A stretch of 64,000 bases of DNA, taken from Turneriella sp. (GTDB lineage: Bacteria > Spirochaetota > Leptospiria > Turneriellales > Turneriellaceae). Below are positions 1 through 64,000 of the stretch, piece after piece. The position numbers and the translations under genes were made by a program. Where the stretch lies: the NCBI GenBank assembly GCA_019186965.1, contig JABARV010000015.1:124001-188000 (forward strand), read 5' to 3'. Each line of letters begins with the position of its first letter. Within the stretch, counting starts at the first letter, position 1. Under the pieces are notes generated by a model. That model saw only the letters and a list, made by a program, of their open reading frames with translations. It ran no database searches and had not been told where the DNA came from.

Positions 1-252
1 TATTGTATAGGCACTTGAACAAGTAACCCCCACAGCAGGTCGGTTCGAGACAAAAAAGAGCGTCACTTTACCGTCGCTCCTTTGCACCAACTGCGGGCTA
101 TACTCGTCGTAAGCTGCCAGCGATAGCGGCGAGCCGTCTTGGAGCTGGAAACTGGGTTTTACTTTGATGTCCACGCTGGGCTTGGATTGTGCGCAGTGCG
201 CCACCATGAATGCCACGCAGGCGGCGAGTGTAGTTTTTATATACGGTTTCAT
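1..252 (-). CDS. Putative exported lipoprotein, C-terminus cut by window edge
   Basis: Eighty-four codons are visible from an ATG at 250-252 to the left edge. The start follows a strong ribosome site (GGGAGG, seven bases upstream). The N-terminus is a lipoprotein signal: a basic start (MKPYIKTT), a hydrophobic core and VAHC with the candidate lipidated Cys at residue 20. The mature part contains Y-S-P, D-G and LFFVSNR, a spacing that resembles one blade of a PD40/TolB-type beta-propeller, but one blade is too little to name a family. The gene lies 30 bases downstream of the barrel gene at 283-1737 on the same strand and is probably its operon partner. Signal peptide and lipidation are seen as motifs; the propeller is an inference. 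Confidence 0.7.
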   Translation of the reverse strand, partial: MKPYIKTTLAACVAFMVAHCAQSKPSVDIKVKPSFQLQDGSPLSLAAYDEYSPQLVQRSDGKVTLFFVSNRPAVGVTCSSAYTI

Positions 253-282
253 AAATCCTCCCTTAACTATAATCTAAATAAA

Positions 283-1737
283 TCAAAAATTAATCGTCAC
301 ACTCAATAAATGCACTTGTATTAAATCGCGTTCGCCCACTTTGTACGCGTCACCGCGCTGGAAAAGGCCAAAACCGTAGTAAAATTTTAAGTCAGAGCGG
401 AAGTCGTAGATAAGCGTGGCGTCAAAGCCCTGACCGATGTCTGTATTTTTTTCGGTAGCATTGCTGTCTGAAATTTTACCTTCGGCGATGGCTTTGCGAT
501 AAAGCGCATACTTGAGCGAGAGCATCAAATTGCGAAACGCATAAAAATTGCCGAGGGGACGGCCAGCAACCCCCAAACGTGCAACGTGGATGTTTTGCAG
601 GCGTGGCTTTAATGCAAGGCCGCCGGAGAACATACCGAAATAATAAAAACCGGTGTCGCTGCCTTTGGCATTGACTTGCGCGGCGTTGGTGCCATCGCTG
701 CGGTCGGCATCGCCCGAGGCGAATGCGTACTGCAAAGAAACCATTGGTTTAAATTTATCTTTGTAAAAGGGAAGATTATACGCAACCTCGGTTTGCAGCG
801 CATGCGCGGCGATGGCGGCGCTTTGGTTCGCGGTGCCATCGTTTATCGTCGAGCCGCCTTGGTATGCATACTCCAGCATGTAGCGTAGCGATGGCGCACC
901 TATGAAACCGCGCGCTGCAAGGCCTGCATAAAAAGCATCGTAGGTAAATTTTTTACCGTCTTTGTTGGCGTCGGTGTTAAAGTCTTTGGTGTATAAAAAC
1001 TGCGCCGACACACGGCTACCAAAATACGGTGCAGAGGTGATCTCACCGCCGGCAAAAGCGCGTTTGCCAGCGTTTACAAGCTGCGCGTCGAATGCGCGGC
1101 CGGGAACAATATCATAGGGGTTGCGGCCACCGCAGCCGGATACACTCAAACCGCATGCGCTTTGACCATACTCGCCCGAATACACCGCGAGTATTTTATA
1201 TTCCAACCACTGGAACGATTGCGACACCTCGGCGCCATCGGCAAAGTTGCCCAAAAGTAATCCTCGTCCCAACTTGTAAAACGCGCGGCCTGCGGTGATG
1301 TTGAGTCGGTTGAAATGCAGCGCGGCACTCGCGACCTCGAGCGAACCCACCGATGAGCTGGCGTCGGCGCGTGATTTTAACACTTGGTTGTTTGTGCCTT
1401 TTAAGTCTTTAGTAAACTCGGTGAGAGCCCATTTACCACGCAGTGTGAATAAATGGTTTTCATCCATCAAGTACGTGGCATAAGGGCGATAGAAGCCCAA
1501 GAACAACATTTGTTTCAGTGAGCTGTCGTAGTAGCCCGAGCTCGACGTTGACACCCCCACATTGATGCCGTGTTTATTGAGCGGTGTTTCGCTCACCGCA
1601 AGTGGGCGTAGTTCACTGAGCGGCACAAGATCACCTTGTTCGATGGAGTATGTTTCTTGCGCGTACACCATTGAAAACACACCCAACGTGAACGAGGCGC
1701 CTAAAAGAAATTGTAATGATTTGCGGGATAATTTCAA
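283..1737 (-). CDS. Outer-membrane beta-barrel, alginate-export-like porin
   Basis: The product has 484 residues with a classical signal peptide (about residues 1-26, ending VYAQ). The rest is a long run of alternating polar/aromatic strands and ends in a terminal Phe (VTINF), as outer-membrane barrels do. Length and texture fit the AlgE/alginate-export type of large monomeric porin. An Asp/Lys-rich loop (DANKDGKK) and a Ser/Asp-rich loop (GDADRSDG) look like surface or calcium-binding loops. The substrate cannot be read from the sequence. It is preceded 18 bases upstream by the FecR-domain gene and followed by a lipoprotein gene, so it is likely part of one envelope operon. Being a barrel is well supported; the alginate-export assignment is moderate. 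Confidence 0.75.
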   Translation of the reverse strand: MKLSRKSLQFLLGASFTLGVFSMVYAQETYSIEQGDLVPLSELRPLAVSETPLNKHGINVGVSTSSSGYYDSSLKQMLFLGFYRPYATYLMDENHLFTLRGKWALTEFTKDLKGTNNQVLKSRADASSSVGSLEVASAALHFNRLNITAGRAFYKLGRGLLLGNFADGAEVSQSFQWLEYKILAVYSGEYGQSACGLSVSGCGGRNPYDIVPGRAFDAQLVNAGKRAFAGGEITSAPYFGSRVSAQFLYTKDFNTDANKDGKKFTYDAFYAGLAARGFIGAPSLRYMLEYAYQGGSTINDGTANQSAAIAAHALQTEVAYNLPFYKDKFKPMVSLQYAFASGDADRSDGTNAAQVNAKGSDTGFYYFGMFSGGLALKPRLQNIHVARLGVAGRPLGNFYAFRNLMLSLKYALYRKAIAEGKISDSNATEKNTDIGQGFDATLIYDFRSDLKFYYGFGLFQRGDAYKVGERDLIQVHLLSVTINF

Positions 1738-1755
1738 GAGGGATTTCCTTTTTTA

Positions 1756-2517
1756 TTATAGCTTGTCGAAATCAATTTCGGTAAATCCCAAATTATAGAG
1801 ATCATCGAAAAAGCTGTCAAAAAAATTAAAAAACTCGGTCATGTCTCCCGCATTACCCCCAAACATCATGTCACCCGCTTCCAGCATAAAGTCTGCTTCG
1901 TTGCCGGACATCGAACCGTTGGCAAAAATAACCATGTTACCTTGTGTTGCAACCACGTCGGGTGGCATAGTTTGTAGCTGGGTCACCAGCGATTTACCGC
2001 CTTGTGGCACCATCGACAGCATACCATTCCTGTTGATAATGTCCGAAGCGTGTTCAAGCATTTTTATTTCGGTGCCAGTTTCAGGGGTGTAACCCACTTC
2101 TTGATTGGAACCACGCACTGCTGCCACCACGGTGGGGGTGATTACGCGAAAGTGGTTACGCTTGTCCATAATTCCCGGTTTAGCCACCAACGTTTTGATG
2201 CGGCCTAAGCTCAGTTGCACGTCGGTCGCGGTGCCATACGAACCCGATACCATGCGCGCAATGCCCACACTGGTGCCCGAGGCGATATTCATGATGGTAC
2301 CGTTTACAAATTTGACAACGGCACTTCCAGTGAGTGAAGTTTGTATTTCGGTTTTTGCGTCGAATTTCATGCCGATTGTAGCTTTTGTCCATTTACCGTT
2401 TTCGGGTTTTACTTGCACATTGCCTTTGATAACAAGGAATGTACCTACGGGCACCGCCCAGAGCGATGCACTGGTGATGATAGATGCTCCCAATAGAATT
2501 TGAATAAATCTTTTCAT
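1756..2517 (-). CDS. Secreted FecR-domain protein
   Basis: I start at the ATG at 2517 (MKRF) because AAAGGGGGA lies just upstream; a longer frame has an ATG 18 bases earlier that overlaps this ribosome site. The protein has 253 residues: a signal peptide (to about residue 22, LWAVP), then a FecR-type beta domain (GTFLVIKGNVQVK, SLTGSAVVKFVNGTIMNIAS, RIKTLVAKPG, TPTVVAAVRGS) to about residue 145, then an acidic, Met- and Phe-rich tail (DDLYNLGFTEIDFDKL). FecR proteins next to ECF sigma factors have an N-terminal transmembrane helix and act as anti-sigma factors. This one has a cleavable-looking signal and no sigma factor or TonB receptor nearby, so it is the free exported type whose role is not known. 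It sits between a small secreted protein and the barrel at 283-1737. Confidence 0.8.
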   Translation of the reverse strand: MKRFIQILLGASIITSASLWAVPVGTFLVIKGNVQVKPENGKWTKATIGMKFDAKTEIQTSLTGSAVVKFVNGTIMNIASGTSVGIARMVSGSYGTATDVQLSLGRIKTLVAKPGIMDKRNHFRVITPTVVAAVRGSNQEVGYTPETGTEIKMLEHASDIINRNGMLSMVPQGGKSLVTQLQTMPPDVVATQGNMVIFANGSMSGNEADFMLEAGDMMFGGNAGDMTEFFNFFDSFFDDLYNLGFTEIDFDKL

Positions 2518-2550
2518 AAATCCCCCTTTAATCATGAAGTAATCGATAAT

Positions 2551-3069
2551 TTATTGCGCCTCTTCGTTTTGTGTGCCGCTATTTTGTGAATAATTGTCTC
2601 TGCGTTCGGCAGTGGATGCTGCGGTACTCCAAATGCCAATCAGTTGCTTGCCCGAAAGAGTTTGGTGCGAGGTGAATTTTGGTTGCATGATGTCCAATTG
2701 TTGAATGTCGCGCAATGCATAAAACTCCCAACCGGTTAACCAGAAGAGCATCCCTTTCTCTAAATTAAAATACTGTAGTGTAACTTTCGCCACTTCGCCT
2801 CGAGACACTTCGATGTTTGTTTCTTTTTTTATAGTTATTCCTTTTTGGGATAGATACCGGTTGCGCTCGTCCGTTTGCGGGTATTTTTCAAACACCCCAT
2901 CTTGCATGGCGACCAAATCGTATAAATCTTGGCGTGTGGCAGTGGTCCGCGTTAAAATGGCACGGTATGCGTCCATTTCATTTTGTGGCGGGGCTGTTGT
3001 ATTGTCAGCCGCACTCAGCGCTACAGCCAGAAATAAACTCAGTAAAGTTTTTGAAGCAATCCCGTGCAT
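2551..3069 (-). CDS. Hypothetical secreted protein
   Basis: The product has 172 residues with a signal peptide (about 1-21, ALSAADNT). The mature part is mostly helical and charged, with a central segment (VSRGEVAKVTLQYFNLEKG, then FWLTGWEFYAL) that could be a small beta-sandwich or a membrane-associated region. The C-terminus is Ser/Asn/Gln-rich. I do not recognise a family. It starts 33 bases upstream of the FecR-domain gene on the same strand and is probably the first gene of the block 3069-1. The start codon is preceded by no clear ribosome site, so the exact start is uncertain. Confidence 0.65.
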   Translation of the reverse strand: MHGIASKTLLSLFLAVALSAADNTTAPPQNEMDAYRAILTRTTATRQDLYDLVAMQDGVFEKYPQTDERNRYLSQKGITIKKETNIEVSRGEVAKVTLQYFNLEKGMLFWLTGWEFYALRDIQQLDIMQPKFTSHQTLSGKQLIGIWSTAASTAERRDNYSQNSGTQNEEAQ

Positions 3070-3146
3070 CGAATAATGCGGTGCCTCATGATTATGCTGT
3101 AAAGCGTTTTTTTAAGAATAATGCAGATGATTGGGCGTGCGATATA

Positions 3147-3412
3147 TCAGGTGGGGTCAATAGTTTTTTCTAATACACTCTGATGGGTGTTAATGGCTGG
3201 TTGCGATGTTTTCATTTTTCTCGCAAGTTCGGCCTGAGTCAATTTCCGGCGTTTTCGGAGTAAAATGATCTCTTTTGCGAGCATGGATTCAGGTTCTAAC
3301 CGCTCATATTCTTCACGAAATTCAGAGCGGCGCAGTTTTTTGCCTGCATTCTGTCTTCAAGGTTATCGATGAAGTCGAGAGCTGGAGCCAAAATAACTAC
3401 AGTGAAATTCAA
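3147..3412 (-). pseudogene. Collapsed RelE/HigB-HigA type toxin-antitoxin module
   Basis: Two broken pieces lie head to tail. From a TTG at 3412 the frame reads a short N-terminus (FTVVILAPALDFIDNLEDRM then QAK) typical of phage-derived HigB/RelE toxins, then runs into non-homologous residues and stops at 3296. In the neighbouring frame follows SEFREEYERLEPE, then from 3284 the helix-turn-helix of an XRE/HigA-type antitoxin (LTQAELARKMKTSQPAIN), which ends at TGA 3147 shortly after the recognition helix. The middle and end of the toxin and the start of the antitoxin are missing, as expected from an internal deletion that fused the two genes. An antitoxin-only peptide of 45 residues from the ATG at 3284 is possible but lacks the dimerising tail. 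Family assignment rests on motif recognition only. Confidence 0.6.
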
Positions 3413-3420
3413 GACGATGA

Positions 3421-3440
3421 TTATATCACATGTGATATAA
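3421..3440. promoter_or_regulatory. Perfect 20-bp palindrome, likely toxin-antitoxin operator
   Basis: TTATATCACATGTGATATAA is its own exact reverse complement. It lies eight bases upstream of the toxin-fragment start at 3412 and contains or abuts a TATAAT box on both strands (minus strand at 3425-3420, plus strand at 3436-3441). A symmetrical site overlapping the -10 box is what an autorepressing antitoxin binds, so I read it as the operator of the collapsed module. No good -35 box is visible for the minus-strand promoter. Confidence 0.6.
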
Positions 3441-3547
3441 TGTCTTTCTGTATGAATCTAACGCCATTACGTACAATATTTAGCCGTGTTTGCGGCAGAG
3501 GATCATTGCTGAACAACTGATCAACTTCTGGTTAATTACGAATCAAC

Positions 3548-3643
3548 TTACGGCGCAAACACTTCGGTTGTGCTAAGCCGCTTGCGCCAATTATACCAGC
3601 TCCACACCAAATGCGGGTCGCGCTCGATAAGTGGGGCGTCCAT
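3548..3643 (-). pseudogene. Fragment with sirtuin (Sir2/CobB-like) signature
   Basis: From the ATG at 3643 the frame reads 31 codons with IERDPHLVWSWYNWRKRL, close to the RDPxLVWxWYxWRxxL segment of bacterial Sir2-type deacylases. It then ends at TAA 3548 without the zinc-binding or catalytic parts. The same frame continues upstream without a stop and reads RGSPRWMHNMDAP, which also resembles the sirtuin region before this motif. The NAD-binding Gly-rich start is not found. The piece is therefore a remnant. It overlaps nothing downstream, and 107 bases of sequence with no recognisable gene separate it from the operator palindrome. Confidence 0.45.
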
Positions 3644-3644
3644 G

Positions 3645-3797
3645 TTATGCATCCACCTGGGTGAGCCTCTTGCGGTACACGAGGCATGCAACCGAATTGA
3701 GAACATTGAGCGCGAAGTCGACGATGCCTAAAGCGATGAGTGCGTATGCAACCGCAGCGGCGAATAGAGCAACAACTCGATCACGAACAGTTGCCAT
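3645..3797 (-). CDS. Possible 50-residue membrane microprotein
   Basis: An ATG at 3797 opens a 50-codon frame that overlaps the end of the cytochrome gene by 17 bases and stops at TAA 3645. The product has a basic start (MATVRDR), one hydrophobic stretch of about 30 residues (VVALFAAAVAYALIALGIVD onward) and a basic tail (YRKRLTQVDA), which suits a single-span or re-entrant membrane peptide. Overlap with the upstream stop suggests translational coupling. Against it: it shares DNA, in another frame, with the upstream part of the sirtuin-like fragment, so it may be an accidental frame in decaying DNA. Confidence 0.35.
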   Translation of the reverse strand: MATVRDRVVALFAAAVAYALIALGIVDFALNVLNSVACLVYRKRLTQVDA

Positions 3798-4035
3798 TTA
3801 TCAGAAAACAATAAATTTTTTGTAATTCGTTTTCAGTCAGCATCGGCTTTTTGGCCTCTTGCATCCGCTTTTGCATCGTTTTCAAAACTGCCTTCCATTG
3901 TTTGTCGTTCAAGGCTTCTTTGTCGGGCAGTGCATGGCACTGGGAACATTTTTCTCGAAAAAGATTCTCACCGCTTTCGGCAAAAAGGGGCAAGAGATAA
4001 AAAGCGCAAAATAAACAAACGAGTGCAGCTTTCAT
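3781..4035 (-). CDS. Small exported monohaem cytochrome c-like protein
   Basis: Eighty-four residues with a signal peptide (MKAALVCLFCAFYLLPLFAE) and one haem-attachment motif, CSQCH, at about residues 34-38, followed by a helical segment (LNDKQWKAVLKTMQKRM) and a Met (PMLTENEL) placed where the distal axial ligand of small class I cytochromes lies. It is a periplasmic electron carrier by family. It overlaps the CxxC lipoprotein gene upstream by four bases (ATGA-type junction), so the two are almost certainly co-translated. An extra Cys pair (YCFLINGNC) near the C-terminus could form a disulfide, which would make it a substrate for the neighbouring thioredoxin-fold proteins. Redox partner unknown. 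Confidence 0.8.
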   Translation of the reverse strand: MKAALVCLFCAFYLLPLFAESGENLFREKCSQCHALPDKEALNDKQWKAVLKTMQKRMQEAKKPMLTENELQKIYCFLINGNCS

Positions 4036-4601
4036 AGGGTACTCAATAAATTATCGAGACGTACTTTTTTATACGTTTCGTTCATGCGTACTTTGCCCGT
4101 GCTATCTACCACAATGGTGCTCGCCATCGTTGCACCGTACGTGTTCATCACGCGTTGTGTTTCATCAAAAGCGACATCAATGGGTTTACCGTCATAGCCG
4201 CTGTAGTGCTGCATCGAGATGGTGTCGCTAAGCGATGCAGAGACATAATCGACGAACACAAAACGCACGTTGGGGTGTGTGTTCACCAATGTTTGCAGCA
4301 TTTCGTCGGTGTGGCTGGTACACACCGGGCACCACATGGTGAAATAAAGCACGACGGCATTTTTTCCCGAAAGCGCAGTAGTGAGATTGAGCGTGGTGTG
4401 CGCGGTAGTTACGAGTGAAAAATCGGGCGCACTATCGCCTACGTTCACAATAGAACTTGTGTTGTGGCTGCGTAAATCTGTGCCGTCGGGTACAAGGTTT
4501 GAGCAGCCAATGCTCGTTGAGAATAGCGCGATAAAAATCATTACACAAGTGTAGCGTATACGCACTGCGCTTGTGTGATTAGTTTGTTTAACGTAGAACA
4601 T
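4032..4601 (-). CDS. TlpA/redoxin-type thiol-disulfide lipoprotein
   Basis: The 189-residue product has a long N-terminal region ending in a lipobox-like TSIGC (Cys33) and a thioredoxin-fold domain from about residue 53: GDSAPDFSLV, then VLYFTMWCPVCTSH with the CPVC redox pair near residue 94, and STIVVDSTGKV near the end. It belongs to the AhpC-TSA/TlpA/SCO superfamily, membrane-anchored on the periplasmic face. A cis-Pro before the last strand is replaced by a Met-Ala-Ser-Thr turn (ATMASTIVV), which is atypical for TlpA. It overlaps the barrel gene upstream by 14 bases and the cytochrome gene downstream by four, suggesting coupled translation and a role in cytochrome or metal-site thiol reduction. 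The start could instead be the internal ATG at 4541. Confidence 0.8.
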   Translation of the reverse strand: MFYVKQTNHTSAVRIRYTCVMIFIALFSTSIGCSNLVPDGTDLRSHNTSSIVNVGDSAPDFSLVTTAHTTLNLTTALSGKNAVVLYFTMWCPVCTSHTDEMLQTLVNTHPNVRFVFVDYVSASLSDTISMQHYSGYDGKPIDVAFDETQRVMNTYGATMASTIVVDSTGKVRMNETYKKVRLDNLLSTL

Positions 4602-5580
4602 AATTGACTCCTAAAGAAATAACGTGTGTTGCAGGAAAGTTGTATTGGATATCGGGAACGTGGAATGCAGGGTTGTAACTTATGGTTACAATAATGTCGC
4701 GCTCGGGTGTCGCCCATGCCAGCGACGCACCGAAGAGGTGCCGTGAAAATCCCGTTGTTTTGTCACGCACACCGTCGATAGTTGCGTCGGCCTCGTTGAG
4801 GTACGTATAGTTGGCCGCAAGGGTGAAGCTTGCCATACCGTCAGTGAAGTACGAATAGCTGAGCGTTGCCGTACCGGTGAAGCGATCGCCCAAGCGTTTA
4901 CGGTAGGGTTCAACATAGATGCCATAATCGCGGTTGACGGGGCGGGTGATGTGCGTGCCGTAAAGCAGCGTGAGCGCGAGCGTAAAAGGATACACCGTTT
5001 TTTCGACGACGGCTTTTCCTTCCGCTCGGTAAAATCCACGGCCGGTGATGTCAAAGCTCGACTTGACGTTGTCGTACGGTGACACGCCGGTGGGTATGGT
5101 CGCCTGTGCGCCCAAGTACACGGCGGGGATAAGGTCATCCCACTTACGCACCCGCCACACGCAGCGGATATTGTCGAAGGTTTCGTACAAGATACCCAAC
5201 GTGCTGTCGGCAGGCCCGTTGGTGTTCGAGGCGAGGCCTGCGTATTTATTCGCGTTGAACACATACCCCGAGGCGAAAGACGCCTGCCAATGGGATGCCA
5301 AACGCACTGCAACGCCACCGTTGATGCGGTACTGCCGCAAATCGGAGCGTGGCGGGTCGCTGAGATAGTTACCCCCACGGTCGAAATACCCCGAGTATTT
5401 TTCAAAATCGCCCGATGCCGCCAGCATGAGATGCGCCGACTTGGGCATGATGAGCGCACCTGCCGTGCCGCCGCCGCAACACGACCCTGCGTGCAAGGGG
5501 GATGTATTCACGAGCGCAAAGAGGGTGTAGCAAAGAAGCGCGGCTGACGCCGCACTCCTAAATATTTTTTTTACTGGCAT
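4588..5580 (-). CDS. Outer-membrane beta-barrel with Cys-Cys-Gly N-terminal motif
   Basis: The product has 330 residues: signal peptide (1-31, SPLHAG), then GSCCGGGTAGA immediately after the predicted cleavage site, then a barrel-like body of alternating strands ending in ...GVNYVLR. The body contains repeated Tyr/Phe-rich strand pairs separated by Asp/Asn-rich turns. The SCCGGG sequence at the mature N-terminus is the remarkable part; such motifs occur in proteins linked to soft-metal handling, but here that is only an inference. It overlaps the CxxC lipoprotein gene at its end and lies four bases from the end of the Met-rich lipoprotein gene, so the block is one operon. It could also be an acceptor for surface lipoproteins; the substrate is not readable. 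Confidence 0.7.
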   Translation of the reverse strand: MPVKKIFRSAASAALLCYTLFALVNTSPLHAGSCCGGGTAGALIMPKSAHLMLAASGDFEKYSGYFDRGGNYLSDPPRSDLRQYRINGGVAVRLASHWQASFASGYVFNANKYAGLASNTNGPADSTLGILYETFDNIRCVWRVRKWDDLIPAVYLGAQATIPTGVSPYDNVKSSFDITGRGFYRAEGKAVVEKTVYPFTLALTLLYGTHITRPVNRDYGIYVEPYRKRLGDRFTGTATLSYSYFTDGMASFTLAANYTYLNEADATIDGVRDKTTGFSRHLFGASLAWATPERDIIVTISYNPAFHVPDIQYNFPATHVISLGVNYVLR

Positions 5581-5584
5581 GGCA

Positions 5585-6664
5585 CTAAGGGATTTGAGCC
5601 TTCAACGTGCCTTGGCCAATGGTGTTGCCATTTACAACCACCTTGAATACCAAATCCTGCGATGCAGCGGTGCTTAAGCCCGCAACACCGGTGAACGAAA
5701 ATTTTCCGCCGCCGTCGTTTGTTGGAGAGGTAATCCACGTTGCGCCGCTGTCGATGGAAAGCTCAATGCCGATGCTGGTGACATTCCAGTTTGCATTCGA
5801 TGCGTCGGCAAGGGTAAGCCCTGTTACAAGTGCCGGGTGCATCATCATCGACTTACGCGTGGCCGCAAAAATTTTGATGGTATGATTCCCTGCTGTACCC
5901 GTAACGGTGTCGATAAAGACAAAATACGGGCGGTTGGTTGCGGTGCCCATATTGTTAAATTGATCGCTGGCGTTACTCACCGATACGCGAGCGGTAGATG
6001 CACCACCTACAGTTACAGGTATCCGTGTTGCAATTTCATTATTTGCACCATCTAAAACTTTTACTGTCCACGGCATAGAAGCCATGGATGCCATAAGGTA
6101 ATAGACTTCAGCAGTGTACAAACCGCCTCCGTCGTCGGTAACAGATGCTACAGGAGTTGTGTGTACCATAGAACCCATATCCATTTCGGGTACAATTTGG
6201 GGCGATAGCCCTACTTGGCCAGTTCCATTTTTGTCGGTGATTTTTATCTGGAAGAGCGTTTTACCTACGCTGTGTGTGGGAGTACCTTGCATCGCCGCAG
6301 TGTAGTCTACAACAGCAATTTTAATCGACGCGGATACAGAGCCAGCATCGTTTGAAGCAGTTACTGTGTATGCTGTGGCTGCCTGCGTGGCCGTGGGTGT
6401 ACCGGTTAATGCACAGCTTGTCGATAACGATAACCCTGTCGGCAAGGCTGGACTTGCGGTACACGATGCCACCGTACCTGTTACAGTCGGTGCTTTATTT
6501 ACAGCTACGTCCTTTGCAAAGGTGAGTACCTTCGCATCGTATGCCAAATTGCTGGGTGCAGTTACCGTAGCAGGTGTTTCATCGCTCTGCGCACACGCAG
6601 TGAGGAGGGCTACACTTGCCAATACAAATATAGAGTGAAATTTTTTTATTGTATAAGTTTTCAT
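5585..6664 (-). CDS. Lipoprotein with putative Ig domain and Met-rich YtkA/FixH-like domain
   Basis: I start at the ATG at 6664 (MKTYTIKK) because GAAGGAATAACT precedes it; a longer frame reaches 6751 but would overlap the thioredoxin gene. The protein has 359 residues. A lipobox LTAC gives Cys24. Residues about 35-120 resemble a putative Ig (He_PIG) repeat (LPTGLSLSTSCALTGTPT). Residues about 125-215 resemble YtkA/FixH: LFQIKITDKNGTG, then PEMDMGSMVH, then YTAEVYYLMASMASMPWTV. The Met and His cluster EMDMGSMVH is a plausible copper site. The C-terminal third is another beta domain. It lies 17 bases downstream of the ResA-like gene. Family naming of both domains is moderate; the metal is inferred. 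Confidence 0.7.
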   Translation of the reverse strand: MKTYTIKKFHSIFVLASVALLTACAQSDETPATVTAPSNLAYDAKVLTFAKDVAVNKAPTVTGTVASCTASPALPTGLSLSTSCALTGTPTATQAATAYTVTASNDAGSVSASIKIAVVDYTAAMQGTPTHSVGKTLFQIKITDKNGTGQVGLSPQIVPEMDMGSMVHTTPVASVTDDGGGLYTAEVYYLMASMASMPWTVKVLDGANNEIATRIPVTVGGASTARVSVSNASDQFNNMGTATNRPYFVFIDTVTGTAGNHTIKIFAATRKSMMMHPALVTGLTLADASNANWNVTSIGIELSIDSGATWITSPTNDGGGKFSFTGVAGLSTAASQDLVFKVVVNGNTIGQGTLKAQIP

Positions 6665-6681
6665 AGTTATTCCTTCTTTAT

Positions 6682-7152
6682 TCATTTTATTTTTTGAATC
6701 GCTTCCCTGAGTTCTTTTTCGGGGAAGGTGGAGTAACCGCTTTTTATCCAAATGGTGTTGCCGTGTTTGTCTAAGATAAGAAGCGTCGGCACGCCGGTAA
6801 TTTTAACGCTGTCGGCGAACGCGCTATTTTCATCCAAGAAATTATCGAAGGTTACGCCCACACGCTTCAAAAAGTTTTCCGCTTTTTTCTGCGGGCTCTC
6901 GACAGAAATCCCCACGACGGCGATTTCTTTTTCTTGGTAAAATTTTTCTACATCTTTAAGCTCGGCCATGCACGGTGCGCACCACACCGCCCAAAAAACG
7001 ACAAGGACGGGTTTGCCTGCATAATTAGGCAACGTGGCGTTATTGACCGCTTTCACGGGTGGCAGTACAGGTAGAGTTACTTTTTCCACAGCAAAGGTGG
7101 ATGTACTTACGAGTGTCACCGCCACAGTGGCTTTTAAAATCCATCGGGACAT
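6682..7152 (-). CDS. ResA/TlpA-type periplasmic thioredoxin
   Basis: The product has 156 residues with a signal peptide (1-21, TSTFAVE) and a complete thioredoxin domain: FWAVWCAPCMAEL with the WCAPC redox motif (Cys58, Cys61), VVGISVES, and VPTLLILDKHGN containing the cis-Pro. This is the layout of ResA/TlpA/CcmG proteins, which reduce apocytochrome or metal-site cysteines in the periplasm. The gene has its own ribosome site (AAAGGAG) and is separated from the upstream His/Cys-rich gene by a perfect hairpin, so it may be transcribed both by read-through and separately. With the CPVC lipoprotein at 4032-4601 it gives two thiol oxidoreductases in one cluster. Confidence 0.88.
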   Translation of the reverse strand: MSRWILKATVAVTLVSTSTFAVEKVTLPVLPPVKAVNNATLPNYAGKPVLVVFWAVWCAPCMAELKDVEKFYQEKEIAVVGISVESPQKKAENFLKRVGVTFDNFLDENSAFADSVKITGVPTLLILDKHGNTIWIKSGYSTFPEKELREAIQKIK

Positions 7153-7172
7153 AGTTACTCCTTTATACTAGA

Positions 7173-7207
7173 CAAGACCAAAAGTCGCTATGCGACTTTT
7201 GGTCTTG
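7173..7207 (-). promoter_or_regulatory. Perfect 16-bp hairpin between two cluster genes
   Basis: The arms 7173-7188 and 7192-7207 (CAAGACCAAAAGTCGC and its exact complement) are separated by three bases. On the minus strand it lies six bases after the stop of the His/Cys-rich gene and 20 bases before the start of the ResA-like gene. No U-run follows on the minus strand, so it is less a textbook terminator than an attenuator, RNA-processing or mRNA-stabilising structure that sets different levels for the two genes. Confidence 0.6.
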
Positions 7208-7212
7208 AAAGC

Positions 7213-7602
7213 TCAAGAAGGAGTATCGGGGGGTGGGACTTCGAGCCCAAAGGCAAGGTGAGTGTGTGGATGGAATAATTCTTCGTGCGCTTCAAAGCGG
7301 GGTAGAAACTCGCTATCAAAAATAAAAGTGAATGCCTCGAAAGCAGGTGTGCGCACAAGACCGTCTTCGTCGTCGTTACAATCGGCGTGCTCGTCGACGA
7401 TGCGATCGCCTTTGTGCGATTTTGAGTGGTCGTGGCCGCAAGGGCAGGGGGTGCCACGGATGAATTTGGCTTTGGTATGCGGGCAAATGCGGTATTTGGA
7501 TTGCGTGACGCCCGCATAGATCGCGCGTGCATCCACTAATTGCACTAAAAAGAGCGTTAACCCTAATATGTGCAAGAGACGGTACTTTAGAAGTGCCCGC
7601 AT
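7213..7602 (-). CDS. His/Cys-rich exported protein, probable metal binder
   Basis: The product has 129 residues. A signal peptide (to about residue 26, VDARA) is followed by a segment with five Cys and six His within about 45 residues: CPHTKAKF, then CPCGHDHSKSHKGDR, then DEHADCNDDEDG. The C-terminal half has a hydrophobic strand (AFTFIFDSEF) and more His (EAHEELFHPHTHL). This is the composition of an extracytoplasmic metal-binding protein. I do not recognise a named family. It is the first gene of the envelope thiol/metal cluster and stands divergent from the 607-residue gene at 7680, with only 77 bases between the two starts, so both promoters must lie there. Which metal it binds, if any, is not shown by the sequence. 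Confidence 0.65.
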   Translation of the reverse strand: MRALLKYRLLHILGLTLFLVQLVDARAIYAGVTQSKYRICPHTKAKFIRGTPCPCGHDHSKSHKGDRIVDEHADCNDDEDGLVRTPAFEAFTFIFDSEFLPRFEAHEELFHPHTHLAFGLEVPPPDTPS

Positions 7603-7679
7603 ACCGCCTAAGACGGTAAGTGATAGAGTGCGTCAATCTTAATTGACAACGCATTTCGGCATTGCGTTCGTCTTTTGGT

Positions 7680-9503
7680 ATGCCACAAGCGGAGTACGAA
7701 TTTGACAAAACGCGTTCAGCAATCCGCGCTAACGAGCTTGATAGTAGTGAGCGCAAAGAGATGCTCGAACGCTTTAAAAGTGCTGGCGGTCAGGTACTAA
7801 AAGAAAAGAGCCTTTCCGAAAAGCAAGCCGATGCACGCCGTGCTCAAGAAGCAAGGGTGGGTGGTGTATCTTCGCGCTCCGTCGCAGGTGGAGCTATTCA
7901 AGAAACTAAACTCCCTTCAGAGTTGCGCCGTGAGCGTGAACGTGAAGAGGCAGAAAAAATACAGCGTACTCGGCAAGAGTACGAAAAAGCACTCAAAAAA
8001 ATTAGCGGCCCTGGTGCACGCTTTATGATTCGCTTGCGTTGTTTTATGGGGGGGATAACTCCGTTTGGTGGAAAATTTCTTAAACCATCTTTTGTGCATT
8101 TTTTAAATTTAGAATTGAAGCAAGCGCTTATTGAATTTAATCTTATCGGGAACGATCTTTTTTTACAACGCCCTTCTATCGGAAAAAAAATACTGCATAA
8201 CCTCGATGCAAAAAATCCACTACTTATGGAAACCCTTGAATACGCGCACCACGCGTACAATAGCGAGTATTTTAGTTCTTTTATGACTGCCGCGCAAACG
8301 AATTCTCCTGTGCCGATTGAAGCGGCAGCCGCCTCCATAAAAAGTATTTATCGCGTCCTTTATATCTTGTACCCGTTTCAAGAAACATTCCGCAAAGCGA
8401 TGGGGTATGCGCTTGATATTTTTATTCCAGAGGCCCAAAAGGCAAAACTTTCACAAGAGTCTTTGCAAGGGATGGCTGTTAAACAAAAACGGTTCCAAAC
8501 AAATTTAAAAGTGGCGTTTCAAATTGCGTTTCCAAAATTATTTAATTTGGTTTGCCTTGTCGATGGAATGGACTATCCCGCGATGTCGCCAATTTTAGAA
8601 AAGGCAATCCAAGTTTCGCAAGGAGATAAGCTGGGCCAAAGGCGGCAAGGCGAAGGCGCTCTTGCGCAGTCTATGGATGCAAACGGTATAGAAAACACGA
8701 CCGGAGCCGAAGGCGTCCAAGAGGAAGCTGAAAATAAAGCACCAGAAAAAGTAAGCGAACACGCAGCCACGAAAGAATACCAGTACGGAATGACGCTTAT
8801 GAATGCGCAGCTTCCGCCTGTATTGCTCGAGCGTTACGATAAATCGAAGCGCATGCTCGAGAAGGTACCGCTTAACGATCGCATTTTAATTTCGTATTTG
8901 TATTTTCTCGAATTCGATCAAGAGTATTCGTTTGTATTAACGACAAATAAAATAAAAATAAACGTCGATTACTCAGGCGGGGTAAAGTCAGATTATAAAA
9001 AACAAATGGCCGATCTATACAACGATTCCCGTGCGATTATAAAAGCGTACGAAAAATACGAAGAGATGTACCAAGAGCATCAGGCACAAGTTGCACGTAA
9101 ATCAAGCAACTATATCGAAAAATCAAAGCTCGACGATAAAGCCAAGGGGCGTCTCGATATGGAAGGCCGAAACGTACGCGGGCTCATCCGCAATTTCATG
9201 GACAGTGTCGCCAAGGCGATGGCGCTTCTTATTACCGACATGCGCGGCGCAAAGCAAATAGTTGGTAATATGGACGAGCTATTGAAGTTCGATGGCTCAG
9301 AAAAAGACAGGCGGCTTAACGGACAAGCGGTTAAAAAATCGATTATGGATGCGTATAGCTTTGCTTTTACTTTTAAAGAACGTATCACAAACGGAGATTT
9401 ATTTCCACTTACGGCAATGACCGACGAAGAAATGGTTGCTTCGTTTGGGGTTGTGTTTGGGGCTTCTGCGGGAAAAGAACCAGAGAAAGCTGCCGAATTT
9501 TGA
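7680..9503 (+). CDS. Large hypothetical cytoplasmic protein upstream of kdsB
   Basis: I chose the ATG at 7680; an in-frame TTG lies at 7662. The protein has 607 residues, no signal peptide and no membrane segment. Residues about 1-110 are very rich in Glu, Arg, Lys and Gln and probably form a coiled coil or disordered arm. A structured helical block follows to about residue 310. A low-complexity linker (residues about 315-370, Glu/Ala/Gly-rich) leads to a second helical block to about 600. I do not recognise a family. Its stop overlaps the kdsB start by one base (TGATG), so translation of kdsB is coupled to it. That coupling is the only clue to function and could point to LPS-core supply, but it may be incidental. 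Confidence 0.8.
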   Translation: MPQAEYEFDKTRSAIRANELDSSERKEMLERFKSAGGQVLKEKSLSEKQADARRAQEARVGGVSSRSVAGGAIQETKLPSELRREREREEAEKIQRTRQEYEKALKKISGPGARFMIRLRCFMGGITPFGGKFLKPSFVHFLNLELKQALIEFNLIGNDLFLQRPSIGKKILHNLDAKNPLLMETLEYAHHAYNSEYFSSFMTAAQTNSPVPIEAAAASIKSIYRVLYILYPFQETFRKAMGYALDIFIPEAQKAKLSQESLQGMAVKQKRFQTNLKVAFQIAFPKLFNLVCLVDGMDYPAMSPILEKAIQVSQGDKLGQRRQGEGALAQSMDANGIENTTGAEGVQEEAENKAPEKVSEHAATKEYQYGMTLMNAQLPPVLLERYDKSKRMLEKVPLNDRILISYLYFLEFDQEYSFVLTTNKIKINVDYSGGVKSDYKKQMADLYNDSRAIIKAYEKYEEMYQEHQAQVARKSSNYIEKSKLDDKAKGRLDMEGRNVRGLIRNFMDSVAKAMALLITDMRGAKQIVGNMDELLKFDGSEKDRRLNGQAVKKSIMDAYSFAFTFKERITNGDLFPLTAMTDEEMVASFGVVFGASAGKEPEKAAEF

Positions 9504-10243
9504 TGAAAGCACTTGCGATTATTCCTGCACGTTACCCGTCGACGCGTTTTCCGGGAAAGCCGCTGTATCCCATTTTGGGAAAGCCTATGGTCGAATGGGT
9601 ATACCTGACTGCCAAAAAATGTAAAGCACTGGAGCGCATCGTGGTTGCTACCGACGACAAACGTATAGAAGAAGTAGTGCATAACTTTGGCGGCGAAGCG
9701 ATTTTAACCCGTAGCGACCATGTTTCGGGTTTTGACCGTATTGTCGAAGTCGCACAAAAAATGGATAACTATACGCACTATGTGAATGTGCAAGGTGACG
9801 AGCCGCTTTTACCACCCGAAAATATTGCAGGGGCATTATCGCTTTTTGGAAAGGGTGCAGAAATTACGACCACAGCAGTGCCTTTTACTTCTTTGGAAGA
9901 CTTCCAAAACGAAAATCAGGTGAAGGTAGTAACTGCTTTGGATGGACGTGCTCTTTATTTTTCACGCTCCCCCATTCCTTTTTACCGTAAAAGCTCTTTT
10001 GATAAAACTCCAAGGGCGCTAAAACACCAAGGGCTTTATGCGTATTCCAAAGAAGCGCTCCACAAAATGGCAAAACTTCCTGTTGCTCCTTTAGAAGAGG
10101 TGGAAAGCCTTGAGCAGTTGCGGTTTTTATACCATGGATTTTCCATCTATGTGCATACTGCTACAAAAGATTCGCCGGGGGTCGACGTTTTGGAAGATGT
10201 TCCAAGAGTAGAAAATTTACTCAACCAAATCCATGCCCGCTAA
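9503..10243 (+). CDS. kdsB: 3-deoxy-manno-octulosonate cytidylyltransferase (CMP-Kdo synthetase)
   Basis: The enzyme activates Kdo as CMP-Kdo for transfer to lipid A in LPS synthesis; it is cytosolic. The 246-residue length is normal. The N-terminal nucleotide loop AIIPARYPSTRFPGKPL, the metal/nucleotide motif VNVQGDEPLLPP near residue 95, YFSRSPIPFYR near residue 152, HQGLYAYSKEAL and VESLEQLRFLYHG are all diagnostic of KdsB. I start at the ATG at 9503, which overlaps the preceding stop. The next gene starts 11 bases before the kdsB stop. With lpxC and rfaE1 elsewhere in the window it shows a complete LPS-type outer membrane. Confidence 0.96.
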   Translation: MKALAIIPARYPSTRFPGKPLYPILGKPMVEWVYLTAKKCKALERIVVATDDKRIEEVVHNFGGEAILTRSDHVSGFDRIVEVAQKMDNYTHYVNVQGDEPLLPPENIAGALSLFGKGAEITTTAVPFTSLEDFQNENQVKVVTALDGRALYFSRSPIPFYRKSSFDKTPRALKHQGLYAYSKEALHKMAKLPVAPLEEVESLEQLRFLYHGFSIYVHTATKDSPGVDVLEDVPRVENLLNQIHAR

Positions 10244-10871
10244 ACTACCACACTATTGGCCAGAAGCGGTGTGTTACCTTAAAAAAGAAGACAAGGTTTT
10301 GGCGAGCCTCATCGATACGTATCCACTTGCAAAGCTTCGGCTTAAAAAAGATTCTTTTACGACTCTTGCACGTGCAATATGCGGGCAACAAATCTCGGTA
10401 AAAGCGGCTGATTCTATTTGGGCGCGGGTTGTTCAAGTAGCCAAAGGAAGCGATAGAAAAATCTTGCCACAAAATATACTTGCCCTTAGTATCGATGCAT
10501 TACGCAAATGTGGTTTATCACTTAGAAAAGTGGAGTATATCCGCGCTCTTGCTGTTGCATTTGTAGAGAAAAAAATATCTTCTGCACGGTTGGCGCGTTT
10601 AGACGATAAACGGGTAAAAGAAGAATTGGTTTCTCTTAAAGGTATTGGCCCTTGGACGGCGGATATGTACTTGATGTTTAATTTGTGGCGTCCCAATATT
10701 TTACCCCTTGGGGATTTAGGGCTTATCCGTGCGATTGAAATCCAATACTTAAATGGAAAAAAATCGCAGCGTGAAGAAATAAAACGCGTTACACAAAAAT
10801 GGGAGCCGTATTCGACAGTGGCGGTGTGGTATCTTTGGCGTAGTTTAGATCCTTTGCCGGTCGAGTATTAA
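10233..10871 (+). CDS. DNA-3-methyladenine glycosylase II (AlkA-like)
   Basis: A 212-residue HhH-GPD DNA glycosylase that removes alkylated bases. The helix-hairpin-helix is LKGIGPWTADMYLMF (about 135-149) and the catalytic Asp is D161 in PLGDLGL. The substrate-region motif ARAICGQQISVKAA (about 47-59) is typical of the AlkA/MPG2 branch. It lacks the N-terminal domain of E. coli AlkA, as compact bacterial versions do, and has no iron-sulfur Cys cluster. It overlaps kdsB by 11 bases and is the last gene of this plus-strand run. The next gene is convergent, only seven bases away, and I see no hairpin terminator between them. Confidence 0.9.
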   Translation: MPAKLPHYWPEAVCYLKKEDKVLASLIDTYPLAKLRLKKDSFTTLARAICGQQISVKAADSIWARVVQVAKGSDRKILPQNILALSIDALRKCGLSLRKVEYIRALAVAFVEKKISSARLARLDDKRVKEELVSLKGIGPWTADMYLMFNLWRPNILPLGDLGLIRAIEIQYLNGKKSQREEIKRVTQKWEPYSTVAVWYLWRSLDPLPVEY

Positions 10872-10878
10872 ACGTATT

Positions 10879-11805
10879 TTAGTTTTGTTGGATTTGTAAC
10901 GCGTATTTTTTTGTAAAAGTGTTTCCTTTGATATCTTTTGCCTCGACAAAAACTTCTTTGCTGCGGCGGACTCCTGCCGTTAAAGAATAATAATTTCGGT
11001 AAAAGATATCCTCGAATTTATATCCATTACTTAACTTCCATTCGCCGTCTTTAAAAAATGTACGGTCAAACGTAGCTTTAAGCGCTTCTTTCCCGTCTAA
11101 AAGAACTTTGTATTCGAAGACTCCCCACCTTTCGCCTCCCTTGCCGTGGTCTTGTAAAAAAATATACACAGGAAAATCTGCACTCAACCGAAACGGTTTT
11201 TCGGGATTTATCGTCGCGAATTTATCTTCTAAAAGTACGCCCCATTCTTTGGCAGTTGGGGGTTTGGTGTCTTCGTAGTAGAGATCGTTCATTAAGAGAA
11301 GAGGATTAACCATCGCACGCTCTATGGGGTTAAAAATAAAAAAGTGTAAGTGTGGCCCTCCCGAATGGCCAGTGTCGCCCGTTATGCCTAGCTTGTCGCC
11401 TGTTGAAATAGGTTTATTTTCAAGGACGGCATCGGAAAAACTGGTGAGGTGCATGTACCCTGTCCAGTGCGTATTGGCCTCGTTACTTGTATGTTCAAGT
11501 ACTAGCATATTTCCGCCGCCAAAGGGCATTTCTCCGGCGGCAGAATTTTCGGTTACGCGGTAAAGAACTCTGCCTTCTCGTGGCGCAAGAATTTTTGTTC
11601 CTTTGCCGGGTAAATCGATGCCGTTGTGGAAGTGGTCGGTACGCGACTCTCCAAAGGTGGAGCTAATTTGGTTTTTTTTATTCTTCTCAGCAGGCCATTC
11701 GTACACAATATTTTGTGCATTAAGGGCAAAGGAATAGAAGAATAAAAGGCTGATTAACCCAGTTTTGTGTAATCCAAGTGTGTTTAGAAAAAATCTTTGT
11801 AGCAT
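10879..11805 (-). CDS. Secreted M23 (LytM) metallopeptidase
   Basis: The product has 308 residues with an N-terminal signal or anchor (to about 31, ALNAQN). The M23 zinc site is complete: H60 and D64 in HFHNGID, H119 in TGYMHL, and H152/H154 in GPHLHFF. By family it cuts peptidoglycan cross-links, or acts as a regulator when degenerate; here all ligands are present. The C-terminal 140 residues form an additional beta-rich domain (about 170-305) of unknown role, with a segment (FEYKVLLDGKEAL) like a carbohydrate-binding or Ig-type strand pair. It follows recR by nine bases on the same strand. Confidence 0.9.
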   Translation of the reverse strand: MLQRFFLNTLGLHKTGLISLLFFYSFALNAQNIVYEWPAEKNKKNQISSTFGESRTDHFHNGIDLPGKGTKILAPREGRVLYRVTENSAAGEMPFGGGNMLVLEHTSNEANTHWTGYMHLTSFSDAVLENKPISTGDKLGITGDTGHSGGPHLHFFIFNPIERAMVNPLLLMNDLYYEDTKPPTAKEWGVLLEDKFATINPEKPFRLSADFPVYIFLQDHGKGGERWGVFEYKVLLDGKEALKATFDRTFFKDGEWKLSNGYKFEDIFYRNYYSLTAGVRRSKEVFVEAKDIKGNTFTKKYALQIQQN

Positions 11806-11814
11806 TTTGTTGAC

Positions 11815-12432
11815 CTATAAATCCACCCGTTGGCGTAGTGATTGTGATATTGCCTGTGTCTCTGCGTAGTCTAAAAGTTGTCCCAGCGCAAGTCCTGTGG
11901 CGATGCGCGTAACGCGTACACCAAGGGGCTTTAATGCATCGGCAATATAGTGTCCCGTGGCGTTTCCTTCGACGCTTGGGTTTGTCGCAACAATAACTTC
12001 TTTAGTACCTAAGCTTTTGGCACGAGAAAAAAGTTTAGGTATATTTAGTTCGCTTGGACCTATACCGTCCAAAGGCGAAAGAACGCCGCCCAAAACATGG
12101 TAAAGCCCATTGTGTTCCCCTGTATTTTCTACTGCGTAAATATCCGAAGCGTTTTCGACGACACAAAGCGTTTCATGCGTACGTTTAGGTGATGTGCAAA
12201 AACTGCAGGCACTTCCGGCGGTGTTGCTTAAAAAGGCGCCGCATTCGGAGCAGGTAGTTACTCCTTCTGCAAGCGTTTTAAGCGCTGCCGTAAAATTGGC
12301 GACACGCAAGGGGCCTCTTTTTACTAAATCGAAAGCAATACGCATGGCAGATCTTTTGCCTATTCCAGGCAGTGACTCGATTGCTTCAATGGCGGCCAAA
12401 AGTTCTGGCGGCATTATTTTTTGTGTTGCCAA
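11815..12432 (-). CDS. recR: Recombination mediator protein RecR
   Basis: The 205-residue product has all RecR parts: N-terminal helix-hairpin-helix (IESLPGIGKRSAMRIAFDL), the C4 zinc finger (CSECGAFLSN, then CSFC) at residues about 59-77, and the Toprim domain (LCVVENASDIYAVENTG, VLGGVLSPLDGIGP, EVIVATNPSVEGNATGHYI). It acts with RecO/RecF in loading RecA on gapped DNA. The gene lies seven bases downstream of ybaB, the standard order. The usual third partner, dnaX, is not found upstream of ybaB here. Confidence 0.97.
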   Translation of the reverse strand: MATQKIMPPELLAAIEAIESLPGIGKRSAMRIAFDLVKRGPLRVANFTAALKTLAEGVTTCSECGAFLSNTAGSACSFCTSPKRTHETLCVVENASDIYAVENTGEHNGLYHVLGGVLSPLDGIGPSELNIPKLFSRAKSLGTKEVIVATNPSVEGNATGHYIADALKPLGVRVTRIATGLALGQLLDYAETQAISQSLRQRVDL

Positions 12433-12439
12433 TTTTGCA

Positions 12440-12742
12440 TTACATCATATCGCCGAGCATGCCTTTCATGTCGGACATGACTTGTTTGCGCGCATCTTTT
12501 TGCGCTTCTTGGATTGCTTTTTTAATAAGCTTTGGCAGCACTTTAATTTCATCGGCGTCTAAAAGGCTTGTGTCTATTTCTAAATCAACGAGATTTGCTT
12601 CCCCGTCGACGGTCGCTTTAACAAGCCCTCCCCCTGTTTCAGAAGTTACGCGCATTGAGCCGAGCTTCTTTTGTACTTCTTTCATTTGTGCGCGGGCTTG
12701 GCTCATTTGCCCGAGCATGTCTTTGAAATCTGCAAATCCCAT
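12440..12742 (-). CDS. ybaB: YbaB/EbfC nucleoid-associated protein
   Basis: The 100-residue product has the family's N-terminal coiled coil (MLGQMSQARAQMKEVQKKLG) and central beta region (VTSETGGGLVKATVDGEANLVDLEID) with a helical C-terminus (LIKKAIQEAQKDARKQVMSDM) and a Met/Gly-rich tail. Family members are dimeric, sequence-tolerant DNA binders. Position next to recR is the classic arrangement. Confidence 0.93.
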   Translation of the reverse strand: MGFADFKDMLGQMSQARAQMKEVQKKLGSMRVTSETGGGLVKATVDGEANLVDLEIDTSLLDADEIKVLPKLIKKAIQEAQKDARKQVMSDMKGMLGDMM

Positions 12743-12801
12743 AGAGTAGAATAAAATCGAGCGACGGTACGTAAATCGATAAACGTTGGCGCACAGGCTC
12801 C

Positions 12802-13410
12802 TTAATCTTCAAAGAGGGTTTCTACATAGAGCGTAAGTTTTAAAGCTTCTCCCTTCGAGATTTTATGTTGCGCTTGCATCGAGTGGATTAAATCTTTAAT
12901 CCTGTTTAGAGAATCGATTTCGAGCTGTGGATTTTTTTTGCGAAAAAAATCTGTCCATCTTTTGGGAGTGTCTTGGTTGCGTAACCCAAAGATGTATTGG
13001 CGCAGCAGTCTTTCGCGGATTGCAGGGATTTCTCCCGCGAGCATGTCAAGGCGCGTAAGCAATGCTTCAAGGCTGTCGGTAGAAAATTGTAAAACGTTCG
13101 TCATTTCGTTTCTTCCCCCCGAACGCGAATAGCAGTGGTAGAGCGCTTCGTCTGTATGGTAAGTAATTTTATAGATAAGCGGCCGCTCCGCCAAAAGATC
13201 GACAAAGAAAACCCAAATAATTTCGCGTCCTTCGCGCAACCCCCACGGCTTTCCTCGGCGCAAATTACCGTACTCCAAATACGTTTTATTATCGCGATGC
13301 AAACGGTGGAGGAGTTTTTTTATCGCTTTGTTAAAGCGCCTCTTAATACGCCAAATTTTAAACCAAGAAAATTTACGGTAAAAAAATTTTATCGAATTAA
13401 AAGCAGCCAC
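12802..13410 (-). CDS. Hypothetical basic protein
   Basis: The product has 202 residues, no signal peptide and a strongly basic N-terminus (FKIWRIKRRFNKAIKKLLHR). A middle region, EIIWVFFVDLLAERPLIYKI, is likely a buried beta strand pair. The C-terminal part is helical (LEALLTRLDMLAGEIPAIRE, then RIKDLIHSMQAQHKISKGEA). I do not recognise a family. It lies between the ybaB-recR pair (59 bases away) and the DUF35 gene (17 bases upstream), all on the same strand, so it may be co-transcribed with either. The start (MAAFNS) has no clear ribosome site. Confidence 0.6.
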   Translation of the reverse strand: MAAFNSIKFFYRKFSWFKIWRIKRRFNKAIKKLLHRLHRDNKTYLEYGNLRRGKPWGLREGREIIWVFFVDLLAERPLIYKITYHTDEALYHCYSRSGGRNEMTNVLQFSTDSLEALLTRLDMLAGEIPAIRERLLRQYIFGLRNQDTPKRWTDFFRKKNPQLEIDSLNRIKDLIHSMQAQHKISKGEALKLTLYVETLFED

Positions 13411-13427
13411 GTGTTTTTGTGTTTTTT

Positions 13428-13916
13428 TTATTCGCCGTCATCTACTAAAGTAAAATGGCGGATTACCTTAAGCGAATCGTGTTTTTCATCCGAGAAGACT
13501 GCCTTTACCCGTGCGCCAATATAAAGGCGTGATTCATCTTTGGGAACTTCCATAAAGTGTTGGAAGTAGTTATCCGCGCCTTCGAGTTTAAAAAAACCAT
13601 ACCCATACGGAACAGGTTTTTTTTCACCCGTTTCGGGGTCTAAAAATTGGAAGCGCAAAATTGTATAGCTTACAATTTTACCATGGGTAGCTACTTCAAC
13701 GAGTTCGTGCATTTCTTTGTAGCAAGGTCCGCATACTTGGCGCGGTGGCACGTAGACTTTTTCGCAACTGGGACAACGGATACCTAAAATACGGTGGTTG
13801 TCGCGCAGCTCTCCTAAAAATTTGCTTCCATAAAGACCAACTGCATAGTGGAAAGGTTGTGCAGCTTCGCCTGACGCCATAGTAAATAAGCCTTGTTTGT
13901 TTTCTTCTGTTAACAT
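13428..13916 (-). CDS. DUF35 zinc-ribbon/OB-fold protein, partner of thiolase-fold protein (set 1)
   Basis: The 162-residue product shows the two-part DUF35 layout: an N-terminal zinc ribbon (CPSCEKVYVPPRQVCGPCY, four Cys) after a helical stretch, then an OB fold (GKIVSYTILRFQFLDPETGE, then ADNYFQHFMEV, ending LYIGARVKAVFSDE). Proteins of this family bind acyl-CoA and hold a thiolase-fold partner in an active complex, as shown for archaeal acetoacetyl-CoA thiolase/HMG-CoA synthase and for steroid side-chain aldolases. It lies 52 bases downstream of the thiolase-fold gene at 13969 on the same strand. It differs from the second copy at 16743, whose ribbon has only one Cys (see there). Confidence 0.85.
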   Translation of the reverse strand: MLTEENKQGLFTMASGEAAQPFHYAVGLYGSKFLGELRDNHRILGIRCPSCEKVYVPPRQVCGPCYKEMHELVEVATHGKIVSYTILRFQFLDPETGEKKPVPYGYGFFKLEGADNYFQHFMEVPKDESRLYIGARVKAVFSDEKHDSLKVIRHFTLVDDGE

Positions 13917-13968
13917 TTTGTCCTCTTAAAATAAAAATCTGTAGGTAGCATAAGGCGGATTAACCCCG

Positions 13969-15129
13969 TTACGGCTTTTTACTCCCAAAAAGAAGTATAT
14001 CCGACCAAAAGCAGCCGCCAAAACCTGTTGCAAGCGCGAGTTTTACTTTCCCGCCTTTAACTTGCCTTGCCTCTGCGCGGCCCTGCACTTGGAGGGTTGC
14101 CTCGGCAACGCGGATAAGTGCAGTGGCTCCGATGGGGTTACCGCATATTGGACCACCCGAGGGGTTAATGGGAAGTTCGCCTTCCATATCGGTTACGCCA
14201 TCCCATACAAGGCGTGGACCATCGCCGGGTTTGCAAAGTCCCAGTGATTCAATCCAGCTTAATCCCGCGTACGAGTAAGGTAAGTACATCTCGATTACAT
14301 CGAGTTCTTTCAACGGGTCCTTGATTCCTGTTTTTGTAAAAAGCTCTTTTGAAGCGGAGGATAGAGACTGCAAACCATCTAAAGGAACATCTGCGGTCAT
14401 TGCCCAATTGTGGCGCACTGCGGTTCCCAAAACCCACGCGGGTTTATCGCAAAGTTTTTCTGCAACTTTTTCGGCGGCAAAAACAACTGCGCATGCGCCG
14501 TCCGTGCGTGGGCACATATCGAGCCAGTGTAGGGGATCTGCAATAAGGGGCGAGCCAAGTACTTGTTTAATTGTTGTTTCCTTTTGTACATGCGCATGCG
14601 GATTATTTGCGCCATTTTTGCGGTCGCGCACGACAACACGTGCAGCGTCTTCTTTTTTGTGGTTATACCGTGCAAGGTACGCCTGTGCCTCTAGAGCAAG
14701 CCCGCCAATAGCGCCGGCAAAAACAAGGCGATCCCAAATTGGGTCGAATGCAGTCGTGATTGCAGCGGTTGTGTCCGATTCAGTATTTTTTTCCCAACCC
14801 ACGACGAGTACTTTGGAGAACATTCCCGAGGCGACAAGGTGGTAGCCCCCAATCGCAAGCGTTGTTCCCGTTGTGCCGCCAGTGGTTAGCTTTATAACGG
14901 GTTTCATTGCACCGCCTGTTCCGGGTTCTGACCATGCATCGACGTAGTTAATGCCTTCAAAGTGGTCCATGTTACCGATTACAATGGCGTCGATGTCTTT
15001 GATGGTGAGGTTACTTGCGCGAAGGGCGCGTGTTACCGCTTCTGTAATGAGTTCTTGCCCGTTTACATCGGTGCGTCCTCCGCTGTGGAATGTTTGGCCA
15101 GAGCCAATAACTGCTACGCGGCGTGCCAT
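13969..15129 (-). CDS. Thiolase-fold protein without nucleophilic Cys (copy 1)
   Basis: The 386-residue product is full length for the SCP2-thiolase family. It starts with RRVAVIGSGQTFHSGG, has WIESLGL and a C-terminal half with INPSGGPICGNPIGATAL. In catalytic thiolases a Cys is found in a CxSG-type turn near residue 85; here the turn reads TGGTTGTT, with Gly in the aligned place. The GHP motif reads GNP, so the catalytic His is also absent. The C-terminal Cys is kept in GFGGCFWSD. Ordinary thiolysis is therefore unlikely; non-decarboxylating aldolase or structural roles are alternatives. The end overlaps nothing; the start shares one base with the stop of the 129-residue helical protein upstream. 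Confidence 0.8.
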   Translation of the reverse strand: MARRVAVIGSGQTFHSGGRTDVNGQELITEAVTRALRASNLTIKDIDAIVIGNMDHFEGINYVDAWSEPGTGGAMKPVIKLTTGGTTGTTLAIGGYHLVASGMFSKVLVVGWEKNTESDTTAAITTAFDPIWDRLVFAGAIGGLALEAQAYLARYNHKKEDAARVVVRDRKNGANNPHAHVQKETTIKQVLGSPLIADPLHWLDMCPRTDGACAVVFAAEKVAEKLCDKPAWVLGTAVRHNWAMTADVPLDGLQSLSSASKELFTKTGIKDPLKELDVIEMYLPYSYAGLSWIESLGLCKPGDGPRLVWDGVTDMEGELPINPSGGPICGNPIGATALIRVAEATLQVQGRAEARQVKGGKVKLALATGFGGCFWSDILLFGSKKP

Positions 15130-15515
15130 TACTCTGCCAGCTCCCGTGCTTCGTTTAAATAATCTCGCATTGCTTGCCTCGCTTCTTCAAGTTGCGTGAA
15201 ATCAATCACTTCTTCGTAATAGGCGTCTTGATGAAAAACACCTTTCGTTAAATGGTATAATTGCCTTAACTTACGCGAACCGTGGGCGGTGTGCATAAAC
15301 ACGCGCCCGCGCTCAGATCGAGGAAATTCTTCTGCGGCGATACCGCGTGCAGAAAGTAGGCCGCGGAATGCTTCACCTACTGCAAACCAAGCTTTTGCTG
15401 CTGCTTGGCGTGCTTGTACCTTGTCGCCACTTTGGGCTGCTTTATCCAATTCGTTTTCGGCGATCGCCGCCAGGGCAGATGCTTTACCGGAATAGGGGTT
15501 TGCTATCTTTTCCAT
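15129..15515 (-). CDS. Small helical protein between the two thiolase genes (HEPN/PaREP1-like)
   Basis: I start at the ATG at 15515, right after the stop of the upstream thiolase gene; this gives 128 residues. The protein is all-helical: ALAAIAENELDKAAQSGDKV, AAAKAWFAVGEAFRGLLSAR, then SRKLRQLYHLTKGV and ending YLNEARELAE. The AWxAVxEAxRGLL helix and the following pair resemble HEPN-type/PaREP1 proteins, which are small helical dimers of mostly unknown function. There is no clear RxxxxH nuclease motif. Its placement inside a thiolase-DUF35 operon, coupled to both neighbours, suggests a subunit or regulator of that complex. This is an inference from position. Confidence 0.6.
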   Translation of the reverse strand: MEKIANPYSGKASALAAIAENELDKAAQSGDKVQARQAAAKAWFAVGEAFRGLLSARGIAAEEFPRSERGRVFMHTAHGSRKLRQLYHLTKGVFHQDAYYEEVIDFTQLEEARQAMRDYLNEARELAE

Positions 15516-15517
15516 CG

Positions 15518-16675
15518 TTATTTCTCGCGGCTTAGCACCCATACACAGTGCGATTGTGCGCATGGGCCGTTGATACCGTGCGCTAAGGCGGTGTTAATTT
15601 TTTTCTTCACTTGCCGCTCTCCAGCGTCACCGCGAATTTGCAGAGCAGCTTCTATTATTCGTATTAAACCTGCTGCAATAACCGTGTGCGCAGAAAGGCA
15701 TCCCCCCGAGGCATTTACGGGTAAACGCCCTGTCGCTTGTGTTATTCCGCTGCGGAGGAAATCCGCGCCTTTGCCTTCTTTGCAAAACCCCAAACCTTCG
15801 TACCACATAAGCTCCATGTAGCTAAACGCGTCGTAAACTTCAGCTAGTTGGATTTCGTCTTTTGCAGATTTAATCCCCGCCATTTTATACGCAGTTTTCG
15901 CTGCGCTTTTTAACGCAGGAGAACGAGCTAAGTCGCGCAACCCTAAATCGTATGCATCGGAACAAAAACCAGCGCCTTTTACGTAAACAGGCTTTGCTTT
16001 CCCGCCTTTAAGCTTTTTTGTAAATGCGTCACCCGAGATAAGGATTGCCGCAGCACCATCGGAGATGGGGGAGATGTCGTAGAGTTTTAAAGGGTCAGCA
16101 TATTTTTTGGAACGCATTACGTCTTCGATAGTTAAATCCTTGGCGATTTGTGCATTTGGATTTTTGAGAGCGTTTTTATGGTTTTTAACAGAGACGGCTG
16201 CTAAATCTTCTTCTTTGATGTTAAACGTGTGCATGTAACTTTGTGCTTGTAGGGCAGCGGAGGTAATGTTGTCAAGTCCCAAGGGGCGCGTGAAAATGGG
16301 TTCAAACATTCCGTTGGTAATAAGGTTTGTATCGCTTTCAGAACCTTTGCTGTGCGCGACAACAAGGGTGTTTTTGTACGAACCGGATAAAATACGCGCC
16401 ATTGCATAATACGCGCCAAAGGTGCCATCACCTTCGACGGTAGAAACATTTTTTTCAAATGCCCCCGCTGCGTCTTGTACAGCCATAGACGAAATGGTGC
16501 GGCCGTCCCAAAAGTCATTGGAGACTGTAATAACGTTGTCGACGTCTTTAATGTCGATCCCTGCATCGTTTAGCGCAAGTTGGGTTGCTTCGTACACCAT
16601 TTCGGCAAAATTTTGGTGTTTTTTGTTTCGCTCTTGTTTTGTTTGGCCAACGCCAATGATTGCAATTTTTTTCAT
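15518..16675 (-). CDS. Thiolase-fold protein without nucleophilic Cys (copy 2)
   Basis: The 385-residue product begins KKIAIIGVGQTKQERNKKHQ and has the same architecture as copy 1, sharing DIKDVDNVI near residue 41 and the acid-aromatic YDAFSYMELMWYEGLG near residue 290. At the nucleophile position the sequence is STVEGDGTFGAYYAMA: no Cys, Gly in the aligned place. At the GHP position it reads SGGCLSAHTVIAAGL, keeping a His but not the Pro. C-terminal Cys residues are present (NGPCAQSHC). As the two copies have diverged strongly, they probably form a heteromer, like acetyl-CoA acetyltransferase-type subunits paired with DUF35 proteins. Substrate unknown. Its partner DUF35 gene lies 67 bases upstream. 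Confidence 0.8.
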   Translation of the reverse strand: MKKIAIIGVGQTKQERNKKHQNFAEMVYEATQLALNDAGIDIKDVDNVITVSNDFWDGRTISSMAVQDAAGAFEKNVSTVEGDGTFGAYYAMARILSGSYKNTLVVAHSKGSESDTNLITNGMFEPIFTRPLGLDNITSAALQAQSYMHTFNIKEEDLAAVSVKNHKNALKNPNAQIAKDLTIEDVMRSKKYADPLKLYDISPISDGAAAILISGDAFTKKLKGGKAKPVYVKGAGFCSDAYDLGLRDLARSPALKSAAKTAYKMAGIKSAKDEIQLAEVYDAFSYMELMWYEGLGFCKEGKGADFLRSGITQATGRLPVNASGGCLSAHTVIAAGLIRIIEAALQIRGDAGERQVKKKINTALAHGINGPCAQSHCVWVLSREK

Positions 16676-16742
16676 ATTGTTCCTGTTTATTCATTATTAT
16701 TGTAGAGGCGCATTGGTTGGTTCATTCTACCGTGGTGCGTCC

Positions 16743-17216
16743 CTACGATGCACTCCCTTCTGTGGGTTTGAAATACATAATATCTAGAATGTGTCCTGTA
16801 CGTTCTTCGCGAAAAACTGCTTTGACACGCATGCCTACATGGATTTGGGAGAAATCCACCTCCCCCAAAAAATGCGGTATGGCCTGTGTCGCCCCGTCGA
16901 GCAAAACAAGTGCGTAGATACGTGGTAAATCTTTTGGCGCTGCTGCACTTTCGTAGTGGCGTTGTGTAAATGCCATTACTTTACCGGTTCCGTCGAGTGT
17001 CAAAAATTCGGTAATGGGTTCGAGTGTCGTAGGAGAATTTAGTTTGGGCGGAACAAAAACTTTACCTGTTTTAGGGCATTTGTTTGCGAGAATTTTTTTT
17101 TCGTCGCGTAGTGTACGTAAAAACTTGGAACCTGTTTCTCCCACAGCCCAAGTATAAGGAACCTTTATTTTACTGTGGTGGATAAGGGGGATAGTCTTGG
17201 TGCGCCAATCGTTCAT
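16743..17216 (-). CDS. DUF35 OB-fold protein with reduced zinc ribbon (set 2)
   Basis: The 157-residue product follows the same plan as the gene at 13428: an N-terminal helix (VGETGSKFLRTLRDEKKILA, matching GSKFLGELRDNHRIL of the other copy), a ribbon region NKCPKTGKVFVPPKLNSP, and an OB fold (GKVMAFTQRHYESAAAPK, ending IHVGMRVKAVFREERTGH). Three of the four zinc-binding Cys are missing here, so the ribbon cannot hold zinc in the usual way, while the OB fold is intact. It begins the cluster; an 115-base gap separates it from the divergent adenylate cyclase gene. Confidence 0.82.
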   Translation of the reverse strand: MNDWRTKTIPLIHHSKIKVPYTWAVGETGSKFLRTLRDEKKILANKCPKTGKVFVPPKLNSPTTLEPITEFLTLDGTGKVMAFTQRHYESAAAPKDLPRIYALVLLDGATQAIPHFLGEVDFSQIHVGMRVKAVFREERTGHILDIMYFKPTEGSAS

Positions 17217-17331
17217 GGGACACTTTGGGAAATAGGAGATACGAGGGGAAATAGAATAAAGATAGGTTTATCGAAAAAACCACACACTTTCTTTTTTCTT
17301 GCCAACGTAGCGAGATTTGGTAGCACAGCCA

Positions 17332-19776
17332 ATGGCTATAAATTTTGATACGTCTATCCTAAAAAAACGGATTGCAATCATCTTCTACGCTGTAAGCGCG
17401 TTAGGGCTTGCGTGTATCATTGGTATATGGGTTACCCCTAAAGATAACTTGCGCCTCAACGTTATCCTCCACGAGACGTACAATATCGTCCTTATTTTTG
17501 CGACAATTGGTTTTATTGGCCTTGTCTATGTGCTTCTCAATTTTCTTAATTTTTTTGGCCTCGACCGTAATAAACTTATGGGAATGTACCTTTCGCTTTC
17601 CATTGCGGGGTGGTTTTGTTTCATTTACCAACGTTACGATTTTATGTTAAAACCCTTAGAAGAGTATGGGATTAACCTACGCTTCCAAATGGCGGCAGAA
17701 ACGCAAAAATTTAGCCAAGTGGGTGGCCAAATTGTAAAAATTCCACTCAAAAGTTTACACCCCGCAATCCAAATTGTAGGTATTGAAACCGAAACTGTGC
17801 AGGCGTACGGCGGTTATCCTTTTAGTTGGAAGCATTACGCCGACGAACTTAAATCACTTAAGAACTCGGGCGTAAACACCGTGATGTTCGACGTTTTCTT
17901 TATGGACGAGTTTAAAGATAATTACGGTATTTTGCACACTGTAGAAAGCTTGCGCGATAGCGCCCCTAAAATGCTTGCGCAAGGCCGTGGAATTAACATA
18001 AGCCCCATGGAGTTGCGTGCGCATTCGGCGCGGTGGAGTGATGAAATTAAAAAATCGGGAAATGTTGTAGTGGACTATGGCATGGAAGTCGATCCCAATT
18101 TTGATCCGGCAATTTTGCAAGACCCTGATCTTAAAGCGCGTATTCAAGAGCTCAACCATTTTCGTATCCCCGACCAAAATATAGAACAGAATAGCTATCT
18201 TAAAGACCCAAATTTAGAATGGATTTCATACCCATACCCACCCATTCCAGCGGTTAGCCGTGCGACTAAAGGGTTGGGCGCTGCAAACGTCAAATACGAA
18301 GGAACTTCTGCGAACTATGTTATGCCTATGGTCTTTAAATGGCAAAACCGTTTATACCCTTCAATTTCGCTCCTTTTGGCATGCCGTTACTTTGGTGTCG
18401 ATGTGACAAAAGATGTCGAAGTAAAACTGGGGTCTTACGTAAAAATAAAAAATATACCCAATAAGAAAGTAAGCTTTGGCATTTCGTTCGGTCCCGACCA
18501 AGAAAAAGATATTATGACAAAGCCTAACAAAGACCGTGCAATTGTAATCCCGATTGATAGCCAAGGGATGATGGCGATTAATTTTATTGGCGGGCCATAT
18601 ACCTTCCCATCGGTAAAAATGGTAGAACTAGCCGAGCAAGTAAACCTTAAAGATAAAACGCTCAACGTTGAAGAATATAGAAATAAGATTTTGTTGACGG
18701 CGATGTATTACGCAACAGGTTCTGCGACGACACGAGATATGCATCCCTCTCCTTTTAGCCAAGTGACTGCGGGAATCGAACACCACGCGAGTGCTCTTAA
18801 CACTATTTTAATGCAAGATTTTATCACGTACGCTCCAATGTGGATGAACTTTCTTATTCTTTTTGCATTCGCCGTCCTTTTGGGGTATTTAATCCCACGT
18901 ACGAATATTGGTATTACATTGGTTGTCGTCGGAGTTACTGCAGGAATCTTTTTAATCGAGGCAATCCTCGTCTTTAAATACATGAAGTACGTACATTTTA
19001 TGCTGGTTCCGTATTTAGAAATGGTTGTTATTTTAATTGCGGTTATTGGTTACAAAGTCTTAACCGAAGAAGAGAACGTAAAGTATATCCGCAACACATT
19101 TTCCAAATTCGTTTCAAAAGATATCGTGAACGAACTTTTGGCGAACCCCGAATCGTTGAAACTGGGCGGTGAGAAAAAAGACCTTACTGTGTTTTTTTCT
19201 GATATACGTGGATTTACCACCATGTCTGAAAGCCTATCTCCAGAAGATTTGGTACAATTATTGAACGAATACTTATCGACGATGACGAACTTAGTTATCG
19301 CGTATAAAGGTACAATTGATAAATACATGGGCGATGCGATTATGGCTTTTTGGGGAGCGCCGGTTAAAAACGACGACCATGCATACTATGCCTGCCTTAC
19401 TGCAATTAAGCAACTTGAAGAGTTAAAAATCCTACAAGATAAATGGGCGGCAAACGGTTGGCCGGTTATCGATATCGGTATTGGCCTTAACACAGGGTTT
19501 GCCGTCGCAGGTAACATGGGTTCTTCACACCGCATGGACTATACCGTCATGGGTGACACCATTAACTTGGGTAGCCGTTTAGAGGGAACGAATAAACAAT
19601 ACGGGACTCGAATTATTATTTCTCAGTTTACGTACGAAAAAGTAAAGGATAGAATTTATGCGCGTGAACTTGACGATATTCGCGTGAAAGGTAAAAATGA
19701 ACCTGTGCGGATTTACGAACTTATCGATGTAATTAACCGTGAAGATTTAGACAATTTGCGCGTTGCTGTCGATTAA
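17332..19776 (+). CDS. CHASE2-domain adenylate cyclase
   Basis: I start at the ATG at 17332; a TTG 15 bases earlier is also possible. The protein has 814 residues. Three N-terminal hydrophobic segments (about 14-34, 46-69, 78-96) precede a large extracytoplasmic CHASE2-type sensor region (about 100-495), then three spans (about 500-580) and a class III cyclase domain (about 610-800). Metal-binding Asp residues are D624 (FSDIRGFT) and D668 (YMGDAIMAFWGAP). The Lys of KYMGD and the Asp of TVMGDTINLGSRLE are the adenine-selecting pair, so cAMP rather than cGMP is expected. It probably senses an extracytoplasmic signal. The gene is convergent with the nucleotidyltransferase at 19778, with one base between them. 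Confidence 0.92.
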   Translation: MAINFDTSILKKRIAIIFYAVSALGLACIIGIWVTPKDNLRLNVILHETYNIVLIFATIGFIGLVYVLLNFLNFFGLDRNKLMGMYLSLSIAGWFCFIYQRYDFMLKPLEEYGINLRFQMAAETQKFSQVGGQIVKIPLKSLHPAIQIVGIETETVQAYGGYPFSWKHYADELKSLKNSGVNTVMFDVFFMDEFKDNYGILHTVESLRDSAPKMLAQGRGINISPMELRAHSARWSDEIKKSGNVVVDYGMEVDPNFDPAILQDPDLKARIQELNHFRIPDQNIEQNSYLKDPNLEWISYPYPPIPAVSRATKGLGAANVKYEGTSANYVMPMVFKWQNRLYPSISLLLACRYFGVDVTKDVEVKLGSYVKIKNIPNKKVSFGISFGPDQEKDIMTKPNKDRAIVIPIDSQGMMAINFIGGPYTFPSVKMVELAEQVNLKDKTLNVEEYRNKILLTAMYYATGSATTRDMHPSPFSQVTAGIEHHASALNTILMQDFITYAPMWMNFLILFAFAVLLGYLIPRTNIGITLVVVGVTAGIFLIEAILVFKYMKYVHFMLVPYLEMVVILIAVIGYKVLTEEENVKYIRNTFSKFVSKDIVNELLANPESLKLGGEKKDLTVFFSDIRGFTTMSESLSPEDLVQLLNEYLSTMTNLVIAYKGTIDKYMGDAIMAFWGAPVKNDDHAYYACLTAIKQLEELKILQDKWAANGWPVIDIGIGLNTGFAVAGNMGSSHRMDYTVMGDTINLGSRLEGTNKQYGTRIIISQFTYEKVKDRIYARELDDIRVKGKNEPVRIYELIDVINREDLDNLRVAVD

Positions 19777-19777
19777 T

Positions 19778-20596
19778 TTAAACTGTTCGGGAATCTACGC
19801 TTGTCGCGGCTTTCTGCTCAATGTGGCGGTTGTCGGCAAGCATACTCGGATCGTTTTTGGCAAGTTCTATAACGTCGAGTGCACCAAAAAAGAGTAACCC
19901 ACGTCCAGCGAAATGGCTATAGACGCGTCGCGCAACGGTTAAATCCTGTGCTTCGTCTATTGTCATGCGAATGCCTGCAACACGCGCTTTAGCGGCTTCA
20001 ATAGAAAATGCGTCGTCGAGCCTTAAGGGGAAAATTTCGTACAAATGCGGGTTTTCACGTATAAAAATTGTGACGTGTTCACGGTGGTGTCCTTTAAGTT
20101 CTGGCGCTCCATTGGGCGTAAGCGGCGTATCACGAAAAAAAACAGAACGTAGCGCAGCGACGCGGATTACTTCGCTTCCCATGCCCAGCGGAAGCTCGGC
20201 GGTGTACGCATAGTCGGCGGGATATTCTTTTAGGTGTTCAATAAGCGTGGTAAGCCTATCTTTGTCGATAAAAGGGTTATCTGCCGTAAGGCGGATTACG
20301 TAGTCTTCATCTGCCATGTCTTGTGAGGCGTCGATAAAGCGTTTTAATACATGTGTAGGATGTCCCTTGACAAAAGCAAAGTTTTTTTCGCGTAAAAAAT
20401 CTGCCAGCGTAGTTTCTTCTTCTTCAGCAATGGCGAATTTTAGTTCAACTTTTGTACTTTGGATACTTTGGATACGTGCGGCGATGTGTTCGAGGATCGT
20501 TTTTTCGCCAATTTTCTCGAGAACTTTTTTGGGGAGCCGTTCGCTTGTAAGGCGTGCTTGTACGAGGGCTCGAAAGCGGGGGATGTATTTTTGCAC
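19778..20596 (-). CDS. SpsF-like glycan nucleotidyltransferase
   Basis: The 272-residue product has the CMP-sugar/acylneuraminate cytidylyltransferase fold: RALVQARLTSERLPKKVLEK at the start (nucleotide loop), AIAEEEE, then VIRLTADNPFIDKDRLTTLI with the metal-binding Asp-Asn-Pro, and HHREHVTIFIRENPHLY. These match SpsF (spore coat polysaccharide) and pseudaminic/legionaminic-type cytidylyltransferases, which activate sugars for surface polysaccharides. The sugar is not readable. It starts 81 bases from the divergent STAS gene, so a shared promoter region is likely. No other polysaccharide gene is adjacent. Confidence 0.85.
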   Translation of the reverse strand: MQKYIPRFRALVQARLTSERLPKKVLEKIGEKTILEHIAARIQSIQSTKVELKFAIAEEEETTLADFLREKNFAFVKGHPTHVLKRFIDASQDMADEDYVIRLTADNPFIDKDRLTTLIEHLKEYPADYAYTAELPLGMGSEVIRVAALRSVFFRDTPLTPNGAPELKGHHREHVTIFIRENPHLYEIFPLRLDDAFSIEAAKARVAGIRMTIDEAQDLTVARRVYSHFAGRGLLFFGALDVIELAKNDPSMLADNRHIEQKAATSVDSRTV

Positions 20597-20677
20597 AATT
20601 ATGTCACTTTTTTTCCCGAATGTATGCCAGAAATCAAAAAGTTCTTGCCTGACACAATAAAAAGGTAAGATAGACCA

Positions 20678-21037
20678 ATGGCCGCGAAGTCTGGCATCAA
20701 GATAAAAGTCAAGAAAAAGGGTGAAATTAGCATCGTCGAAATTGACGGCGCAATTAAATCAGGAATGGAGTTCGATTTAGCAGATGAACTCGAATCGTGT
20801 ATGCACGAAGCAAAAGTTCCAAAAATTATTGTCGATATGAAAAAAGTTCCTTTCATCAATTCTGCGGCATTGGGAATTTTACTCAACATTTATAAAGAAA
20901 TTGAACGTAGAAACGGCCGTTTTGGCCTTTGCGCAATAAGTTCCGATGTAGACCATCTACTTGAAATTACAAAATTAGGCTCTGTTTTTGATATTTATAA
21001 AAACCAAGACGACGCGCTAGATTCTATCGAAGACTAA
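20678..21037 (+). CDS. STAS-domain anti-sigma-factor antagonist-like protein
   Basis: A single STAS domain of 119 residues: VEIDGAIKSGMEFDLADELE, then KIIVDMKKVPFINSAALGIL with the phosphorylatable Ser in FINSAALG (as in SpoIIAA/RsbV), then the C-terminal helix (VDHLLEITKLGSVFDIYKNQ). By family it competes with a sigma factor for an anti-sigma kinase, switching when dephosphorylated. The cognate HATPase kinase is not adjacent; a lone HATPase protein lies at 41184 but there is no evidence that they interact. Confidence 0.9.
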   Translation: MAAKSGIKIKVKKKGEISIVEIDGAIKSGMEFDLADELESCMHEAKVPKIIVDMKKVPFINSAALGILLNIYKEIERRNGRFGLCAISSDVDHLLEITKLGSVFDIYKNQDDALDSIED

Positions 21038-21090
21038 AAGCGCCTAAAAATTCCACGCGAGTTTTGCGCTGTTTTTAACGAAAATAATAT

Positions 21091-21960
21091 GTGCGTACAA
21101 TTATATTCCTTTGTTTTGTATCCGTAGGAGCGTTTTGGGCGGTAGAGGCAGGCCAGAGTTTCGATGTACACGACAGCCCGCTCATTAACGCTAAAATTGA
21201 TTGGAAAGAAAACAGCATTTCTCTACGCGCCGACTGGAAGTTAAACGCACAAAATTCCTTAGAATCCCGTAGCATAATACGGTCACGTTTACGCACATCT
21301 CTACTTTCAAAACTCAGCGAAATTATTGAGTCGCTTTACGCACGAACCGATATTGAAAAACGCTTACCCAACCTTTCTTCGTTTTGGGCGTCGCTAAAGC
21401 TCGATACTTTTCAAATTGCGCAAAACTCCGCTTCGGCGACTCTTGAAATTCCCTTGCGCGGCAGCCATTCTCTCTTATCGTATTTTCCTTTTGAACCTAA
21501 GCAAGAATCGTGGGAAGCGAAAAACGAAACAATAAACAATACATACGAAAACCAAAGCGGCGATTCTCTATACGATTCTTTTGGTAGCGAAGCGCTCCTT
21601 TATACAGGCTTGGTTGTTGATGCGCGCAATTTACCTTTTGTGCCATCGTTGCATACGCAAATATTTACTAGTTCAGGAAGGTTAATTTACGGACCACAGT
21701 TTTTAACGCGTACAACGTATATAAAAAGGGGCGCTGTAGGTTTTTTTACGGATTCGCGGCAAGGCGAAGCGCGGCAAAGAGCAGGAAACCGTCCTCTTAT
21801 TGTACCTGCGTTAGATTTGGCGCGGATAAGCCAAGACTCGGTGGTTATTAGCGACGAAGACGCAGCAAAAATTTTAGCACACGAAGGAAGTGTACAAAAC
21901 TTGCGCCGCGCACGCGTTATTATTTTACTTAACGCAGATAAATTGCGCGAAGTGCGCTAA
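21091..21960 (+). CDS. Exported LPP20/FlgP-like domain protein
   Basis: A GTG at 21091 opens 289 codons. The signal peptide is about residues 1-19 (FWAVEAGQS). Residues about 20-150 are helical and charged. Residues about 168-289 form a beta domain with YTGLVVDARNLPFVPSLHTQ, then TYIKRGAVGFFTDSRQGEAR and VISDEDAAKILAHE, ending RARVIILLN. This resembles the C-terminal domain of the LPP20/FlgP family, outer-membrane-associated proteins of motility or envelope assembly. The match is to general pattern (GLVVDARGL, S/N-x-DAA, RVVIVL); a flagellar role is inferred and could be wrong. An ATG overlaps the GTG in another frame. Confidence 0.65.
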   Translation: MRTIIFLCFVSVGAFWAVEAGQSFDVHDSPLINAKIDWKENSISLRADWKLNAQNSLESRSIIRSRLRTSLLSKLSEIIESLYARTDIEKRLPNLSSFWASLKLDTFQIAQNSASATLEIPLRGSHSLLSYFPFEPKQESWEAKNETINNTYENQSGDSLYDSFGSEALLYTGLVVDARNLPFVPSLHTQIFTSSGRLIYGPQFLTRTTYIKRGAVGFFTDSRQGEARQRAGNRPLIVPALDLARISQDSVVISDEDAAKILAHEGSVQNLRRARVIILLNADKLREVR

Positions 21961-21990
21961 AACGCATTACCGTTTTAAAATATTTTTTAC
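21959..21990. terminator. Weak bidirectional terminator between convergent genes
   Basis: AAAACG and CGTTTT (21959-21964 and 21971-21976) are perfectly complementary around a six-base loop and are followed by AAAATATTTTTT. The stem is AT-rich and short. It lies exactly between the convergent ends of the LPP20-like gene and the hypothetical membrane protein gene, the place where a terminator is expected. Confidence 0.35.
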
Positions 21991-22883
21991 AACGCGTTAG
22001 GGCGAATTCTTTTTGCGTTACTGCGTATAAGAAGAGTCATTACGGCAACAAGAGCGCCAAAAAGAAAGCCTACAATTCCAAAAAGAAAATAGTTTGGTTG
22101 TGGCTTAAAAGGAATTGCAATTTCTGCCACGGGGACATCCCTCCCTTTTGTATATACGGCACATTTGAAAACAGGTTGGTCGCTTTGGAGCTTTCGCGCC
22201 GCTTTAATTTCCAATTGTATCGAAAATTTTTTGTTGGGTGGGTTAAAAAAATTATTAGCATCACATACGCTTGCATTGGCCTCGCATTTTTCAAACGTTA
22301 ATTTAGGTATTGGCTTATCGTCGAGGTCTTGGATATTAAAACGAAACGCCGTAGCTGTGGGAGTGTATCCCGTAATATGGAGCGTATTTTTTGTTCCAGG
22401 AGATATTCCCTCGCGTTCCCATTCTAAAGGAGCCGTATAATCAATTTTACTGCCCTCCAAGAGAAAATCGGGTGAGTATTTGATAACAATTTTACTCTTG
22501 GGATTTAGCGTTTCGTGGTAAAAAATTTGTGCGTCGAGAGGAGAAAACTTTGCCTCTTTTTCACGGAAGTATTCGATTGTCTTTGTTGTGTTTTCGCCAA
22601 TTTCCAAAATACGGCGGTTTGGCGTTTCAAGTTTTGTACGGATCTCTTTTTTTTCTATTTCACGTTTCGCCCCTTTTGTAAGAGAAAAAGAAAAAGCCCA
22701 AATGTCGCGGTGGCGCACAACTGTATCGAAGCTAAAGTTGCAATTGGTGTTTGCTTTTAAGCATAAACTTTCTGTAGCTAATTTTTTTACACGCTGCATT
22801 GTATCGACAAGAGAGGACGTAGAAACAGAAAAAATAGTGGTAGCAAAACCTACAAAAACTACTAAAGAAAATAAAATTCTCAT
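21987..22883 (-). CDS. Hypothetical exported protein with C-terminal membrane anchor
   Basis: I start at the ATG at 22883 (MRILFSLVVFVGF), giving 298 residues; two ATGs 9 and 42 bases earlier give a less typical signal. After the signal (about 1-20) comes a large beta-rich exterior region, with repeated KxxI strands (SKIVIKYSPDFLLEGSKIDY), a Cys pair (FEKCEANASVC) and PVAEIAIPFKPQP. Residues about 262-284 (YFLFGIVGFLFGALVAVMTL) are one transmembrane helix followed by a basic tail (RSNAKRIRPNAL). The topology is therefore outside-in, like a membrane-tethered periplasmic receptor or chaperone. I do not recognise the family. Its neighbours are not functionally informative. Confidence 0.7.
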   Translation of the reverse strand: MRILFSLVVFVGFATTIFSVSTSSLVDTMQRVKKLATESLCLKANTNCNFSFDTVVRHRDIWAFSFSLTKGAKREIEKKEIRTKLETPNRRILEIGENTTKTIEYFREKEAKFSPLDAQIFYHETLNPKSKIVIKYSPDFLLEGSKIDYTAPLEWEREGISPGTKNTLHITGYTPTATAFRFNIQDLDDKPIPKLTFEKCEANASVCDANNFFNPPNKKFSIQLEIKAARKLQSDQPVFKCAVYTKGRDVPVAEIAIPFKPQPNYFLFGIVGFLFGALVAVMTLLIRSNAKRIRPNAL

Positions 22884-22981
22884 GCATGGCATTCTTCGAT
22901 TACGACTCCAGCCGAGAACCCCCAAATACTAATAAACCCAAAATCGGTTTTCGTACTGTCTAAAAATAACGGCATGGCGGC

Positions 22982-23326
22982 ATGGCTTCCCTTGATTCCT
23001 TTTTTATCGTTTTAGTTACAATTTCCATTTTGGCGTTGGCTGCGTTTGTCTACTTTACTCTTTTGTTGCACCGTGCGAAAGATGTAGATACTAAATGGAG
23101 GGGTATTGTTAAAACACTCTCTTTAAATGGAACGCCAGAGAATCTCGCATTGTTATACCCTCGCTGGTTGCTTGCCTTTGGCGCGTTTTTTTTACTTGCG
23201 TGCGTGAGCGTAGGGTATGGAGTCTGGAGTACAGACCACTCCTTCTTTGTAGTTATTTTCCCACTTTTGTTCTATTATTTTTTTGCGCGGTATTTTCTCT
23301 GGGAAAAATCCGATTTAACCGATTAG
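22982..23326 (+). CDS. Small membrane protein, upstream of birA
   Basis: The product has 114 residues and three hydrophobic spans (about 6-29, 60-82, 88-107) separated by a short basic loop (HRAKDVDTKWRGIVK). I do not recognise a family. It starts 98 bases from the divergent 298-residue membrane protein gene and lies five bases before the GTG start of birA, so the two plus-strand genes are one operon. Confidence 0.65.
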   Translation: MASLDSFFIVLVTISILALAAFVYFTLLLHRAKDVDTKWRGIVKTLSLNGTPENLALLYPRWLLAFGAFFLLACVSVGYGVWSTDHSFFVVIFPLLFYYFFARYFLWEKSDLTD

Positions 23327-23331
23327 CCTAA

Positions 23332-24018
23332 GTGCCTAAAGGACGTTATCTTCTTACGATAGACGAAGTTGCTTCAACTAATTCGTATCTCAAAGAGCAG
23401 AGTAAATACCAATATCCATTTTTTAGCGTACGCGCACGTAGGCAAACCCTGGGGCGTGGCAGGTTCGAGAAGTCTTGGTTTTCGGGCGGCGTGGACGAAA
23501 ACCTTGCGTTTTCAATAGTACTTCCTGTCGATGGTAAATATATTTCAGCTGTGCCGTTAGCGCTTGCACAGGTTCTTCATCTTTATTTATCTAAATATTT
23601 GGAAGTTACAATAAAATGGCCCAACGATATTTTATGTAATGGAAAAAAACTTGTGGGCATTTTATGCGAGTCTCTTCCAAACCACAAAAATTTAATCGTC
23701 GCTGGAATTGGGGTCAATGTGCAAACGCGGCAATTTGCCGAAGGTTTTGCACAGCCTGTTACGTCTTTGGCGCTCGAAGGCGTGGATAAACGTGTCGAAA
23801 CGCTTTGGTTAGGTATATACCGAAAAATTGTTATTTTTTTCCGTAAAAAAAACTTTCCCTTGAACGCATCTTTCATCCGTAGGTATAATAGTGTAGCGTA
23901 CGCGTTCGTCGAAAGAGTACACGTGTCGCAAGCGCCTCTTGAATTCCAAACCCTACTTCCCGACGGGCGTGCAATTTTTCGTACAGCTGAAAATGGAGAT
24001 GTAATCCTTGATGCTTAA
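23332..24018 (+). CDS. birA: Biotin-[acetyl-CoA carboxylase] ligase, catalytic domain only
   Basis: The enzyme makes biotinyl-AMP and transfers biotin to the carboxyl carrier protein of acetyl-CoA carboxylase. A GTG at 23332 starts the 228-residue product; the biotin and ATP motif RRQTLGRGRFEKSWFS (about 35-50), the lysine-containing IKWPNDILCNGKKLVGIL (about 97-114) and the GIGVNVQ motif (about 125-131) are all present. It has no N-terminal helix-turn-helix, so unlike E. coli BirA it cannot regulate transcription. The next gene is convergent, four bases away. Confidence 0.93.
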   Translation: MPKGRYLLTIDEVASTNSYLKEQSKYQYPFFSVRARRQTLGRGRFEKSWFSGGVDENLAFSIVLPVDGKYISAVPLALAQVLHLYLSKYLEVTIKWPNDILCNGKKLVGILCESLPNHKNLIVAGIGVNVQTRQFAEGFAQPVTSLALEGVDKRVETLWLGIYRKIVIFFRKKNFPLNASFIRRYNSVAYAFVERVHVSQAPLEFQTLLPDGRAIFRTAENGDVILDA

Positions 24019-24022
24019 GGAG

Positions 24023-24337
24023 TTACCACTTTTGGATATCACACGATGCATTTGTGTATCCCGCTTTAATATGCACAAAGCAACCGCATAGTTTACAACG
24101 GTCGGCACGCATAATTGAGTTTTTACTTTTTTCTAAATATTCGCACGAGCGGCAAATTGCAAGCCTTTTTTCGCGTTCTTCCGCGGTTGCGAACTCGCCT
24201 TTTAGGGTATCTACAGCAGCGTTGAAGAGTGTGTATTTTTGTTGCTTGCCTTCTATACTACGGAGCTTTGCGTCTTGGCAGTCTTTACAGCCAGCGATAC
24301 GTTTTGCCGAAAGTAACTTTGTAAAAATTTGTAACAA
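24023..24337 (-). CDS. Small Cys-rich zinc-binding-type protein (DUF6171-like)
   Basis: The product has 104 residues without a signal peptide. Cys residues lie in pairs: CKDC (residues 17-20), CRSC near 62, CKLCGC near 81-86, and Cys near 99 (NASCDIQKW). The C-terminal layout CKLCGCFVHIKAGYTNASC is that of small zinc-ribbon proteins often found in phage and in spirochaetal genomes. Function unknown. It is one base from the end of the exported methyltransferase gene and probably co-transcribed with it. Confidence 0.6.
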   Translation of the reverse strand: MLQIFTKLLSAKRIAGCKDCQDAKLRSIEGKQQKYTLFNAAVDTLKGEFATAEEREKRLAICRSCEYLEKSKNSIMRADRCKLCGCFVHIKAGYTNASCDIQKW

Positions 24338-24338
24338 T

Positions 24339-25022
24339 TTATTTCCTCACAAATTCCAGAAAAAATTGTGACGGTAGAATTTTGTGTTCGCGCTTTAGTT
24401 TAAATCCCGCTTTTTTAAATTCTGCAACCACTGTTTTTTTATCGACCAAATTTTCCGGAACCTCGCCAGATTCTTCATCCGCACTTTCTAAAGTGACAAA
24501 ATCGATAATAACGATACGGCCGTTTTTTTTGAGGCTGGATGCAAGCGACTTAAAATACTGGGTGCGGTTTTCTAAATACTGGTATGTGTTACAAAAGAAG
24601 ATTAAATCGTAATAGTTGTTTTCAAGAATGGGGTTGCGCGAAACAATTAAATGCGTTTTGTAATTGCTGGCGAGGTTGCGTGTATTTGCGTCGTGCTGCA
24701 TATACTCGACCATTGCCGGATTTATATCGTAACCAATGGAGACTCCCGAAGGGGCTACTTTTTCCGCAAAGCGCCGCGCAAAATATCCAGTACCCGCGCC
24801 AATATCCGCGACAATATCGCCATTTTTTAGCTTGAGAGTTTCGACAACTTCATCGGGTTTTTGCCATTCTTTCCTGTCGGGAGATTCAAGGATACGAGAG
24901 ATGCGTTCGACTTCAAGTTGTGCATGGTTTATAGTTTCTGTCGAACTTGCTTTTTTGCACACAAAAAAAATAAAGAGCGTGGAAAGGATAATCAGTAAAA
25001 GTTTTTTCTTAGGTAGGTACAT
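24339..25022 (-). CDS. Class I SAM-dependent methyltransferase with N-terminal export signal
   Basis: I start at the ATG at 25022 (MYLPKKKLLL), giving 227 residues; an in-frame start 42 bases earlier adds basic residues. The first about 22 residues are a lysine-rich start and hydrophobic core ending at Cys22 (FFVCKKASS), which resembles a lipoprotein signal. The Rossmann motif VADIGAGTGYFARRF (about 67-81), GYDINPAMVEYM and the DLIFFCNTYQYLENR and GRIVIIDF strands show a class I methyltransferase. The ESPDRKEWQKPDEVV lead-in is typical of a known family of such proteins with export signals. SAM is cytosolic, so exported action is puzzling. It is divergent from the cation exporter gene. Confidence 0.8.
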   Translation of the reverse strand: MYLPKKKLLLIILSTLFIFFVCKKASSTETINHAQLEVERISRILESPDRKEWQKPDEVVETLKLKNGDIVADIGAGTGYFARRFAEKVAPSGVSIGYDINPAMVEYMQHDANTRNLASNYKTHLIVSRNPILENNYYDLIFFCNTYQYLENRTQYFKSLASSLKKNGRIVIIDFVTLESADEESGEVPENLVDKKTVVAEFKKAGFKLKREHKILPSQFFLEFVRK

Positions 25023-25092
25023 ATTGCGTGCGACATAATACTTAAATCGTTGCCGCGCTGTCACCTAAGTTTTTTTGTACAGGAAGATTAAA

Positions 25093-26046
25093 GTGGCACA
25101 GGGAAAAAAAGCAATCTACTACGCGTTAGCGGCAAATTCGGGTATTGCAATTACCAAAAGTGTTGCTGCATTCTTTACGGCTTCTACCTCCATGATGGCC
25201 GAAGCTATCCACTCATTTACCGATTGCGGTAACCAACTCCTTCTTCTCATTGGACTTAAACGCGCAAAGGCACCTGCAACACAACTTCATCCCATGGGGT
25301 ATGGAAAAGTATCATATTTTTGGTCGTTCTTGGTTGCGTTATTCCTTTTCTTAGCGGGAGGAGTGTTTTCAATTTACGAAGGAAGCCACAAACTCCTTGA
25401 ACCCCAGCCGCTTGAAAATGCATGGGTTGCAATTTTAGTTTTGGGTATCGGAATTGTACTTGAAGCACTTTCTCTAAAGGGGGCTTTGCGCGAAATTAAT
25501 TCCGCCCGTGGCAATCGCGGTTTTTACCGTTGGTTTCGCGAAACACGACAAAGCGAGCTTATGGTAATTGCTGGGGAAGATGTTGCTGCCTTATTAGGGT
25601 TAGGTATTGCACTGTTTTTTGTGCTACTTACTTTGATTACCGGGAATCCAATTTTTGACGCGGTAGGAAGTATTGCAATTGGATTATTGCTCATTACAAT
25701 CGCAACAATGTTGACGTTTGAAATCAAAAGCCTCATTATCGGCGAAAGTGCTGATGACGATTTTAAGAAAAAATTTTATGCGTTTATCACAGAAAAATAT
25801 CCTCACATTACTTTGCTTAACGTTATTACACAGCACTATGGACAAGATATCGTTTTGGCAATAAAAGCACGGTTTAAAAAATGGCCGACATCTGCAGCGC
25901 TATTAGTAAATAGCATTAACCAAATCGAGAAAAATATTCGTGCTAACTTCTCCGAGGTGCGCTTTATTTTCTTTGAGCCGGATATCTCTTCCGAAGAAAA
26001 AAGAGCGGAGCGAGAAAATATAAACAAGAAGCGTAAAAAAGTCTGA
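25093..26046 (+). CDS. Cation diffusion facilitator (zinc-type exporter)
   Basis: I start at the GTG at 25093, which is preceded by AGGAAG at six bases; an in-frame TTG lies 18 bases earlier. The protein has 317 residues and six transmembrane helices. Metal-site motifs are HSFTDCGNQLLL (about 42-53) and GEDVAALLGL (about 162-171); HPMGYGK follows the second helix. Glu-Asp instead of His-Asp at the second site is typical of the branch related to SLC30A9. A cytoplasmic domain (about 225-300) completes the protein, and the tail is highly basic. It exports Zn2+ or Mn2+ by family. It lies two bases upstream of lpxC and is in one operon with it. Confidence 0.9.
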   Translation: MAQGKKAIYYALAANSGIAITKSVAAFFTASTSMMAEAIHSFTDCGNQLLLLIGLKRAKAPATQLHPMGYGKVSYFWSFLVALFLFLAGGVFSIYEGSHKLLEPQPLENAWVAILVLGIGIVLEALSLKGALREINSARGNRGFYRWFRETRQSELMVIAGEDVAALLGLGIALFFVLLTLITGNPIFDAVGSIAIGLLLITIATMLTFEIKSLIIGESADDDFKKKFYAFITEKYPHITLLNVITQHYGQDIVLAIKARFKKWPTSAALLVNSINQIEKNIRANFSEVRFIFFEPDISSEEKRAERENINKKRKKV

Positions 26047-26048
26047 CT

Positions 26049-26909
26049 ATGTTAAACGCATACCGCACGACAATCAAGCACCCAGGAGTGTACGAAGGGG
26101 TTGGCCTGCACTCAGGGGAAACAACACGCCTTTCATTTTTTCCTGCAGATTGCGGAGAGGGAATTTTATTTTTTCGTAAAGGGGAGAAAGGAAATGGGCA
26201 AGCTGCTGTGCGCGCCTCCCTTGAGAACGTCATCGATACCTCGCTTGCGGTAACGCTTGGGGATACAAGTGAGGGTACAAATACATTCCAATTACAAACA
26301 GTAGAGCACTTGCTCTACGCGCTTTTTGTTTTAGGAATAACCGACATTGCTATACAAGTTGAAGGGGGAAAAGAAATTCCTATTGCCGATGGAAGCGCGG
26401 GTCCTTTTATCCGAGCGCTCCAAAAACTTGAAAAACACCACTACGGCGAAAAAGTAAAGCCACTTGTCGTAACGCGTCCGCTTTCCGTTACCGACGGCGA
26501 TCGTTATTTGGTCGCAACCCCAGCCAATGATTTTGAAGTATCGTATTATATCGACTATCCGCACCCGCTTCTAAAAAACCAGGCGGTGCAGCTTAAATAT
26601 AACGATGAAACTTTTACTGAAACGATTGGCTTTGCGCGTACCTTCGGTTTTATGAAAGACGTCGAGTATTTGCGCTCACGCGGCCTTGCGCAAGGGGGTA
26701 GCGTCGACAACGCAGTTATTTATATGCCCGACGGAACGACGATGAACGACTTTCGCTTTTCGGGAGAGTCGGTGTTCCATAAAATTTTAGATTTAATTGG
26801 CGACTTGGCTTTAATTGGAAGGCCCATCCAGGGTCATGTTCTAGGCGCACGCGGTGGCCACGCGCTGGATGTAGCGTTTGGAAAAAAACTTTTAGCCGCT
26901 TTTGGTTAA
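26049..26909 (+). CDS. lpxC: UDP-3-O-acyl-N-acetylglucosamine deacetylase
   Basis: LpxC catalyses the committed step of lipid A synthesis in the cytosol and needs zinc. The 286-residue product has the zinc and active-site motifs TVEHLLYAL (about 80), IPIADGSAGPF (about 115), FARTFGFMKDVEYLRSRGLA-type core near 195, and FHKILDLIGDLAL near 240 with His and Asp. The start is the ATG at 26049, two bases after the cation exporter stop. Its 3' end overlaps the convergent membrane gene by 18 bases. Zinc exporter and zinc enzyme side by side is a suggestive pairing, but no regulation is visible. Confidence 0.95.
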   Translation: MLNAYRTTIKHPGVYEGVGLHSGETTRLSFFPADCGEGILFFRKGEKGNGQAAVRASLENVIDTSLAVTLGDTSEGTNTFQLQTVEHLLYALFVLGITDIAIQVEGGKEIPIADGSAGPFIRALQKLEKHHYGEKVKPLVVTRPLSVTDGDRYLVATPANDFEVSYYIDYPHPLLKNQAVQLKYNDETFTETIGFARTFGFMKDVEYLRSRGLAQGGSVDNAVIYMPDGTTMNDFRFSGESVFHKILDLIGDLALIGRPIQGHVLGARGGHALDVAFGKKLLAAFG

Positions 26910-27677
26910 GTGATTTTTCAAAAAGTTTTCTTCAAAGAGCAAAAAGACGAATAATGAAAAAAGCTGCGTTATTCCCGATGCTGCAAGTGCCGCCTGGGTG
27001 GTAAGTAGAGTATTCGTGCTTGTGTCAAAAAGTAGGGCTACGTTGGTTAAAGAGAAGAGGATTGCTGCACTTAAAGGTAGGGGGCGAAGAGCACCGGAAT
27101 CTTTGTAGAGAAAAAATACAATTACGATAGAATTTAAAAGAGCCTGAAGAAATCCGACTGCCCAAGGTTCTGTTGTTGTTTTAAAACCAAAATCGCCCCC
27201 GGCGTAAAGGAGTACAATAGCCAGTTGTGCTAAAACAAAAAGAAGAAACGAAAGATAATTTTTTTGCCAAAGCTCGCGCAAGCGGCTTGCATCTTTATCT
27301 CGCATTTGCCACATCCACGCGGCCACAAGGGAAAATGTATGTGTAACACAGGCATGGACGTATGCAAAAGTTAGGTCGGCCAAGTTGACGTTTTCTTTAT
27401 TGGCCGCCAGGATAATGTGGCGCAAAAGGGGCAAAAAACTAAAAAGATGCGGCACGTGCATAAGGAGTGGAACGCGGTAAATTTTTGTTTTAAACGAGAT
27501 AAAAGTCGCGACAGAAAGCCATGTAAAGTACGTTGCAGCAAGGTAGATAATGGGGAGGGTTTCAATAAAAAGGGGGGATGCCTTCGCCGATGGAAGATAC
27601 GACAGGTGTAATACTAGGAAAATAACTTGGATAGAACCTGCGGTGATAAATAAAAACTTTACCCTTATACGCTCCAT
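26892..27677 (-). CDS. Hypothetical polytopic membrane protein
   Basis: The product has 261 residues and about seven hydrophobic helices, with short connecting loops and a C-terminus facing outward or inward not decidable. His residues occur at the membrane edge (MHVPHLF, YVHACVTHT). I recognise no conserved motif and give no family. It starts two bases after the pgsA stop and is the last gene of the lspA-purA-pgsA operon. It overlaps lpxC by 18 bases tail to tail. It may be a lipid-metabolism-associated membrane protein, but that is only position. Confidence 0.6.
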   Translation of the reverse strand: MERIRVKFLFITAGSIQVIFLVLHLSYLPSAKASPLFIETLPIIYLAATYFTWLSVATFISFKTKIYRVPLLMHVPHLFSFLPLLRHIILAANKENVNLADLTFAYVHACVTHTFSLVAAWMWQMRDKDASRLRELWQKNYLSFLLFVLAQLAIVLLYAGGDFGFKTTTEPWAVGFLQALLNSIVIVFFLYKDSGALRPLPLSAAILFSLTNVALLFDTSTNTLLTTQAALAASGITQLFSLFVFLLFEENFLKNHLTKSG

Positions 27678-27679
27678 AG

Positions 27680-28237
27680 TTATCCTTTAAACACTGTGCG
27701 TCCGTATGTCCGTGCGTACGCAAAAACTCCTCCTGCGAATACGAAAAGGAGGGGAGGGATTGTATACTCTCGTAACGGCCAACTAAATAGGTAGAAGAGG
27801 CCAGAGAGGGAAACCATCGCAACGCCCACTTTACCCCAGTAGTTGGGCTTTCCCAAGACATTGCGCTTAATAAGCAGAAATCCGCCACCCACCGTTCCTG
27901 CAATTTCGCGAAGCGCAACCAGAATAGTAACCCATAGAGGAAAGTCGCGGTATACAACAAGCAAAAAAAGCCCAGAGATAATGACAATTTTATCCGCGAT
28001 AGGGTCTAAGTATTGCCCCAGCGGCGTCTCTTGCCCTAATTTGCGTGCAAGGTAGCCATCGAAAAAATCGGTTGCGGCCATAAAAAGTAAAGTGAGGAAA
28101 GTATAAAGGCGTATTTGGTCGATGCCGTGCGGGTGCGCGAGAATGTACCACATTGCGGGAATCCCCAAAATACGCGAAATAGAAAGGACGTTTGAGACGG
28201 TGAGTATGCGGTAGGTGAAAAGTTCCCTGACCGTCAT
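27680..28237 (-). CDS. pgsA: CDP-alcohol phosphatidyltransferase, PgsA-like
   Basis: The enzyme makes phosphatidylglycerophosphate from CDP-diacylglycerol at the inner membrane. The 185-residue product has the diagnostic motif DFFDGYLARKLGQETPLGQY followed by LDPIADK, i.e. D-x2-D-G-x2-A-R-x8-G-x3-D-x3-D, and about five transmembrane helices. Another enzyme of the class (for example phosphatidylcholine or cardiolipin-related) cannot be excluded from the sequence alone. It lies four bases after purA. Confidence 0.85.
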   Translation of the reverse strand: MTVRELFTYRILTVSNVLSISRILGIPAMWYILAHPHGIDQIRLYTFLTLLFMAATDFFDGYLARKLGQETPLGQYLDPIADKIVIISGLFLLVVYRDFPLWVTILVALREIAGTVGGGFLLIKRNVLGKPNYWGKVGVAMVSLSGLFYLFSWPLREYTIPPLLFVFAGGVFAYARTYGRTVFKG

Positions 28238-28241
28238 TGGC

Positions 28242-29513
28242 TTACTTTAGTGCAATAGTACTCTCGCGTCCGGGGCCTACAGAAATCCATTGGATTGGTA
28301 CTCCGCAGTATTTAGCAAGTGCGTCGATATATTTTCGCGTGTTCTTGGGTAAATTTTTGAGTTTTGTAATATGGCTTGTAGGCTCTTGCCATCCGGGAAA
28401 TTCTTCGTAAATGACTTTAACGTCGTTTACCGAACAGGAAGGAAAGTAATCAATCCGCTTTCCATTAAGTTCGTACCCTGTTGCAACTTTGATTGTTTCG
28501 AGGTTATCTAAAACGTCGATTTTAGTAAGCGCTAATGCAGATAGCCCGTTGATACGCGCTGCATGGCGTACCACTTCAACGTCGAACCAACCGCAACGGC
28601 GTGGCCTTCCTGTAACGCTTCCAAATTCGTTGCCCGCTTTGCGCAACGCCTCGCCTTCTTCGCCAAAAATTTCTGTAGGGTAGGGACCTTCTCCCACGCG
28701 TGTCGAATACGCTTTGCATATACCAATAACGTCTTCTAAATACCGAAAGGAAATTCCGCTTCCCGCCAATGCGCCACCCGTCGTTGGGTTTGAACTTGTC
28801 ACGTACGGATACGTTCCAAAATCTAAATCGAGCATTGTACCCTGCGCGCCCTCGAGCAAAATTTGTTTTCCGGAGGCAAGTTCCATATTGAGGTAGTAAG
28901 GGACGTTTATAACCATGTCGCGGATTTTTTCGCGCAACGTGAGAAGTTTTTCTTTTATTGTTTCAAACACGACCGGTTTTGCATTATAAACTTTTGTCAA
29001 AAAATTATTTTTTTGTTCAATAAGGCGCGGAAGAATTTCTGTATAAAAAGATTCGTTGTAAAGCATACTAATACGAATCCCCTGCCTGTTTACTTTGTCC
29101 GAGTAGCAAGCGCCAATACCACGTTTTGTTGTTCCAATTTTATGGGCGCCAGAAGCTTCTTCGGTGAGAACGTCTATTTCTTTGTGGTACGGCATAAGCA
29201 GGTGTGCATTATCGGCGATACGCAAACGCCCTGCAACGTGGATACCCTTTGCTTCGAGTTCTTCGATTTCGGCAAACATCGCATCGGGGTCTATTACCAT
29301 TCCCCCGCCTAAAACACAAATGGTACGTGGGTATAAAATTCCGCTTGGGATAAGGCGGAAGATATATTTATCTTCGCCTACTTTGACCGTGTGCCCTGCG
29401 TTTGCTCCGCCTTGGTAACGGACGACAATTTCTGTCTCCTTAGCAAGATAGTCGATGACTTTGGCTTTGCCTTCGTCACCCCACTGCGTACCAACGATTA
29501 ACTTTGCAGGCAT
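28242..29513 (-). CDS. purA: Adenylosuccinate synthetase
   Basis: The enzyme converts IMP and aspartate to adenylosuccinate with GTP, the first step to AMP. The 423-residue product has the GTP loop GTQWGDEGKAKVIDYLA (the usual GDEGKGK reads GDEGKAK), IMP motif GGANAGHTVKVG, GTTKRGIGACYSDKVNRQGI near 130, EGAQGTMLDLDFGTYPYVTS near 225, and GRPRRCGWFDVEVVRHA near 300. The substitution in the loop is conservative and known in spirochaetes only as a guess. It lies three bases downstream of lspA. Confidence 0.96.
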   Translation of the reverse strand: MPAKLIVGTQWGDEGKAKVIDYLAKETEIVVRYQGGANAGHTVKVGEDKYIFRLIPSGILYPRTICVLGGGMVIDPDAMFAEIEELEAKGIHVAGRLRIADNAHLLMPYHKEIDVLTEEASGAHKIGTTKRGIGACYSDKVNRQGIRISMLYNESFYTEILPRLIEQKNNFLTKVYNAKPVVFETIKEKLLTLREKIRDMVINVPYYLNMELASGKQILLEGAQGTMLDLDFGTYPYVTSSNPTTGGALAGSGISFRYLEDVIGICKAYSTRVGEGPYPTEIFGEEGEALRKAGNEFGSVTGRPRRCGWFDVEVVRHAARINGLSALALTKIDVLDNLETIKVATGYELNGKRIDYFPSCSVNDVKVIYEEFPGWQEPTSHITKLKNLPKNTRKYIDALAKYCGVPIQWISVGPGRESTIALK

Positions 29514-29516
29514 GTG

Positions 29517-30044
29517 CTAATTGCCTTCGGAGGCAGTCGTTTTTGCAGAGGCAAGCTTTTCTGCCTTTTCAAATTTGTAAAACGCAATCGCAAGAAGCGC
29601 TGCGCCGATGCTGATGAACGCGTCTGCTATATTGAAAATAAACCAGTGGAAAGAACCAAAACGGAGGTCGATAAAATCGATTACACCAGCCGTACTGCCG
29701 TAAAAGCGGTCGGTAAAGTTGCCTAATGCGCCGCCTAAAATCGCCGCAATAGCTATCGTAAAGATTTTTGATTTTTCAGGACTACGGTAGTAGTAGTAGA
29801 TAAGAAAAACAATGGCGAATCCTGTTAAAATTTGGAATAACCAAGCATACCCTTGCAGCATTCCAAAAACGCCGCCTTCGTTGCGGGTAAAGGTAAGGTA
29901 GAAAAAATTGCGGATTACCTCTTCGCTTTGCCCTTGGATTTGGAAACGTTTTAAAATCCATAGCTTTGAGAAAAGGTCTGTAGTGTACGCAATAATTAAC
30001 ACAATAAAAAAAGGAAGAGTAAATTTTTCGCGCCAGTGTGACAT
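29517..30044 (-). CDS. lspA: Lipoprotein signal peptidase II
   Basis: LspA cleaves the signal peptide of lipid-modified prolipoproteins in the inner membrane, consistent with the many lipoproteins in this window. I start at the ATG at 30044. The 175-residue product has four transmembrane helices, the NEGGVFGML motif near 55, and the two catalytic Asp residues in GNFTDRFYG (about 107) and FNIADAFIS (about 134). The C-terminal tail is charged. It opens the operon lspA-purA-pgsA-membrane protein. The 96-base gap to the divergent aspS start holds both promoters; I see no clear -35/-10 pair. Confidence 0.95.
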   Translation of the reverse strand: MSHWREKFTLPFFIVLIIAYTTDLFSKLWILKRFQIQGQSEEVIRNFFYLTFTRNEGGVFGMLQGYAWLFQILTGFAIVFLIYYYYRSPEKSKIFTIAIAAILGGALGNFTDRFYGSTAGVIDFIDLRFGSFHWFIFNIADAFISIGAALLAIAFYKFEKAEKLASAKTTASEGN

Positions 30045-30140
30045 CAAGGCAGCTTTGTTGCTTCAAACACGGCAACAAGCAGAAAAGGATAACTACCTCA
30101 ATTCTTGACGGCATGTCGAAAAAACCTTTTCTCACTGTAA

Positions 30141-31979
30141 ATGAACCAAGTCGTTACCCAAGCTGCCATCCCCGATTTTACAAAGCGGCGCGAATGCAAT
30201 TCTGTTGGCGAAGCCGACAACAACCAAATTATTACCGTATGCGGGTGGGTATACCGTTACCGCGACCAAGGGGGAGTCCTTTTTATTGATTTGCGTGACC
30301 GTAGTGGAGTAGTGCAAGTTGTTTTCGATTTAGCTTTTGATGCGGAATTACTCAAAAAGGCGGATATACTGCGTAGCGAAGACGTTATTTGCGTAACGGG
30401 AAAAGTACGTTTGCGCGATAAAAATGCAATTAACCCAAAGCTCAAAACAGGTACTGTAGAAATTTTAGCAAACAATTTATACCTTTTAAGTAAAGCCAAA
30501 CCTTCGCCCATTCCTTTAGACGAACTCGATGCAGAAGCTTCTGAAGAGCTACGCTTGGAATACCGTTTTTTAGATTTACGCAGAAAAAAAATGCAAGAAG
30601 CGTTGCGTGCACGCCACGAATTTTTACGTTCTGTACGTGGGTATTTGGATAAAGAAGGTTTTTGGGAGGTTGAAACTCCCATTCTTAACAAATCAACCCC
30701 CGAGGGTGCACGCGATTTTCTTGTGCCGAGCCGGCTTAACGCAGGGGAATTTTACGCATTGCCGCAGTCGCCGCAAATTTTTAAACAGCTTCTCATGGTT
30801 GCAGGCGCGGAGCGCTACTACCAAATTGCCCGCTGTTTTCGTGACGAAGATTTGCGCCGCGACCGCCAACCCGAATTTACGCAAATTGATATCGAAATGA
30901 GCTTCGTCGATAAAAAAATGGTAATGCATGTTTCGCAAGAGATGATACGCGAAGCTTTTAAAAATGCGTTCGGCATAACTCTCGAGGATCCTCAAGAGAT
31001 GGCATACCACGACGCAATGGAGCTTTACGGTAACGACAAACCCGATACCCGTTTCGGTATGACTCTTACCGAATTGGGCGAGTGGGCATCCTCGACAGAA
31101 TTTAAAGTGTTCCGCAGCGCAGCAGAGACAGGGCGTCTTAAGGCGCTTTGTGTTCCGGGAGGGGCGGCGCTTTCACGCAAAGAAATCGACGATCTTACCG
31201 AGTGGGTGAAACAAGATTATAAAGCAAAAGGACTTGCGTGGGTAAAACTTTCTGAAAATGGTTTAGATTCACTCATTACAAAATTTTTACCTGACGCTGC
31301 GCAAAAAGAGCTTATAAAGCTCACAGGCGCTAAAGTTGGTGATATTATTTTCTTTGCAGGCGATAGGGCAGATATTGTATTTGCCACACTTTCTGCTTTG
31401 CGCCTACGTTTAGGCGAACGCTTTAAAATGATTCCCGATATTTATAAGCCTTTGTGGGTTGTAGATTTTCCTCTTTTTGATTGGGATTATGACACAAATT
31501 CGATTATAAGCGTACACCATCCATTTACAGCGCCTGTTCCCGAAGATGCGACTTTGGTTCTTTCAAGTGCACAAGAAGAAGCTTTGGATAAAGAGGCGCA
31601 AAAGGCGCTTCTCAAAGTGCGCTCGAATGCATACGATTTTGTTCTTAACGGCGTTGAAATTGGCGGCGGAAGTATACGTATCCATGATGCAAGTATGCAA
31701 CAAGCCATTTTTCGTTTACTACGCATTAGCGACGAAGAAGCGAAAAACAGGTTTGGATTTTTACTTAAGGGGCTTGAATTTGGGGCGCCTCCGCACGGTG
31801 GTCTTGCCTTTGGTGTGGATAGGGCGCTTATGCTTGCGCTCAAGCGTGCCTCTATCCGCGACGTGATTGCATTTCCTAAAACACAAAAGGGAACTTGCTT
31901 AATGTCGGGAGCGCCTTCGACTGTCGATATAAAGCAACTTAGGGAGCTTTCGCTCAAGCCAACGATACAACATGCCTGA
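30141..31979 (+). CDS. aspS: Aspartyl-tRNA synthetase
   Basis: The 612-residue product is the full bacterial type. An N-terminal OB fold (VCGWVYRYRDQGGVLFIDLR, about 32-51) binds the anticodon. Class II motif 2 is CFRDEDLRRDRQPEFTQID near 232, a GAD insertion spans about 300-410, and motif 3 is GLAFGVDRALML near 553. The start at 30141 lacks an obvious ribosome site. It heads the operon aspS-rfaE1-ABC ATPase-ABC permease-FapA: it overlaps rfaE1 by eight bases. Whether it also charges tRNA-Asn depends on the presence of a GatCAB system, which is not in this window. Confidence 0.97.
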   Translation: MNQVVTQAAIPDFTKRRECNSVGEADNNQIITVCGWVYRYRDQGGVLFIDLRDRSGVVQVVFDLAFDAELLKKADILRSEDVICVTGKVRLRDKNAINPKLKTGTVEILANNLYLLSKAKPSPIPLDELDAEASEELRLEYRFLDLRRKKMQEALRARHEFLRSVRGYLDKEGFWEVETPILNKSTPEGARDFLVPSRLNAGEFYALPQSPQIFKQLLMVAGAERYYQIARCFRDEDLRRDRQPEFTQIDIEMSFVDKKMVMHVSQEMIREAFKNAFGITLEDPQEMAYHDAMELYGNDKPDTRFGMTLTELGEWASSTEFKVFRSAAETGRLKALCVPGGAALSRKEIDDLTEWVKQDYKAKGLAWVKLSENGLDSLITKFLPDAAQKELIKLTGAKVGDIIFFAGDRADIVFATLSALRLRLGERFKMIPDIYKPLWVVDFPLFDWDYDTNSIISVHHPFTAPVPEDATLVLSSAQEEALDKEAQKALLKVRSNAYDFVLNGVEIGGGSIRIHDASMQQAIFRLLRISDEEAKNRFGFLLKGLEFGAPPHGGLAFGVDRALMLALKRASIRDVIAFPKTQKGTCLMSGAPSTVDIKQLRELSLKPTIQHA

Positions 31980-32985
31980 GAAAAAACGCCTTAAAGAAAT
32001 TTTGCAGAAAATTCCGTCGAGCCGAGTTTTTGTTCTGGGCGATTTGATGTGGGATGAATACGTACGTGGTGATGTTTCGCGGATTTCTCCCGAAGCGCCT
32101 GTACCTGTACTCCTTGCGCAAAAAGAAGATAGAACTCCAGGCGGCGCGGCAAACGTTTTAAAAAATTTGCGCGACCTTAAATGTACAATGGGCATTTTGG
32201 GCGTTGTAGGCGCGGATGAAAACGGTACGCAATTACAACACGAATTAGAAAAATGGCAACTACAAGATAATTTACACTTGGTGCGCCTTCCCGATAGGCC
32301 TACGACAATTAAAACCCGATTTATGGCGCGTAACCAACAGCTTTTGCGCGTCGATAAGGAAAAAACTGGGGCGATCGATACAAAAACTGAAGACGTTGTC
32401 CTCCACGCATTTGAAAAACGTATAGAAAAGTTTAATGCTCTCATTATAAGCGACTACGATAAGGGGCTATTGACAAGCCGCGTCATTAAAGAAGCAATCC
32501 GCCTTGCAAAAGAAAAAAAAATTTTTGTCGCAGTCGATCCACAAGTGAAACATTTTCGTGACTACGTAGGGGCAGACATCATGACACCCAACGAAAAAGA
32601 AGCTTGTGAAGGGATTGGGGAAAGTTTCCCTGAAAGCGACGAGGGTGTAGAAAAAATTGCGGATAAAATCCGTAGTGCATTAAAACTCAGCCACCTCTTA
32701 ATTACCCGTTCGCAGCGTGGTATGGCGTATTTTAACGAGTCACACAGTGTGTATTTACCCACAGTTGCACGTGAAGTTTTTGACGTAACAGGCGCAGGCG
32801 ATACTGTTATTAGTGTTTATACTGCGGCAATTGCGAGTGGAGCAACACACAGCGAAGCAATGGTGCTTTCGAATATCGCTGGTGGGATTGTTGTCGCAAA
32901 ACTGGGAACGCAGACTGCGTCGATAAATGAAATAGAGCGCGAATTGGAAGAGCCTACGCCCGCTTTAAGGATAAAGCAAAGATAA
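31972..32985 (+). CDS. rfaE1: Heptose 7-phosphate kinase, RfaE1-type (PfkB family)
   Basis: The enzyme phosphorylates D-glycero-beta-D-manno-heptose 7-phosphate in ADP-heptose synthesis for the LPS core. The 337-residue product has the PfkB features GDLMWDEYVRGDVSRISPEA near 23, GGAANVLKNLRDL near 58, TPNEKEACEG and the catalytic VTGAGDTVISVY near 270. It lacks the C-terminal nucleotidyltransferase domain of the bifunctional HldE, so a separate adenylyltransferase (RfaE2) is expected elsewhere. It overlaps aspS and lies directly before the ABC ATPase gene (next base). Confidence 0.93.
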   Translation: MPEKKRLKEILQKIPSSRVFVLGDLMWDEYVRGDVSRISPEAPVPVLLAQKEDRTPGGAANVLKNLRDLKCTMGILGVVGADENGTQLQHELEKWQLQDNLHLVRLPDRPTTIKTRFMARNQQLLRVDKEKTGAIDTKTEDVVLHAFEKRIEKFNALIISDYDKGLLTSRVIKEAIRLAKEKKIFVAVDPQVKHFRDYVGADIMTPNEKEACEGIGESFPESDEGVEKIADKIRSALKLSHLLITRSQRGMAYFNESHSVYLPTVAREVFDVTGAGDTVISVYTAAIASGATHSEAMVLSNIAGGIVVAKLGTQTASINEIERELEEPTPALRIKQR

Positions 32986-33927
32986 ATGGCGCACGAAAGC
33001 CGTCGTGTTATTTTATCTGTCGAAAATGTTGAAAAAAAGTTTGCGCACGTCCATGCTGTAAAAAATCTCTCGCTTAAAATTTGGGAAGGCGAATCGGTTG
33101 CGCTTTTAGGTCCTAACGGCGCGGGTAAAACGACGCTTTTAGAAATGATTGAAGGTTTACAAAAACCGGATTCGGGAGAAATTTTTATCGATGGCCTTAC
33201 GTACGCGAAGGACGAAAAAAAAATTAGGCAACTTATGGGGCTTGCATTTCAAGAAACCCGTTTCCCAGAAAAAATTAAAGTTGGCGAAGCCCTCGAGCTT
33301 TTTTCTGCTTTTTATGGTGCAAGCCATACACGTATAAAAGAAATTTTGTCTCTTATATCTTTAACTGAAAAAAAAGATGCTTACGTAAACAACCTTTCTG
33401 GCGGACAAAGGCAACGCCTTGCTTTGGGAATTGGTATTATCCAAAAACCTAAAATTATTCTTTTGGACGAACCTTCGACAGGGCTCGATCCGCATGCACG
33501 CCGTGAAATTTGGCACATTATGGCCGATCTTAAAAAACAAGGTTCCACCCTTCTTTTGACGACACACTATATGGAAGAGGTTGAAAAACTTTGCGAGAGG
33601 ATTATCATCCTCTTTAAAGGAAAAATTTTAGCCGATGGACCTTTGGAGCAAATAGTGGATGATTACGCAAGCCACGAAATTATCGAATTTAAACTAAAGC
33701 GGAGTTTTTCGCAGGTACTTAAAAATTTAAAAACACTCAAGCGGATTTCTTTTTTAGATTTCAACAAAGGAACGAAAACAGGAATTTTACACGTGCACGA
33801 TGCTGCGCAAATTTTACCCGATTTTTTAAAAAAAGTTGGGCGCGAAAATTTAGAATCGTTTGCAGCGCGTCCCTTAACTTTAGACGATATTTTTATTAAA
33901 ATGACAGGTAGGCAAATAGATGCTTAG
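32986..33927 (+). CDS. ABC transporter ATP-binding protein
   Basis: A 313-residue ATPase with Walker A GPNGAGKTTLLEMIEG (about 43-58), signature NLSGGQRQRLALGIG (about 135-149) and Walker B IILLDEPSTGLDP, followed by the TTHYMEEVEKLC switch His region. The C-terminal 80 residues are the accessory domain of ABC-2 type exporters (drug, lipid or polysaccharide). It overlaps the permease gene by eight bases, which makes an ATPase-permease exporter. Substrate not evident; a neighbouring heptose kinase and FapA give no clue. Confidence 0.93.
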   Translation: MAHESRRVILSVENVEKKFAHVHAVKNLSLKIWEGESVALLGPNGAGKTTLLEMIEGLQKPDSGEIFIDGLTYAKDEKKIRQLMGLAFQETRFPEKIKVGEALELFSAFYGASHTRIKEILSLISLTEKKDAYVNNLSGGQRQRLALGIGIIQKPKIILLDEPSTGLDPHARREIWHIMADLKKQGSTLLLTTHYMEEVEKLCERIIILFKGKILADGPLEQIVDDYASHEIIEFKLKRSFSQVLKNLKTLKRISFLDFNKGTKTGILHVHDAAQILPDFLKKVGRENLESFAARPLTLDDIFIKMTGRQIDA

Positions 33928-34984
33928 GGCCTCTTGGCAACTTTTTTTAATGCACCTACGCGAATTTTTTCGCGATCCAGAAATTATTTTATGGTCTGTG
34001 CTTTTGCCTGTGGCAATGTCGTGGGTTTTAGGGGTTGCTTTTGTTGAGCGCAAAGTGGCGACGCGGCATGTTGCCGTTGTAGGGGACGTAAACCACAGCG
34101 CTATTTTGCGCGAAGTTATCAATGAAATCGAAAACCGTAATATTTCGCATCCTAAAAAAAATAACGACCATAGTGTTTTTAAATTTTCTTTTACGAGTGA
34201 AAGTAAGGCGATGGAGCTTTTGCGTAAAGGAAAAGTTGTCCTTTTTATTAAACTTTCTCCCAAAGGGATATTGCGTTTTAACCTCGATCCGGCAAACGAC
34301 ACTTCGTACCTTGCGTACCTTATCCTTTCGCGGCGGTTAAGCCAAGAAAAAGTAGAGTTGGAACTCAGCGCGATTACCACACATGGGAATAGGTACATTG
34401 ATTTTTTAGTGCCTGGGCTAATGGCGTTAGGGATAATGAATTCATGCCTTTGGGGGATTGGGTACGTTCTTATTGAATACCGAATGAAAAAGCTTATGCG
34501 TAGGATGATTGCAACGCCTGTCAAAAAAGCGGCAATACTCGTTTCATTTTTTACCTCGCGTATTGTGATTAACCTCGTTGAAGTAATGCTTTTGTTCGCG
34601 TTTGGTTCTCTTTATTTTGGTTTTACTTTGCAAGGGGCGTGGTTAAATTTTGCGCTTCTTTTTGTTTCTGGAAATATTGCTTTTGCAGGACTTGCATTTC
34701 TTCTTGCGTCGCGGGCAGAAAATACCCGTACGGGAAACGGGATTATAAATGCGTTTTCTGTACCTTTGATGCTTGCATCGGGAATCTTTTTTAGTTACGC
34801 TAATTTTCCCGAAGTTATTCAGCCCGTATTGCAATACTCTCCCTTAGCTGTACTTGCCGATGCGTTGCGGAACGTATTTAACGCAGGGGCTGGTATTTCT
34901 GAAATTTTGTTGCCGGTTGCGCTATTAAATGCGTTTGGATTCTTTTGCTTTTCAATGAGCCTGAAAATTTTCAGATGGCACTAA
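33920..34984 (+). CDS. ABC-2 type permease
   Basis: The 354-residue product has one N-terminal span (about 20-40, IILWSVLLPVAMSWVLG), an extracytoplasmic domain (about 50-150) and five more spans between about 155 and 350, in the ABC-2/YhgE-like pattern of exporters. The loop domain (KAMELLRKGKVVLFIKLSPK) is typical of ABC-2 membrane proteins with a large first outer loop. It overlaps the ATPase gene by eight bases. A GTG start for FapA follows 24 bases downstream. Confidence 0.88.
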   Translation: MLRASWQLFLMHLREFFRDPEIILWSVLLPVAMSWVLGVAFVERKVATRHVAVVGDVNHSAILREVINEIENRNISHPKKNNDHSVFKFSFTSESKAMELLRKGKVVLFIKLSPKGILRFNLDPANDTSYLAYLILSRRLSQEKVELELSAITTHGNRYIDFLVPGLMALGIMNSCLWGIGYVLIEYRMKKLMRRMIATPVKKAAILVSFFTSRIVINLVEVMLLFAFGSLYFGFTLQGAWLNFALLFVSGNIAFAGLAFLLASRAENTRTGNGIINAFSVPLMLASGIFFSYANFPEVIQPVLQYSPLAVLADALRNVFNAGAGISEILLPVALLNAFGFFCFSMSLKIFRWH

Positions 34985-35008
34985 TTTGTGAGATTAGCGA
35001 AGTAGACC

Positions 35009-36709
35009 GTGGCAGAAAACGAAATGACACGAAAGCTCTTAGAAGAGCTCGAAAATGCAGAGAACGGCTCGTTTGAGCTGGTGGAAGAGAACGGCCGTGC
35101 GATACTCAAAATTTTCAACCCGAAAGGAAATGGCCGCCCAGTACATCCTGTCGATTTGATGAACCGTATTCGGTCGTTAAAAATTGTTCTCGATAAAAAT
35201 ATTGCCGTCGATAGAATTTTACGCAATACACAGGAGGGGCGTGTTGCCGAAGGACAAAGCCATCCTATTGGCACTTGGCCTAAAGTCGCTACACGAAAAG
35301 CAGCTACGGGAGAAGTACACGTTGCGCCCGACCAAATGTCCGCGTCTATTTTTATTGAACCTCCCGAAGGTGGAGGAGAGCAGCTTTCTAAAGATGCTAT
35401 TGTGCAGTTACTCAAAAACCATGGCGTAATAAAAGGACTTCTGGACGGTGTAATTGCAGATATTGCCAAAAAACCGCAATACAAAAGACTCGTTGTAGTC
35501 GCTAAAGGGCAAAATCCTAAAAACGGAGAAAATGGATACATCCAGCCTCTTTTTGAAACTATACACAAGCCACGGCAAACTGCGTCGAAAGAAAAAATAG
35601 ATCATAAGCAAGTTAACCTTATCCGTTCAGCAAAAGCGGGAGAGGCGATTGCGGAAAAAATAAATCCAACAATGGGAACCCCTGGTTACACTGTTTCTGC
35701 GGCAATTCTACCTGCGGAAAGCGGTAAAATTGCCGAGTTCCAAATGGGTGCGAATGTAGAGATAAGCCCCGATGGAAAAAAACTTCTTTCAAAGATTGAA
35801 GGCCGTCCCGTACTCGATTCACGTGGAGTCATCCGTGTGGATGAAGTCGTCTACTTGAAAAATATTGATTACTCGACGGGGAACGTCGATTTCCCCGGTT
35901 CTGTAATTGTCGAAGACTCCATTGCTGATGGCTTTAAGCTCCACGCATCGGGAAGTATAATTCTACAATCGAGCGTTGGCGTTTGCGATATATCTGCAGG
36001 TAAAGACATTATTCTCTCCGCTGGCTTTATGGGGCGTGGCGAAGGCATTATCCGCTCGCAAGGCGATGTGTACGTGCGCTTTGTCGAACAAGGGACAATT
36101 GAAGCGCACGGCTCTATTTTTATATCCGAAGCTTCTCTCCACTCGAAACTTATCGCGGGTAATTCTATTATCGTTAAGGGAGGGCGTGGAGATATCACTG
36201 GGGGCGAAACCGTCGCAACCAACCACGTCCAGTGTGTGAAATTGGGAGGAGCAGGAGAAGCGAAGACTTTGGTTACTGTCGGTATAGACCCTGCTGTACG
36301 CGAGAGTATTGATCGTATTAAAGATTCACTTAAGGAAAAAGAAGCGACGCTTGAAAAAATCCGTATTAGCCTTACACGGCTTATCGATTTAGCAAAAAAG
36401 CGATCACTCGATGCAACCGAAACTGAGACACGCGAGAAGCTTCTTTTAGCCCAGCGAAAGTACCGTGCGTTGGTAGAGTCAGACCAAAAACAACTGGATA
36501 CGGCGCAGCTTGCGCTAAGCGCCCATTCCAAAGCGTACGTTTCTGTAGAAACGCAAATTTATCCCAATGTTGAAATTAGTTTTGGTCGTGGACTTACATA
36601 TAGAAGCCCTGTGCGTACTGCGATTGGCAGACAAGTGCTTTTTGTGGAAGATAGGGCTATTGCTATACAGCCGACGTTACCGCATTTTCTGCAAACAGAG
36701 AACGAATAA
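35009..36709 (+). CDS. FapA/DUF342 family protein
   Basis: The product starts at a GTG at 35009 and has 566 residues. The long central part (about 200-460) contains the beta-helix-like repeats of the FapA domain, e.g. NVEISPDGKKLLSKIEGRPV, VGVCDISAGKDIILSAGFMG, SIFISEASLHSKLIAGNSII and KGGRGDITGGETV, followed by a coiled coil (about 430-510). The family is found in flagellated and spore-forming bacteria and in Leptospira, and is called flagellar assembly protein A from limited evidence; its role is unclear. The gene ends 47 bases inside the convergent DegT gene (36663-37838), an unusually long tail-to-tail overlap. Confidence 0.85.
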   Translation: MAENEMTRKLLEELENAENGSFELVEENGRAILKIFNPKGNGRPVHPVDLMNRIRSLKIVLDKNIAVDRILRNTQEGRVAEGQSHPIGTWPKVATRKAATGEVHVAPDQMSASIFIEPPEGGGEQLSKDAIVQLLKNHGVIKGLLDGVIADIAKKPQYKRLVVVAKGQNPKNGENGYIQPLFETIHKPRQTASKEKIDHKQVNLIRSAKAGEAIAEKINPTMGTPGYTVSAAILPAESGKIAEFQMGANVEISPDGKKLLSKIEGRPVLDSRGVIRVDEVVYLKNIDYSTGNVDFPGSVIVEDSIADGFKLHASGSIILQSSVGVCDISAGKDIILSAGFMGRGEGIIRSQGDVYVRFVEQGTIEAHGSIFISEASLHSKLIAGNSIIVKGGRGDITGGETVATNHVQCVKLGGAGEAKTLVTVGIDPAVRESIDRIKDSLKEKEATLEKIRISLTRLIDLAKKRSLDATETETREKLLLAQRKYRALVESDQKQLDTAQLALSAHSKAYVSVETQIYPNVEISFGRGLTYRSPVRTAIGRQVLFVEDRAIAIQPTLPHFLQTENE

Positions 36710-37838
36710 CTTTTATTATCTCGTCTACTTCGCTATCTTTGAGTTGCGGGTAAAGAGGCAGCGATAAAGCGCCGCTAAAGTATTCATAACTGTGCGGGTA
36801 ATCTTCTGGTTTAAAGTTGTATTTTTTTTGTACTGTTGAAAATTCGGGAAGTGGAATAAAGTGGACGGAGTACGCGATACTGTTTTTTTGTAGCTCTTCA
36901 ATAAGTGTATCGCGCTTAACTATGCTTTGTGGCGCAATGGAAATACTAAAGAGGTGTGCTGCATGACCATTGGGCGATACCAAACCTTCTAAACCTTGAA
37001 AACGGATGGGTAGTCCCTTAAGGCCAGAGCCGTATTTTTCAATAAGTTCTAGCCGGCGTTTGTGGTGTGTCTCAATTTTTCCAAGTTGTGCAATTCCAAT
37101 TGCTGCGTGGATATCTGTTAGGTTTGCTTTAAAACCCGTTTCAACAATATCGTAGCGCCATGTTCCGCCTGCATAACGGTTCCATGCGTTACGCGACATC
37201 CCATGCAGGCTAAGTGCGCGTACGCGCTCCATATCTTCTTTACTACAAATAATTGCGCCACCTTCAGCGGTTGTTAAATTTTTTGTGGCATAAAAACTAT
37301 AGCAGGAAAAATCCGCATAGTGGTGGAGAAATTTGCCGTCAAATTTTGCCTCTAGTGCATGCGCGTTATCTAAAATAAGTTTTAAGTTGTGCTTGTCGGC
37401 AAGTTTGCGCAGCTCTTGCATTGCAGGGGGATTTCCTGCAAATGCGACGGCGATAATTGCTTTTGTCCAAGGCGATATTTTCTGTTCGATAGATTTTACA
37501 GAAATATTCCATGTTAAAGGATCTATATCAGCAAGTACGGGTGTAAGTCCGGAAAGTTCGATAGCTTCGAGCGTTGCGATAAATGTCATCGCAGGAATTA
37601 TTACTTCATCGTTATGTTTTAAATCCAAAGCTTTAAGGGCAATTTGAAGCGCTGCGGTACACGACGAAACGAGTACAACATTATCTGTTTCCCAGTAGTT
37701 TTTTAAACCACTATTAAACCGCTCGACAAGAGGACCTGTTGTTAGCCAACCATTGTCGATAGCTTCCTTGAAAAGCGGAGCAACACTTTCAAAATCAACA
37801 GGGCTTCGCGAAAATGGAATTCGCGGTTTGTGTATCAT
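36663..37838 (-). CDS. DegT/DnrJ/EryC1/StrS-type PLP aminotransferase
   Basis: The 391-residue product is a sugar aminotransferase of the fold type I family, used to make amino sugars for surface polysaccharides. Active-site residues are the PLP-binding Asp157 (LILDNAHALE) and Lys186 in FYATKNLTTAEGG, with SLHGMSRNAWNRY and TGFKANLTDIHAAIGIAQL following as in the family. It overlaps the LysM-M23 gene upstream by four bases, so the pair is translationally coupled, though the functional link is not obvious. The last 47 bases overlap the FapA gene on the other strand. Sugar specificity cannot be read. Confidence 0.92.
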   Translation of the reverse strand: MIHKPRIPFSRSPVDFESVAPLFKEAIDNGWLTTGPLVERFNSGLKNYWETDNVVLVSSCTAALQIALKALDLKHNDEVIIPAMTFIATLEAIELSGLTPVLADIDPLTWNISVKSIEQKISPWTKAIIAVAFAGNPPAMQELRKLADKHNLKLILDNAHALEAKFDGKFLHHYADFSCYSFYATKNLTTAEGGAIICSKEDMERVRALSLHGMSRNAWNRYAGGTWRYDIVETGFKANLTDIHAAIGIAQLGKIETHHKRRLELIEKYGSGLKGLPIRFQGLEGLVSPNGHAAHLFSISIAPQSIVKRDTLIEELQKNSIAYSVHFIPLPEFSTVQKKYNFKPEDYPHSYEYFSGALSLPLYPQLKDSEVDEIIKVIRSLFAENAVTSAV

Positions 37839-38989
37839 ATTTTTTTATTTTTGACTGCAACGCGCTCAGTTTTCTTTAATGCTGCAAATGGGCTAAGGTG
37901 TTTTTCGGTAGACTTTACTTCAAAGTGGAGGTGTGGCCCTGTGGACGCCCCTGTGGAACCTACAAGCGCAATTTTTTGCCCGCGCTTTACAAATTGTCCT
38001 TTTTTTGCAATAAGCTTCGAGGCATGCCCATATACTGTGAAAAGGCCGTTTTTGTGCCGTAAAAGTACCATATTACCATAACTACCCGCGTTACCGGCAA
38101 AAGCGACAATCCCGTCGGCGGCGGCGTGGATTGGGGTTTTCATCATTGCTCCAATGTCGATTCCCGAATGGAATGCTTTGTGGTTTGTAAGGGGATGTAT
38201 ACGCCAACCAAAAGGGGAGGTTAGCCGGTATTTTGCTTTTATGGGCCACGAGAAAACTTTTTGTTTTACATAATGAATTTTGGGAAGTGGTTTAGCTCCT
38301 GGAAGAAAAATTTCGTCTCCTTTGGAAAGAGTGTTGGAGCTTAAACCATTTGCCAGTTTAATTTTCTCCGCGCTGAGTTTAAACTTCTTTGCGATATCGT
38401 TCAAACTTTTTTTAGCCTTAAGCTTAATAAAAATCCCTGCACGGTCTGGAATGCGTAAAGTATCCCCCGGTTGGATAACAGATTTTTCCTTTATTTTATT
38501 TGCGTTGACAATTGTTGCGACGGGAACCCCGTAGCGCTGTGAAAGGCGCCACACCGATTCGCCAGATTTAACTTCGTGCTCAATAATTTGGACACGATCT
38601 GTCTTTTTTTGCGGTTGCGCTTTGGAGGGAGTTTCGCTTTCGGGAATTATTTCTTGCCCATGCGTTATTTTCCCTGTATCGTCGGGTAACATAATTCCCG
38701 CGTCTTCGGGAGATAAGTCGTCGATAAGCCGTAAGGCCTCTTCGTTTTTTTCGGGGTGTGCGCGTAAATCGTCTAAGTATTCTTCCATCGCAACATCTAT
38801 ATCCGCGCTTCTTAAATCGTCGTGGTCTCTGTAGACGGTGTTGTTTAAAGTAACCGGCTTGTAGGTCGATTTGGATGTATTATCGGTGTTTTTAGCGGAA
38901 AGGGTGGAATCATCGCTGAAGAAGATGAAAACCATAAGCGTAATGGATAGGGCAGCAATTCCTAAAAGTAATCTATCAATAATCCGCAC
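37835..38989 (-). CDS. LysM-M23 cell-wall endopeptidase
   Basis: The 384-residue product has an N-terminal signal or anchor (about 8-25), an acidic linker, two LysM repeats (about 139-185, VKSGESVWRLSQRYGVPVAT; about 190-233, KSLNDIAKKFKLSAEKIKLA) and a C-terminal M23 domain (about 255-370). The zinc ligands are in HSGIDIGAM (His and Asp), GHAS and GPHLHFEV. It is an NlpD/EnvC-type or lytic peptidoglycan hydrolase with all ligands present, so probably active. It stands first in a two-gene unit with the DegT gene and has an 96-base gap to the divergent oxidoreductase gene. Confidence 0.92.
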   Translation of the reverse strand: MRIIDRLLLGIAALSITLMVFIFFSDDSTLSAKNTDNTSKSTYKPVTLNNTVYRDHDDLRSADIDVAMEEYLDDLRAHPEKNEEALRLIDDLSPEDAGIMLPDDTGKITHGQEIIPESETPSKAQPQKKTDRVQIIEHEVKSGESVWRLSQRYGVPVATIVNANKIKEKSVIQPGDTLRIPDRAGIFIKLKAKKSLNDIAKKFKLSAEKIKLANGLSSNTLSKGDEIFLPGAKPLPKIHYVKQKVFSWPIKAKYRLTSPFGWRIHPLTNHKAFHSGIDIGAMMKTPIHAAADGIVAFAGNAGSYGNMVLLRHKNGLFTVYGHASKLIAKKGQFVKRGQKIALVGSTGASTGPHLHFEVKSTEKHLSPFAALKKTERVAVKNKKI

Positions 38990-39085
38990 GTTTATTATTT
39001 TCGGCAGTTATCTTGTACAAATTTTAGCTTTTTTTAATAATTAAATTATACTTGAAAATTCTTTTTTGCTTTTCGCGCCTGTGGC

Positions 39086-40102
39086 GTGCTAAATGCGGGA
39101 GTGATATACATATTAGGCGCCGGGATTGCCGGTTTAACCCTCGCAGAAGCGCTACGCGAAAAAAAAGCACAGTATAAAATTTTTGAGAAAGAAGGCCAAG
39201 TGGGGGTGTACGCTTCTGGAAAAAATGCGGGAATGTTGCGTACGTACGACACAGACACCGTTTTAAAAGCTTTTACGCTTAAATCGTTAGAGTACTACCG
39301 TTCGAAAGAACCTTCGTACGTTGAGTGCGGCATGATTTTAAAGCCTTGGGAAATTGATTATGAAGAAAAAGCGGTAGCAGAGCGTGCCTTCTCGCATAAC
39401 CGGTTTAAAGGTTTATTTCTGCCGCACAATGGGATTCTTGAACCTAAGGATGTTCTTGCGCGGCTTGTAACTACGGTAGGTTCTATTGAATATAACTCTC
39501 CCACACAGCTTATTGTAGGGGATAAAAAAAATATTGCTGCGATAAAAGTTGTGGATAAAGAAATCCAACTTGAAAAAGAAGACGTTGTCGTGGTCGCTGC
39601 AGGGGAAGGCGCTGTTGCACTTTCTCATGAAACAAATTCTGTTTTGGAGTTGGTTGCATACCGCCGCACGCTTTACGAATTTGAAAACACGACAAAACAA
39701 AATGGACCCATTGAGTGGGACGAAGAAGCAAGCGTTTATTTTCGTCCTTCTGGCAAAGGAAAAACTCTTACTGCCACCGCAGGGGAACAAATTCCGGTAG
39801 AGGCTCTTTCGCAAATAGATGAGGTTGACGATGAAAAGGCGTTCCGTATCTTTGAGCGGGAATTCCCTTTCCTCAATCGCGAAAATTTAATCAATAAACG
39901 CACCTGCCGCCGGTTAACTCCTTTAGACAACCGTCCCTTTGTCGGCAAAGATGCGGCGTTGGGTAATTTATACTGGTTTACGGGGTTGGGAGGAAGAGGG
40001 ATGTCGGTGTCTCCGGGGATTGCCCCTCTCTTGGCGAATCTACTTTTAGGCAGCAAGGAAAGTGGGTTACTTACGCCTTTTGCTCCTGGACGCGTAATTT
40101 AA
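39086..40102 (+). CDS. FAD-dependent oxidoreductase of the DAO family
   Basis: The 338-residue product has the FAD-binding motif VIYILGAGIAGLTLAEAL within the first 25 residues, a second sugar/FAD segment (SGKNAGMLRTYDTDTV) and a C-terminal GNLYWFTGLGGRGMSVSPGI loop which is characteristic of the DAO family (for example glycine oxidase, MnmC-like and other amino-acid oxidases). Substrate not readable. The start at 39086 is a GTG; another GTG at 39101 is equally possible. It is convergent or parallel to no functional partner: the next gene downstream is an unrelated secreted protein 62 bases away. Confidence 0.85.
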   Translation: MLNAGVIYILGAGIAGLTLAEALREKKAQYKIFEKEGQVGVYASGKNAGMLRTYDTDTVLKAFTLKSLEYYRSKEPSYVECGMILKPWEIDYEEKAVAERAFSHNRFKGLFLPHNGILEPKDVLARLVTTVGSIEYNSPTQLIVGDKKNIAAIKVVDKEIQLEKEDVVVVAAGEGAVALSHETNSVLELVAYRRTLYEFENTTKQNGPIEWDEEASVYFRPSGKGKTLTATAGEQIPVEALSQIDEVDDEKAFRIFEREFPFLNRENLINKRTCRRLTPLDNRPFVGKDAALGNLYWFTGLGGRGMSVSPGIAPLLANLLLGSKESGLLTPFAPGRVI

Positions 40103-40164
40103 TAAAATTATTCCTTTGCTTTACTTTCTTAGTAAATTCTCCGATAATGGACTAAAGGATTATT

Positions 40165-41133
40165 ATGCGTAAAATAACTGCGTTTGTCATTTTTTCAGTA
40201 TTTATGGGGCACATAGGTGCAGAAAGTGTAGCCGAAAAGGCAAAATATAAACGGTCGGAGGCACTGGGGCAAATTATCTACTTGAACGTGCCTTTGCGTA
40301 ATTTTAGCTCCGAAAGGCCAGAGTTGACAAAAGAATACGAAGAGGTAAAAAATAAATACGCTGTCGCGTTAGGCTTCTTTTTTGAAGATAATTTTGTCCA
40401 ATCGTATAAAGTTTTTCTTGAAGTACAAAATAGTTTAGAAAAACTCTACGAACAGGTTTCTCTTTTTTACATCGATCGCACAAATGTTTTACTTACGCAA
40501 GCAGTAAAAGAAGCGACAGAGGTTGAAGTGCGTTTTGACAAAAGGGGACCTTTTGCAACGCAAACCATCGGTAAAAAGCGCGAAGCGGGCGTTCGTATTT
40601 CGCAGGATAAAAAAGAGACTAAGCTTGAGCAGCGTATTTACGACCCTACAGATATCCACTATCTTTACGATAAAAACACGATGATAGATAACCTCGATTA
40701 TGCGTATATGCTTTTGGGGCAAGCAAAGCTTGCGCGGCAAAAAGCGATGGATTTAGAGAAGTGGTTAGAAAAGGGAAAAGCGATGCCGCCAACGATGAAA
40801 AAGGAACGTATCGAGGCATACCGTGCTGTCATCAATTTATGCCGCCAAGCTAAAATAAACGGGATTATGGTTATGCAGCTCAATCGTATCTACGATAACT
40901 ACAGTTTGCAGACTCGCTTTAAAGATAACTATTTCATGAAAGAAAAACATTTAGATCCTGTTTTTGATTTTGCTATTCCAGACGAATTTGTAAAAGACGC
41001 AAGCGATGCGCGTAACAATATTTTTGATCAGCGTGAAAAAATTATGGTAAAAGGGGAAGACCCTGCAAAAATTCTAAACGAAGATCGTAAGCCTGTGCCA
41101 AAAGCAAAGCGTTTCGATACAGGAAATAAGTAA
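40165..41133 (+). CDS. Hypothetical exported helical protein
   Basis: The 322-residue product follows a ribosome site (AAAGGATTATT) and has a signal peptide (to about residue 19, GHIGAES). The rest is charged and helical with Tyr-rich helices (DIHYLYDKNTMIDNLDYAYM, then LLGQAKLARQKAMDLE; RAVINLCRQAKING) and a basic C-terminus. It resembles tetratricopeptide-like helical hairpins but has no clear repeat. I do not recognise the family; it may be spirochaete-specific. It lies 50 bases upstream of the lone HATPase gene on the same strand. Confidence 0.65.
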   Translation: MRKITAFVIFSVFMGHIGAESVAEKAKYKRSEALGQIIYLNVPLRNFSSERPELTKEYEEVKNKYAVALGFFFEDNFVQSYKVFLEVQNSLEKLYEQVSLFYIDRTNVLLTQAVKEATEVEVRFDKRGPFATQTIGKKREAGVRISQDKKETKLEQRIYDPTDIHYLYDKNTMIDNLDYAYMLLGQAKLARQKAMDLEKWLEKGKAMPPTMKKERIEAYRAVINLCRQAKINGIMVMQLNRIYDNYSLQTRFKDNYFMKEKHLDPVFDFAIPDEFVKDASDARNNIFDQREKIMVKGEDPAKILNEDRKPVPKAKRFDTGNK

Positions 41134-41183
41134 AAAGGGGAAGCGCAGGGTCTTGTTACTTACTCCAAGGCACTCTTGGAAAA

Positions 41184-41690
41184 ATGTCTTCTAACGATGA
41201 TCGAACTCAACCAGTAGAAGTCATCGTTTTAAATAAGCGTACGGTTACCGTATCGCGGTTAGTTGAAATTGCGTTTAAGCCTTTTGCGGCTCAATTTGCT
41301 GAAAAGGATATCAAAATTAATATGAATTTGCCGTATACATTACCGGATATCGAGTGTGATGTAGCAAAGATAGCATGGGTTCTTTCGATATTTTTTAGCA
41401 ATGCAGTCCGTTATACTCCCGAATGGGGTAAACTTTCCGTTGTGGGCGCCACCAAAAATAAAATGTTACGTATTTGCGTAGAAAATACGGGTTATGGAAT
41501 TCCAACGGAAAGCGTTGAAAGAATGTTTGAGCATCCCGAAAACGAAGATACAAATTCTTTTGGGCAAGGCTTAGCGTTACTCTTAGCCCGCGAGATTATC
41601 GACGCACATAAAGGTAAGCTTGGAGTTGAATCTGAACTTGGAGTTATGACGCAATTTTATTTTGAATTACCTTTAAACACTAAACTATAG
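41184..41690 (+). CDS. Stand-alone histidine-kinase-type ATPase domain
   Basis: The 168-residue product is almost exactly one HATPase_c domain. N box: VLSIFFSNAVRYTPEWG (about 65-81). G1 box: VENTGYGIPTESVERMF (about 95-111). G2: GQGLALLLAREII. After it LGVESELGVMTQFYFEL. There is no DHp helix pair with a phosphorylatable His before it, only an N-terminal region of about 35 residues. It cannot be an autophosphorylating kinase in the usual way, but it could be a serine-protein kinase (RsbW/SpoIIAB style) or a kinase fragment that works with a partner. The next gene starts 9 bases downstream. Confidence 0.85.
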   Translation: MSSNDDRTQPVEVIVLNKRTVTVSRLVEIAFKPFAAQFAEKDIKINMNLPYTLPDIECDVAKIAWVLSIFFSNAVRYTPEWGKLSVVGATKNKMLRICVENTGYGIPTESVERMFEHPENEDTNSFGQGLALLLAREIIDAHKGKLGVESELGVMTQFYFELPLNTKL

Positions 41691-41699
41691 GAGAAGAAA

Positions 41700-42821
41700 A
41701 TGAAAAAGAAAAACATGTTAGTGCTCACCGTAGGATTTCTTCTTGTCCCGAATATGGTTGTTGTAGGGGCGATTTCTGAAACAGAAATCCAAAAGTTAGT
41801 AGATGCCTGTCCCGAGCCACTTGCAGATAGCTACGCGAAGGCATTGCCTCGGTTTAGTAAAATTTTGCCCGAAAAAAAAGCAGATCCAGTAAAAACAATG
41901 GAGGCCGTTTTGCCTCGCGCTTGCTACCTCGAACTACACGAATGGCAATTGCAAACCGCGTTGCAATTAGGGCACTATGGGCTTAACCAAGGGCTTTCTC
42001 CGGCGACAATTTCTGATTTAACCGAAATTTTAAGTTGGAACACCGTCGGAAAAGATGTTTATGTTCGGTTAGGGCGTATTTACGAAAAAATGCAACACGC
42101 GGGAGCTTTATCGGAAGAAATCGCTCAAGTTTTTTTTGACGCGCAAGAAAAAAGATTAACCCCAGACCAAACTGAGGCGATGGCTCTTTTGTATTCTGAA
42201 TACCGCGCAACGGGAAAATCGCACGACGATGCGTACAAAATGGCTCAGGATGAAATTCCTGAGATTAAAAAACTACGTGGAAAAAATGTACTCGCATATA
42301 TTACGCAAAAGTCAACGATGCCTATTTTAAATTCCTCGAGCGAAACTTCTCCTTCGCAAAATTCAATTTGGACGCTTTTGGAAAATAAAATTCCAGAAGA
42401 AAAAGGGTTTGGGTTAGTTATTCCCAAAAACACCCAAAATAGTTGGAATTTAAGTAGGCTGGAGGCGTTTTTTCAATCGTGGAAAGGTACTCCCTATAAA
42501 TGGGGCGGTGTTACAAAAAAAGGAATTGATTGCTCGGGGTTTGTAATAAAGGCCATTGAGTCGCAATTTCCGCAAAGTAAAATGCCGCGTAGCGCCAGCC
42601 AATTAGCGAAATTTGGTAGCGATGTCGCGAGAAATTCTTTAACGACGGGAGATTTGGTGTTTTTTGCGGCATCGAACGTTCCGGGTAAGATTACACACGT
42701 TGGAATTTATGTTGCCGATGGAAAATTTGCCCATGCGTCTTCAAAGCATGGCGTAACGCTAGCGAATATTGGAGATAAATACTACGTAGAGCGGTTTGTT
42801 TCTGCAAAACGGCTTTTTTAG
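41700..42821 (+). CDS. NlpC/P60 peptidoglycan endopeptidase
   Basis: The 373-residue product follows a good ribosome site (AGGAGAAGAAAATG) and has a signal peptide (about 1-24, VVGAIS). A helical region (about 30-250) of unknown role precedes the NlpC/P60 domain (about 255-373). The catalytic Cys is C278 in DCSGF, and His333 (THVGIY) and His345 (FAHASS) complete the triad. It cuts peptide cross-bridges in the periplasm or outside. It may be co-transcribed with the HATPase gene. The long N-terminal region has no repeat I can define. Confidence 0.9.
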   Translation: MKKKNMLVLTVGFLLVPNMVVVGAISETEIQKLVDACPEPLADSYAKALPRFSKILPEKKADPVKTMEAVLPRACYLELHEWQLQTALQLGHYGLNQGLSPATISDLTEILSWNTVGKDVYVRLGRIYEKMQHAGALSEEIAQVFFDAQEKRLTPDQTEAMALLYSEYRATGKSHDDAYKMAQDEIPEIKKLRGKNVLAYITQKSTMPILNSSSETSPSQNSIWTLLENKIPEEKGFGLVIPKNTQNSWNLSRLEAFFQSWKGTPYKWGGVTKKGIDCSGFVIKAIESQFPQSKMPRSASQLAKFGSDVARNSLTTGDLVFFAASNVPGKITHVGIYVADGKFAHASSKHGVTLANIGDKYYVERFVSAKRLF

Positions 42822-42849
42822 TTATTCTCAAGAATGCCGCTAAAGAAAG

Positions 42850-43488
42850 ATGGAAATCCTTGGAAGGCATCTTACTTTACCGCACAATTTTCTTTTTTTG
42901 CATAGATTGCCAGCGCGTTTTGAAGTTATCGTGGTAGGCCGTGGAGCAACGTTTGCTAACGGTACCGCATTTGAACTTGAAATACTCGGCCAGCGCCTCG
43001 TCTTGCGTTCAAAAATTGAATTGAAACTGGGGGCACGATACGAACTAGAGAAAGTAGATTCACTTAATTTTCGCATTCTTACAGAAAAAACAGACGAGAA
43101 AAATACTTTACGAGAAAGCGACGAAAGTTTACCGCAAGCAAGAAAAGAAAATGAACAATTGGTATCTTTAGACTATTTCCAAAATTTTCCAGAGGCTACA
43201 ATTTTTGACCTTTTTGCGCTTAAAATTTTAGAAGAGAGTGCGCAAAAAATTAAAGAACAGGGCTCTAAATTTTTGTTTGAATTTACGGATAAAATAGGGA
43301 TGAAGGGAATTTTTGTCCCTTTAGGAACAGGAGAGTATTCGCTTTTTATCACTGGAAAATTTGGCAATACTCAAATAGCCAAAGAGCTTGTGGAATTACT
43401 TTTCCCCCTGCGTATTCGAAAAGTCCAAATTGTGAGTACACAGGTATTTGAACAAATTGCTTCTGGCGCAGTAAATATATCGATTTAA
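42850..43488 (+). CDS. Hypothetical protein
   Basis: The product has 212 residues without signal peptide. An N-terminal beta region (FEVIVVGRGATFANGTAFEL, then LEILGQRLVLRSK) is joined by an acidic linker (about 75-105) to a second alpha/beta domain (KFLFEFTDKIGMKGIFVPLG, then IAKELVELLFPLRIRKVQIV). I do not recognise it. It lies 28 bases after the NlpC/P60 stop in the same direction, then the thiolase-OB gene converges on it nine bases away. Confidence 0.6.
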   Translation: MEILGRHLTLPHNFLFLHRLPARFEVIVVGRGATFANGTAFELEILGQRLVLRSKIELKLGARYELEKVDSLNFRILTEKTDEKNTLRESDESLPQARKENEQLVSLDYFQNFPEATIFDLFALKILEESAQKIKEQGSKFLFEFTDKIGMKGIFVPLGTGEYSLFITGKFGNTQIAKELVELLFPLRIRKVQIVSTQVFEQIASGAVNISI

Positions 43489-43497
43489 GCACGCCGT

Positions 43498-45015
43498 TTA
43501 CCAAATAATTTGGGCAAGTGGAGTATTTTTAGAAAAAGAAATTCTAACGCGTGTTATGTCGTGCTTTAGCTCTTCCGTATTTAAAAAAGGTTGCAAGTTT
43601 TTGTCTACAACCCGCGCCAAAAAGAGTTCTCCTTTGTCGTCGCGAAACGCCCCAAGAAGAAATGGTGCTTCGCTTCCAGGATTAAAGCGTACGAGGGTTC
43701 TTGCGTAAACAGTTGCCTCGTGCCCTTCGGATAGATGGAAGTCTTTTTTTAAAGTTTTATGCAATGGCGCAAGCACAGTATTGTTACTGGGAAAAACCTC
43801 TCGTGAAAGGATTGCAACGGCGTTAACAGTGTCGACTCCCCCGTTACCGCCAAAGAGAAAATTTCTTGCAGAAGGGTGTTGCTTCATGTGAGAAAAAATA
43901 TCAAGAAGACCTGTTGCAGCCGAGAGCGAAATAGCGGCTTGGTTATTTAGGATTCCGCCTTGTTCATTTACAAAAATTTTTTTATTATCTATTTGGATAT
44001 ATCCCTTTGCTAAAGTCTTTGCCGCAAAAGAGGCGGAAGTTCCGAAGTAATCAGATACTTGTTTAACGAGCATAAGGGTGAAGCAGTCGTACACCCATGC
44101 ATAATCAATATCTTTAGGTTTTAAAAGCCCGCGTTCAAATGCACGCAAAGATGCCTTTTTTGCCGGAGAAGTAAAATCGTCACGTTGCGTTAAGTATTTA
44201 TCTCTTAAACTTGTGCCGACAGAATGTATGTATAAGGAATTTTTCTCTGTTGAAAAATTAAGCGTAGATTCTATTTTTTTTAAATAATTTTCGTTGGCGA
44301 CAAAAAACGCTATTGCGTGGTCTGTCGCGACAGCAATCATCGCGGTTGCGTAAGGGTATGCCAAATATTTTTGCAGCTCACCTACTTTAATTGGCTTTTG
44401 GTAAGTGGCGGCGCGTGGATTATTTATCGCACAAGAACGGTAAAACTGCGTAATATCTTCTATATCATTAATAGATATTTCCTCTTCGTACATTAGCCTA
44501 TCGGCAAGGAGCGCATAGAGTGAAATTAAATTTGCTTCGGTGTGTAGCTCTTTTTGTGGATCGAGCAATGTATTTGAAACTTCGCGGTAATATTTAATTC
44601 CAGGGTCTCCGCCTCGCGGAATTTCAGAACCTGCTAAAAGTATAAGCCGTTCTTCGTGTGCACAAATTCGGCGTGCATGCTCAAGCGCAAAAGGGATACT
44701 TGCGCCGCCCAAATCAACTGTGTGCAAATCAATATCGACAAGCCCCAAAATAGACGCATGCTTCGCAGGAGACATTGTGTGGTGCGCCTCGTAAATAGAA
44801 GCGCCAAAGCTTAGCAAATCAGTTATAAAAGGGCGAAGTTTGTCAAAAGACAAACCGAGTGTTGCACTAGATCTATCGACAGCAATTTTTAAATAGTATG
44901 CCAACTTTTCTTCAAGAGAAAGTCTTTTATACGATTTTCCTTCTGTAAAAAGTAAAGTCTCGACGTCTTTTTGTATTGCGTCTGCGGGGGCAAATACCTT
45001 TGCGTTAGAATCCAC
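43498..45015 (-). CDS. Thiolase-fold protein fused to DUF35-like OB domain
   Basis: The 505-residue product combines the two parts that are separate proteins in the cluster at 13.4-17.2 kb. Residues about 50-395 are thiolase-like: VDIDLHTVDLGGASIPFALE, VYDCFTLMLVKQVSDYFG (matching VYDAFSYMELMWYEGLG of the other copy), and NEQGGILNNQAAISLSAATG. At the nucleophile position LGGAS has Gly in place of Cys, and the GHP motif is absent. Residues about 415-505 form an OB-fold tail (VYARTLVRFNPGSEAPFLLG, then RVVDKNLQPFLNTEELKHDI) like the DUF35 OB domain, without a zinc ribbon. Catalytic function is therefore unlikely to be normal thiolysis. The gene precedes pcnB by... it follows pcnB in transcription order, two bases downstream. 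Confidence 0.75.
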   Translation of the reverse strand: MDSNAKVFAPADAIQKDVETLLFTEGKSYKRLSLEEKLAYYLKIAVDRSSATLGLSFDKLRPFITDLLSFGASIYEAHHTMSPAKHASILGLVDIDLHTVDLGGASIPFALEHARRICAHEERLILLAGSEIPRGGDPGIKYYREVSNTLLDPQKELHTEANLISLYALLADRLMYEEEISINDIEDITQFYRSCAINNPRAATYQKPIKVGELQKYLAYPYATAMIAVATDHAIAFFVANENYLKKIESTLNFSTEKNSLYIHSVGTSLRDKYLTQRDDFTSPAKKASLRAFERGLLKPKDIDYAWVYDCFTLMLVKQVSDYFGTSASFAAKTLAKGYIQIDNKKIFVNEQGGILNNQAAISLSAATGLLDIFSHMKQHPSARNFLFGGNGGVDTVNAVAILSREVFPSNNTVLAPLHKTLKKDFHLSEGHEATVYARTLVRFNPGSEAPFLLGAFRDDKGELFLARVVDKNLQPFLNTEELKHDITRVRISFSKNTPLAQIIW

Positions 45016-45017
45016 TA

Positions 45018-46547
45018 TTATGGATTATCGAGAGAGTCCGACCTTGGCGCATCTGTTTTTTCTTTTTTAGGAAACGCTTCTTTTCCGTGACCACGCCTGC
45101 GCCCACCTTTTCTACCTCGACGGTTGTAATTATCTTTACGAGGGTTCTTCGTGGAATTTACATTCGGGTTTCTATTGTTTGTGTTAGGTTCGCTATTTGC
45201 GTATGCATATTCTTTGTCGTCAACATTAGATCTTTGTACAGAACTTTTACGGATAGTTTCTGGTAAGTGGTGTCGAAGCCCAATTTCCCAAAATAACGCT
45301 TTTTGTAGAGCACTTTCATCTTCGCTTGCACGGGCTAAAATTTTATAGACGGTAAAAGATTCTGGAAAAATTTTTCTTTGCTGGAATTCTTTTACCCAGC
45401 CTTTTCTATCGCTAACGTCTCGGCGGAAAAGGTTTTGTGTTGAAAAAATTTGTAGAAGCGTGTCATATTCACGGCGCGTAAGTTGGATGTCTTTTTGGAT
45501 GTCGGCTAAAGGTTCGCGAATTTTTCGCTCCAATTGTTTTTCGTGATCGCGACGGTTTTCTGCAATGGTTTTTGCAAGCACCCCTGCGGCGAGAAGCGCG
45601 TAGTAAACGTTTAAATTTACCTCTTCGTGTTCTTGTATCATGCGATCGGCAATAGTAAGCCTTTTACCGAGTCCAGTTAAAAGAAACGCTTCGTCGCTAA
45701 GCGATGTTTCTAAGTTTTCGCCTTTCTTGATTGAAGGCATAAGCGTGTCCATAAGGCCAGAGTTGTTAAGCGAAGCAAAAATTATTGCAGCCTTTCCGCT
45801 ACGAAAAATTTTATTATACTCTTCGTGCAAACGGGCAGTAGAGGCTCTTTTTAAAAGCGCTTTGTGCTTTTGTATCGATTTATACGTTGTTGCGTCAAGC
45901 CCCAACCCTAAAAGCGCTGCAAACTTTACCGCACGGTACATCCTCACAGGGTCCTCGGGAAAAGAAATGTCTGGATTTCCAATGACGCGCACAATGCGAT
46001 TTTGGATGTCTTCAAAGCCTCCCGTGTAGTCTACGATTGTTTCTGTTTTGATGTCAAAAATGAGCGCGTTGATGGTGAAGTCGCGGCGTGCGGCGTCTTC
46101 TTTGAACGTACCAAATTGGTTGTCGCGTTTTAAATAGAGGTCGTCGGAATTTTTAGCGACGTTCCTGTTCGTGGGTAAAGAACGCGCAGTTGAAACCTCG
46201 ATAACCTTGTGGCCTTTGAAAATAATATGTACCAAGCGGAAGCGGCGTCCAACGATGCGGCTATTGGCAAACATGCGCCGAAGTTCTTGCGGATGCGCAT
46301 CGGTAACGACGTCGTAATCTTTGGGTTTTCGCCCCAAAAGTAAATCGCGTACGGAGCCGCCGACAATATATGCGCGGCAGCCCATTTGTTGTATTCGCTG
46401 TACTGTTTTTACTGCATCTGGATCGATATCTACAATACGTATATTGTGTTGTTCGCGGGTATATTGTCTGGGTTTTGGGTAGCGCAGAATTTCATCGGCT
46501 GTAAGCGTTTTTTTAAAGCGAAAAAAATTAAAAATTTTCTGAAACAT
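45018..46547 (-). CDS. pcnB: Poly(A) polymerase / tRNA nucleotidyltransferase family, PcnB-like
   Basis: The 509-residue product belongs to the class II nucleotidyltransferases. The head motif is YIVGGSVRDLLLGRKPKDYD followed by VVTDA near residue 58-80, with the two metal-binding Asp; RRDFTINALIFD near 155 and DPVRMYRAVKFAALLGL near 200 follow. The order and the RRxxR-type region (RRFRLVHIIFKGHKVIEV) favour the PcnB branch over CCA-adding enzymes. The C-terminus (about 455-509) is Asn/Arg/Gly-rich and basic (NNRNPNVN, YNRRGRKGGRRRGHGKE), which suggests RNA binding. It is followed two bases later by the thiolase-OB gene. Confidence 0.9.
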   Translation of the reverse strand: MFQKIFNFFRFKKTLTADEILRYPKPRQYTREQHNIRIVDIDPDAVKTVQRIQQMGCRAYIVGGSVRDLLLGRKPKDYDVVTDAHPQELRRMFANSRIVGRRFRLVHIIFKGHKVIEVSTARSLPTNRNVAKNSDDLYLKRDNQFGTFKEDAARRDFTINALIFDIKTETIVDYTGGFEDIQNRIVRVIGNPDISFPEDPVRMYRAVKFAALLGLGLDATTYKSIQKHKALLKRASTARLHEEYNKIFRSGKAAIIFASLNNSGLMDTLMPSIKKGENLETSLSDEAFLLTGLGKRLTIADRMIQEHEEVNLNVYYALLAAGVLAKTIAENRRDHEKQLERKIREPLADIQKDIQLTRREYDTLLQIFSTQNLFRRDVSDRKGWVKEFQQRKIFPESFTVYKILARASEDESALQKALFWEIGLRHHLPETIRKSSVQRSNVDDKEYAYANSEPNTNNRNPNVNSTKNPRKDNYNRRGRKGGRRRGHGKEAFPKKEKTDAPRSDSLDNP

Positions 46548-46638
46548 ATAGTGAGATTAATCCTAATAATCGTGCTTATGAGTGTAATAGTCAATCTTTT
46601 TTTGTGTGATACGTGCTCAAGATAAATGCGGATGTTTA

Positions 46639-46672
46639 AGAGCCTGCCCACCGAGTTGGCGCATGAGGCTCC
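46639..46672. repeat. Single end of the 58.6-kb MITE-like repeat family
   Basis: CGAGTTGGCGCATGAGGCTC (46652-46671) is identical to the right terminal repeat of the element at 58594-58852. A shortened AGAGCCT lies at 46639-46645, so the site may be a deletion remnant that kept one end and part of the other. It lies in the 208-base gap between the divergent starts of pcnB and the SanA-like gene, in non-coding DNA. Confidence 0.6.
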
Positions 46673-46755
46673 ATGCCGCTAAAACCTGTGGTATAAGAAT
46701 CATGCTATCCACCGCCACGCTTTTCTAAATATTAACCCACTTTGTATGGAGATAG

Positions 46756-47439
46756 ATGCGTAGACTTTTTAAATATGTTTTTATTGTTGGCGTTTTAGCC
46801 GCGTTTGCCTCCACAGTGGGTCTCTATTGGCTGGGGCGACAAAATAAGGAAAAAATATTCCGTTCGTTAGTTAATCCGCCTTTACCGCACCCCGCTCAAG
46901 TTGCACTTATCCCGGGTGCAAGCGTGCTGCCCAACAAAATGCCATCAAATACTTTACTCAACCGGCTTCGTGCGGGAATTGAGCTTTATAATAAATCAAT
47001 TGTGCCCAAATTGCTTCTTTCGGGGGACAATACGCAAAAATTTTACGACGAAGTACACGTAATGCGTGATTATTGCCTGCGGCACGGCGTAAAGCCAGAG
47101 GATATTTTTTTAGACCATGCCGGAGTGCGTACGTACGACACGATGGCACGTGCACGCTCTATTTTTCACGTAAAGACTGCCGTTGTCGTAAGCCAAGAAA
47201 TATACCTTCCCCGTGCGCTTTTTTTGGCGCATGTACATGGAATCAAAGCAGAAGGTTTTGCCGCCGAAGCATCGTCTTTTGATAACACTTGGCAGGCAAT
47301 TCTACGAGAGTATTCGGCACGCCTAAAATCCCTTTGGGATGTTTACATCATTCGGCCTTCTTTGCCCATCGAGGGGGAGTTTCCAATTACGGGCGATGGG
47401 CGTACAACGTGGAGAAAGGCGAGTCCGCTCGTAGAGTGA
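46756..47439 (+). CDS. SanA/YdcF-like DUF218 membrane-anchored protein
   Basis: The 227-residue product has an N-terminal transmembrane segment (about 7-26, VFIVGVLAAFASTVGLYWLG) and a DUF218 domain: VALIPGASVLPNKMPSNTLL, LRAGIELYNKSIVPKLLLSG, RDYCLRHGVKPEDIFLDHAG, TYDTMARARSIF and VVVSQEIYLPRALFLA. This order matches SanA, which affects envelope permeability; its biochemistry is not settled. A good ribosome site (GGAGATAG) precedes the ATG. The gene stands alone, with a repeat end upstream and another downstream. Confidence 0.85.
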   Translation: MRRLFKYVFIVGVLAAFASTVGLYWLGRQNKEKIFRSLVNPPLPHPAQVALIPGASVLPNKMPSNTLLNRLRAGIELYNKSIVPKLLLSGDNTQKFYDEVHVMRDYCLRHGVKPEDIFLDHAGVRTYDTMARARSIFHVKTAVVVSQEIYLPRALFLAHVHGIKAEGFAAEASSFDNTWQAILREYSARLKSLWDVYIIRPSLPIEGEFPITGDGRTTWRKASPLVE

Positions 47440-47463
47440 CGGGGTGTGTTTGGGTGTTATTGT

Positions 47464-47497
47464 AAAATTGCTCCAGCGAGTTAGCGCATGAGGCTCT
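47464..47497. repeat. Single end of the 58.6-kb MITE-like repeat family
   Basis: AAAATTGCTCCAGCGAGTTA followed by GCGCATGAGGCTCT matches the left end of the element at 58594-58852 (as reverse complement) with one mismatch over 34 bases, including the stretch just inside the terminal repeat. Only one end is present. It lies between the SanA-like and HDOD genes, about 25 bases after the former's stop, and could serve as a terminator-like structure only with a partner. Confidence 0.65.
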
Positions 47498-47572
47498 CTT
47501 TCCTTTTTCTTGTAACTTCCCCGCGTAAATATTTGACAAGCTACGATTAAATCCATGGACGGAGAAAGGCCG

Positions 47573-48457
47573 ATGGAACAATTACGAAATTTAGAGCTTC
47601 CGCCTATGCCGCAAGTTGCGGCGCGAGTAATGCAAATCGACGAAAGTCAGGTGAGCGTTTCGGCGGAACAAATAAAAAACATTATCCAATCGGATATGGC
47701 GCTTTCAACAAAGCTTTTGAAGCTCGCTAATTCTGCATTTTACGGGCGTGGCCACCGCATCCAAAATTTATCGCAAGCGATTGCACTTTTAGGCTTTAAG
47801 ACTGTAAAAGGGTTATCGCTTTTGGTGTCTGCAGCATCGATTATGCCCAAAAAAGGAAATTTTAAAATCATGAAAGAGCTTTGGATGCGGGCGGTTTTAA
47901 CCGCTCTCGTTGCAAAGGTTATTGCCGAGAAAGTGGGTAAAGAGAAACTCAAAGATGAAATTTTCATGGTTGGGCTTTTACGGCAAATAGGTAAATCAAT
48001 TATGGCGAACCAGTTTCCAGAAGAATACGCAATTTGTTACGCCATGTCATCAGACGCGATTGATGAAAAAAAGTTGCACGAGCTGGAAAAGCTTAAATGG
48101 CAAATGACTTCAATGGATGCTTCGCATTTTGTAATGCAATCATGGAATTTTCCCGACAGCCTTCTTGCAGCAAGCAAGGTTCTTAGGTATGCAATTGAAA
48201 ACCCTACCGAAATCGAGAAAGAACAGCCACATTTGCTTCCAGTAATTTTGGCGGAGTACCTTGTCCTTTTGGGAAATTACACAAATACAATAAAAATCGA
48301 CGATAAACTAAAAAGCAAACTTGAAAGTGAAATTAACAAAATAGCTCCTGTCTACAATATCGACGAAGAGAAACAAAAATTTTATCTCGACGAATTGCGT
48401 CGGGAAATACGTGAAGATTCGTTTTATTCATTTTGCGGAGAACTTTTCACTAATTGA
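47573..48457 (+). CDS. HDOD-domain signalling protein
   Basis: I start at the ATG at 47573 because GGAG lies at the right distance upstream; an in-frame ATG 18 bases earlier is less favoured. The 294-residue product is a single HDOD domain (about 1-200): LELPPMPQVAARVMQIDESQ, IIQSDMALSTKLLKLANSAF, YGRGHRIQNLSQAIALLGFK and the VKGLSLLV helix; the HD-type metal residues are not conserved, as usual for HDOD. A helical C-terminus follows. Such proteins act as scaffolds in cyclic-di-GMP and chemotaxis-related regulation. Its last 34 bases overlap the end of the convergent TPR-like gene. Confidence 0.88.
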   Translation: MEQLRNLELPPMPQVAARVMQIDESQVSVSAEQIKNIIQSDMALSTKLLKLANSAFYGRGHRIQNLSQAIALLGFKTVKGLSLLVSAASIMPKKGNFKIMKELWMRAVLTALVAKVIAEKVGKEKLKDEIFMVGLLRQIGKSIMANQFPEEYAICYAMSSDAIDEKKLHELEKLKWQMTSMDASHFVMQSWNFPDSLLAASKVLRYAIENPTEIEKEQPHLLPVILAEYLVLLGNYTNTIKIDDKLKSKLESEINKIAPVYNIDEEKQKFYLDELRREIREDSFYSFCGELFTN

Positions 48458-49008
48458 TCTGCCGCTAAATCGCTCGTTTTCTTCTGGTCTCCTACCTTTT
48501 GCATTAGGCTCAAATTTTCCATGCGCACGCGTGCTTTACGCGCAGCATCGGATCCAGAATCGATACGGTTGAGTTCTTTGTATATTGCAAGCGCTGTGTC
48601 GATATTGCCTTCAATTTCGTGTAATCGTGCCGCTTCTAAATGGTAGAGTAAACCTAAAGGAGAGACGCTTAAAATACGGTAAAGCGTTTCGTATTCTCGA
48701 ATTGCTAAATCGAACCGTTGCTCGCGTTCGTAAATACGCGCCATGTTTTCGTGCGCCTCGCGCACGCGGGGACTATGCGAAAATACGCGTACAAATTCGC
48801 GGTATTCTTGGAGCGCTGCACGAAACTTTTTTTCACGCGCTAAAGAATGCGCAAGGTTGATTGCTAAATCAGCCTGTTCTAATTCGAGTGGGGTAGGGGT
48901 ATCTACCATAGCTACAGGCGAACTATTTGTTTCAGGAAAATTTTGGGCGTAGATTTGTGGGATACAAAATAATGTTATGGAAAATATAAAAATAAAATAG
49001 TTCTTCAT
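48424..49008 (-). CDS. Exported tetratricopeptide-repeat protein
   Basis: I start at the ATG at 49008 (MKNYFIFIFSITLF), giving 194 residues. The signal peptide ends near IYAQ (residue 22). Residues about 55-170 contain about three TPR-like helix pairs: AINLAHSLAREKKFRAALQE, AHENMARIYEREQRFDLAIR, YHLEAARLHEIEGNIDTALA. It probably acts in the periplasm as a protein-protein scaffold. It overlaps the HDOD gene by 34 bases tail to tail. The lipobox is not convincing. It is followed by the divergent GGDEF/EAL-like gene 66 bases away. Confidence 0.8.
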   Translation of the reverse strand: MKNYFIFIFSITLFCIPQIYAQNFPETNSSPVAMVDTPTPLELEQADLAINLAHSLAREKKFRAALQEYREFVRVFSHSPRVREAHENMARIYEREQRFDLAIREYETLYRILSVSPLGLLYHLEAARLHEIEGNIDTALAIYKELNRIDSGSDAARKARVRMENLSLMQKVGDQKKTSDLAADQLVKSSPQNE

Positions 49009-49074
49009 ATTATGTCGCATCGGCATAAAAGCTGATTTACTAAAACTATTTATAAAACTTTATTTTTACAACAA

Positions 49075-50481
49075 ATGCCTTTACGCTTCGCTTCGCTCCA
49101 GCCGAACGGCCAAGTGGCATTCCGAGCGATTTTGCAAAAGACGGTAGAGAATTTTGGTTTTAGCGATGCGGAGAAAAACTTCCGTAATACTTTCATCGAT
49201 AAGAATCGTGGTAAGCCGTTATTCTTGATGCTTGTCGAAAACTTGCGCGATGTACGTGTCGACGAATTTGTACGTAATATTCCAGACCAAATAAAACGGG
49301 TGAACGACGAAGAATTCCAGTCGGTACAGATGTATGTCCTTGGAGACGAAGCACGGTTTTATGTAGGGATTGTACCTTCGGACGATGCTCCTGGGTTTTT
49401 ACCCAATATCGATGGCGCCATGGGAAAATTGCACGGCGAGGTTACTAAGGGGAAAAAGGGCGATTTCGACTTTGGTATTGGGCGCACCCAATGTAATTAT
49501 ATTTCCGATTCGCAAGAAATTTTTGAAGAGCTTGTACGCGCTGCCCACAAAAATTTGCAAGATAATTTGGTCAGGTGGAGTTGGACGTACCTCAACCGTG
49601 CAAATGATTATTTTGCGGATATAAACCCCAATGCAGTTGTCCAACCTATTATCTATTTCGATCCCAAAAAAGAAACCTATTCTGTAAAGGGTGGCGAAGT
49701 TTTTGTTGGCGGAGATTTATATTCAAGCTATGCAGAACTTATAGGCGATATCCCTAAAGACCAAGATATTAACCGAATAGAGTTACTTATTTTGGAGAAA
49801 ATTATTACCTCATGCTACGATATTCCAGGGCTTTTAAAATTTAATGTGTCGCCCCAAACGCTGATTGACACGTTCCCTTCTGCGGAAAAAGTGTTTCGGT
49901 TTAACGAATTGTTGCTCAAGCAAAAACTCAACCCGCATAATATACGTTTAGAACTTATCGAGCAGCCGTATGAAGAAACTGCAATAAAGCTTAAAGATGT
50001 ATGCCGTTACTTTTTCCAATTTGGTATCACGTTCGCTGCCGACGATTTTGGCGTAAAGAGCCAGAGCCATCAGGTTATTTTAGATTTGGGCGAAATGATT
50101 AAAGAGTTTAAGCTCGACCCTATTAGTTTTAAATTCAAACCCGAAGAAGACCAAACAAAGTTTTTAGATAATTTAGCTTTTATCGATTATTGTATACGCT
50201 TGGCTGATAACCGCGAAGCGATTATTACCGCAGAGGCTGTCGATGATTACGACACAATGCGTTTTTTGATTGCACACCAAGTTTTTTATTTCCAAAGCCA
50301 TATTTTTTGTAAAAAAATGTCGCTTGCATACTTTAAAGAAAACTTTTATAAAATGCAAAACCTACCAGAAAGCGCTGTACGTAAAATTCTTTCCGAAGAC
50401 GATTTGATTTTGCGGCAAAAAGAGCAAGGAAACATCTTTGATCTTGCCCTTTCTTTGGGACTTATAAAGCCTTTGAAATAA
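49075..50481 (+). CDS. EAL-domain protein with degenerate GGDEF-like N-terminus
   Basis: The 468-residue product has no membrane segment. An N-terminal region (about 40-165) ends with LGDEARFYVGIV near 89 and DFGIGRTQCN near 132, which looks like a degenerate GGDEF domain (LGDEaRF in place of GGDEF). The EAL region starts near 195. EAL itself reads GGEVFVGG (Glu207 kept, Leu lost). LKFNVSPQTL, IRLELIEQPYEET, FAADDFGVKSQSHQV (DD kept) and ITAEAVDDYD keep most catalytic acids. The fine motif pattern is off enough that enzyme activity is uncertain; it may bind rather than cut cyclic-di-GMP. Ordinary lone gene, no adjacent diguanylate cyclase. Confidence 0.8.
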   Translation: MPLRFASLQPNGQVAFRAILQKTVENFGFSDAEKNFRNTFIDKNRGKPLFLMLVENLRDVRVDEFVRNIPDQIKRVNDEEFQSVQMYVLGDEARFYVGIVPSDDAPGFLPNIDGAMGKLHGEVTKGKKGDFDFGIGRTQCNYISDSQEIFEELVRAAHKNLQDNLVRWSWTYLNRANDYFADINPNAVVQPIIYFDPKKETYSVKGGEVFVGGDLYSSYAELIGDIPKDQDINRIELLILEKIITSCYDIPGLLKFNVSPQTLIDTFPSAEKVFRFNELLLKQKLNPHNIRLELIEQPYEETAIKLKDVCRYFFQFGITFAADDFGVKSQSHQVILDLGEMIKEFKLDPISFKFKPEEDQTKFLDNLAFIDYCIRLADNREAIITAEAVDDYDTMRFLIAHQVFYFQSHIFCKKMSLAYFKENFYKMQNLPESAVRKILSEDDLILRQKEQGNIFDLALSLGLIKPLK

Positions 50482-50519
50482 TTATGTGACGCCGTAAGTT
50501 TGTTGTATAGACAGGTAGC

Positions 50520-51080
50520 GTGAAGTCGATATTTTACTTTTTATGCGCCTTGTGCTTTGTTGCTTTGGCAGAGGATAATAAGCCAACGCTACGAAAAAAT
50601 TTTGCCGACAAGGGCGTCTTTGAAATTGGCGGTCGTGCGGAGCTAAGTTACCGTTCTACAGAACGCGGCGCAGGTTTGGGTAACGAGGCTCAAGGCTCGC
50701 TTTATCTAGCGCCGCAAATGGGTTATTTTTTAACACAAAGTTTCGAGATAAGCCTTTTCCCCACTTTGGGCGTAAATTTTTACGATAACCGTCCAACAGA
50801 AACTTCGTATGGGGCAATGCTGTCGCCTGCTTACATACTACCGTACTTGCGTCCATTTTATCCTTACGTCGAAGGCCTTGTTGGAAGTTCTTTGGGTAAA
50901 ACGAACCAAACGCTCAGCCTTGGCGCAGGTGTTGGCCTTAAAATTGTAATTTTGGAAAATGCGCTATTAAAAATTGGGTTTACGTACCTTAACAACGATA
51001 AAAGATCCCGCGTCGATTCAAGCGTGTACGAAGTAGAAAATACGCTTAACTTTTCGTTAGGGTTTGGAATATTCTTGTAA
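50520..51080 (+). CDS. Small outer-membrane beta-barrel (OmpX/OmpW-like)
   Basis: A GTG at 50520 starts 186 codons. Signal peptide about 1-18 (FVALAEDN). The mature part is an eight-strand type barrel: GVFEIGGRAELSYRSTERGA, then LYLAPQMGYFLTQSFEISLF, LPYLRPFYPYVEGLVGSSLG, LGAGVGLKIVILENALLKIG and ENTLNFSLGFGIFL at the end. The length fits small barrels of about 170 residues. It is 39 bases downstream of the EAL-like gene. Ligand or role not readable. Confidence 0.8.
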   Translation: MKSIFYFLCALCFVALAEDNKPTLRKNFADKGVFEIGGRAELSYRSTERGAGLGNEAQGSLYLAPQMGYFLTQSFEISLFPTLGVNFYDNRPTETSYGAMLSPAYILPYLRPFYPYVEGLVGSSLGKTNQTLSLGAGVGLKIVILENALLKIGFTYLNNDKRSRVDSSVYEVENTLNFSLGFGIFL

Positions 51081-51081
51081 T

Positions 51082-51447
51082 TTAATCGCTCTTTCTTTTG
51101 CAATCATTTACAGGGGTGTAATCGTCGGTAATGCTAATGTAGCCGTTATGGATTTCAGCGTAGTAGGTGACCTCACTTTCACAGTCGTTTGTAATACGCG
51201 TTGTAATGTTGCTTGTTGCGAAAGTTTCTGTTGTCGTGAATGCTTTAAGCGAAACGGTTTCTCCCTCTTCGGCGGTATAAGTGTAAGGAAGTGACTGTAC
51301 TTCGATACTTTGCCTACCTTCTGCCTTTATACAAACGCCACTCCTGCCGCTTGCGTCGGTAATGCGGATTGCCGCACGTTTTTCTAAAAGTGCGCATCCA
51401 AAAAGGTTTGGCAAAACAAAAAACAAAGTGAGGGTATGCTTCTTCAT
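51082..51447 (-). CDS. Small lipoprotein
   Basis: I start at the ATG at 51447 (MKKHTLTLFF), preceded by GGTGGTAA; the frame could start 84 bases earlier inside the upstream gene. The 121-residue product has a lipobox NLFGC with Cys18. The mature part is a Thr/Glu-rich beta protein with two Cys pairs (SGVCIKAEG; NDCESE; VNDCKRK), probably disulfide-linked. I do not recognise a family. It follows the small membrane protein gene by one base on the same strand, and is convergent with the small barrel gene, one base apart. Confidence 0.65.
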   Translation of the reverse strand: MKKHTLTLFFVLPNLFGCALLEKRAAIRITDASGRSGVCIKAEGRQSIEVQSLPYTYTAEEGETVSLKAFTTTETFATSNITTRITNDCESEVTYYAEIHNGYISITDDYTPVNDCKRKSD

Positions 51448-51448
51448 T

Positions 51449-51829
51449 TTACCACCTAAATGCGGGAAGGTTGAAATTCCAATTGGGCATATTGTTTTCA
51501 AATATATTGGGTAACTGTCCTTGAGTCTCAAAAAAAGAGATAGATGGTCCTTTTAAAGTTTGGTTCTCAAATGCATACGCGGATGTCTTTTTAAAAAGTG
51601 AATCTTTCATGTAGTAAAAAAGGCCAATCGCAAGAACGACGGTAACGCCAATGATGATAAGCGAAGAGGAGAGTTTTGGGTCTAAAGACCAGCTGGGCTT
51701 AGAAGAAGAGCTGCTGCTTGTTGTCGATGTTGCGCACGAAGCCAGTATAGAAGCCGGCGGATTGCATTCGCTCCAGAGGGGGCCAAGAGATAAAGTAATA
51801 ACCAATAACAGAGAGATAATCCGGTACAT
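51449..51829 (-). CDS. Exported or membrane protein with Ser-rich linker
   Basis: I start at the ATG at 51829 (MYRIISLLLVITL), giving 126 residues. A signal peptide (1-18, PLWSEC) is followed by a Ser/Thr stretch (TSTTSSSSSSKPSWS), then one transmembrane helix (about 56-74, SSSLIIIGVTVVLAIGLFYYM) and a Phe/Asn-rich tail (FENNMPNWNFNLPAFRW). A Cys20 near the signal end could be a lipidation site. I do not recognise a family. It is coupled to the small lipoprotein gene downstream and is divergent from carA, with the 88-base space between starts holding both promoters. Confidence 0.6.
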   Translation of the reverse strand: MYRIISLLLVITLSLGPLWSECNPPASILASCATSTTSSSSSSKPSWSLDPKLSSSLIIIGVTVVLAIGLFYYMKDSLFKKTSAYAFENQTLKGPSISFFETQGQLPNIFENNMPNWNFNLPAFRW

Positions 51830-51917
51830 ACGCAACTTTTAGACTGTGTGACGGTTGGTCAATCGATGTATTATCTTAACGCTGTACCCAAGGTCTAAAA
51901 AATTGGAAACGGCAAAT

Positions 51918-53063
51918 ATGCCAGAGGATAATTGCGGAGTACTCGTTTTTTCTGATGGAACAACTTTCAAAGGAAAACTTTTCGGCTGGGTAGCAAAGCG
52001 TGAAAGCTTTGGTGAAGCTGTCTTTCAAACTGCAATGTCGGGGTACCAAGAAAGTCTCACCGACCCCAGTTATCGAGGGCAAATCGTTTGCTTTACATAC
52101 CCGTCGTTTGGAAATTACGGCGTTAACCAAAGCGACATGGAATCCAAAAAAATTTGGCTTTCAGGAGTTGTTGTACGCGACCTTTGTGAAATACCAAGCA
52201 ATTTTAGCGCAACCATGACAGTCGACGAATTTTTAAAATCACAAAAGACCATCGCGCTTACGGGTGTCGATACACGCGCTGTAGTGCGAAAAATTCGGGA
52301 AGGCGGAGCGCAAACCGCAGGGATTTTTGCATGCCCAGAAAATACATCTACAGCAGAGCTTGTCGCCAAAGTAAAAGCGCAGCCTTCAATGGATGGACAA
52401 AACCTCGTTAAGGACTTTGATGGAGTAGATGGGAATATTTTTGTAAAAAAATACCTTACACAAAACAATGTAAATACCAAAAGTTTAATTCCTATTGCAG
52501 TTCTTGACTTTGGGATTAAATACAACATCTTGCGCGAACTTATCCGTGCAGGTTTTTATCCCACTGTCTACGCTGGCGATATTGCGTTAGGTACACAAAA
52601 AGGTTTTAGTGTTGACTCTTACCATGGGTTTTTTTTCTCCAATGGGCCTGGAGATCCGTCGGTTGTCCAAAACGGGATTAAAAACATAAAAATGCTAATG
52701 GAAACGGGGAAGCCGTGTTTGGGAATTTGCCTTGGGCACCAGATGCTTGCGTTGGCTTTGGGGGCGAAAACGTATAAACTAAAATTTGGCCACCACGGGG
52801 GTAATCAGCCTGTTAAGACAGACTACCGTAAACAAGTCATTATTACCTCGCAAAACCATGGCTTTGCCGTCGACGAGGCGTCGCTAAAAAAAGTAACCGC
52901 AGCAGGCGCTAAATTCGAAGTGAATGCGAACGACTTGAGCGCAGAGGGTTTTCGTGTTATTAACGACCGCCATAAAATTATGAGCGTGCAGTACCACCCC
53001 GAGGCGGCGCCCGGGCCGCACGACGCAGCGGTTGTGTTTAAAGAATTCCACGCGCTTTTCTAA
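51918..53063 (+). CDS. carA: Carbamoyl-phosphate synthase small subunit
   Basis: I start at the ATG at 51918 (MPEDNCGVLVF), 63 bases inside a longer open frame. The enzyme subunit hydrolyses glutamine and channels ammonia to CarB for arginine and pyrimidine synthesis. The 381-residue product has the N-terminal synthase domain (KRESFGEAVFQTAMSGYQES) and the class I glutaminase triad: Cys271 in CLGICLGHQM, His360 and Glu362 in YHPEAAPG. GSP-like HHGGNQPV is present. carB is not adjacent. A terminator follows at 53106-53131, so carA is transcribed alone. Confidence 0.95.
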   Translation: MPEDNCGVLVFSDGTTFKGKLFGWVAKRESFGEAVFQTAMSGYQESLTDPSYRGQIVCFTYPSFGNYGVNQSDMESKKIWLSGVVVRDLCEIPSNFSATMTVDEFLKSQKTIALTGVDTRAVVRKIREGGAQTAGIFACPENTSTAELVAKVKAQPSMDGQNLVKDFDGVDGNIFVKKYLTQNNVNTKSLIPIAVLDFGIKYNILRELIRAGFYPTVYAGDIALGTQKGFSVDSYHGFFFSNGPGDPSVVQNGIKNIKMLMETGKPCLGICLGHQMLALALGAKTYKLKFGHHGGNQPVKTDYRKQVIITSQNHGFAVDEASLKKVTAAGAKFEVNANDLSAEGFRVINDRHKIMSVQYHPEAAPGPHDAAVVFKEFHALF

Positions 53064-53105
53064 ATGATTGACGGCGCGTTTCGCTGCTCTGCACTGGCGT
53101 GTTGG

Positions 53106-53131
53106 AAAGTGGCGTTTGCCGCTTTTTTTTT
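53106..53131 (+). terminator. Rho-independent terminator of carA
   Basis: An 8-bp stem (AAAGTGGC and GCCGCTTT, one G-T pair, four-base loop GTTT) is followed by a run of nine T from 53123. It stands 43 bases after the carA stop and 64 bases before rimP, so it separates the two transcription units and the rimP-nusA-infB-rbfA promoter must lie in the remaining gap. Confidence 0.8.
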
Positions 53132-53194
53132 GAGACCTCAAGATTAAAGCGGATTTGCCTGCTGGTACAAACATAGGCAAAAAGCAGTCGACCG

Positions 53195-53725
53195 ATGAAT
53201 ATCGTAGAAATAACAGAACGACAAATTACAGAACGTGTGAAAGCAACTTTGCCCAAAGAGCTAAAACTGCACAAAATAACTTTTTTCCATAGTAAAGGAA
53301 ATATGCGTATCGCGGTGGAACTCGACAAACCGGCAGATCCATACGGTTCGGTAAATATCCGCGAATGCGAAGCATATTCGCGTGCACTTAAAGAAAGTCT
53401 CGATACGTACGAAAGTACAAGCGGGGTTAACCTTAACTATTCGCTTGAGGTGTCGTCTGCGGGCGCTGAGCGTGAGCTTTCTTCTCTTGAAGAAGTTAAA
53501 AGGTTTATGGCGCTGCCGCTGTCGGTTGTCTATAGCGACGAGGCGGGTAAAGTACGTACCGAAGTGCTGAGCGTACTTTCCATCGAGAACGAGGTGATGA
53601 CTTTTAAATTGGCGGATTGCAAATGGAACCGCAAAGAGTTAACGCAGAAAAAAATTTTAGCCGCTACCCCTTTCCACGTTTCATGGAATAGTATAAAAAA
53701 AATTCGACTACACGTAGATATTTAA
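53195..53725 (+). CDS. rimP: Ribosome maturation factor RimP
   Basis: RimP assists 30S subunit assembly. The 176-residue product has the N-terminal alpha/beta domain (LHKITFFHSKGNMRIAVELD, then INIRECEAYSRALKESLD-like CEAYSRALKESLD) and the conserved YSLEVSSAGAERELSS motif (LEVSSPGxxRPL in the family) followed by the beta-barrel C-terminal domain. It heads the standard rimP-nusA-infB-rbfA order, with nusA 22 bases downstream. Length is slightly longer than the usual 150-160. Confidence 0.9.
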   Translation: MNIVEITERQITERVKATLPKELKLHKITFFHSKGNMRIAVELDKPADPYGSVNIRECEAYSRALKESLDTYESTSGVNLNYSLEVSSAGAERELSSLEEVKRFMALPLSVVYSDEAGKVRTEVLSVLSIENEVMTFKLADCKWNRKELTQKKILAATPFHVSWNSIKKIRLHVDI

Positions 53726-53747
53726 GGGGATAATTTTAAGGAGATAT

Positions 53748-55157
53748 ATGGCACGAGCAAAAAAAGCGAGCGCAGAAAAAAAACGCTCATTCTTTGAAGA
53801 TATTCAGCAAGTAACACAGGACAAAGGATTCGACCGACAAGAAATTTTAGAAATAGTTGAAGCTGCGCTCATCGCTGCGTATAAACGAAAATACCGCACC
53901 ACCGATAACGTGCGTGTTGTCATGGATAAAGATAAAGACGATGTATTCGTAGTTGCCAAACGCATAGTTGTCGATAGCGTCGTGCTTCCCGGAATGCAAA
54001 TTCTTTTAAAAGACGCAAAAAAGCTCCAAGACGATGTTAAGGTAGGCGATGAAATTGATGTTGTCGAATATCCTCTCGAGTTTGGGCGCATTGCCGCGCA
54101 AGCTGCAATGCAGGTTGTAGCGCAACGTTTACGGCAACTCGAACATAATAAAATTCGCGAAGCGTACGAAAGTAAAATTGGCGAAATTATGAACGGCTTT
54201 ATTTTGCGTAAACGCGGCGAAACCGTCTACGTCGATTTGGGTAAAGTCGAGGCGATTATGCCGATTAAGCACCAAATACCTAAAGAACGCTACCGCGTAG
54301 AAGATAAAATTAAAGTGTTACTGCATTCTATCGAACAAGATAAAGGCGGGGGGCCTTTGCGCGTTATTGTTTCCCGTGCGGATAGGCAATTTGTACAAAG
54401 ACTTTTCGAAAAAGAAGTGCCAGAAATTTTTGAAAAAATTGTAACAATAAAAACAATCGGACGTATACCGGGAGAGCGCAGTAAAGTTGTCGTTGCATCC
54501 GAGAGGCAAAACGTCGACCCAGTGGGTGCCTGCGTGGGAGTGCGCGGAGTACGTATTCAAGCCATTGTGCGTGAGTTGGGTACAGAGCGCATCGACATCG
54601 TCGAGTGGTCTGCTGACCCACGTGAGCTTATTACAAATGCCTTAACCCCTGCAACGCCCAGTTTAGTAAAGGTAGATACGCAAAGCCGCGAAGCGCTTGC
54701 GGTTGTCCCCGATAAAGACCTTGCGATTGCCATCGGCCGCGAAGGCACAAACGTTAAAATTGCTTCTTACGTGACGGGGTACAAAATCGACGTGAAGTCA
54801 GAATCTCAATTTTCGCAAGAGATGTCTTCTCCCGAGGCGCGTAAAAGACTCGACGAAATTTTTGATGTTACCGTTCCCGAAGAGCAACCAACGGAAGAAG
54901 TGGGTACACCTTTAACTGCACTACCTGGGCTTGCAGCGCGTATCATTCGTATATTAAAAGAAAACAACATCAAATATATTGAAGATTTGGTGTCGATGGA
55001 CGAAGAACAACTTGTCAATATAGAAGGTATTGGGCGAGCGACAGCGAAACGAATTATGGAAATTATTTCTGAGAACGTAGAGTTTGAGGAAGGCGAAGAA
55101 AAAGAAGAAGGAGAAACTCAAGGGGCTCAAGAACTTGACGCGACGCCTAAAGGCTAA
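53748..55157 (+). CDS. nusA: Transcription termination/antitermination factor NusA
   Basis: The 469-residue product has an N-terminal RNA polymerase-binding domain (1-125), S1 (about 135-200, GEIMNGFILRKRGETVYVDL), KH1/KH2 (about 205-355, EVPEIFEKIVTIKTIGRIPG, ERSKVVVASE and AIAIGREGTNVKIASYVTGY) and a C-terminal helix-hairpin-helix (ALPGLAARIIRILKENNIKY, then GIGRATAKRIMEI). The acidic tail is common. A strong ribosome site, AAGGAG, lies six bases before the ATG. Confidence 0.97.
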   Translation: MARAKKASAEKKRSFFEDIQQVTQDKGFDRQEILEIVEAALIAAYKRKYRTTDNVRVVMDKDKDDVFVVAKRIVVDSVVLPGMQILLKDAKKLQDDVKVGDEIDVVEYPLEFGRIAAQAAMQVVAQRLRQLEHNKIREAYESKIGEIMNGFILRKRGETVYVDLGKVEAIMPIKHQIPKERYRVEDKIKVLLHSIEQDKGGGPLRVIVSRADRQFVQRLFEKEVPEIFEKIVTIKTIGRIPGERSKVVVASERQNVDPVGACVGVRGVRIQAIVRELGTERIDIVEWSADPRELITNALTPATPSLVKVDTQSREALAVVPDKDLAIAIGREGTNVKIASYVTGYKIDVKSESQFSQEMSSPEARKRLDEIFDVTVPEEQPTEEVGTPLTALPGLAARIIRILKENNIKYIEDLVSMDEEQLVNIEGIGRATAKRIMEIISENVEFEEGEEKEEGETQGAQELDATPKG

Positions 55158-55189
55158 GTCAAGTCATCCCTAAGGAACTAAAAGCGCGC

Positions 55190-57400
55190 ATGGCACAAAA
55201 AATAAAAGTAACGCCCAAAAAAATCGTGCTCAAGAGCAATGCCTCTAAAGATTCGATTGCGGGTAAAATTAGCGCGCAGAAAGTTCGCGAAGATAATCTG
55301 CGGGAAGAAGCACGAAAACAAGATACACCTGTAGAGCCTGCGCAAAGTACAAGCCAACGCCCTCAACAACAAACGCAGGCAAAGAAATCTGTCGAATTAC
55401 GGCAGCCTCCGCGTGCGCGTACTGTGTTTGTGCAAGACGAAAGGCAACCAAAGACAGAAGCCGAAGAGCGTGAAGTAAAAAAAAGTCCTGTAACAAAACA
55501 AGGACAGGATGCAAAAAAGAAATCAAACCTTCGTGAAGATATTTTAAGAAAAGAAGAGCATAAAAAGTTCTTTATTGGGCAAAAACCGAAAGATAAAAAG
55601 AAGCCAGAACTTACTCCAAGCGTTTCGTCGGTTCCGTCAAAAATAAAAATTACCGAATTTGTCCAAGTTGGCGAATTGGCAAAAAAACTTAACGTACGTG
55701 CGCCAGAGATTATTGCAAAACTCATGGCAATGGGTGTGATGGCGACAATTACCCAATCTATCGACGCCGAAACAGCGACTCTTTTAGCGTCTGAATACGA
55801 TTGCCAAATAGAAGTAATATCACTCTACGAAGAAACCCTTATCCAAGAAGAAATAGATAAACCAGAAGATCTTGTAAACCGTCCGCCCGTTGTTACGATA
55901 ATGGGCCATGTCGACCATGGTAAAACAAAACTTTTGGATGCATTACGCCATGCGGATGTCGCTGCGAGCGAAGCCGGTGGAATTACACAGCATATTGGTG
56001 CATACCAAGTGACGCGTCCCAAAGGAAAAATTACCTTTTTGGATACCCCTGGCCACGCGGCGTTTTCTGCAATGCGTGCACGCGGTGCGCAAGTAACAGA
56101 TATTGTCGTTCTTGTTGTTGCTGCCGACGACGGCGTAATGCCACAAACAGAAGAAGCAATATCGCACGCAAAAGACGCTGAGGTACCTATTATTGTTGCC
56201 ATTAATAAAATAGATAAGCCTACAGCAAACGTCGATCGTATAAAACAAGACCTTGCGAAATTTAATCTTTTACCCGAAGACTGGGGAGGAACCACTCCTT
56301 TCGTGCCTATATCCGCGTTGCAAAAGCTTAACCTTGACGCCTTAGAAGACGCAATTTTAGCCCAAGCTGAAATTATGGAAGTACGCGCAAACCCTAAGAA
56401 GCATGCTGTAGGCACCGTTGTCGAAGCAAAGCTCGACCAAGGCCGTGGGCCTGTTGCTACAATACTTGTACGCAACGGAACCCTCCACGTGGGAGATCCT
56501 TTTGTTGTAGGTTTAGAAGGCGGAAAAATCCGTGCGATGTACAACGACAAAGGACAAACCATAAAAGAGGCAGGGCCAGCAACGCCTGTCGAAATTTTAG
56601 GCCTTTCGGGAGTTCCCAATTCTGGCGACGTACTCAACGTGATGGCGTCAGAAAGGGAAGCGCGAGAAATTGCAGACAAACGGCAAGAATTAGCACGCCA
56701 GCAACAAGCGCAACAAGTTAAAAAAGTAAAACTCGAAAACTTTGACGCGACGATTGAAGAAGGCAAGCTCAAAGAATACAAAGTCATTATTAAAGGGGAC
56801 GTCAAAGGTTCGGTTGAAGCCCTTACTGCAGCGTTAGAGAAAATGTCGAACGATGAAATTCGCGTGAGGGTCATTATGGGCTCTACGGGCGAGATTACCG
56901 AAAGCGATGTTATGCTTGCTTCTGCCGCAAAAGCGACGATTATTACGTTTAACGTGCGTGCGAACGCAAAAGTGCGTGACGTTGCTTCAAAAGAAGGCGT
57001 CGAAATTAAAAATTACAATATCATCTACCAAGCAATCGATGACATGAAACTTGCGTTAGGCGGCCTCTTGTCGCCCGATGTTTCTGAGAAAATAAGCGGT
57101 GAAGCAGAAGTACGCCAGGTGTTCAAAATTTCTGGAATGGGAACTGTGGCAGGTTCTATAGTGCGTGCAGGGGTTATCAAACGCTCGAATCCTGTTCGTG
57201 TGCTTCGCGAAGGTACCGTTGTGTATACCGGTTCTCTTAAATCGCTCAAACGATTCCAAGACGATGCGAGCGAAGTTAAAGAAGGTTACGAATGCGGTAT
57301 CTTGGTCGAAAACTTTAACGACATCAAAGTCGGGGACATCATCGAATCTTTTGAAAAAGTCGAAACCCAACGCGTTTTTGAAGAAACGCCAGCAACGTGA
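55190..57400 (+). CDS. infB: Translation initiation factor IF-2
   Basis: The 736-residue product has a basic, Lys/Gln/Glu-rich disordered N-terminus (about 1-150), an IF2-N helical segment (about 155-210, VGELAKKLNVRAPEIIAKLM), the GTPase core from about 232 (GHVDHGKTKLL G1, DTPGHAAF G3, NKID G4) and domains II-IV with the C-terminal initiator-tRNA binding region (FEEGYECGILVEN-type). rbfA begins with GTG overlapping its stop by four bases. Only short of common IF-2 in its N-terminal region. Confidence 0.97.
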   Translation: MAQKIKVTPKKIVLKSNASKDSIAGKISAQKVREDNLREEARKQDTPVEPAQSTSQRPQQQTQAKKSVELRQPPRARTVFVQDERQPKTEAEEREVKKSPVTKQGQDAKKKSNLREDILRKEEHKKFFIGQKPKDKKKPELTPSVSSVPSKIKITEFVQVGELAKKLNVRAPEIIAKLMAMGVMATITQSIDAETATLLASEYDCQIEVISLYEETLIQEEIDKPEDLVNRPPVVTIMGHVDHGKTKLLDALRHADVAASEAGGITQHIGAYQVTRPKGKITFLDTPGHAAFSAMRARGAQVTDIVVLVVAADDGVMPQTEEAISHAKDAEVPIIVAINKIDKPTANVDRIKQDLAKFNLLPEDWGGTTPFVPISALQKLNLDALEDAILAQAEIMEVRANPKKHAVGTVVEAKLDQGRGPVATILVRNGTLHVGDPFVVGLEGGKIRAMYNDKGQTIKEAGPATPVEILGLSGVPNSGDVLNVMASEREAREIADKRQELARQQQAQQVKKVKLENFDATIEEGKLKEYKVIIKGDVKGSVEALTAALEKMSNDEIRVRVIMGSTGEITESDVMLASAAKATIITFNVRANAKVRDVASKEGVEIKNYNIIYQAIDDMKLALGGLLSPDVSEKISGEAEVRQVFKISGMGTVAGSIVRAGVIKRSNPVRVLREGTVVYTGSLKSLKRFQDDASEVKEGYECGILVENFNDIKVGDIIESFEKVETQRVFEETPAT

Positions 57401-57810
57401 ACGACGTTAAACGGCTACGCTTACAAAACCAAATTTTTCGTTTTGTAGCAACGTACTACCAAAAAACTTCTGGTGCAAAAAATGCGCGTGCGACTTTAGA
57501 AAATAGCGAAAAAGCAAAAGGCCATAACCCATTTGTAAGCGCGGATTTATCCAAGTTTACGGAACAAGTTGCCGATTACTGCACGTTTACCCGCTGTGAA
57601 CTTTCTGCAGATGGTTCTTTTGCAAAAATTTTTGTAAGTATTTGGGGAACCCAAAAAGAACAGGAGCGTATTTTAAAAGAAATTAAGCGCCTTGTTCCAG
57701 AAATGCGTACGCGTATTGCAAAAAATATCCGCATGCAAGCAATACCGCAGCTTACAATAATTCAAGACCATTCGTTTGAAAAAGCAACCCATATTGATAA
57801 GCTGATTTAG
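57397..57810 (+). CDS. rbfA: 30S ribosome-binding factor RbfA
   Basis: The 137-residue product starts at GTG 57397 within the infB stop (GTGA). The KH-like fold is present: NQIFRFVATYYQKTSG, CTFTRCELSADGSFAKIFVS (strand pair typical of RbfA), ILKEIKRLVPEMRTRIAKNI and MQAIPQLTIIQDHSFEKATH. RbfA acts in late 16S maturation and cold adaptation. It ends the operon; a hairpin with a T-rich tail follows. Confidence 0.9.
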   Translation: MNDVKRLRLQNQIFRFVATYYQKTSGAKNARATLENSEKAKGHNPFVSADLSKFTEQVADYCTFTRCELSADGSFAKIFVSIWGTQKEQERILKEIKRLVPEMRTRIAKNIRMQAIPQLTIIQDHSFEKATHIDKLI

Positions 57811-57835
57811 CGAACCAACGGTTCACGCTTTTATT
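57810..57835. terminator. Possible terminator between rbfA and convergent SGNH gene
   Basis: GAACC and GGTTC (57812-57816 and 57820-57824) form a five-pair stem with a three-base loop, possibly extended by GCG/CGC with a small bulge, and are followed by a T-rich tract. The tract also encodes the end of the convergent esterase gene, so the position is right for a terminator of rbfA. Confidence 0.45.
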
Positions 57836-58511
57836 TTTTGAATTTTGCGTACGCAGCCAAAATGCGTGGCATTTCTTTTTTGAGGCGATCGGCCATCATT
57901 CTTTTACCGACCTGTGTCGGGTGCAAACCATCGGGAAGAAGTTGGCGGAATTCATCGCGGGGTAAATCAAAATCTAAAGCGAAATCGATTGTTAAAAATG
58001 CCGAAGACAAAATACGCTCGCGCAAATCTTGGAGTTTTTCTTCTGCTTTTGGCCATACCATGGGAATAGGTAGGGCGACAACGGGTAGAATGTCGCGGGC
58101 TAAAAGGTCATTTGCCATTTTTTGGATATCCGCCATCATTTCTTTGGTTGTGCGCCCTTGGTTTGCGTCGTTAGTGCCCCCCATGATAATACAAATTGAA
58201 GGATGCACGGGAATAACGTCGGTAGGGAGGCGTTTGAGCATGTTGTTTAATGTCGAACCGTTGACGCCTCGGTTAATAATGCGCATGCCGGTCTCGGAGG
58301 AAACCATTTCTGTCCATGATTTTCCGTTTGGGTATCCCCATGTAATAGAATCGCCTAAAGCAACAATTGTCAATGCGTCGTTACGTACATCGCTTCCTTG
58401 TGGACTTTTCATTGGATAAAGAAACGGCAGAAAAAAGCACAAAGCAACCGCAGAATGGAAAATTTTATTCCTGGTGACCGTTTTTTGGATTGTTTTTTTA
58501 ATTATTTTCAT
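57831..58511 (-). CDS. Exported SGNH/GDSL hydrolase
   Basis: The 226-residue product has an N-terminal signal or anchor (about 17-34, FHSAVALCFFLPFLYPM) and all four SGNH blocks: Ser55 in ALGDSITWG, Gly in RGVNGST, Asn114 in GGTNDANQ and Asp194/His197 in DGLHPTQ. It is an esterase, lipase or polysaccharide/peptidoglycan acetylesterase acting outside the cytosol. The substrate is not readable. It is convergent with rbfA and is followed upstream by the MITE-like element, which begins 83 bases from its start. Confidence 0.88.
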   Translation of the reverse strand: MKIIKKTIQKTVTRNKIFHSAVALCFFLPFLYPMKSPQGSDVRNDALTIVALGDSITWGYPNGKSWTEMVSSETGMRIINRGVNGSTLNNMLKRLPTDVIPVHPSICIIMGGTNDANQGRTTKEMMADIQKMANDLLARDILPVVALPIPMVWPKAEEKLQDLRERILSSAFLTIDFALDFDLPRDEFRQLLPDGLHPTQVGKRMMADRLKKEMPRILAAYAKFKK

Positions 58512-58593
58512 CTTGTGCCTATAACAACCACTCGGCAGCGAAACCTGACAAGTTTAGCAAATTGTGGTGTCACGTCAACTTTTAAGAGTTTAT

Positions 58594-58852
58594 AGAGCCT
58601 CATGCGCCAACTCGCTGGAGCAATTTTTTTGAGAGTTTTTGTACGCTATTTTGCACAAATTCCCCCGCCAAAGCGGCGTGCAACGCCGTGAGGGGCGCTT
58701 TGGCCGACGGCAAATCGTTCCCGATTTGCTCTGCGAGGGGCAAAGACGCCCAAATTTGTGCAAAATTTCGCACTTTTAAGCGAACCGCGTACAAAAATTC
58801 TCAAAAAAATTGCCTCTTCATAAACACTACACGAGTTGGCGCATGAGGCTCT
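58594..58852. mobile_element. 259-bp MITE-like, deeply palindromic element
   Basis: The ends are perfect 21-bp inverted repeats (58594-58614, AGAGCCTCATGCGCCAACTC plus G, and 58832-58852). Inside them two more pairs of arms match: 58621-58646 with 58787-58812 (25 of 26 positions) and 58648-58661 with 58753-58766 (14 of 14). The centre holds two perfect hairpins: 58667-58675/58696-58704, enclosing a nested 5-bp stem (58675-58679/58683-58687), and 58710-58717/58722-58729. The left and right halves therefore can fold into one long branched structure. No open frame of a transposase lies inside. No clear target-site duplication is seen. Related single ends occur at 46.6 and 47.5 kb. It occupies most of the 430-base gap between the SGNH gene and aroA-cmk. 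It could be a MITE or a conserved structured RNA element. Confidence 0.75.
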
Positions 58853-58941
58853 TTACCTCCTGAAAAATTGTGCGCCCTTTTAGGCACCCCTACAGCTAAA
58901 AGGTTTACGGTGTCTTTCGTTCTTAGCGTGCGTTTATCTGG

Positions 58942-61014
58942 ATGCGGAACGAAAAGCAAAATACCCTACGTGGTTCTCTCACTTTTCCGGGGGATAAATC
59001 GCTCTCGCACCGCGCAGCGCTTTTAGCGGCGTTAGCAAAAGGTACGTCGACGCTCTATAATTTTTTAGGCGCAAGCGATACCCTAAACGCGCTTAAAGCC
59101 ATCGAGTCTTTAGGCGTCTCGGTTACGAAGATAGGGGAAGATACATACCAGGTGAAATCCCCCGGCGTTCAAGGGCTCACTCCTCCTAAAAATGTTATTG
59201 ATTGCGGCAACTCGGGTACACTTTCACGCCTCCTTTTGGGGATGTTGGCGGGGCTTGATGGAATAACCGCTACTATCGACGGCGATGCAAGCTTACGTAC
59301 ACGCCCCATGCGCCGTGTTACGCAAATTTTAGAGAAATTAGGCGCACAGTTCGAGTATCTTGAAAAGGCAGATTGCCTGCCTATCCGCGTTACAGGCACG
59401 AAATTGCCGCCGATTGTTTTTACAGAAACTCTAGGCTCTGCGCAGGTAAAATCGGCGGTAATTCTCGCCGCGCTTTCTTCGGGGGTGTCTTTAAGCCTTA
59501 CGGAAGAGATTTGCTCGCGTGACCATACGGAAAATATGCTGCGTTTCGCGGGTGTCTTAGTTAAGAAAGAAGGCATAACAGAAGAAAATTCTGTTACGGC
59601 CAAAAGTAGTACCCACGGGGTAAATCCGCCTATTTTTATACCCGAAAAACAAAGTGTAAAACCGCAAGATTATAAAATTTGGGGAGATATTTCTTCGGCA
59701 GCATTTTTTGCGGTTGGGGCAAGCCTTCTTAAAGGAAGCGAAGTTTTGCTTCAAGGCGTACTGCTTAACCCTTTTCGCGATCGCTATTTAAAAGTCCTTA
59801 CGCAAATGGGGGCTTCGGTCGAAATTTTGCCGCAACGCGACGAATGCGGCGAGAAGGGGGGGGATGTACTTGTGCGTTACTCGCCGCTTAGCGGAATAAA
59901 AATTCCTAAAGAAGATATTCCCTCTTTAATTGATGAGCTCCCTATACTTACGGTTGCGGGTGTGTATTGTAAGGGTACTTTTTCGTACCGCGATGCGAAG
60001 GAGCTACGCGTTAAGGAATCTGACCGTATTGGAATTATGGTCGAGAATTTGGAAAATTTAGGCGTAAGCGTTGAAGAGTTCGACGACGGGTTGAGCGTTG
60101 AAGGTAATCCTTCTGCACAGCTTGCGGGAAAAATCACTACGCGGATGGACCACCGTATTGTAATGTCGTTTGAGATTGCAAACCTTTCCCCAGGCGCTTC
60201 TTTGGAAATTGAAGGTAAAGAATGGATTGAAACGAGTTTTCCTTCATTTTATACAAAATTGCAGCGTGTTCTTAACTACGCACCTCCACTTTTAGAAAAA
60301 GGGGTTGTGGCGATTGATGGCCCTGCGGGTTCGGGGAAATCGACCGTTGCGTATATGCTTGCACGGGCGTTGGGTTTTAACCAGCTCGATTCGGGAGCGC
60401 TTTACCGTGCATTTACGTATAGGGGATACCAAAAGTTTGTAGCTATGGAAAAACAAGGCATAGCTATGGAAAAACAGGGCTGGGATATAGCAGTGCAAGA
60501 AAATGAACAACTCGTCAATTATCTCCAGTCGATGCCCGTGCGTCTTGAATTTGCCCCCGATGGTAGGCAACACGTTTATGCGGAGGATGTAGAGCTTCAA
60601 GACGAGCTGCGCTCTGCCGAAGTTGCTTCACGCATTAAGCCAATTGCAGATGCACTTTTTATCCGCGAGAGGGTAAAAACAATTTTGCGTGATGCAGCTT
60701 TACGGTATACACTAGTCGCCGATGGGCGTGATATGGGAACAGAGGTTTTTCCCGAAGCGCATTTTAAGTTTTTTTTGACTGCCTCGAGCCGTGTGCGTGC
60801 AGAAAGGCGGCTTATAGAATTTCAGCAGAAAGACCCCCACGCGACACTGGAAACGGTAGAGAAGCAAATTATAGAGCGAGACCGTGACGATGGGCTGCGC
60901 AAAGTGGGGGCATTAAAGCCAGCGCCAAAAGCCATTTTCATTGACACCTCGTCTCGAACTCAGGAGCAAGTGGTACAAATTATGCTTGCGTACATCCGGT
61001 ACGCGGCGCATTAG
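58942..61014 (+). CDS. aroA-cmk: Fused EPSP synthase and cytidylate kinase
   Basis: The 690-residue product joins two enzymes. Residues about 1-445 are 5-enolpyruvylshikimate-3-phosphate synthase: FPGDKSLSHRAALLAALAKG, CGNSGTLSRLLLGMLAG, LRTRPMRRV, KELRVKESDRIG. Residues about 453-690 are cytidylate kinase: the P-loop DGPAGSGKST near 459, LDSGALYRAFTYRG, YTLVADGRDMGTEVFPEAHF and ERDRDDGLRKVG. The natural order aroA then cmk is known in other bacteria as separate genes or as fusions. Within the kinase NMP-binding region is a tandem duplication (see 60440-60481). The gene precedes rpsA by eight bases. Confidence 0.95.
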   Translation: MRNEKQNTLRGSLTFPGDKSLSHRAALLAALAKGTSTLYNFLGASDTLNALKAIESLGVSVTKIGEDTYQVKSPGVQGLTPPKNVIDCGNSGTLSRLLLGMLAGLDGITATIDGDASLRTRPMRRVTQILEKLGAQFEYLEKADCLPIRVTGTKLPPIVFTETLGSAQVKSAVILAALSSGVSLSLTEEICSRDHTENMLRFAGVLVKKEGITEENSVTAKSSTHGVNPPIFIPEKQSVKPQDYKIWGDISSAAFFAVGASLLKGSEVLLQGVLLNPFRDRYLKVLTQMGASVEILPQRDECGEKGGDVLVRYSPLSGIKIPKEDIPSLIDELPILTVAGVYCKGTFSYRDAKELRVKESDRIGIMVENLENLGVSVEEFDDGLSVEGNPSAQLAGKITTRMDHRIVMSFEIANLSPGASLEIEGKEWIETSFPSFYTKLQRVLNYAPPLLEKGVVAIDGPAGSGKSTVAYMLARALGFNQLDSGALYRAFTYRGYQKFVAMEKQGIAMEKQGWDIAVQENEQLVNYLQSMPVRLEFAPDGRQHVYAEDVELQDELRSAEVASRIKPIADALFIRERVKTILRDAALRYTLVADGRDMGTEVFPEAHFKFFLTASSRVRAERRLIEFQQKDPHATLETVEKQIIERDRDDGLRKVGALKPAPKAIFIDTSSRTQEQVVQIMLAYIRYAAH
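60440..60481 (+). repeat. In-frame 21-bp tandem duplication within the cmk domain
   Basis: Units 60440-60460 and 60461-60481 share TAGCTATGGAAAAACA and differ only near their ends (AAGGCA versus GGGCT). It duplicates the residues AMEKQG in the chain GVAMEKQG-IAMEKQG-W. The duplication lies just after the first conserved kinase motif. It preserves the frame. Confidence 0.85.
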
Positions 61015-61022
61015 GGGTTCCC

Positions 61023-62726
61023 ATGGCAACGCGCAAAGTTCTCTTTCAAGATAGTAACGTCTCAATGGCAGACGTTTTTAAAACCGATACCGAAGTTGCC
61101 GACATACGTCCGGGAGGGGTAATCACAGGTAAAATTGTGAGCCTTTCGAACGAGTTTGCTATTATCGATATGGGCGGTAAATCCGAAGGGAGGATTGGCC
61201 TTCGTGAATTTGATGCGGCACCTGTTGTTGGGGATTCTGTTGAGGCTTTAGTCAAATCGTACGACCGTGAAACAGGTTTAGTCCAGCTTTCAAAGCGCGA
61301 GTTAGAGTTGCGCCGTGGTTGGGAAATTGTTAAAGAAGCGTTCGAGAAAAATGTCCCCGTAAATGGCCTTGTCAAGCGCTCGATGCGCGACGGTTACATG
61401 CTCAATGTCGAAGGCGTTTTTATGTTTATGCCGCACACGCAAGTAGGTCTTTTGGGTCCCCGCGAACGCGGTGCAAAGCGCATCAACATTATTGGCCAAA
61501 ATTACCTTGTCAAAATTACGGAGCTCAACGAAAGGCGCAAAACAGGAACCGTTTCACGAAAAATTTTCCAAGACGAACAAAACGCAACGCTCTGGAAAGA
61601 GATTAGCGGTAAAATACATATTGGCGACATCGTTAAAGGTATTGTAACGAAGCATACAAATTCAGGGGTATTTGTAAACGTCGACGGTATCGAAGGTTTT
61701 TTACACCAAAGCAATTTAACGTGGGAACGCAAGGCTGATAGCGCAAAAGAAAAACTTGAAGTGGGTACAGAAGTATCTGTACGTATCCTCGAAATAGATC
61801 CCGAAAACCATAGATTATCCCTCGGCTTAAAGCAGCTCACCGACGACCCATGGTCGACGGTGTTAACGCGCTTTAAAGTCGGCGATCGCGTCTCTGGCAA
61901 GGTTTCGTTTGTTGCAACATACGGAGCATTTATTGAGCTCGATGCAGGGCTTGAAGGCCTGTTGCACATCAGCGAAATGAGCTGGACACGAAAAATAAAC
62001 CATGCAAACGAAATGGTAAAAGTGGGCCAAGAAATTGAAACAAAAATTATTGGAATCAATAAAGACGATAAGCGTATTTCGCTTGGTTTGCGCCAGCTCC
62101 ATGCAAACCCATGGGACACCATTCGTAGCGAAATCAAAGTAGGTGAAACACGCAAAGGGAAAATTCGTGGGCTTACCAACACGGGAATTTTTGTAGAAAT
62201 TACCGACGCAATCGATGGGCTCATTAAAAAAGAAGACATTACTTGGTCGGAGCCTGCGCCCGATCCTAAAAAAACATATAAAGTTGGCGAAGAGATTGAA
62301 TTTAAAGTAATTGAAATCAATTCCGACGAACGCAAGGTACATTGTTCAATCCGCCATACATTGCCAAACCCTTACAAAAAACTGCGCGATAAATACCAAC
62401 GCGGTACCGTTATCGAAGGTGTTGTGTCGGGGGTCGTCGACTTCGGTGTCTTCATCAAGTTTGACGAAGGCTACGAAGGTTTAGCGCACGTTTCAACAAT
62501 GGAAAAAGAGCAATCTACCAATTTCAAAAAAACAATCCAAAAAGGCGAAGCGATTAAAGCGGTAATTAAGAGCATCGATCCCGAGAACCGTAAAATCTCA
62601 CTTTCCTTAAAAGACGTTAATTACGCTTTAGAAAAAATTGAGATGCGGCAATACCTCGAAAAAGAAAGTTCGAGCAAAGCCGAAACGACGAGTCCATTCG
62701 CGAACCTTAAAAAGCTCGTATCGTGA
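61023..62726 (+). CDS. rpsA: 30S ribosomal protein S1
   Basis: The 567-residue product has six consecutive S1-type OB domains: each shows the GxxV/I-G-V-F-V/I core (e.g. GGVITGKIVSLSNEFAIIDM, VNGLVKRSMRDGYMLNVEGV, GIVTKHTNSGVFVNVDGIEG, SGKVSFVATYGAFIELDAGL, KGKIRGLTNTGIFVEITDAI and EGVVSGVVDFGVFIKFDEGY). S1 binds mRNA and initiates translation of weak ribosome-site transcripts. It starts eight bases after aroA-cmk and overlaps the next gene by four bases. Confidence 0.97.
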   Translation: MATRKVLFQDSNVSMADVFKTDTEVADIRPGGVITGKIVSLSNEFAIIDMGGKSEGRIGLREFDAAPVVGDSVEALVKSYDRETGLVQLSKRELELRRGWEIVKEAFEKNVPVNGLVKRSMRDGYMLNVEGVFMFMPHTQVGLLGPRERGAKRINIIGQNYLVKITELNERRKTGTVSRKIFQDEQNATLWKEISGKIHIGDIVKGIVTKHTNSGVFVNVDGIEGFLHQSNLTWERKADSAKEKLEVGTEVSVRILEIDPENHRLSLGLKQLTDDPWSTVLTRFKVGDRVSGKVSFVATYGAFIELDAGLEGLLHISEMSWTRKINHANEMVKVGQEIETKIIGINKDDKRISLGLRQLHANPWDTIRSEIKVGETRKGKIRGLTNTGIFVEITDAIDGLIKKEDITWSEPAPDPKKTYKVGEEIEFKVIEINSDERKVHCSIRHTLPNPYKKLRDKYQRGTVIEGVVSGVVDFGVFIKFDEGYEGLAHVSTMEKEQSTNFKKTIQKGEAIKAVIKSIDPENRKISLSLKDVNYALEKIEMRQYLEKESSSKAETTSPFANLKKLVS

Positions 62727-63454
62727 AACGTAATGCTTTGACTGTCGTTTGGCAAATTTGCCAGCGTGAGCTCAAAAGTTATTTCCAGTCGCTTTTAGCG
62801 TATTTCATTTTAAGCATCACGTTGAGCCTTGCGTTCCTTTGGGCGTACGCGTTTATAAAACACGAAAGCGCTTCTTCCGTTGCATTGCAGCGTATTTTTT
62901 ATATGCTTTCGGGAACGACGATGATTACCGGCGTGCTTATTTCAATGCGGTTAATTGCGGAAGAAAAAATGCAGGGAACAATCGAGCTTCTTTTTACTTC
63001 GCCATTAACAGAGGCGCAACTTGTTTTGGGCAAATTTCTTTCTGCGTTTCTTTTTTTGTGCGTGCAAGCTGCGCTTACGCTTCCTATTACGCTTTTAGTT
63101 GTTTTTTATGGCGGCGCAAACTTGGGACACATCGTTGCAGGGTTTATTGGTCTCCTTTTTATTGGCGCGGCAACTTCTGCAATGGGACTTTTTTATTCGA
63201 CGCTTACAAAAACACAGCTTCTTGCGTCTGTAATGACGGCTGCCAATTTAGTATTTTTTTTATTACTGGGATTTTTTTCTCCCTATATAGAACAGCCGCT
63301 AAAAAATGTTTTGCGCGAGTTTAGTTTCTACGTCCATTTTATGGATTTTGAAAAAGGAGTACTTTCCGCGAAGCACAGTATATTTTATTTGAGTATTGTG
63401 GTTTTTTATTTATACGCTGCAACGCTTTCTTTGAGCGCACGGCGGTGGAGATAG
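62723..63454 (+). CDS. ABC-2 type permease, GldF-like
   Basis: The 243-residue product starts at GTG 62723, overlapping rpsA. It has six hydrophobic spans and the family features LKSYFQSLLAYFILSITLSL and LISMRLIAEEKMQGTIELLF followed by TSPLTEAQLVLGKFLSAFLF. Such permeases, usually with a GldA ATPase and a GldG partner, are found in Bacteroidetes gliding systems and in Leptospira-type operons. The ATPase gene is not in this window. The next gene starts nine bases later and is GldG-like. Confidence 0.85.
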   Translation: MKRNALTVVWQICQRELKSYFQSLLAYFILSITLSLAFLWAYAFIKHESASSVALQRIFYMLSGTTMITGVLISMRLIAEEKMQGTIELLFTSPLTEAQLVLGKFLSAFLFLCVQAALTLPITLLVVFYGGANLGHIVAGFIGLLFIGAATSAMGLFYSTLTKTQLLASVMTAANLVFFLLLGFFSPYIEQPLKNVLREFSFYVHFMDFEKGVLSAKHSIFYLSIVVFYLYAATLSLSARRWR

Positions 63455-63463
63455 GTAAAGTAA

Positions 63464-64000
63464 ATGGCGTTAGATAAAATATTGCAATTTATTCGCGCAA
63501 AGCTCGTTTTTTTATTTTTTGCGCTTCTTCTTCTATTCTATTTTGTGACAGGGATAAGCGTAAAAGGGTTTGGTTACGCCGCGCTTCTTTTTTTCGTATC
63601 GCTTATTTATATTGGTTTGGGTGTTTTTCTTTATACTCTTTACAAAAACGAGGAGCGCAAAGGTGGAATTTTCCGTTTACTCCAATTTGCATACTGGCTC
63701 ATTTTATTTTCTGCGGCATGTTATTTTTTTCAAGCCGATGAAATTTGGGCAAAAATTTTTACTGCAAAAGAGAGTACTTTGGCAGAACGGCTTAGGCAAA
63801 TTATACAAATTGCGTATTTTTCCGGTTTTTCGATTGCCGTCATCGCGTTGACCGTTGCGTCGATTGTGCGTAGCGAAGCGAATGAAGCTTTAACATCGGT
63901 ATGGACTCTTGGCGTGTTGCTTCTTCTTTTAGTGGGGCTTAACTATTGGTCGCATGTACGCCCCGCACAGGTAGATATGACGCTCTTACGCAAATTTTCT
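63464..64000 (+). CDS. GldG-like ABC auxiliary membrane protein, C-terminus cut by window edge
   Basis: From the ATG at 63464 the frame stays open to the right edge (179 codons). There are four or five hydrophobic spans (about 17-30, 34-60, 75-90, 120-140 and 145-162), then RPAQVDMTLLRKFS, which is the segment before the extracytoplasmic domain of GldG-type auxiliary proteins (usual R-x-DLT-x-x-x-x-FSLS). It forms a pair with the GldF-like permease upstream. The rest lies outside the window. Confidence 0.75.
   Translation, partial: MALDKILQFIRAKLVFLFFALLLLFYFVTGISVKGFGYAALLFFVSLIYIGLGVFLYTLYKNEERKGGIFRLLQFAYWLILFSAACYFFQADEIWAKIFTAKESTLAERLRQIIQIAYFSGFSIAVIALTVASIVRSEANEALTSVWTLGVLLLLLVGLNYWSHVRPAQVDMTLLRKFS

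Follow-up and report, generated by a model that had tools for sequence, protein, structure and literature searches.

The window analysed here, a stretch of 64,000 nucleotides from a Turneriella sp. assembly (contig JABARV010000015.1), carries on its minus strand, between positions 13428 and 17216, four genes whose products we call DUF35a, T2, T1 and DUF35b. The first and last have Pfam matches to OB_ChsH2_C/zf-ChsH2 (DUF35) and the middle two, which are thiolase-fold proteins, to Thiolase_C_1/Thiolase_N (Table 1). The initial annotation placed the four genes correctly but missed a small open reading frame (15129–15515) that lies between T2 and T1 with tight spacing to both, so that these two genes are separated in the window. 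This frame is a strain-specific insert and not a fifth component, since it is missing from the T2–T1 gap in the relatives inspected and has copies elsewhere in the genome of the window and in a congener. In that genome the quartet forms no operon with a ligase, dehydrogenase or hydratase; no steroid genes were seen adjoining it, and a search of the genome for KshA, the one steroid gene sought, found no such domain.

Table 1. Genes of the quartet and active-site positions, with the evidence for each (window coordinates).
Feature	Position	Strand	Evidence
DUF35a, zinc-ribbon/OB-fold protein, 157 aa	16743..17216	-	OB_ChsH2_C 43.9 bits; zf-ChsH2 17.1 bits, under cut-off
T2, 385 aa, thiolase fold, clade of the Ltp4 side	15518..16675	-	Thiolase_C_1 139 bits; AF2 pLDDT 92.5; tree
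T2 D83-G84, where thiolases have the nucleophile Cys	16424..16429	-	Asp in 78/88 and Gly in 73/88 homologues; alignment with PDB thiolases
T2 Y281 (YDAF), at the catalytic Tyr position of Ltp2/Sal	15833..15835	-	45 Tyr, 25 Ser, 7 His of 88; alignment
T1, 386 aa, thiolase fold, clade of the Ltp3 side, probably the catalytic subunit	13969..15129	-	Thiolase_C_1 81 bits; AF2 pLDDT 91.3; tree
T1 G85, replaces the nucleophile Cys	14875..14877	-	Gly in 97/97 homologues; aligned with Cys of 6esq, 7yvy, 7pxp and 6hsj
T1 Y282, same alignment column as the catalytic Tyr in TcLtp2 (YDHF) and CtSal (YDCY)	14284..14286	-	Tyr in 89/97
T1 N331, instead of the GHP His (TcLtp2 has Tyr, CtSal Gln)	14137..14139	-	Asn in 89/97
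DUF35b, zinc-ribbon/OB-fold protein, 162 aa, four ribbon Cys	13428..13916	-	OB_ChsH2_C and zf-ChsH2, both above cut-off

A thiolase is expected to have a nucleophile Cys and the His of the GHP motif that activates it, and T1 has neither. G85 aligns without gaps with the nucleophile Cys of solved thiolases, and the His residues of both GHP and HDCF, which serve that Cys, are gone; in the positive control, two further thiolases encoded in the window's genome (L001 and L003), Cys, HDCF and GHP are all kept. Nearly invariant in T1 across two domains of life are, instead, G85, E280, Y282 and N331. Y282, like Y281 of T2, aligns with Tyr294 of TcLtp2 and Tyr302 of CtSal, for which a catalytic role has been described (PMC12329534). 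At the three positions taken together (Gly, Tyr and a residue other than His), TcLtp2 and CtSal agree with T1 at all three and the Cys-containing thiolases at none. Amongst 25 other thiolase-like proteins, the position of Y282 is Tyr in all nine that have Gly for Cys, and His in 11 of the 14 that have Cys. The proton donor of the two aldolases (Tyr344 in TcLtp2, Cys304 in CtSal) is not matched in the alignment, the equivalent residues being Asn331/Pro284 in T1 and His330/Ala283 in T2.

In the window protein, the nucleophile loop of T2 (V80-E-G-D-G84) is free of Cys whichever register is adopted. If the alignment follows the preceding strand, G84 occupies the Cys place and three residues have been lost from the following helix; if it follows that helix alone, the place falls to E81. 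Glu81 was considered as a conserved substitute nucleophile and rejected, as it is Glu in only 47 of 88 homologues and the shift is due to the three-residue deletion in the next helix. At the GHP place, the window protein has His330 (AHT), and the family is divided between 37 His and 42 Asn in 88 sequences. Of the two thiolase-fold subunits, T2 is the more degenerate, and it may be a partner without catalytic function. The absence of Cys is neither chance nor local decay, because dN/dS for T1 relative to the congener is approximately 0.05 and pN is far below pS in all four genes.

The two DUF35 proteins are also unequal. DUF35b has the OB fold and the four-Cys ribbon of PF01796/PF12172, whereas DUF35a has the OB domain with a ribbon that retains one Cys of four; at least four are present in 73 of 77 related copies of DUF35a and in 76 of 77 of DUF35b. 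On these structural points the initial annotation was sound: it had described two thiolase-fold proteins without the nucleophile Cys, GNP for GHP in one of them and the loss of three of four zinc Cys from one DUF35 partner, and alignment with solved thiolases reveals no unrecognised Cys at the nucleophile position. In related operons, the fusion partners of DUF35 domains are a CoA ligase, a lipid-binding SCP2 domain and a beta-keto acid cleavage enzyme. The second DUF35 is fused to an acyl-CoA ligase in one lineage, and both DUF35 domains are fused into a single gene at two loci (L108 and L110).

The T2–T1–DUF35–DUF35 set is kept in Spirochaetota, Desulfobacterota, Actinomycetota, Chloroflexota, Acidobacteria and Asgard archaea, with T2 adjoining T1 in 58 of 59 untruncated loci. 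The neighbours in the operons of relatives are catabolic, namely CoA ligase, acyl-CoA dehydrogenases, MaoC hydratases and CoA-transferases. A further match, on a Cupriavidus plasmid, carries no annotation. In a tree of 60 proteins (T1, T2 and references), the phylogeny of both copies that had been called for separates T1 and T2 into distinct clades with support of 100/99 each, joined to one another against all references, again at 100/99. Ltp2, Sal and 4u4e form a clade of their own (100/99) outside both. Ltp3-like proteins fall in the T1 clade and Ltp4-like proteins in the T2 clade, and one gene of each kind occurs in a Tsukamurella steroid cluster, where their neighbours encode a fused double DUF35, an acyl-CoA ligase and a crotonase. 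In Mycobacterium tuberculosis, ltp4 is Rv3522 and ltp3 is Rv3523. A published account (PMC6678751) assigns to Ltp3–Ltp4 the role of a heteromeric aldol-lyase that acts on C24-branched side chains of sterols; the assignment is genetic and not biochemical, and no biochemical characterization was found in the literature searched. Mycobacterium neoaurum still forms 4-HBC when either gene is knocked out, although this concerns a different step. Our literature search returned no previous account of such a four-gene module in organisms other than actinobacteria.

We consider that the quartet is probably one heteromeric aldol-lyase of the Ltp3–Ltp4 kind, assembled by DUF35 and acting on beta-hydroxyacyl-CoAs. 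T1 and T2 would be its two thiolase-fold subunits, with the DUF35 proteins binding at the periphery and holding the assembly together. The beta-hydroxyacyl-CoA would be supplied by CoA ligase, acyl-CoA dehydrogenase and enoyl-CoA hydratase. Its hydroxyl would not be oxidized, nor would cleavage involve CoA and Cys; Tyr282 of T1, likely to be the catalytic subunit, would act as the base on the beta-hydroxyl, and Gly85 would provide space and a backbone contact at the former Cys place. Splitting of the C-alpha/C-beta bond in a reverse-aldol reaction would release a short acyl-CoA together with an aldehyde or ketone. T2 would be its conserved partner, with an active site under weaker constraint. 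Such a mechanism would suit beta-branched acids, because a tertiary hydroxyl is not oxidizable, and the most likely substrates are activated fatty or branched acids, cut in this way instead of by thiolysis. A steroid role in this genome is unlikely given the absence of KshA.

It has to be asked whether the same Cys-less site could serve another chemistry, either forming a C–C bond in the aldol direction or decarboxylating a CoA ester of the malonyl type. Decarboxylation is known from other condensing-enzyme folds in which Cys is replaced; the Cys-less thiolase-fold protein TbSLP slowly decarboxylates malonyl-CoA, and PhlABC is a synthetic enzyme also served by DUF35. However, CtSal shares the Gly/Tyr pattern and does not decarboxylate malonyl-CoA, PhlC requires its Cys88, and the genes around the relatives are those of catabolism, so that we regard this reading as unlikely. 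The initial annotation had proposed a hetero-oligomer with an aldolase or a scaffold role, and the sequence evidence supports such an oligomer. That the whole of it is a non-catalytic scaffold for acyl-CoA or lipid, with both thiolase-fold subunits dead and DUF35 docking other enzymes, is improbable: the fusion partners of DUF35 and the variable Tyr position of T2 would fit this idea, but the near-invariance of the four T1 residues exceeds what a scaffold needs, and Ltp3 and Ltp4 are both reported to be essential for a chemical step. The aldolase is favoured over a mere scaffold because of the joint conservation of all four components, the orthology of T1 and T2 to Ltp3/Ltp4, the published description of that pair and the Gly/Tyr/non-His signature; the scaffold role may nevertheless be correct in part, for T2. 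It is very unlikely that T2 is catalytic instead of T1, or that both are, by way of Y281 and H330; the window protein has this Tyr and keeps His at the GHP place, but neither residue is constant in the T2 family. An ordinary thiolase with another Cys as nucleophile, such as C206 of T1, is scarcely credible: C206 is kept in 94 of 97 homologues and SCP2-type thiolases do employ an unusual second Cys, but the C206 place (four residues before the DG of DGA) is also Cys in BbsB and in zebrafish SCP2-thiolase, which retain the normal nucleophile, and T1 lacks both His residues that would serve it.

The aldol-lyase reading can be extended, tentatively and with some doubt, to a pan-prokaryotic, non-steroid system for C–C cleavage of beta-branched acyl-CoAs in anaerobes, Asgard archaea and aerobes. 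T1 would be its sole catalyst and T2 a pseudo-thiolase, and the DUF35 proteins would differ as docking ports, one with zinc and the other, in several lineages, without it, on which CoA ligase, SCP2 and the beta-keto acid cleavage enzyme are exchanged in evolution. Ltp3–Ltp4 has so far been discussed solely as an actinobacterial enzyme of sterol side chains; it is now seen to be a single branch of a four-protein module whose conservation extends to spirochaetes, Chloroflexota, sulfate reducers and Asgard archaea, which would make it a general step of acyl-CoA breakdown. The finding shows, too, that an annotation as acetyl-CoA acetyltransferase or thiolase is often misplaced, since many of the genes so named cannot encode thiolases. 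In addition, the module provides a testable pathway by which beta-branched acids could be degraded with no 3-ketoacyl thiolysis step, and it illustrates clearly how DUF35 can act as an exchangeable docking domain.

Several known systems resemble the quartet. The archaeal thiolase/HMG-CoA synthase/DUF35 complex (6esq), the top Foldseek match for T1 and T2 alike, and PhlABC likewise place two different thiolase-superfamily subunits on DUF35, but their thiolase (or PhlC) subunit keeps Cys, and the other subunit resembles HMGS and is no sister of the thiolase. Of the two models initially named, the archaeal complex is therefore the less apt, and the Ltp2–ChsH2 type, which has the Gly/Tyr/non-His signature, the better. 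BbsA–BbsB, the 2-benzoylsuccinyl-CoA thiolase (7pxp), also pairs a DUF35 protein with a thiolase-fold protein, but BbsB keeps Cys, His and GHP and is a real thiolase; membership of the quartet in the archaeal or the BbsAB family is ruled out by the missing Cys and the tree. Foldseek matches of T2 comprise thiolase/HMGS, BbsB, Sal and Ltp2, and the DUF35-bound aldolases Sal–Shy and Ltp2–ChsH2 are included amongst the matches. In Ltp2–ChsH2 (6ok1), a DUF35-bound thiolase fold has Gly for Cys, Tyr at the same place and a residue other than His at GHP, but Ltp2 is a homodimer of one thiolase-fold subunit and its DUF35 is fused to a MaoC hydratase. Sal–Shy (9myr), a DUF35-bound retro-aldolase, has Gly for Cys and Tyr302 at the place of Y282; Sal is, however, a homodimer, and its second catalytic residue, Cys304 (YDCY), is absent from T1 (YLPY) and T2 (YDAF). 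Because T1 is far from Ltp2 (24% identity) and Sal (22%), which form a separate clade, the Gly and Tyr shared in the alignment could be convergent and serve a different reaction. Ltp3–Ltp4 differs in several respects: here each DUF35 domain has a gene of its own, the similarity between this pair and the actinobacterial one is remote, and the genome has no KshA or steroid cluster, the last being a difference of context and not of the enzyme itself. The NCBIfam models PRK08313 (the best for T1, 340 bits against a cut-off of 514) and PRK07937 (Ltp4 side; T2, 187 against 419) fit the actinobacterial branch, and no member of PRK07855 above its cut-off was found in the genomes tried. What Ltp3–Ltp4 shares with the quartet is a neighbouring thiolase-fold pair, one member from the T1 clade and one from the T2 clade, both without the nucleophile Cys, with two DUF35 domains alongside (fused in the Tsukamurella and Streptomyces loci) and a ligase and a crotonase nearby.

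The absence of the nucleophilic cysteine from both thiolase-fold proteins, T1 and T2, as read in the initial annotation, is confirmed. In an alignment with the sequences of solved structures and with two other thiolases of the same genome (L001 and L003), 6esq, 7yvy, 7pxp, 6hsj, L001 and L003 have Cys at the nucleophile, the His of HD[CA]F and the His of GHP; at these three positions the characterised DUF35-bound retro-aldolases have Gly/Tyr/Tyr (TcLtp2) and Gly/Tyr/Gln (CtSal), T1 has G85/Y282/N331 and the window's T2 has G84/Y281/H330. Among 97 T1 homologues, G85 is invariant, E280 occurs in 97, and Y282 and N331 in 89 each; among 88 T2 homologues, D83 is found in 78 and G84 in 73, the Y281 position is Tyr in 45 and Ser in 25, and the H330 position His in 37 and Asn in 42. 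Outside T1 and T2, as an independent check, Tyr accompanies Gly in 9/9 sequences and His/His accompanies Cys in 11/14; the members being related, this tally does not amount to a formal test. The equivalence of G84 is less sure than that of G85, because three residues are deleted in the T2 helix that follows the nucleophile loop; this helix starts at residue 84 in the AlphaFold2 model of T2 and at 87 in that of T1 (pLDDT 92.5 and 91.3, respectively). The window's T2 loop lacks Cys whichever alignment is used. Foldseek matches comprise the archaeal thiolase/HMGS complex, Pyrococcus thiolase, BbsB, PhlC, Sal-Shy(DUF35) and Ltp2-ChsH2(DUF35). Divergent T1 proteins carry TCGSTG, with Cys one residue ahead of the invariant Gly; these may be thiolase-aldolase intermediates or may use the preceding Cys.

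With T1 as query, species genomes yielded 79 loci, from Spirochaetota, Deltaproteobacteria (Desulfosarcina alkanivorans, Desulfatibacillum alkenivorans), Actinomycetota, Chloroflexota, Acidobacteria-type MAGs, Lokiarchaeota and Jordarchaeia. T2 adjoins T1 in 58 of the 59 loci that are not cut by a contig end, and two DUF35 copies are present in 57 of them, one fused pair included. The orders most often met, where D is a DUF35 gene, are D-T2-T1-D (33) and T2-T1-D-D (28). Within the window's class the T1/T2 pair is patchy, and strong matches to the two are adjacent. Relative to a congener, dN/dS of T1 is approximately 0.05; for the other three genes of the quartet, synonymous sites are near saturation and pN is far below pS. 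The quartet belongs to the Ltp3-Ltp4 kind as a branch outside steroid breakdown, and what is new is the wider four-part module.

Features in the window and in homologous loci (L numbers)
Feature	Location	Strand	Remarks
DUF35a	17216-16743	-	OB_ChsH2_C/zf-ChsH2 (DUF35), Pfam
T2	16675-15518	-	Thiolase_C_1/Thiolase_N, Pfam
Small ORF, 128 aa	15515-15129	-	between T2 and T1
T1	15129-13969	-	Thiolase_C_1/Thiolase_N, Pfam
DUF35b	13916-13428	-	OB_ChsH2_C/zf-ChsH2 (DUF35), Pfam
202-aa ORF	12802-13410	-	directly 3' of DUF35b
505-aa thiolase-fold protein	43498-45015	-	PF22691; outside quartet
Acyl-CoA ligase, C-terminal DUF35 fusion	L122 8129-10135, L123 8382-10370		adjoins T2-T1-DUF35
Second T2-T1 pair, DUF35-SCP2 (lipid-binding) and DUF35-BKACE fusions	L029 2684-5313; also L030-L032, L034, L038, L105, L125
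264-300 aa family	L037 10646-11512, L125 5278-6069		directly 3' of DUF35b
Divergent T1, TCGSTG	L095 8995-10164, L096 4083-5324, L098 4014-5177, L099, L101, L106 1398-2603

The 128-aa ORF starts 2 nt past the T2 stop, its own stop overlaps the T1 start, and it matches PaREP1 weakly (21 bits, below cut-off). It is missing from the T2/T1 junction in relatives and has copies elsewhere in the window's genome (G000:C9) and in a congener (G004:C108); thus, this ORF appears to be a mobile gene that entered the quartet operon. The 202-aa ORF has no match in Pfam or NCBIfam, and the short loci of near relatives lack it.

PRK08313 is the top NCBIfam model for T1 and T2 alike, both scoring below its cut-off. 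Judged by the Tsukamurella locus, PRK08313 would be the Ltp3 family, PRK07937 the Ltp4 family and Rv3521 the double-DUF35 protein. A tree of 60 proteins (LG+C20, ten references) supports the T1 clade, the T2 clade and their separation from the references at 100/99 each, and places two actinobacterial pairs inside these clades, the Ltp3-like members in T1 and the Ltp4-like in T2; the comparison with Ltp3/Ltp4 was made through these two actinobacterial pairs. On a Tsukamurella plasmid (L108), one of these pairs, scoring well above the cut-offs of PRK07937 and PRK08313, is accompanied by an AMP-binding ligase, a crotonase, an F420-dependent oxidoreductase, a steroid 3-ketoacyl-CoA thiolase and a P450; the third gene encodes two DUF35 domains in one protein. 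For M. tuberculosis, PMC6429209 lists the adjacent genes Rv3521 (conserved hypothetical), Rv3522 (ltp4) and Rv3523 (ltp3) together with fadD19 and echA19. A review (PMC6678751, citing Wilbrink 2012) describes Ltp3-Ltp4 as a heteromeric aldol-lyase cutting C24-C25 of branched sterol side chains, and other papers agree on this role. Of the aldolase or scaffold role initially proposed for the quartet, the aldolase reading is supported. No KshA domain was found in the window's genome.

The loss of ribbon Cys from DUF35a is lineage-specific, since 73/77 related copies keep them. A comparable asymmetry is met elsewhere: in the actinobacterial fused protein, the second DUF35 carries three or four ribbon Cys and the first none; a leptospiral single DUF35 has one, and the ligase-fused copy in a relative matches the zinc-ribbon model. 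It seems that a zinc-bearing and a zinc-less DUF35 are tolerated, or favoured, in one complex.

The window's genome shows no linkage between the quartet and other acyl-CoA genes. Over the 79 loci, the neighbour clusters met most often are acyl-CoA dehydrogenase (34 loci), AMP-binding ligase (27), enoyl-CoA hydratase (22), two CoA-transferase subunits (14 and 8) and a MaoC-type protein (10). The spirochaete relative L122 has the order T2-T1-DUF35-[ligase fused to DUF35]-MaoC-acyl-CoA dehydrogenase. A single long gene run in L125 comprises, besides the quartet, two MaoC hydratases, two acyl-CoA dehydrogenases, a CoA-transferase pair, a ligase and a crotonase, together with a second T2-T1 pair; one DUF35 of this pair is joined to a beta-keto acid cleavage enzyme (BKACE) and the other, as its likeness to L029 suggests, to an SCP2 domain. 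The cluster of the 264-300 aa family, which lacks a Pfam match, occurs in 12/79 loci on the same strand. Neither L122 nor L125 showed a 3-hydroxyacyl-CoA dehydrogenase. A retro-aldolase needs just such a series: activation, dehydrogenation and hydration, followed by cleavage that bypasses a keto intermediate.

The components, the missing Cys, residue conservation, orthology and neighbours are observed; beyond them, Tyr282 of T1 would act as base, Gly85 would play the part of CtSal Gly89 and Asn331 would sit on the proton-donor side, with T2 as the presumed partner subunit and a beta-hydroxyacyl-CoA, probably beta-branched, as the putative substrate. The operon series of the relatives parallels ChsE, ChsH1-ChsH2 and Ltp2 of steroid breakdown, and DUF35 is the docking domain between the preceding enzyme and the aldolase in Shy-Sal (PMC11321319), as also shown for CtSal (PMC12329534).
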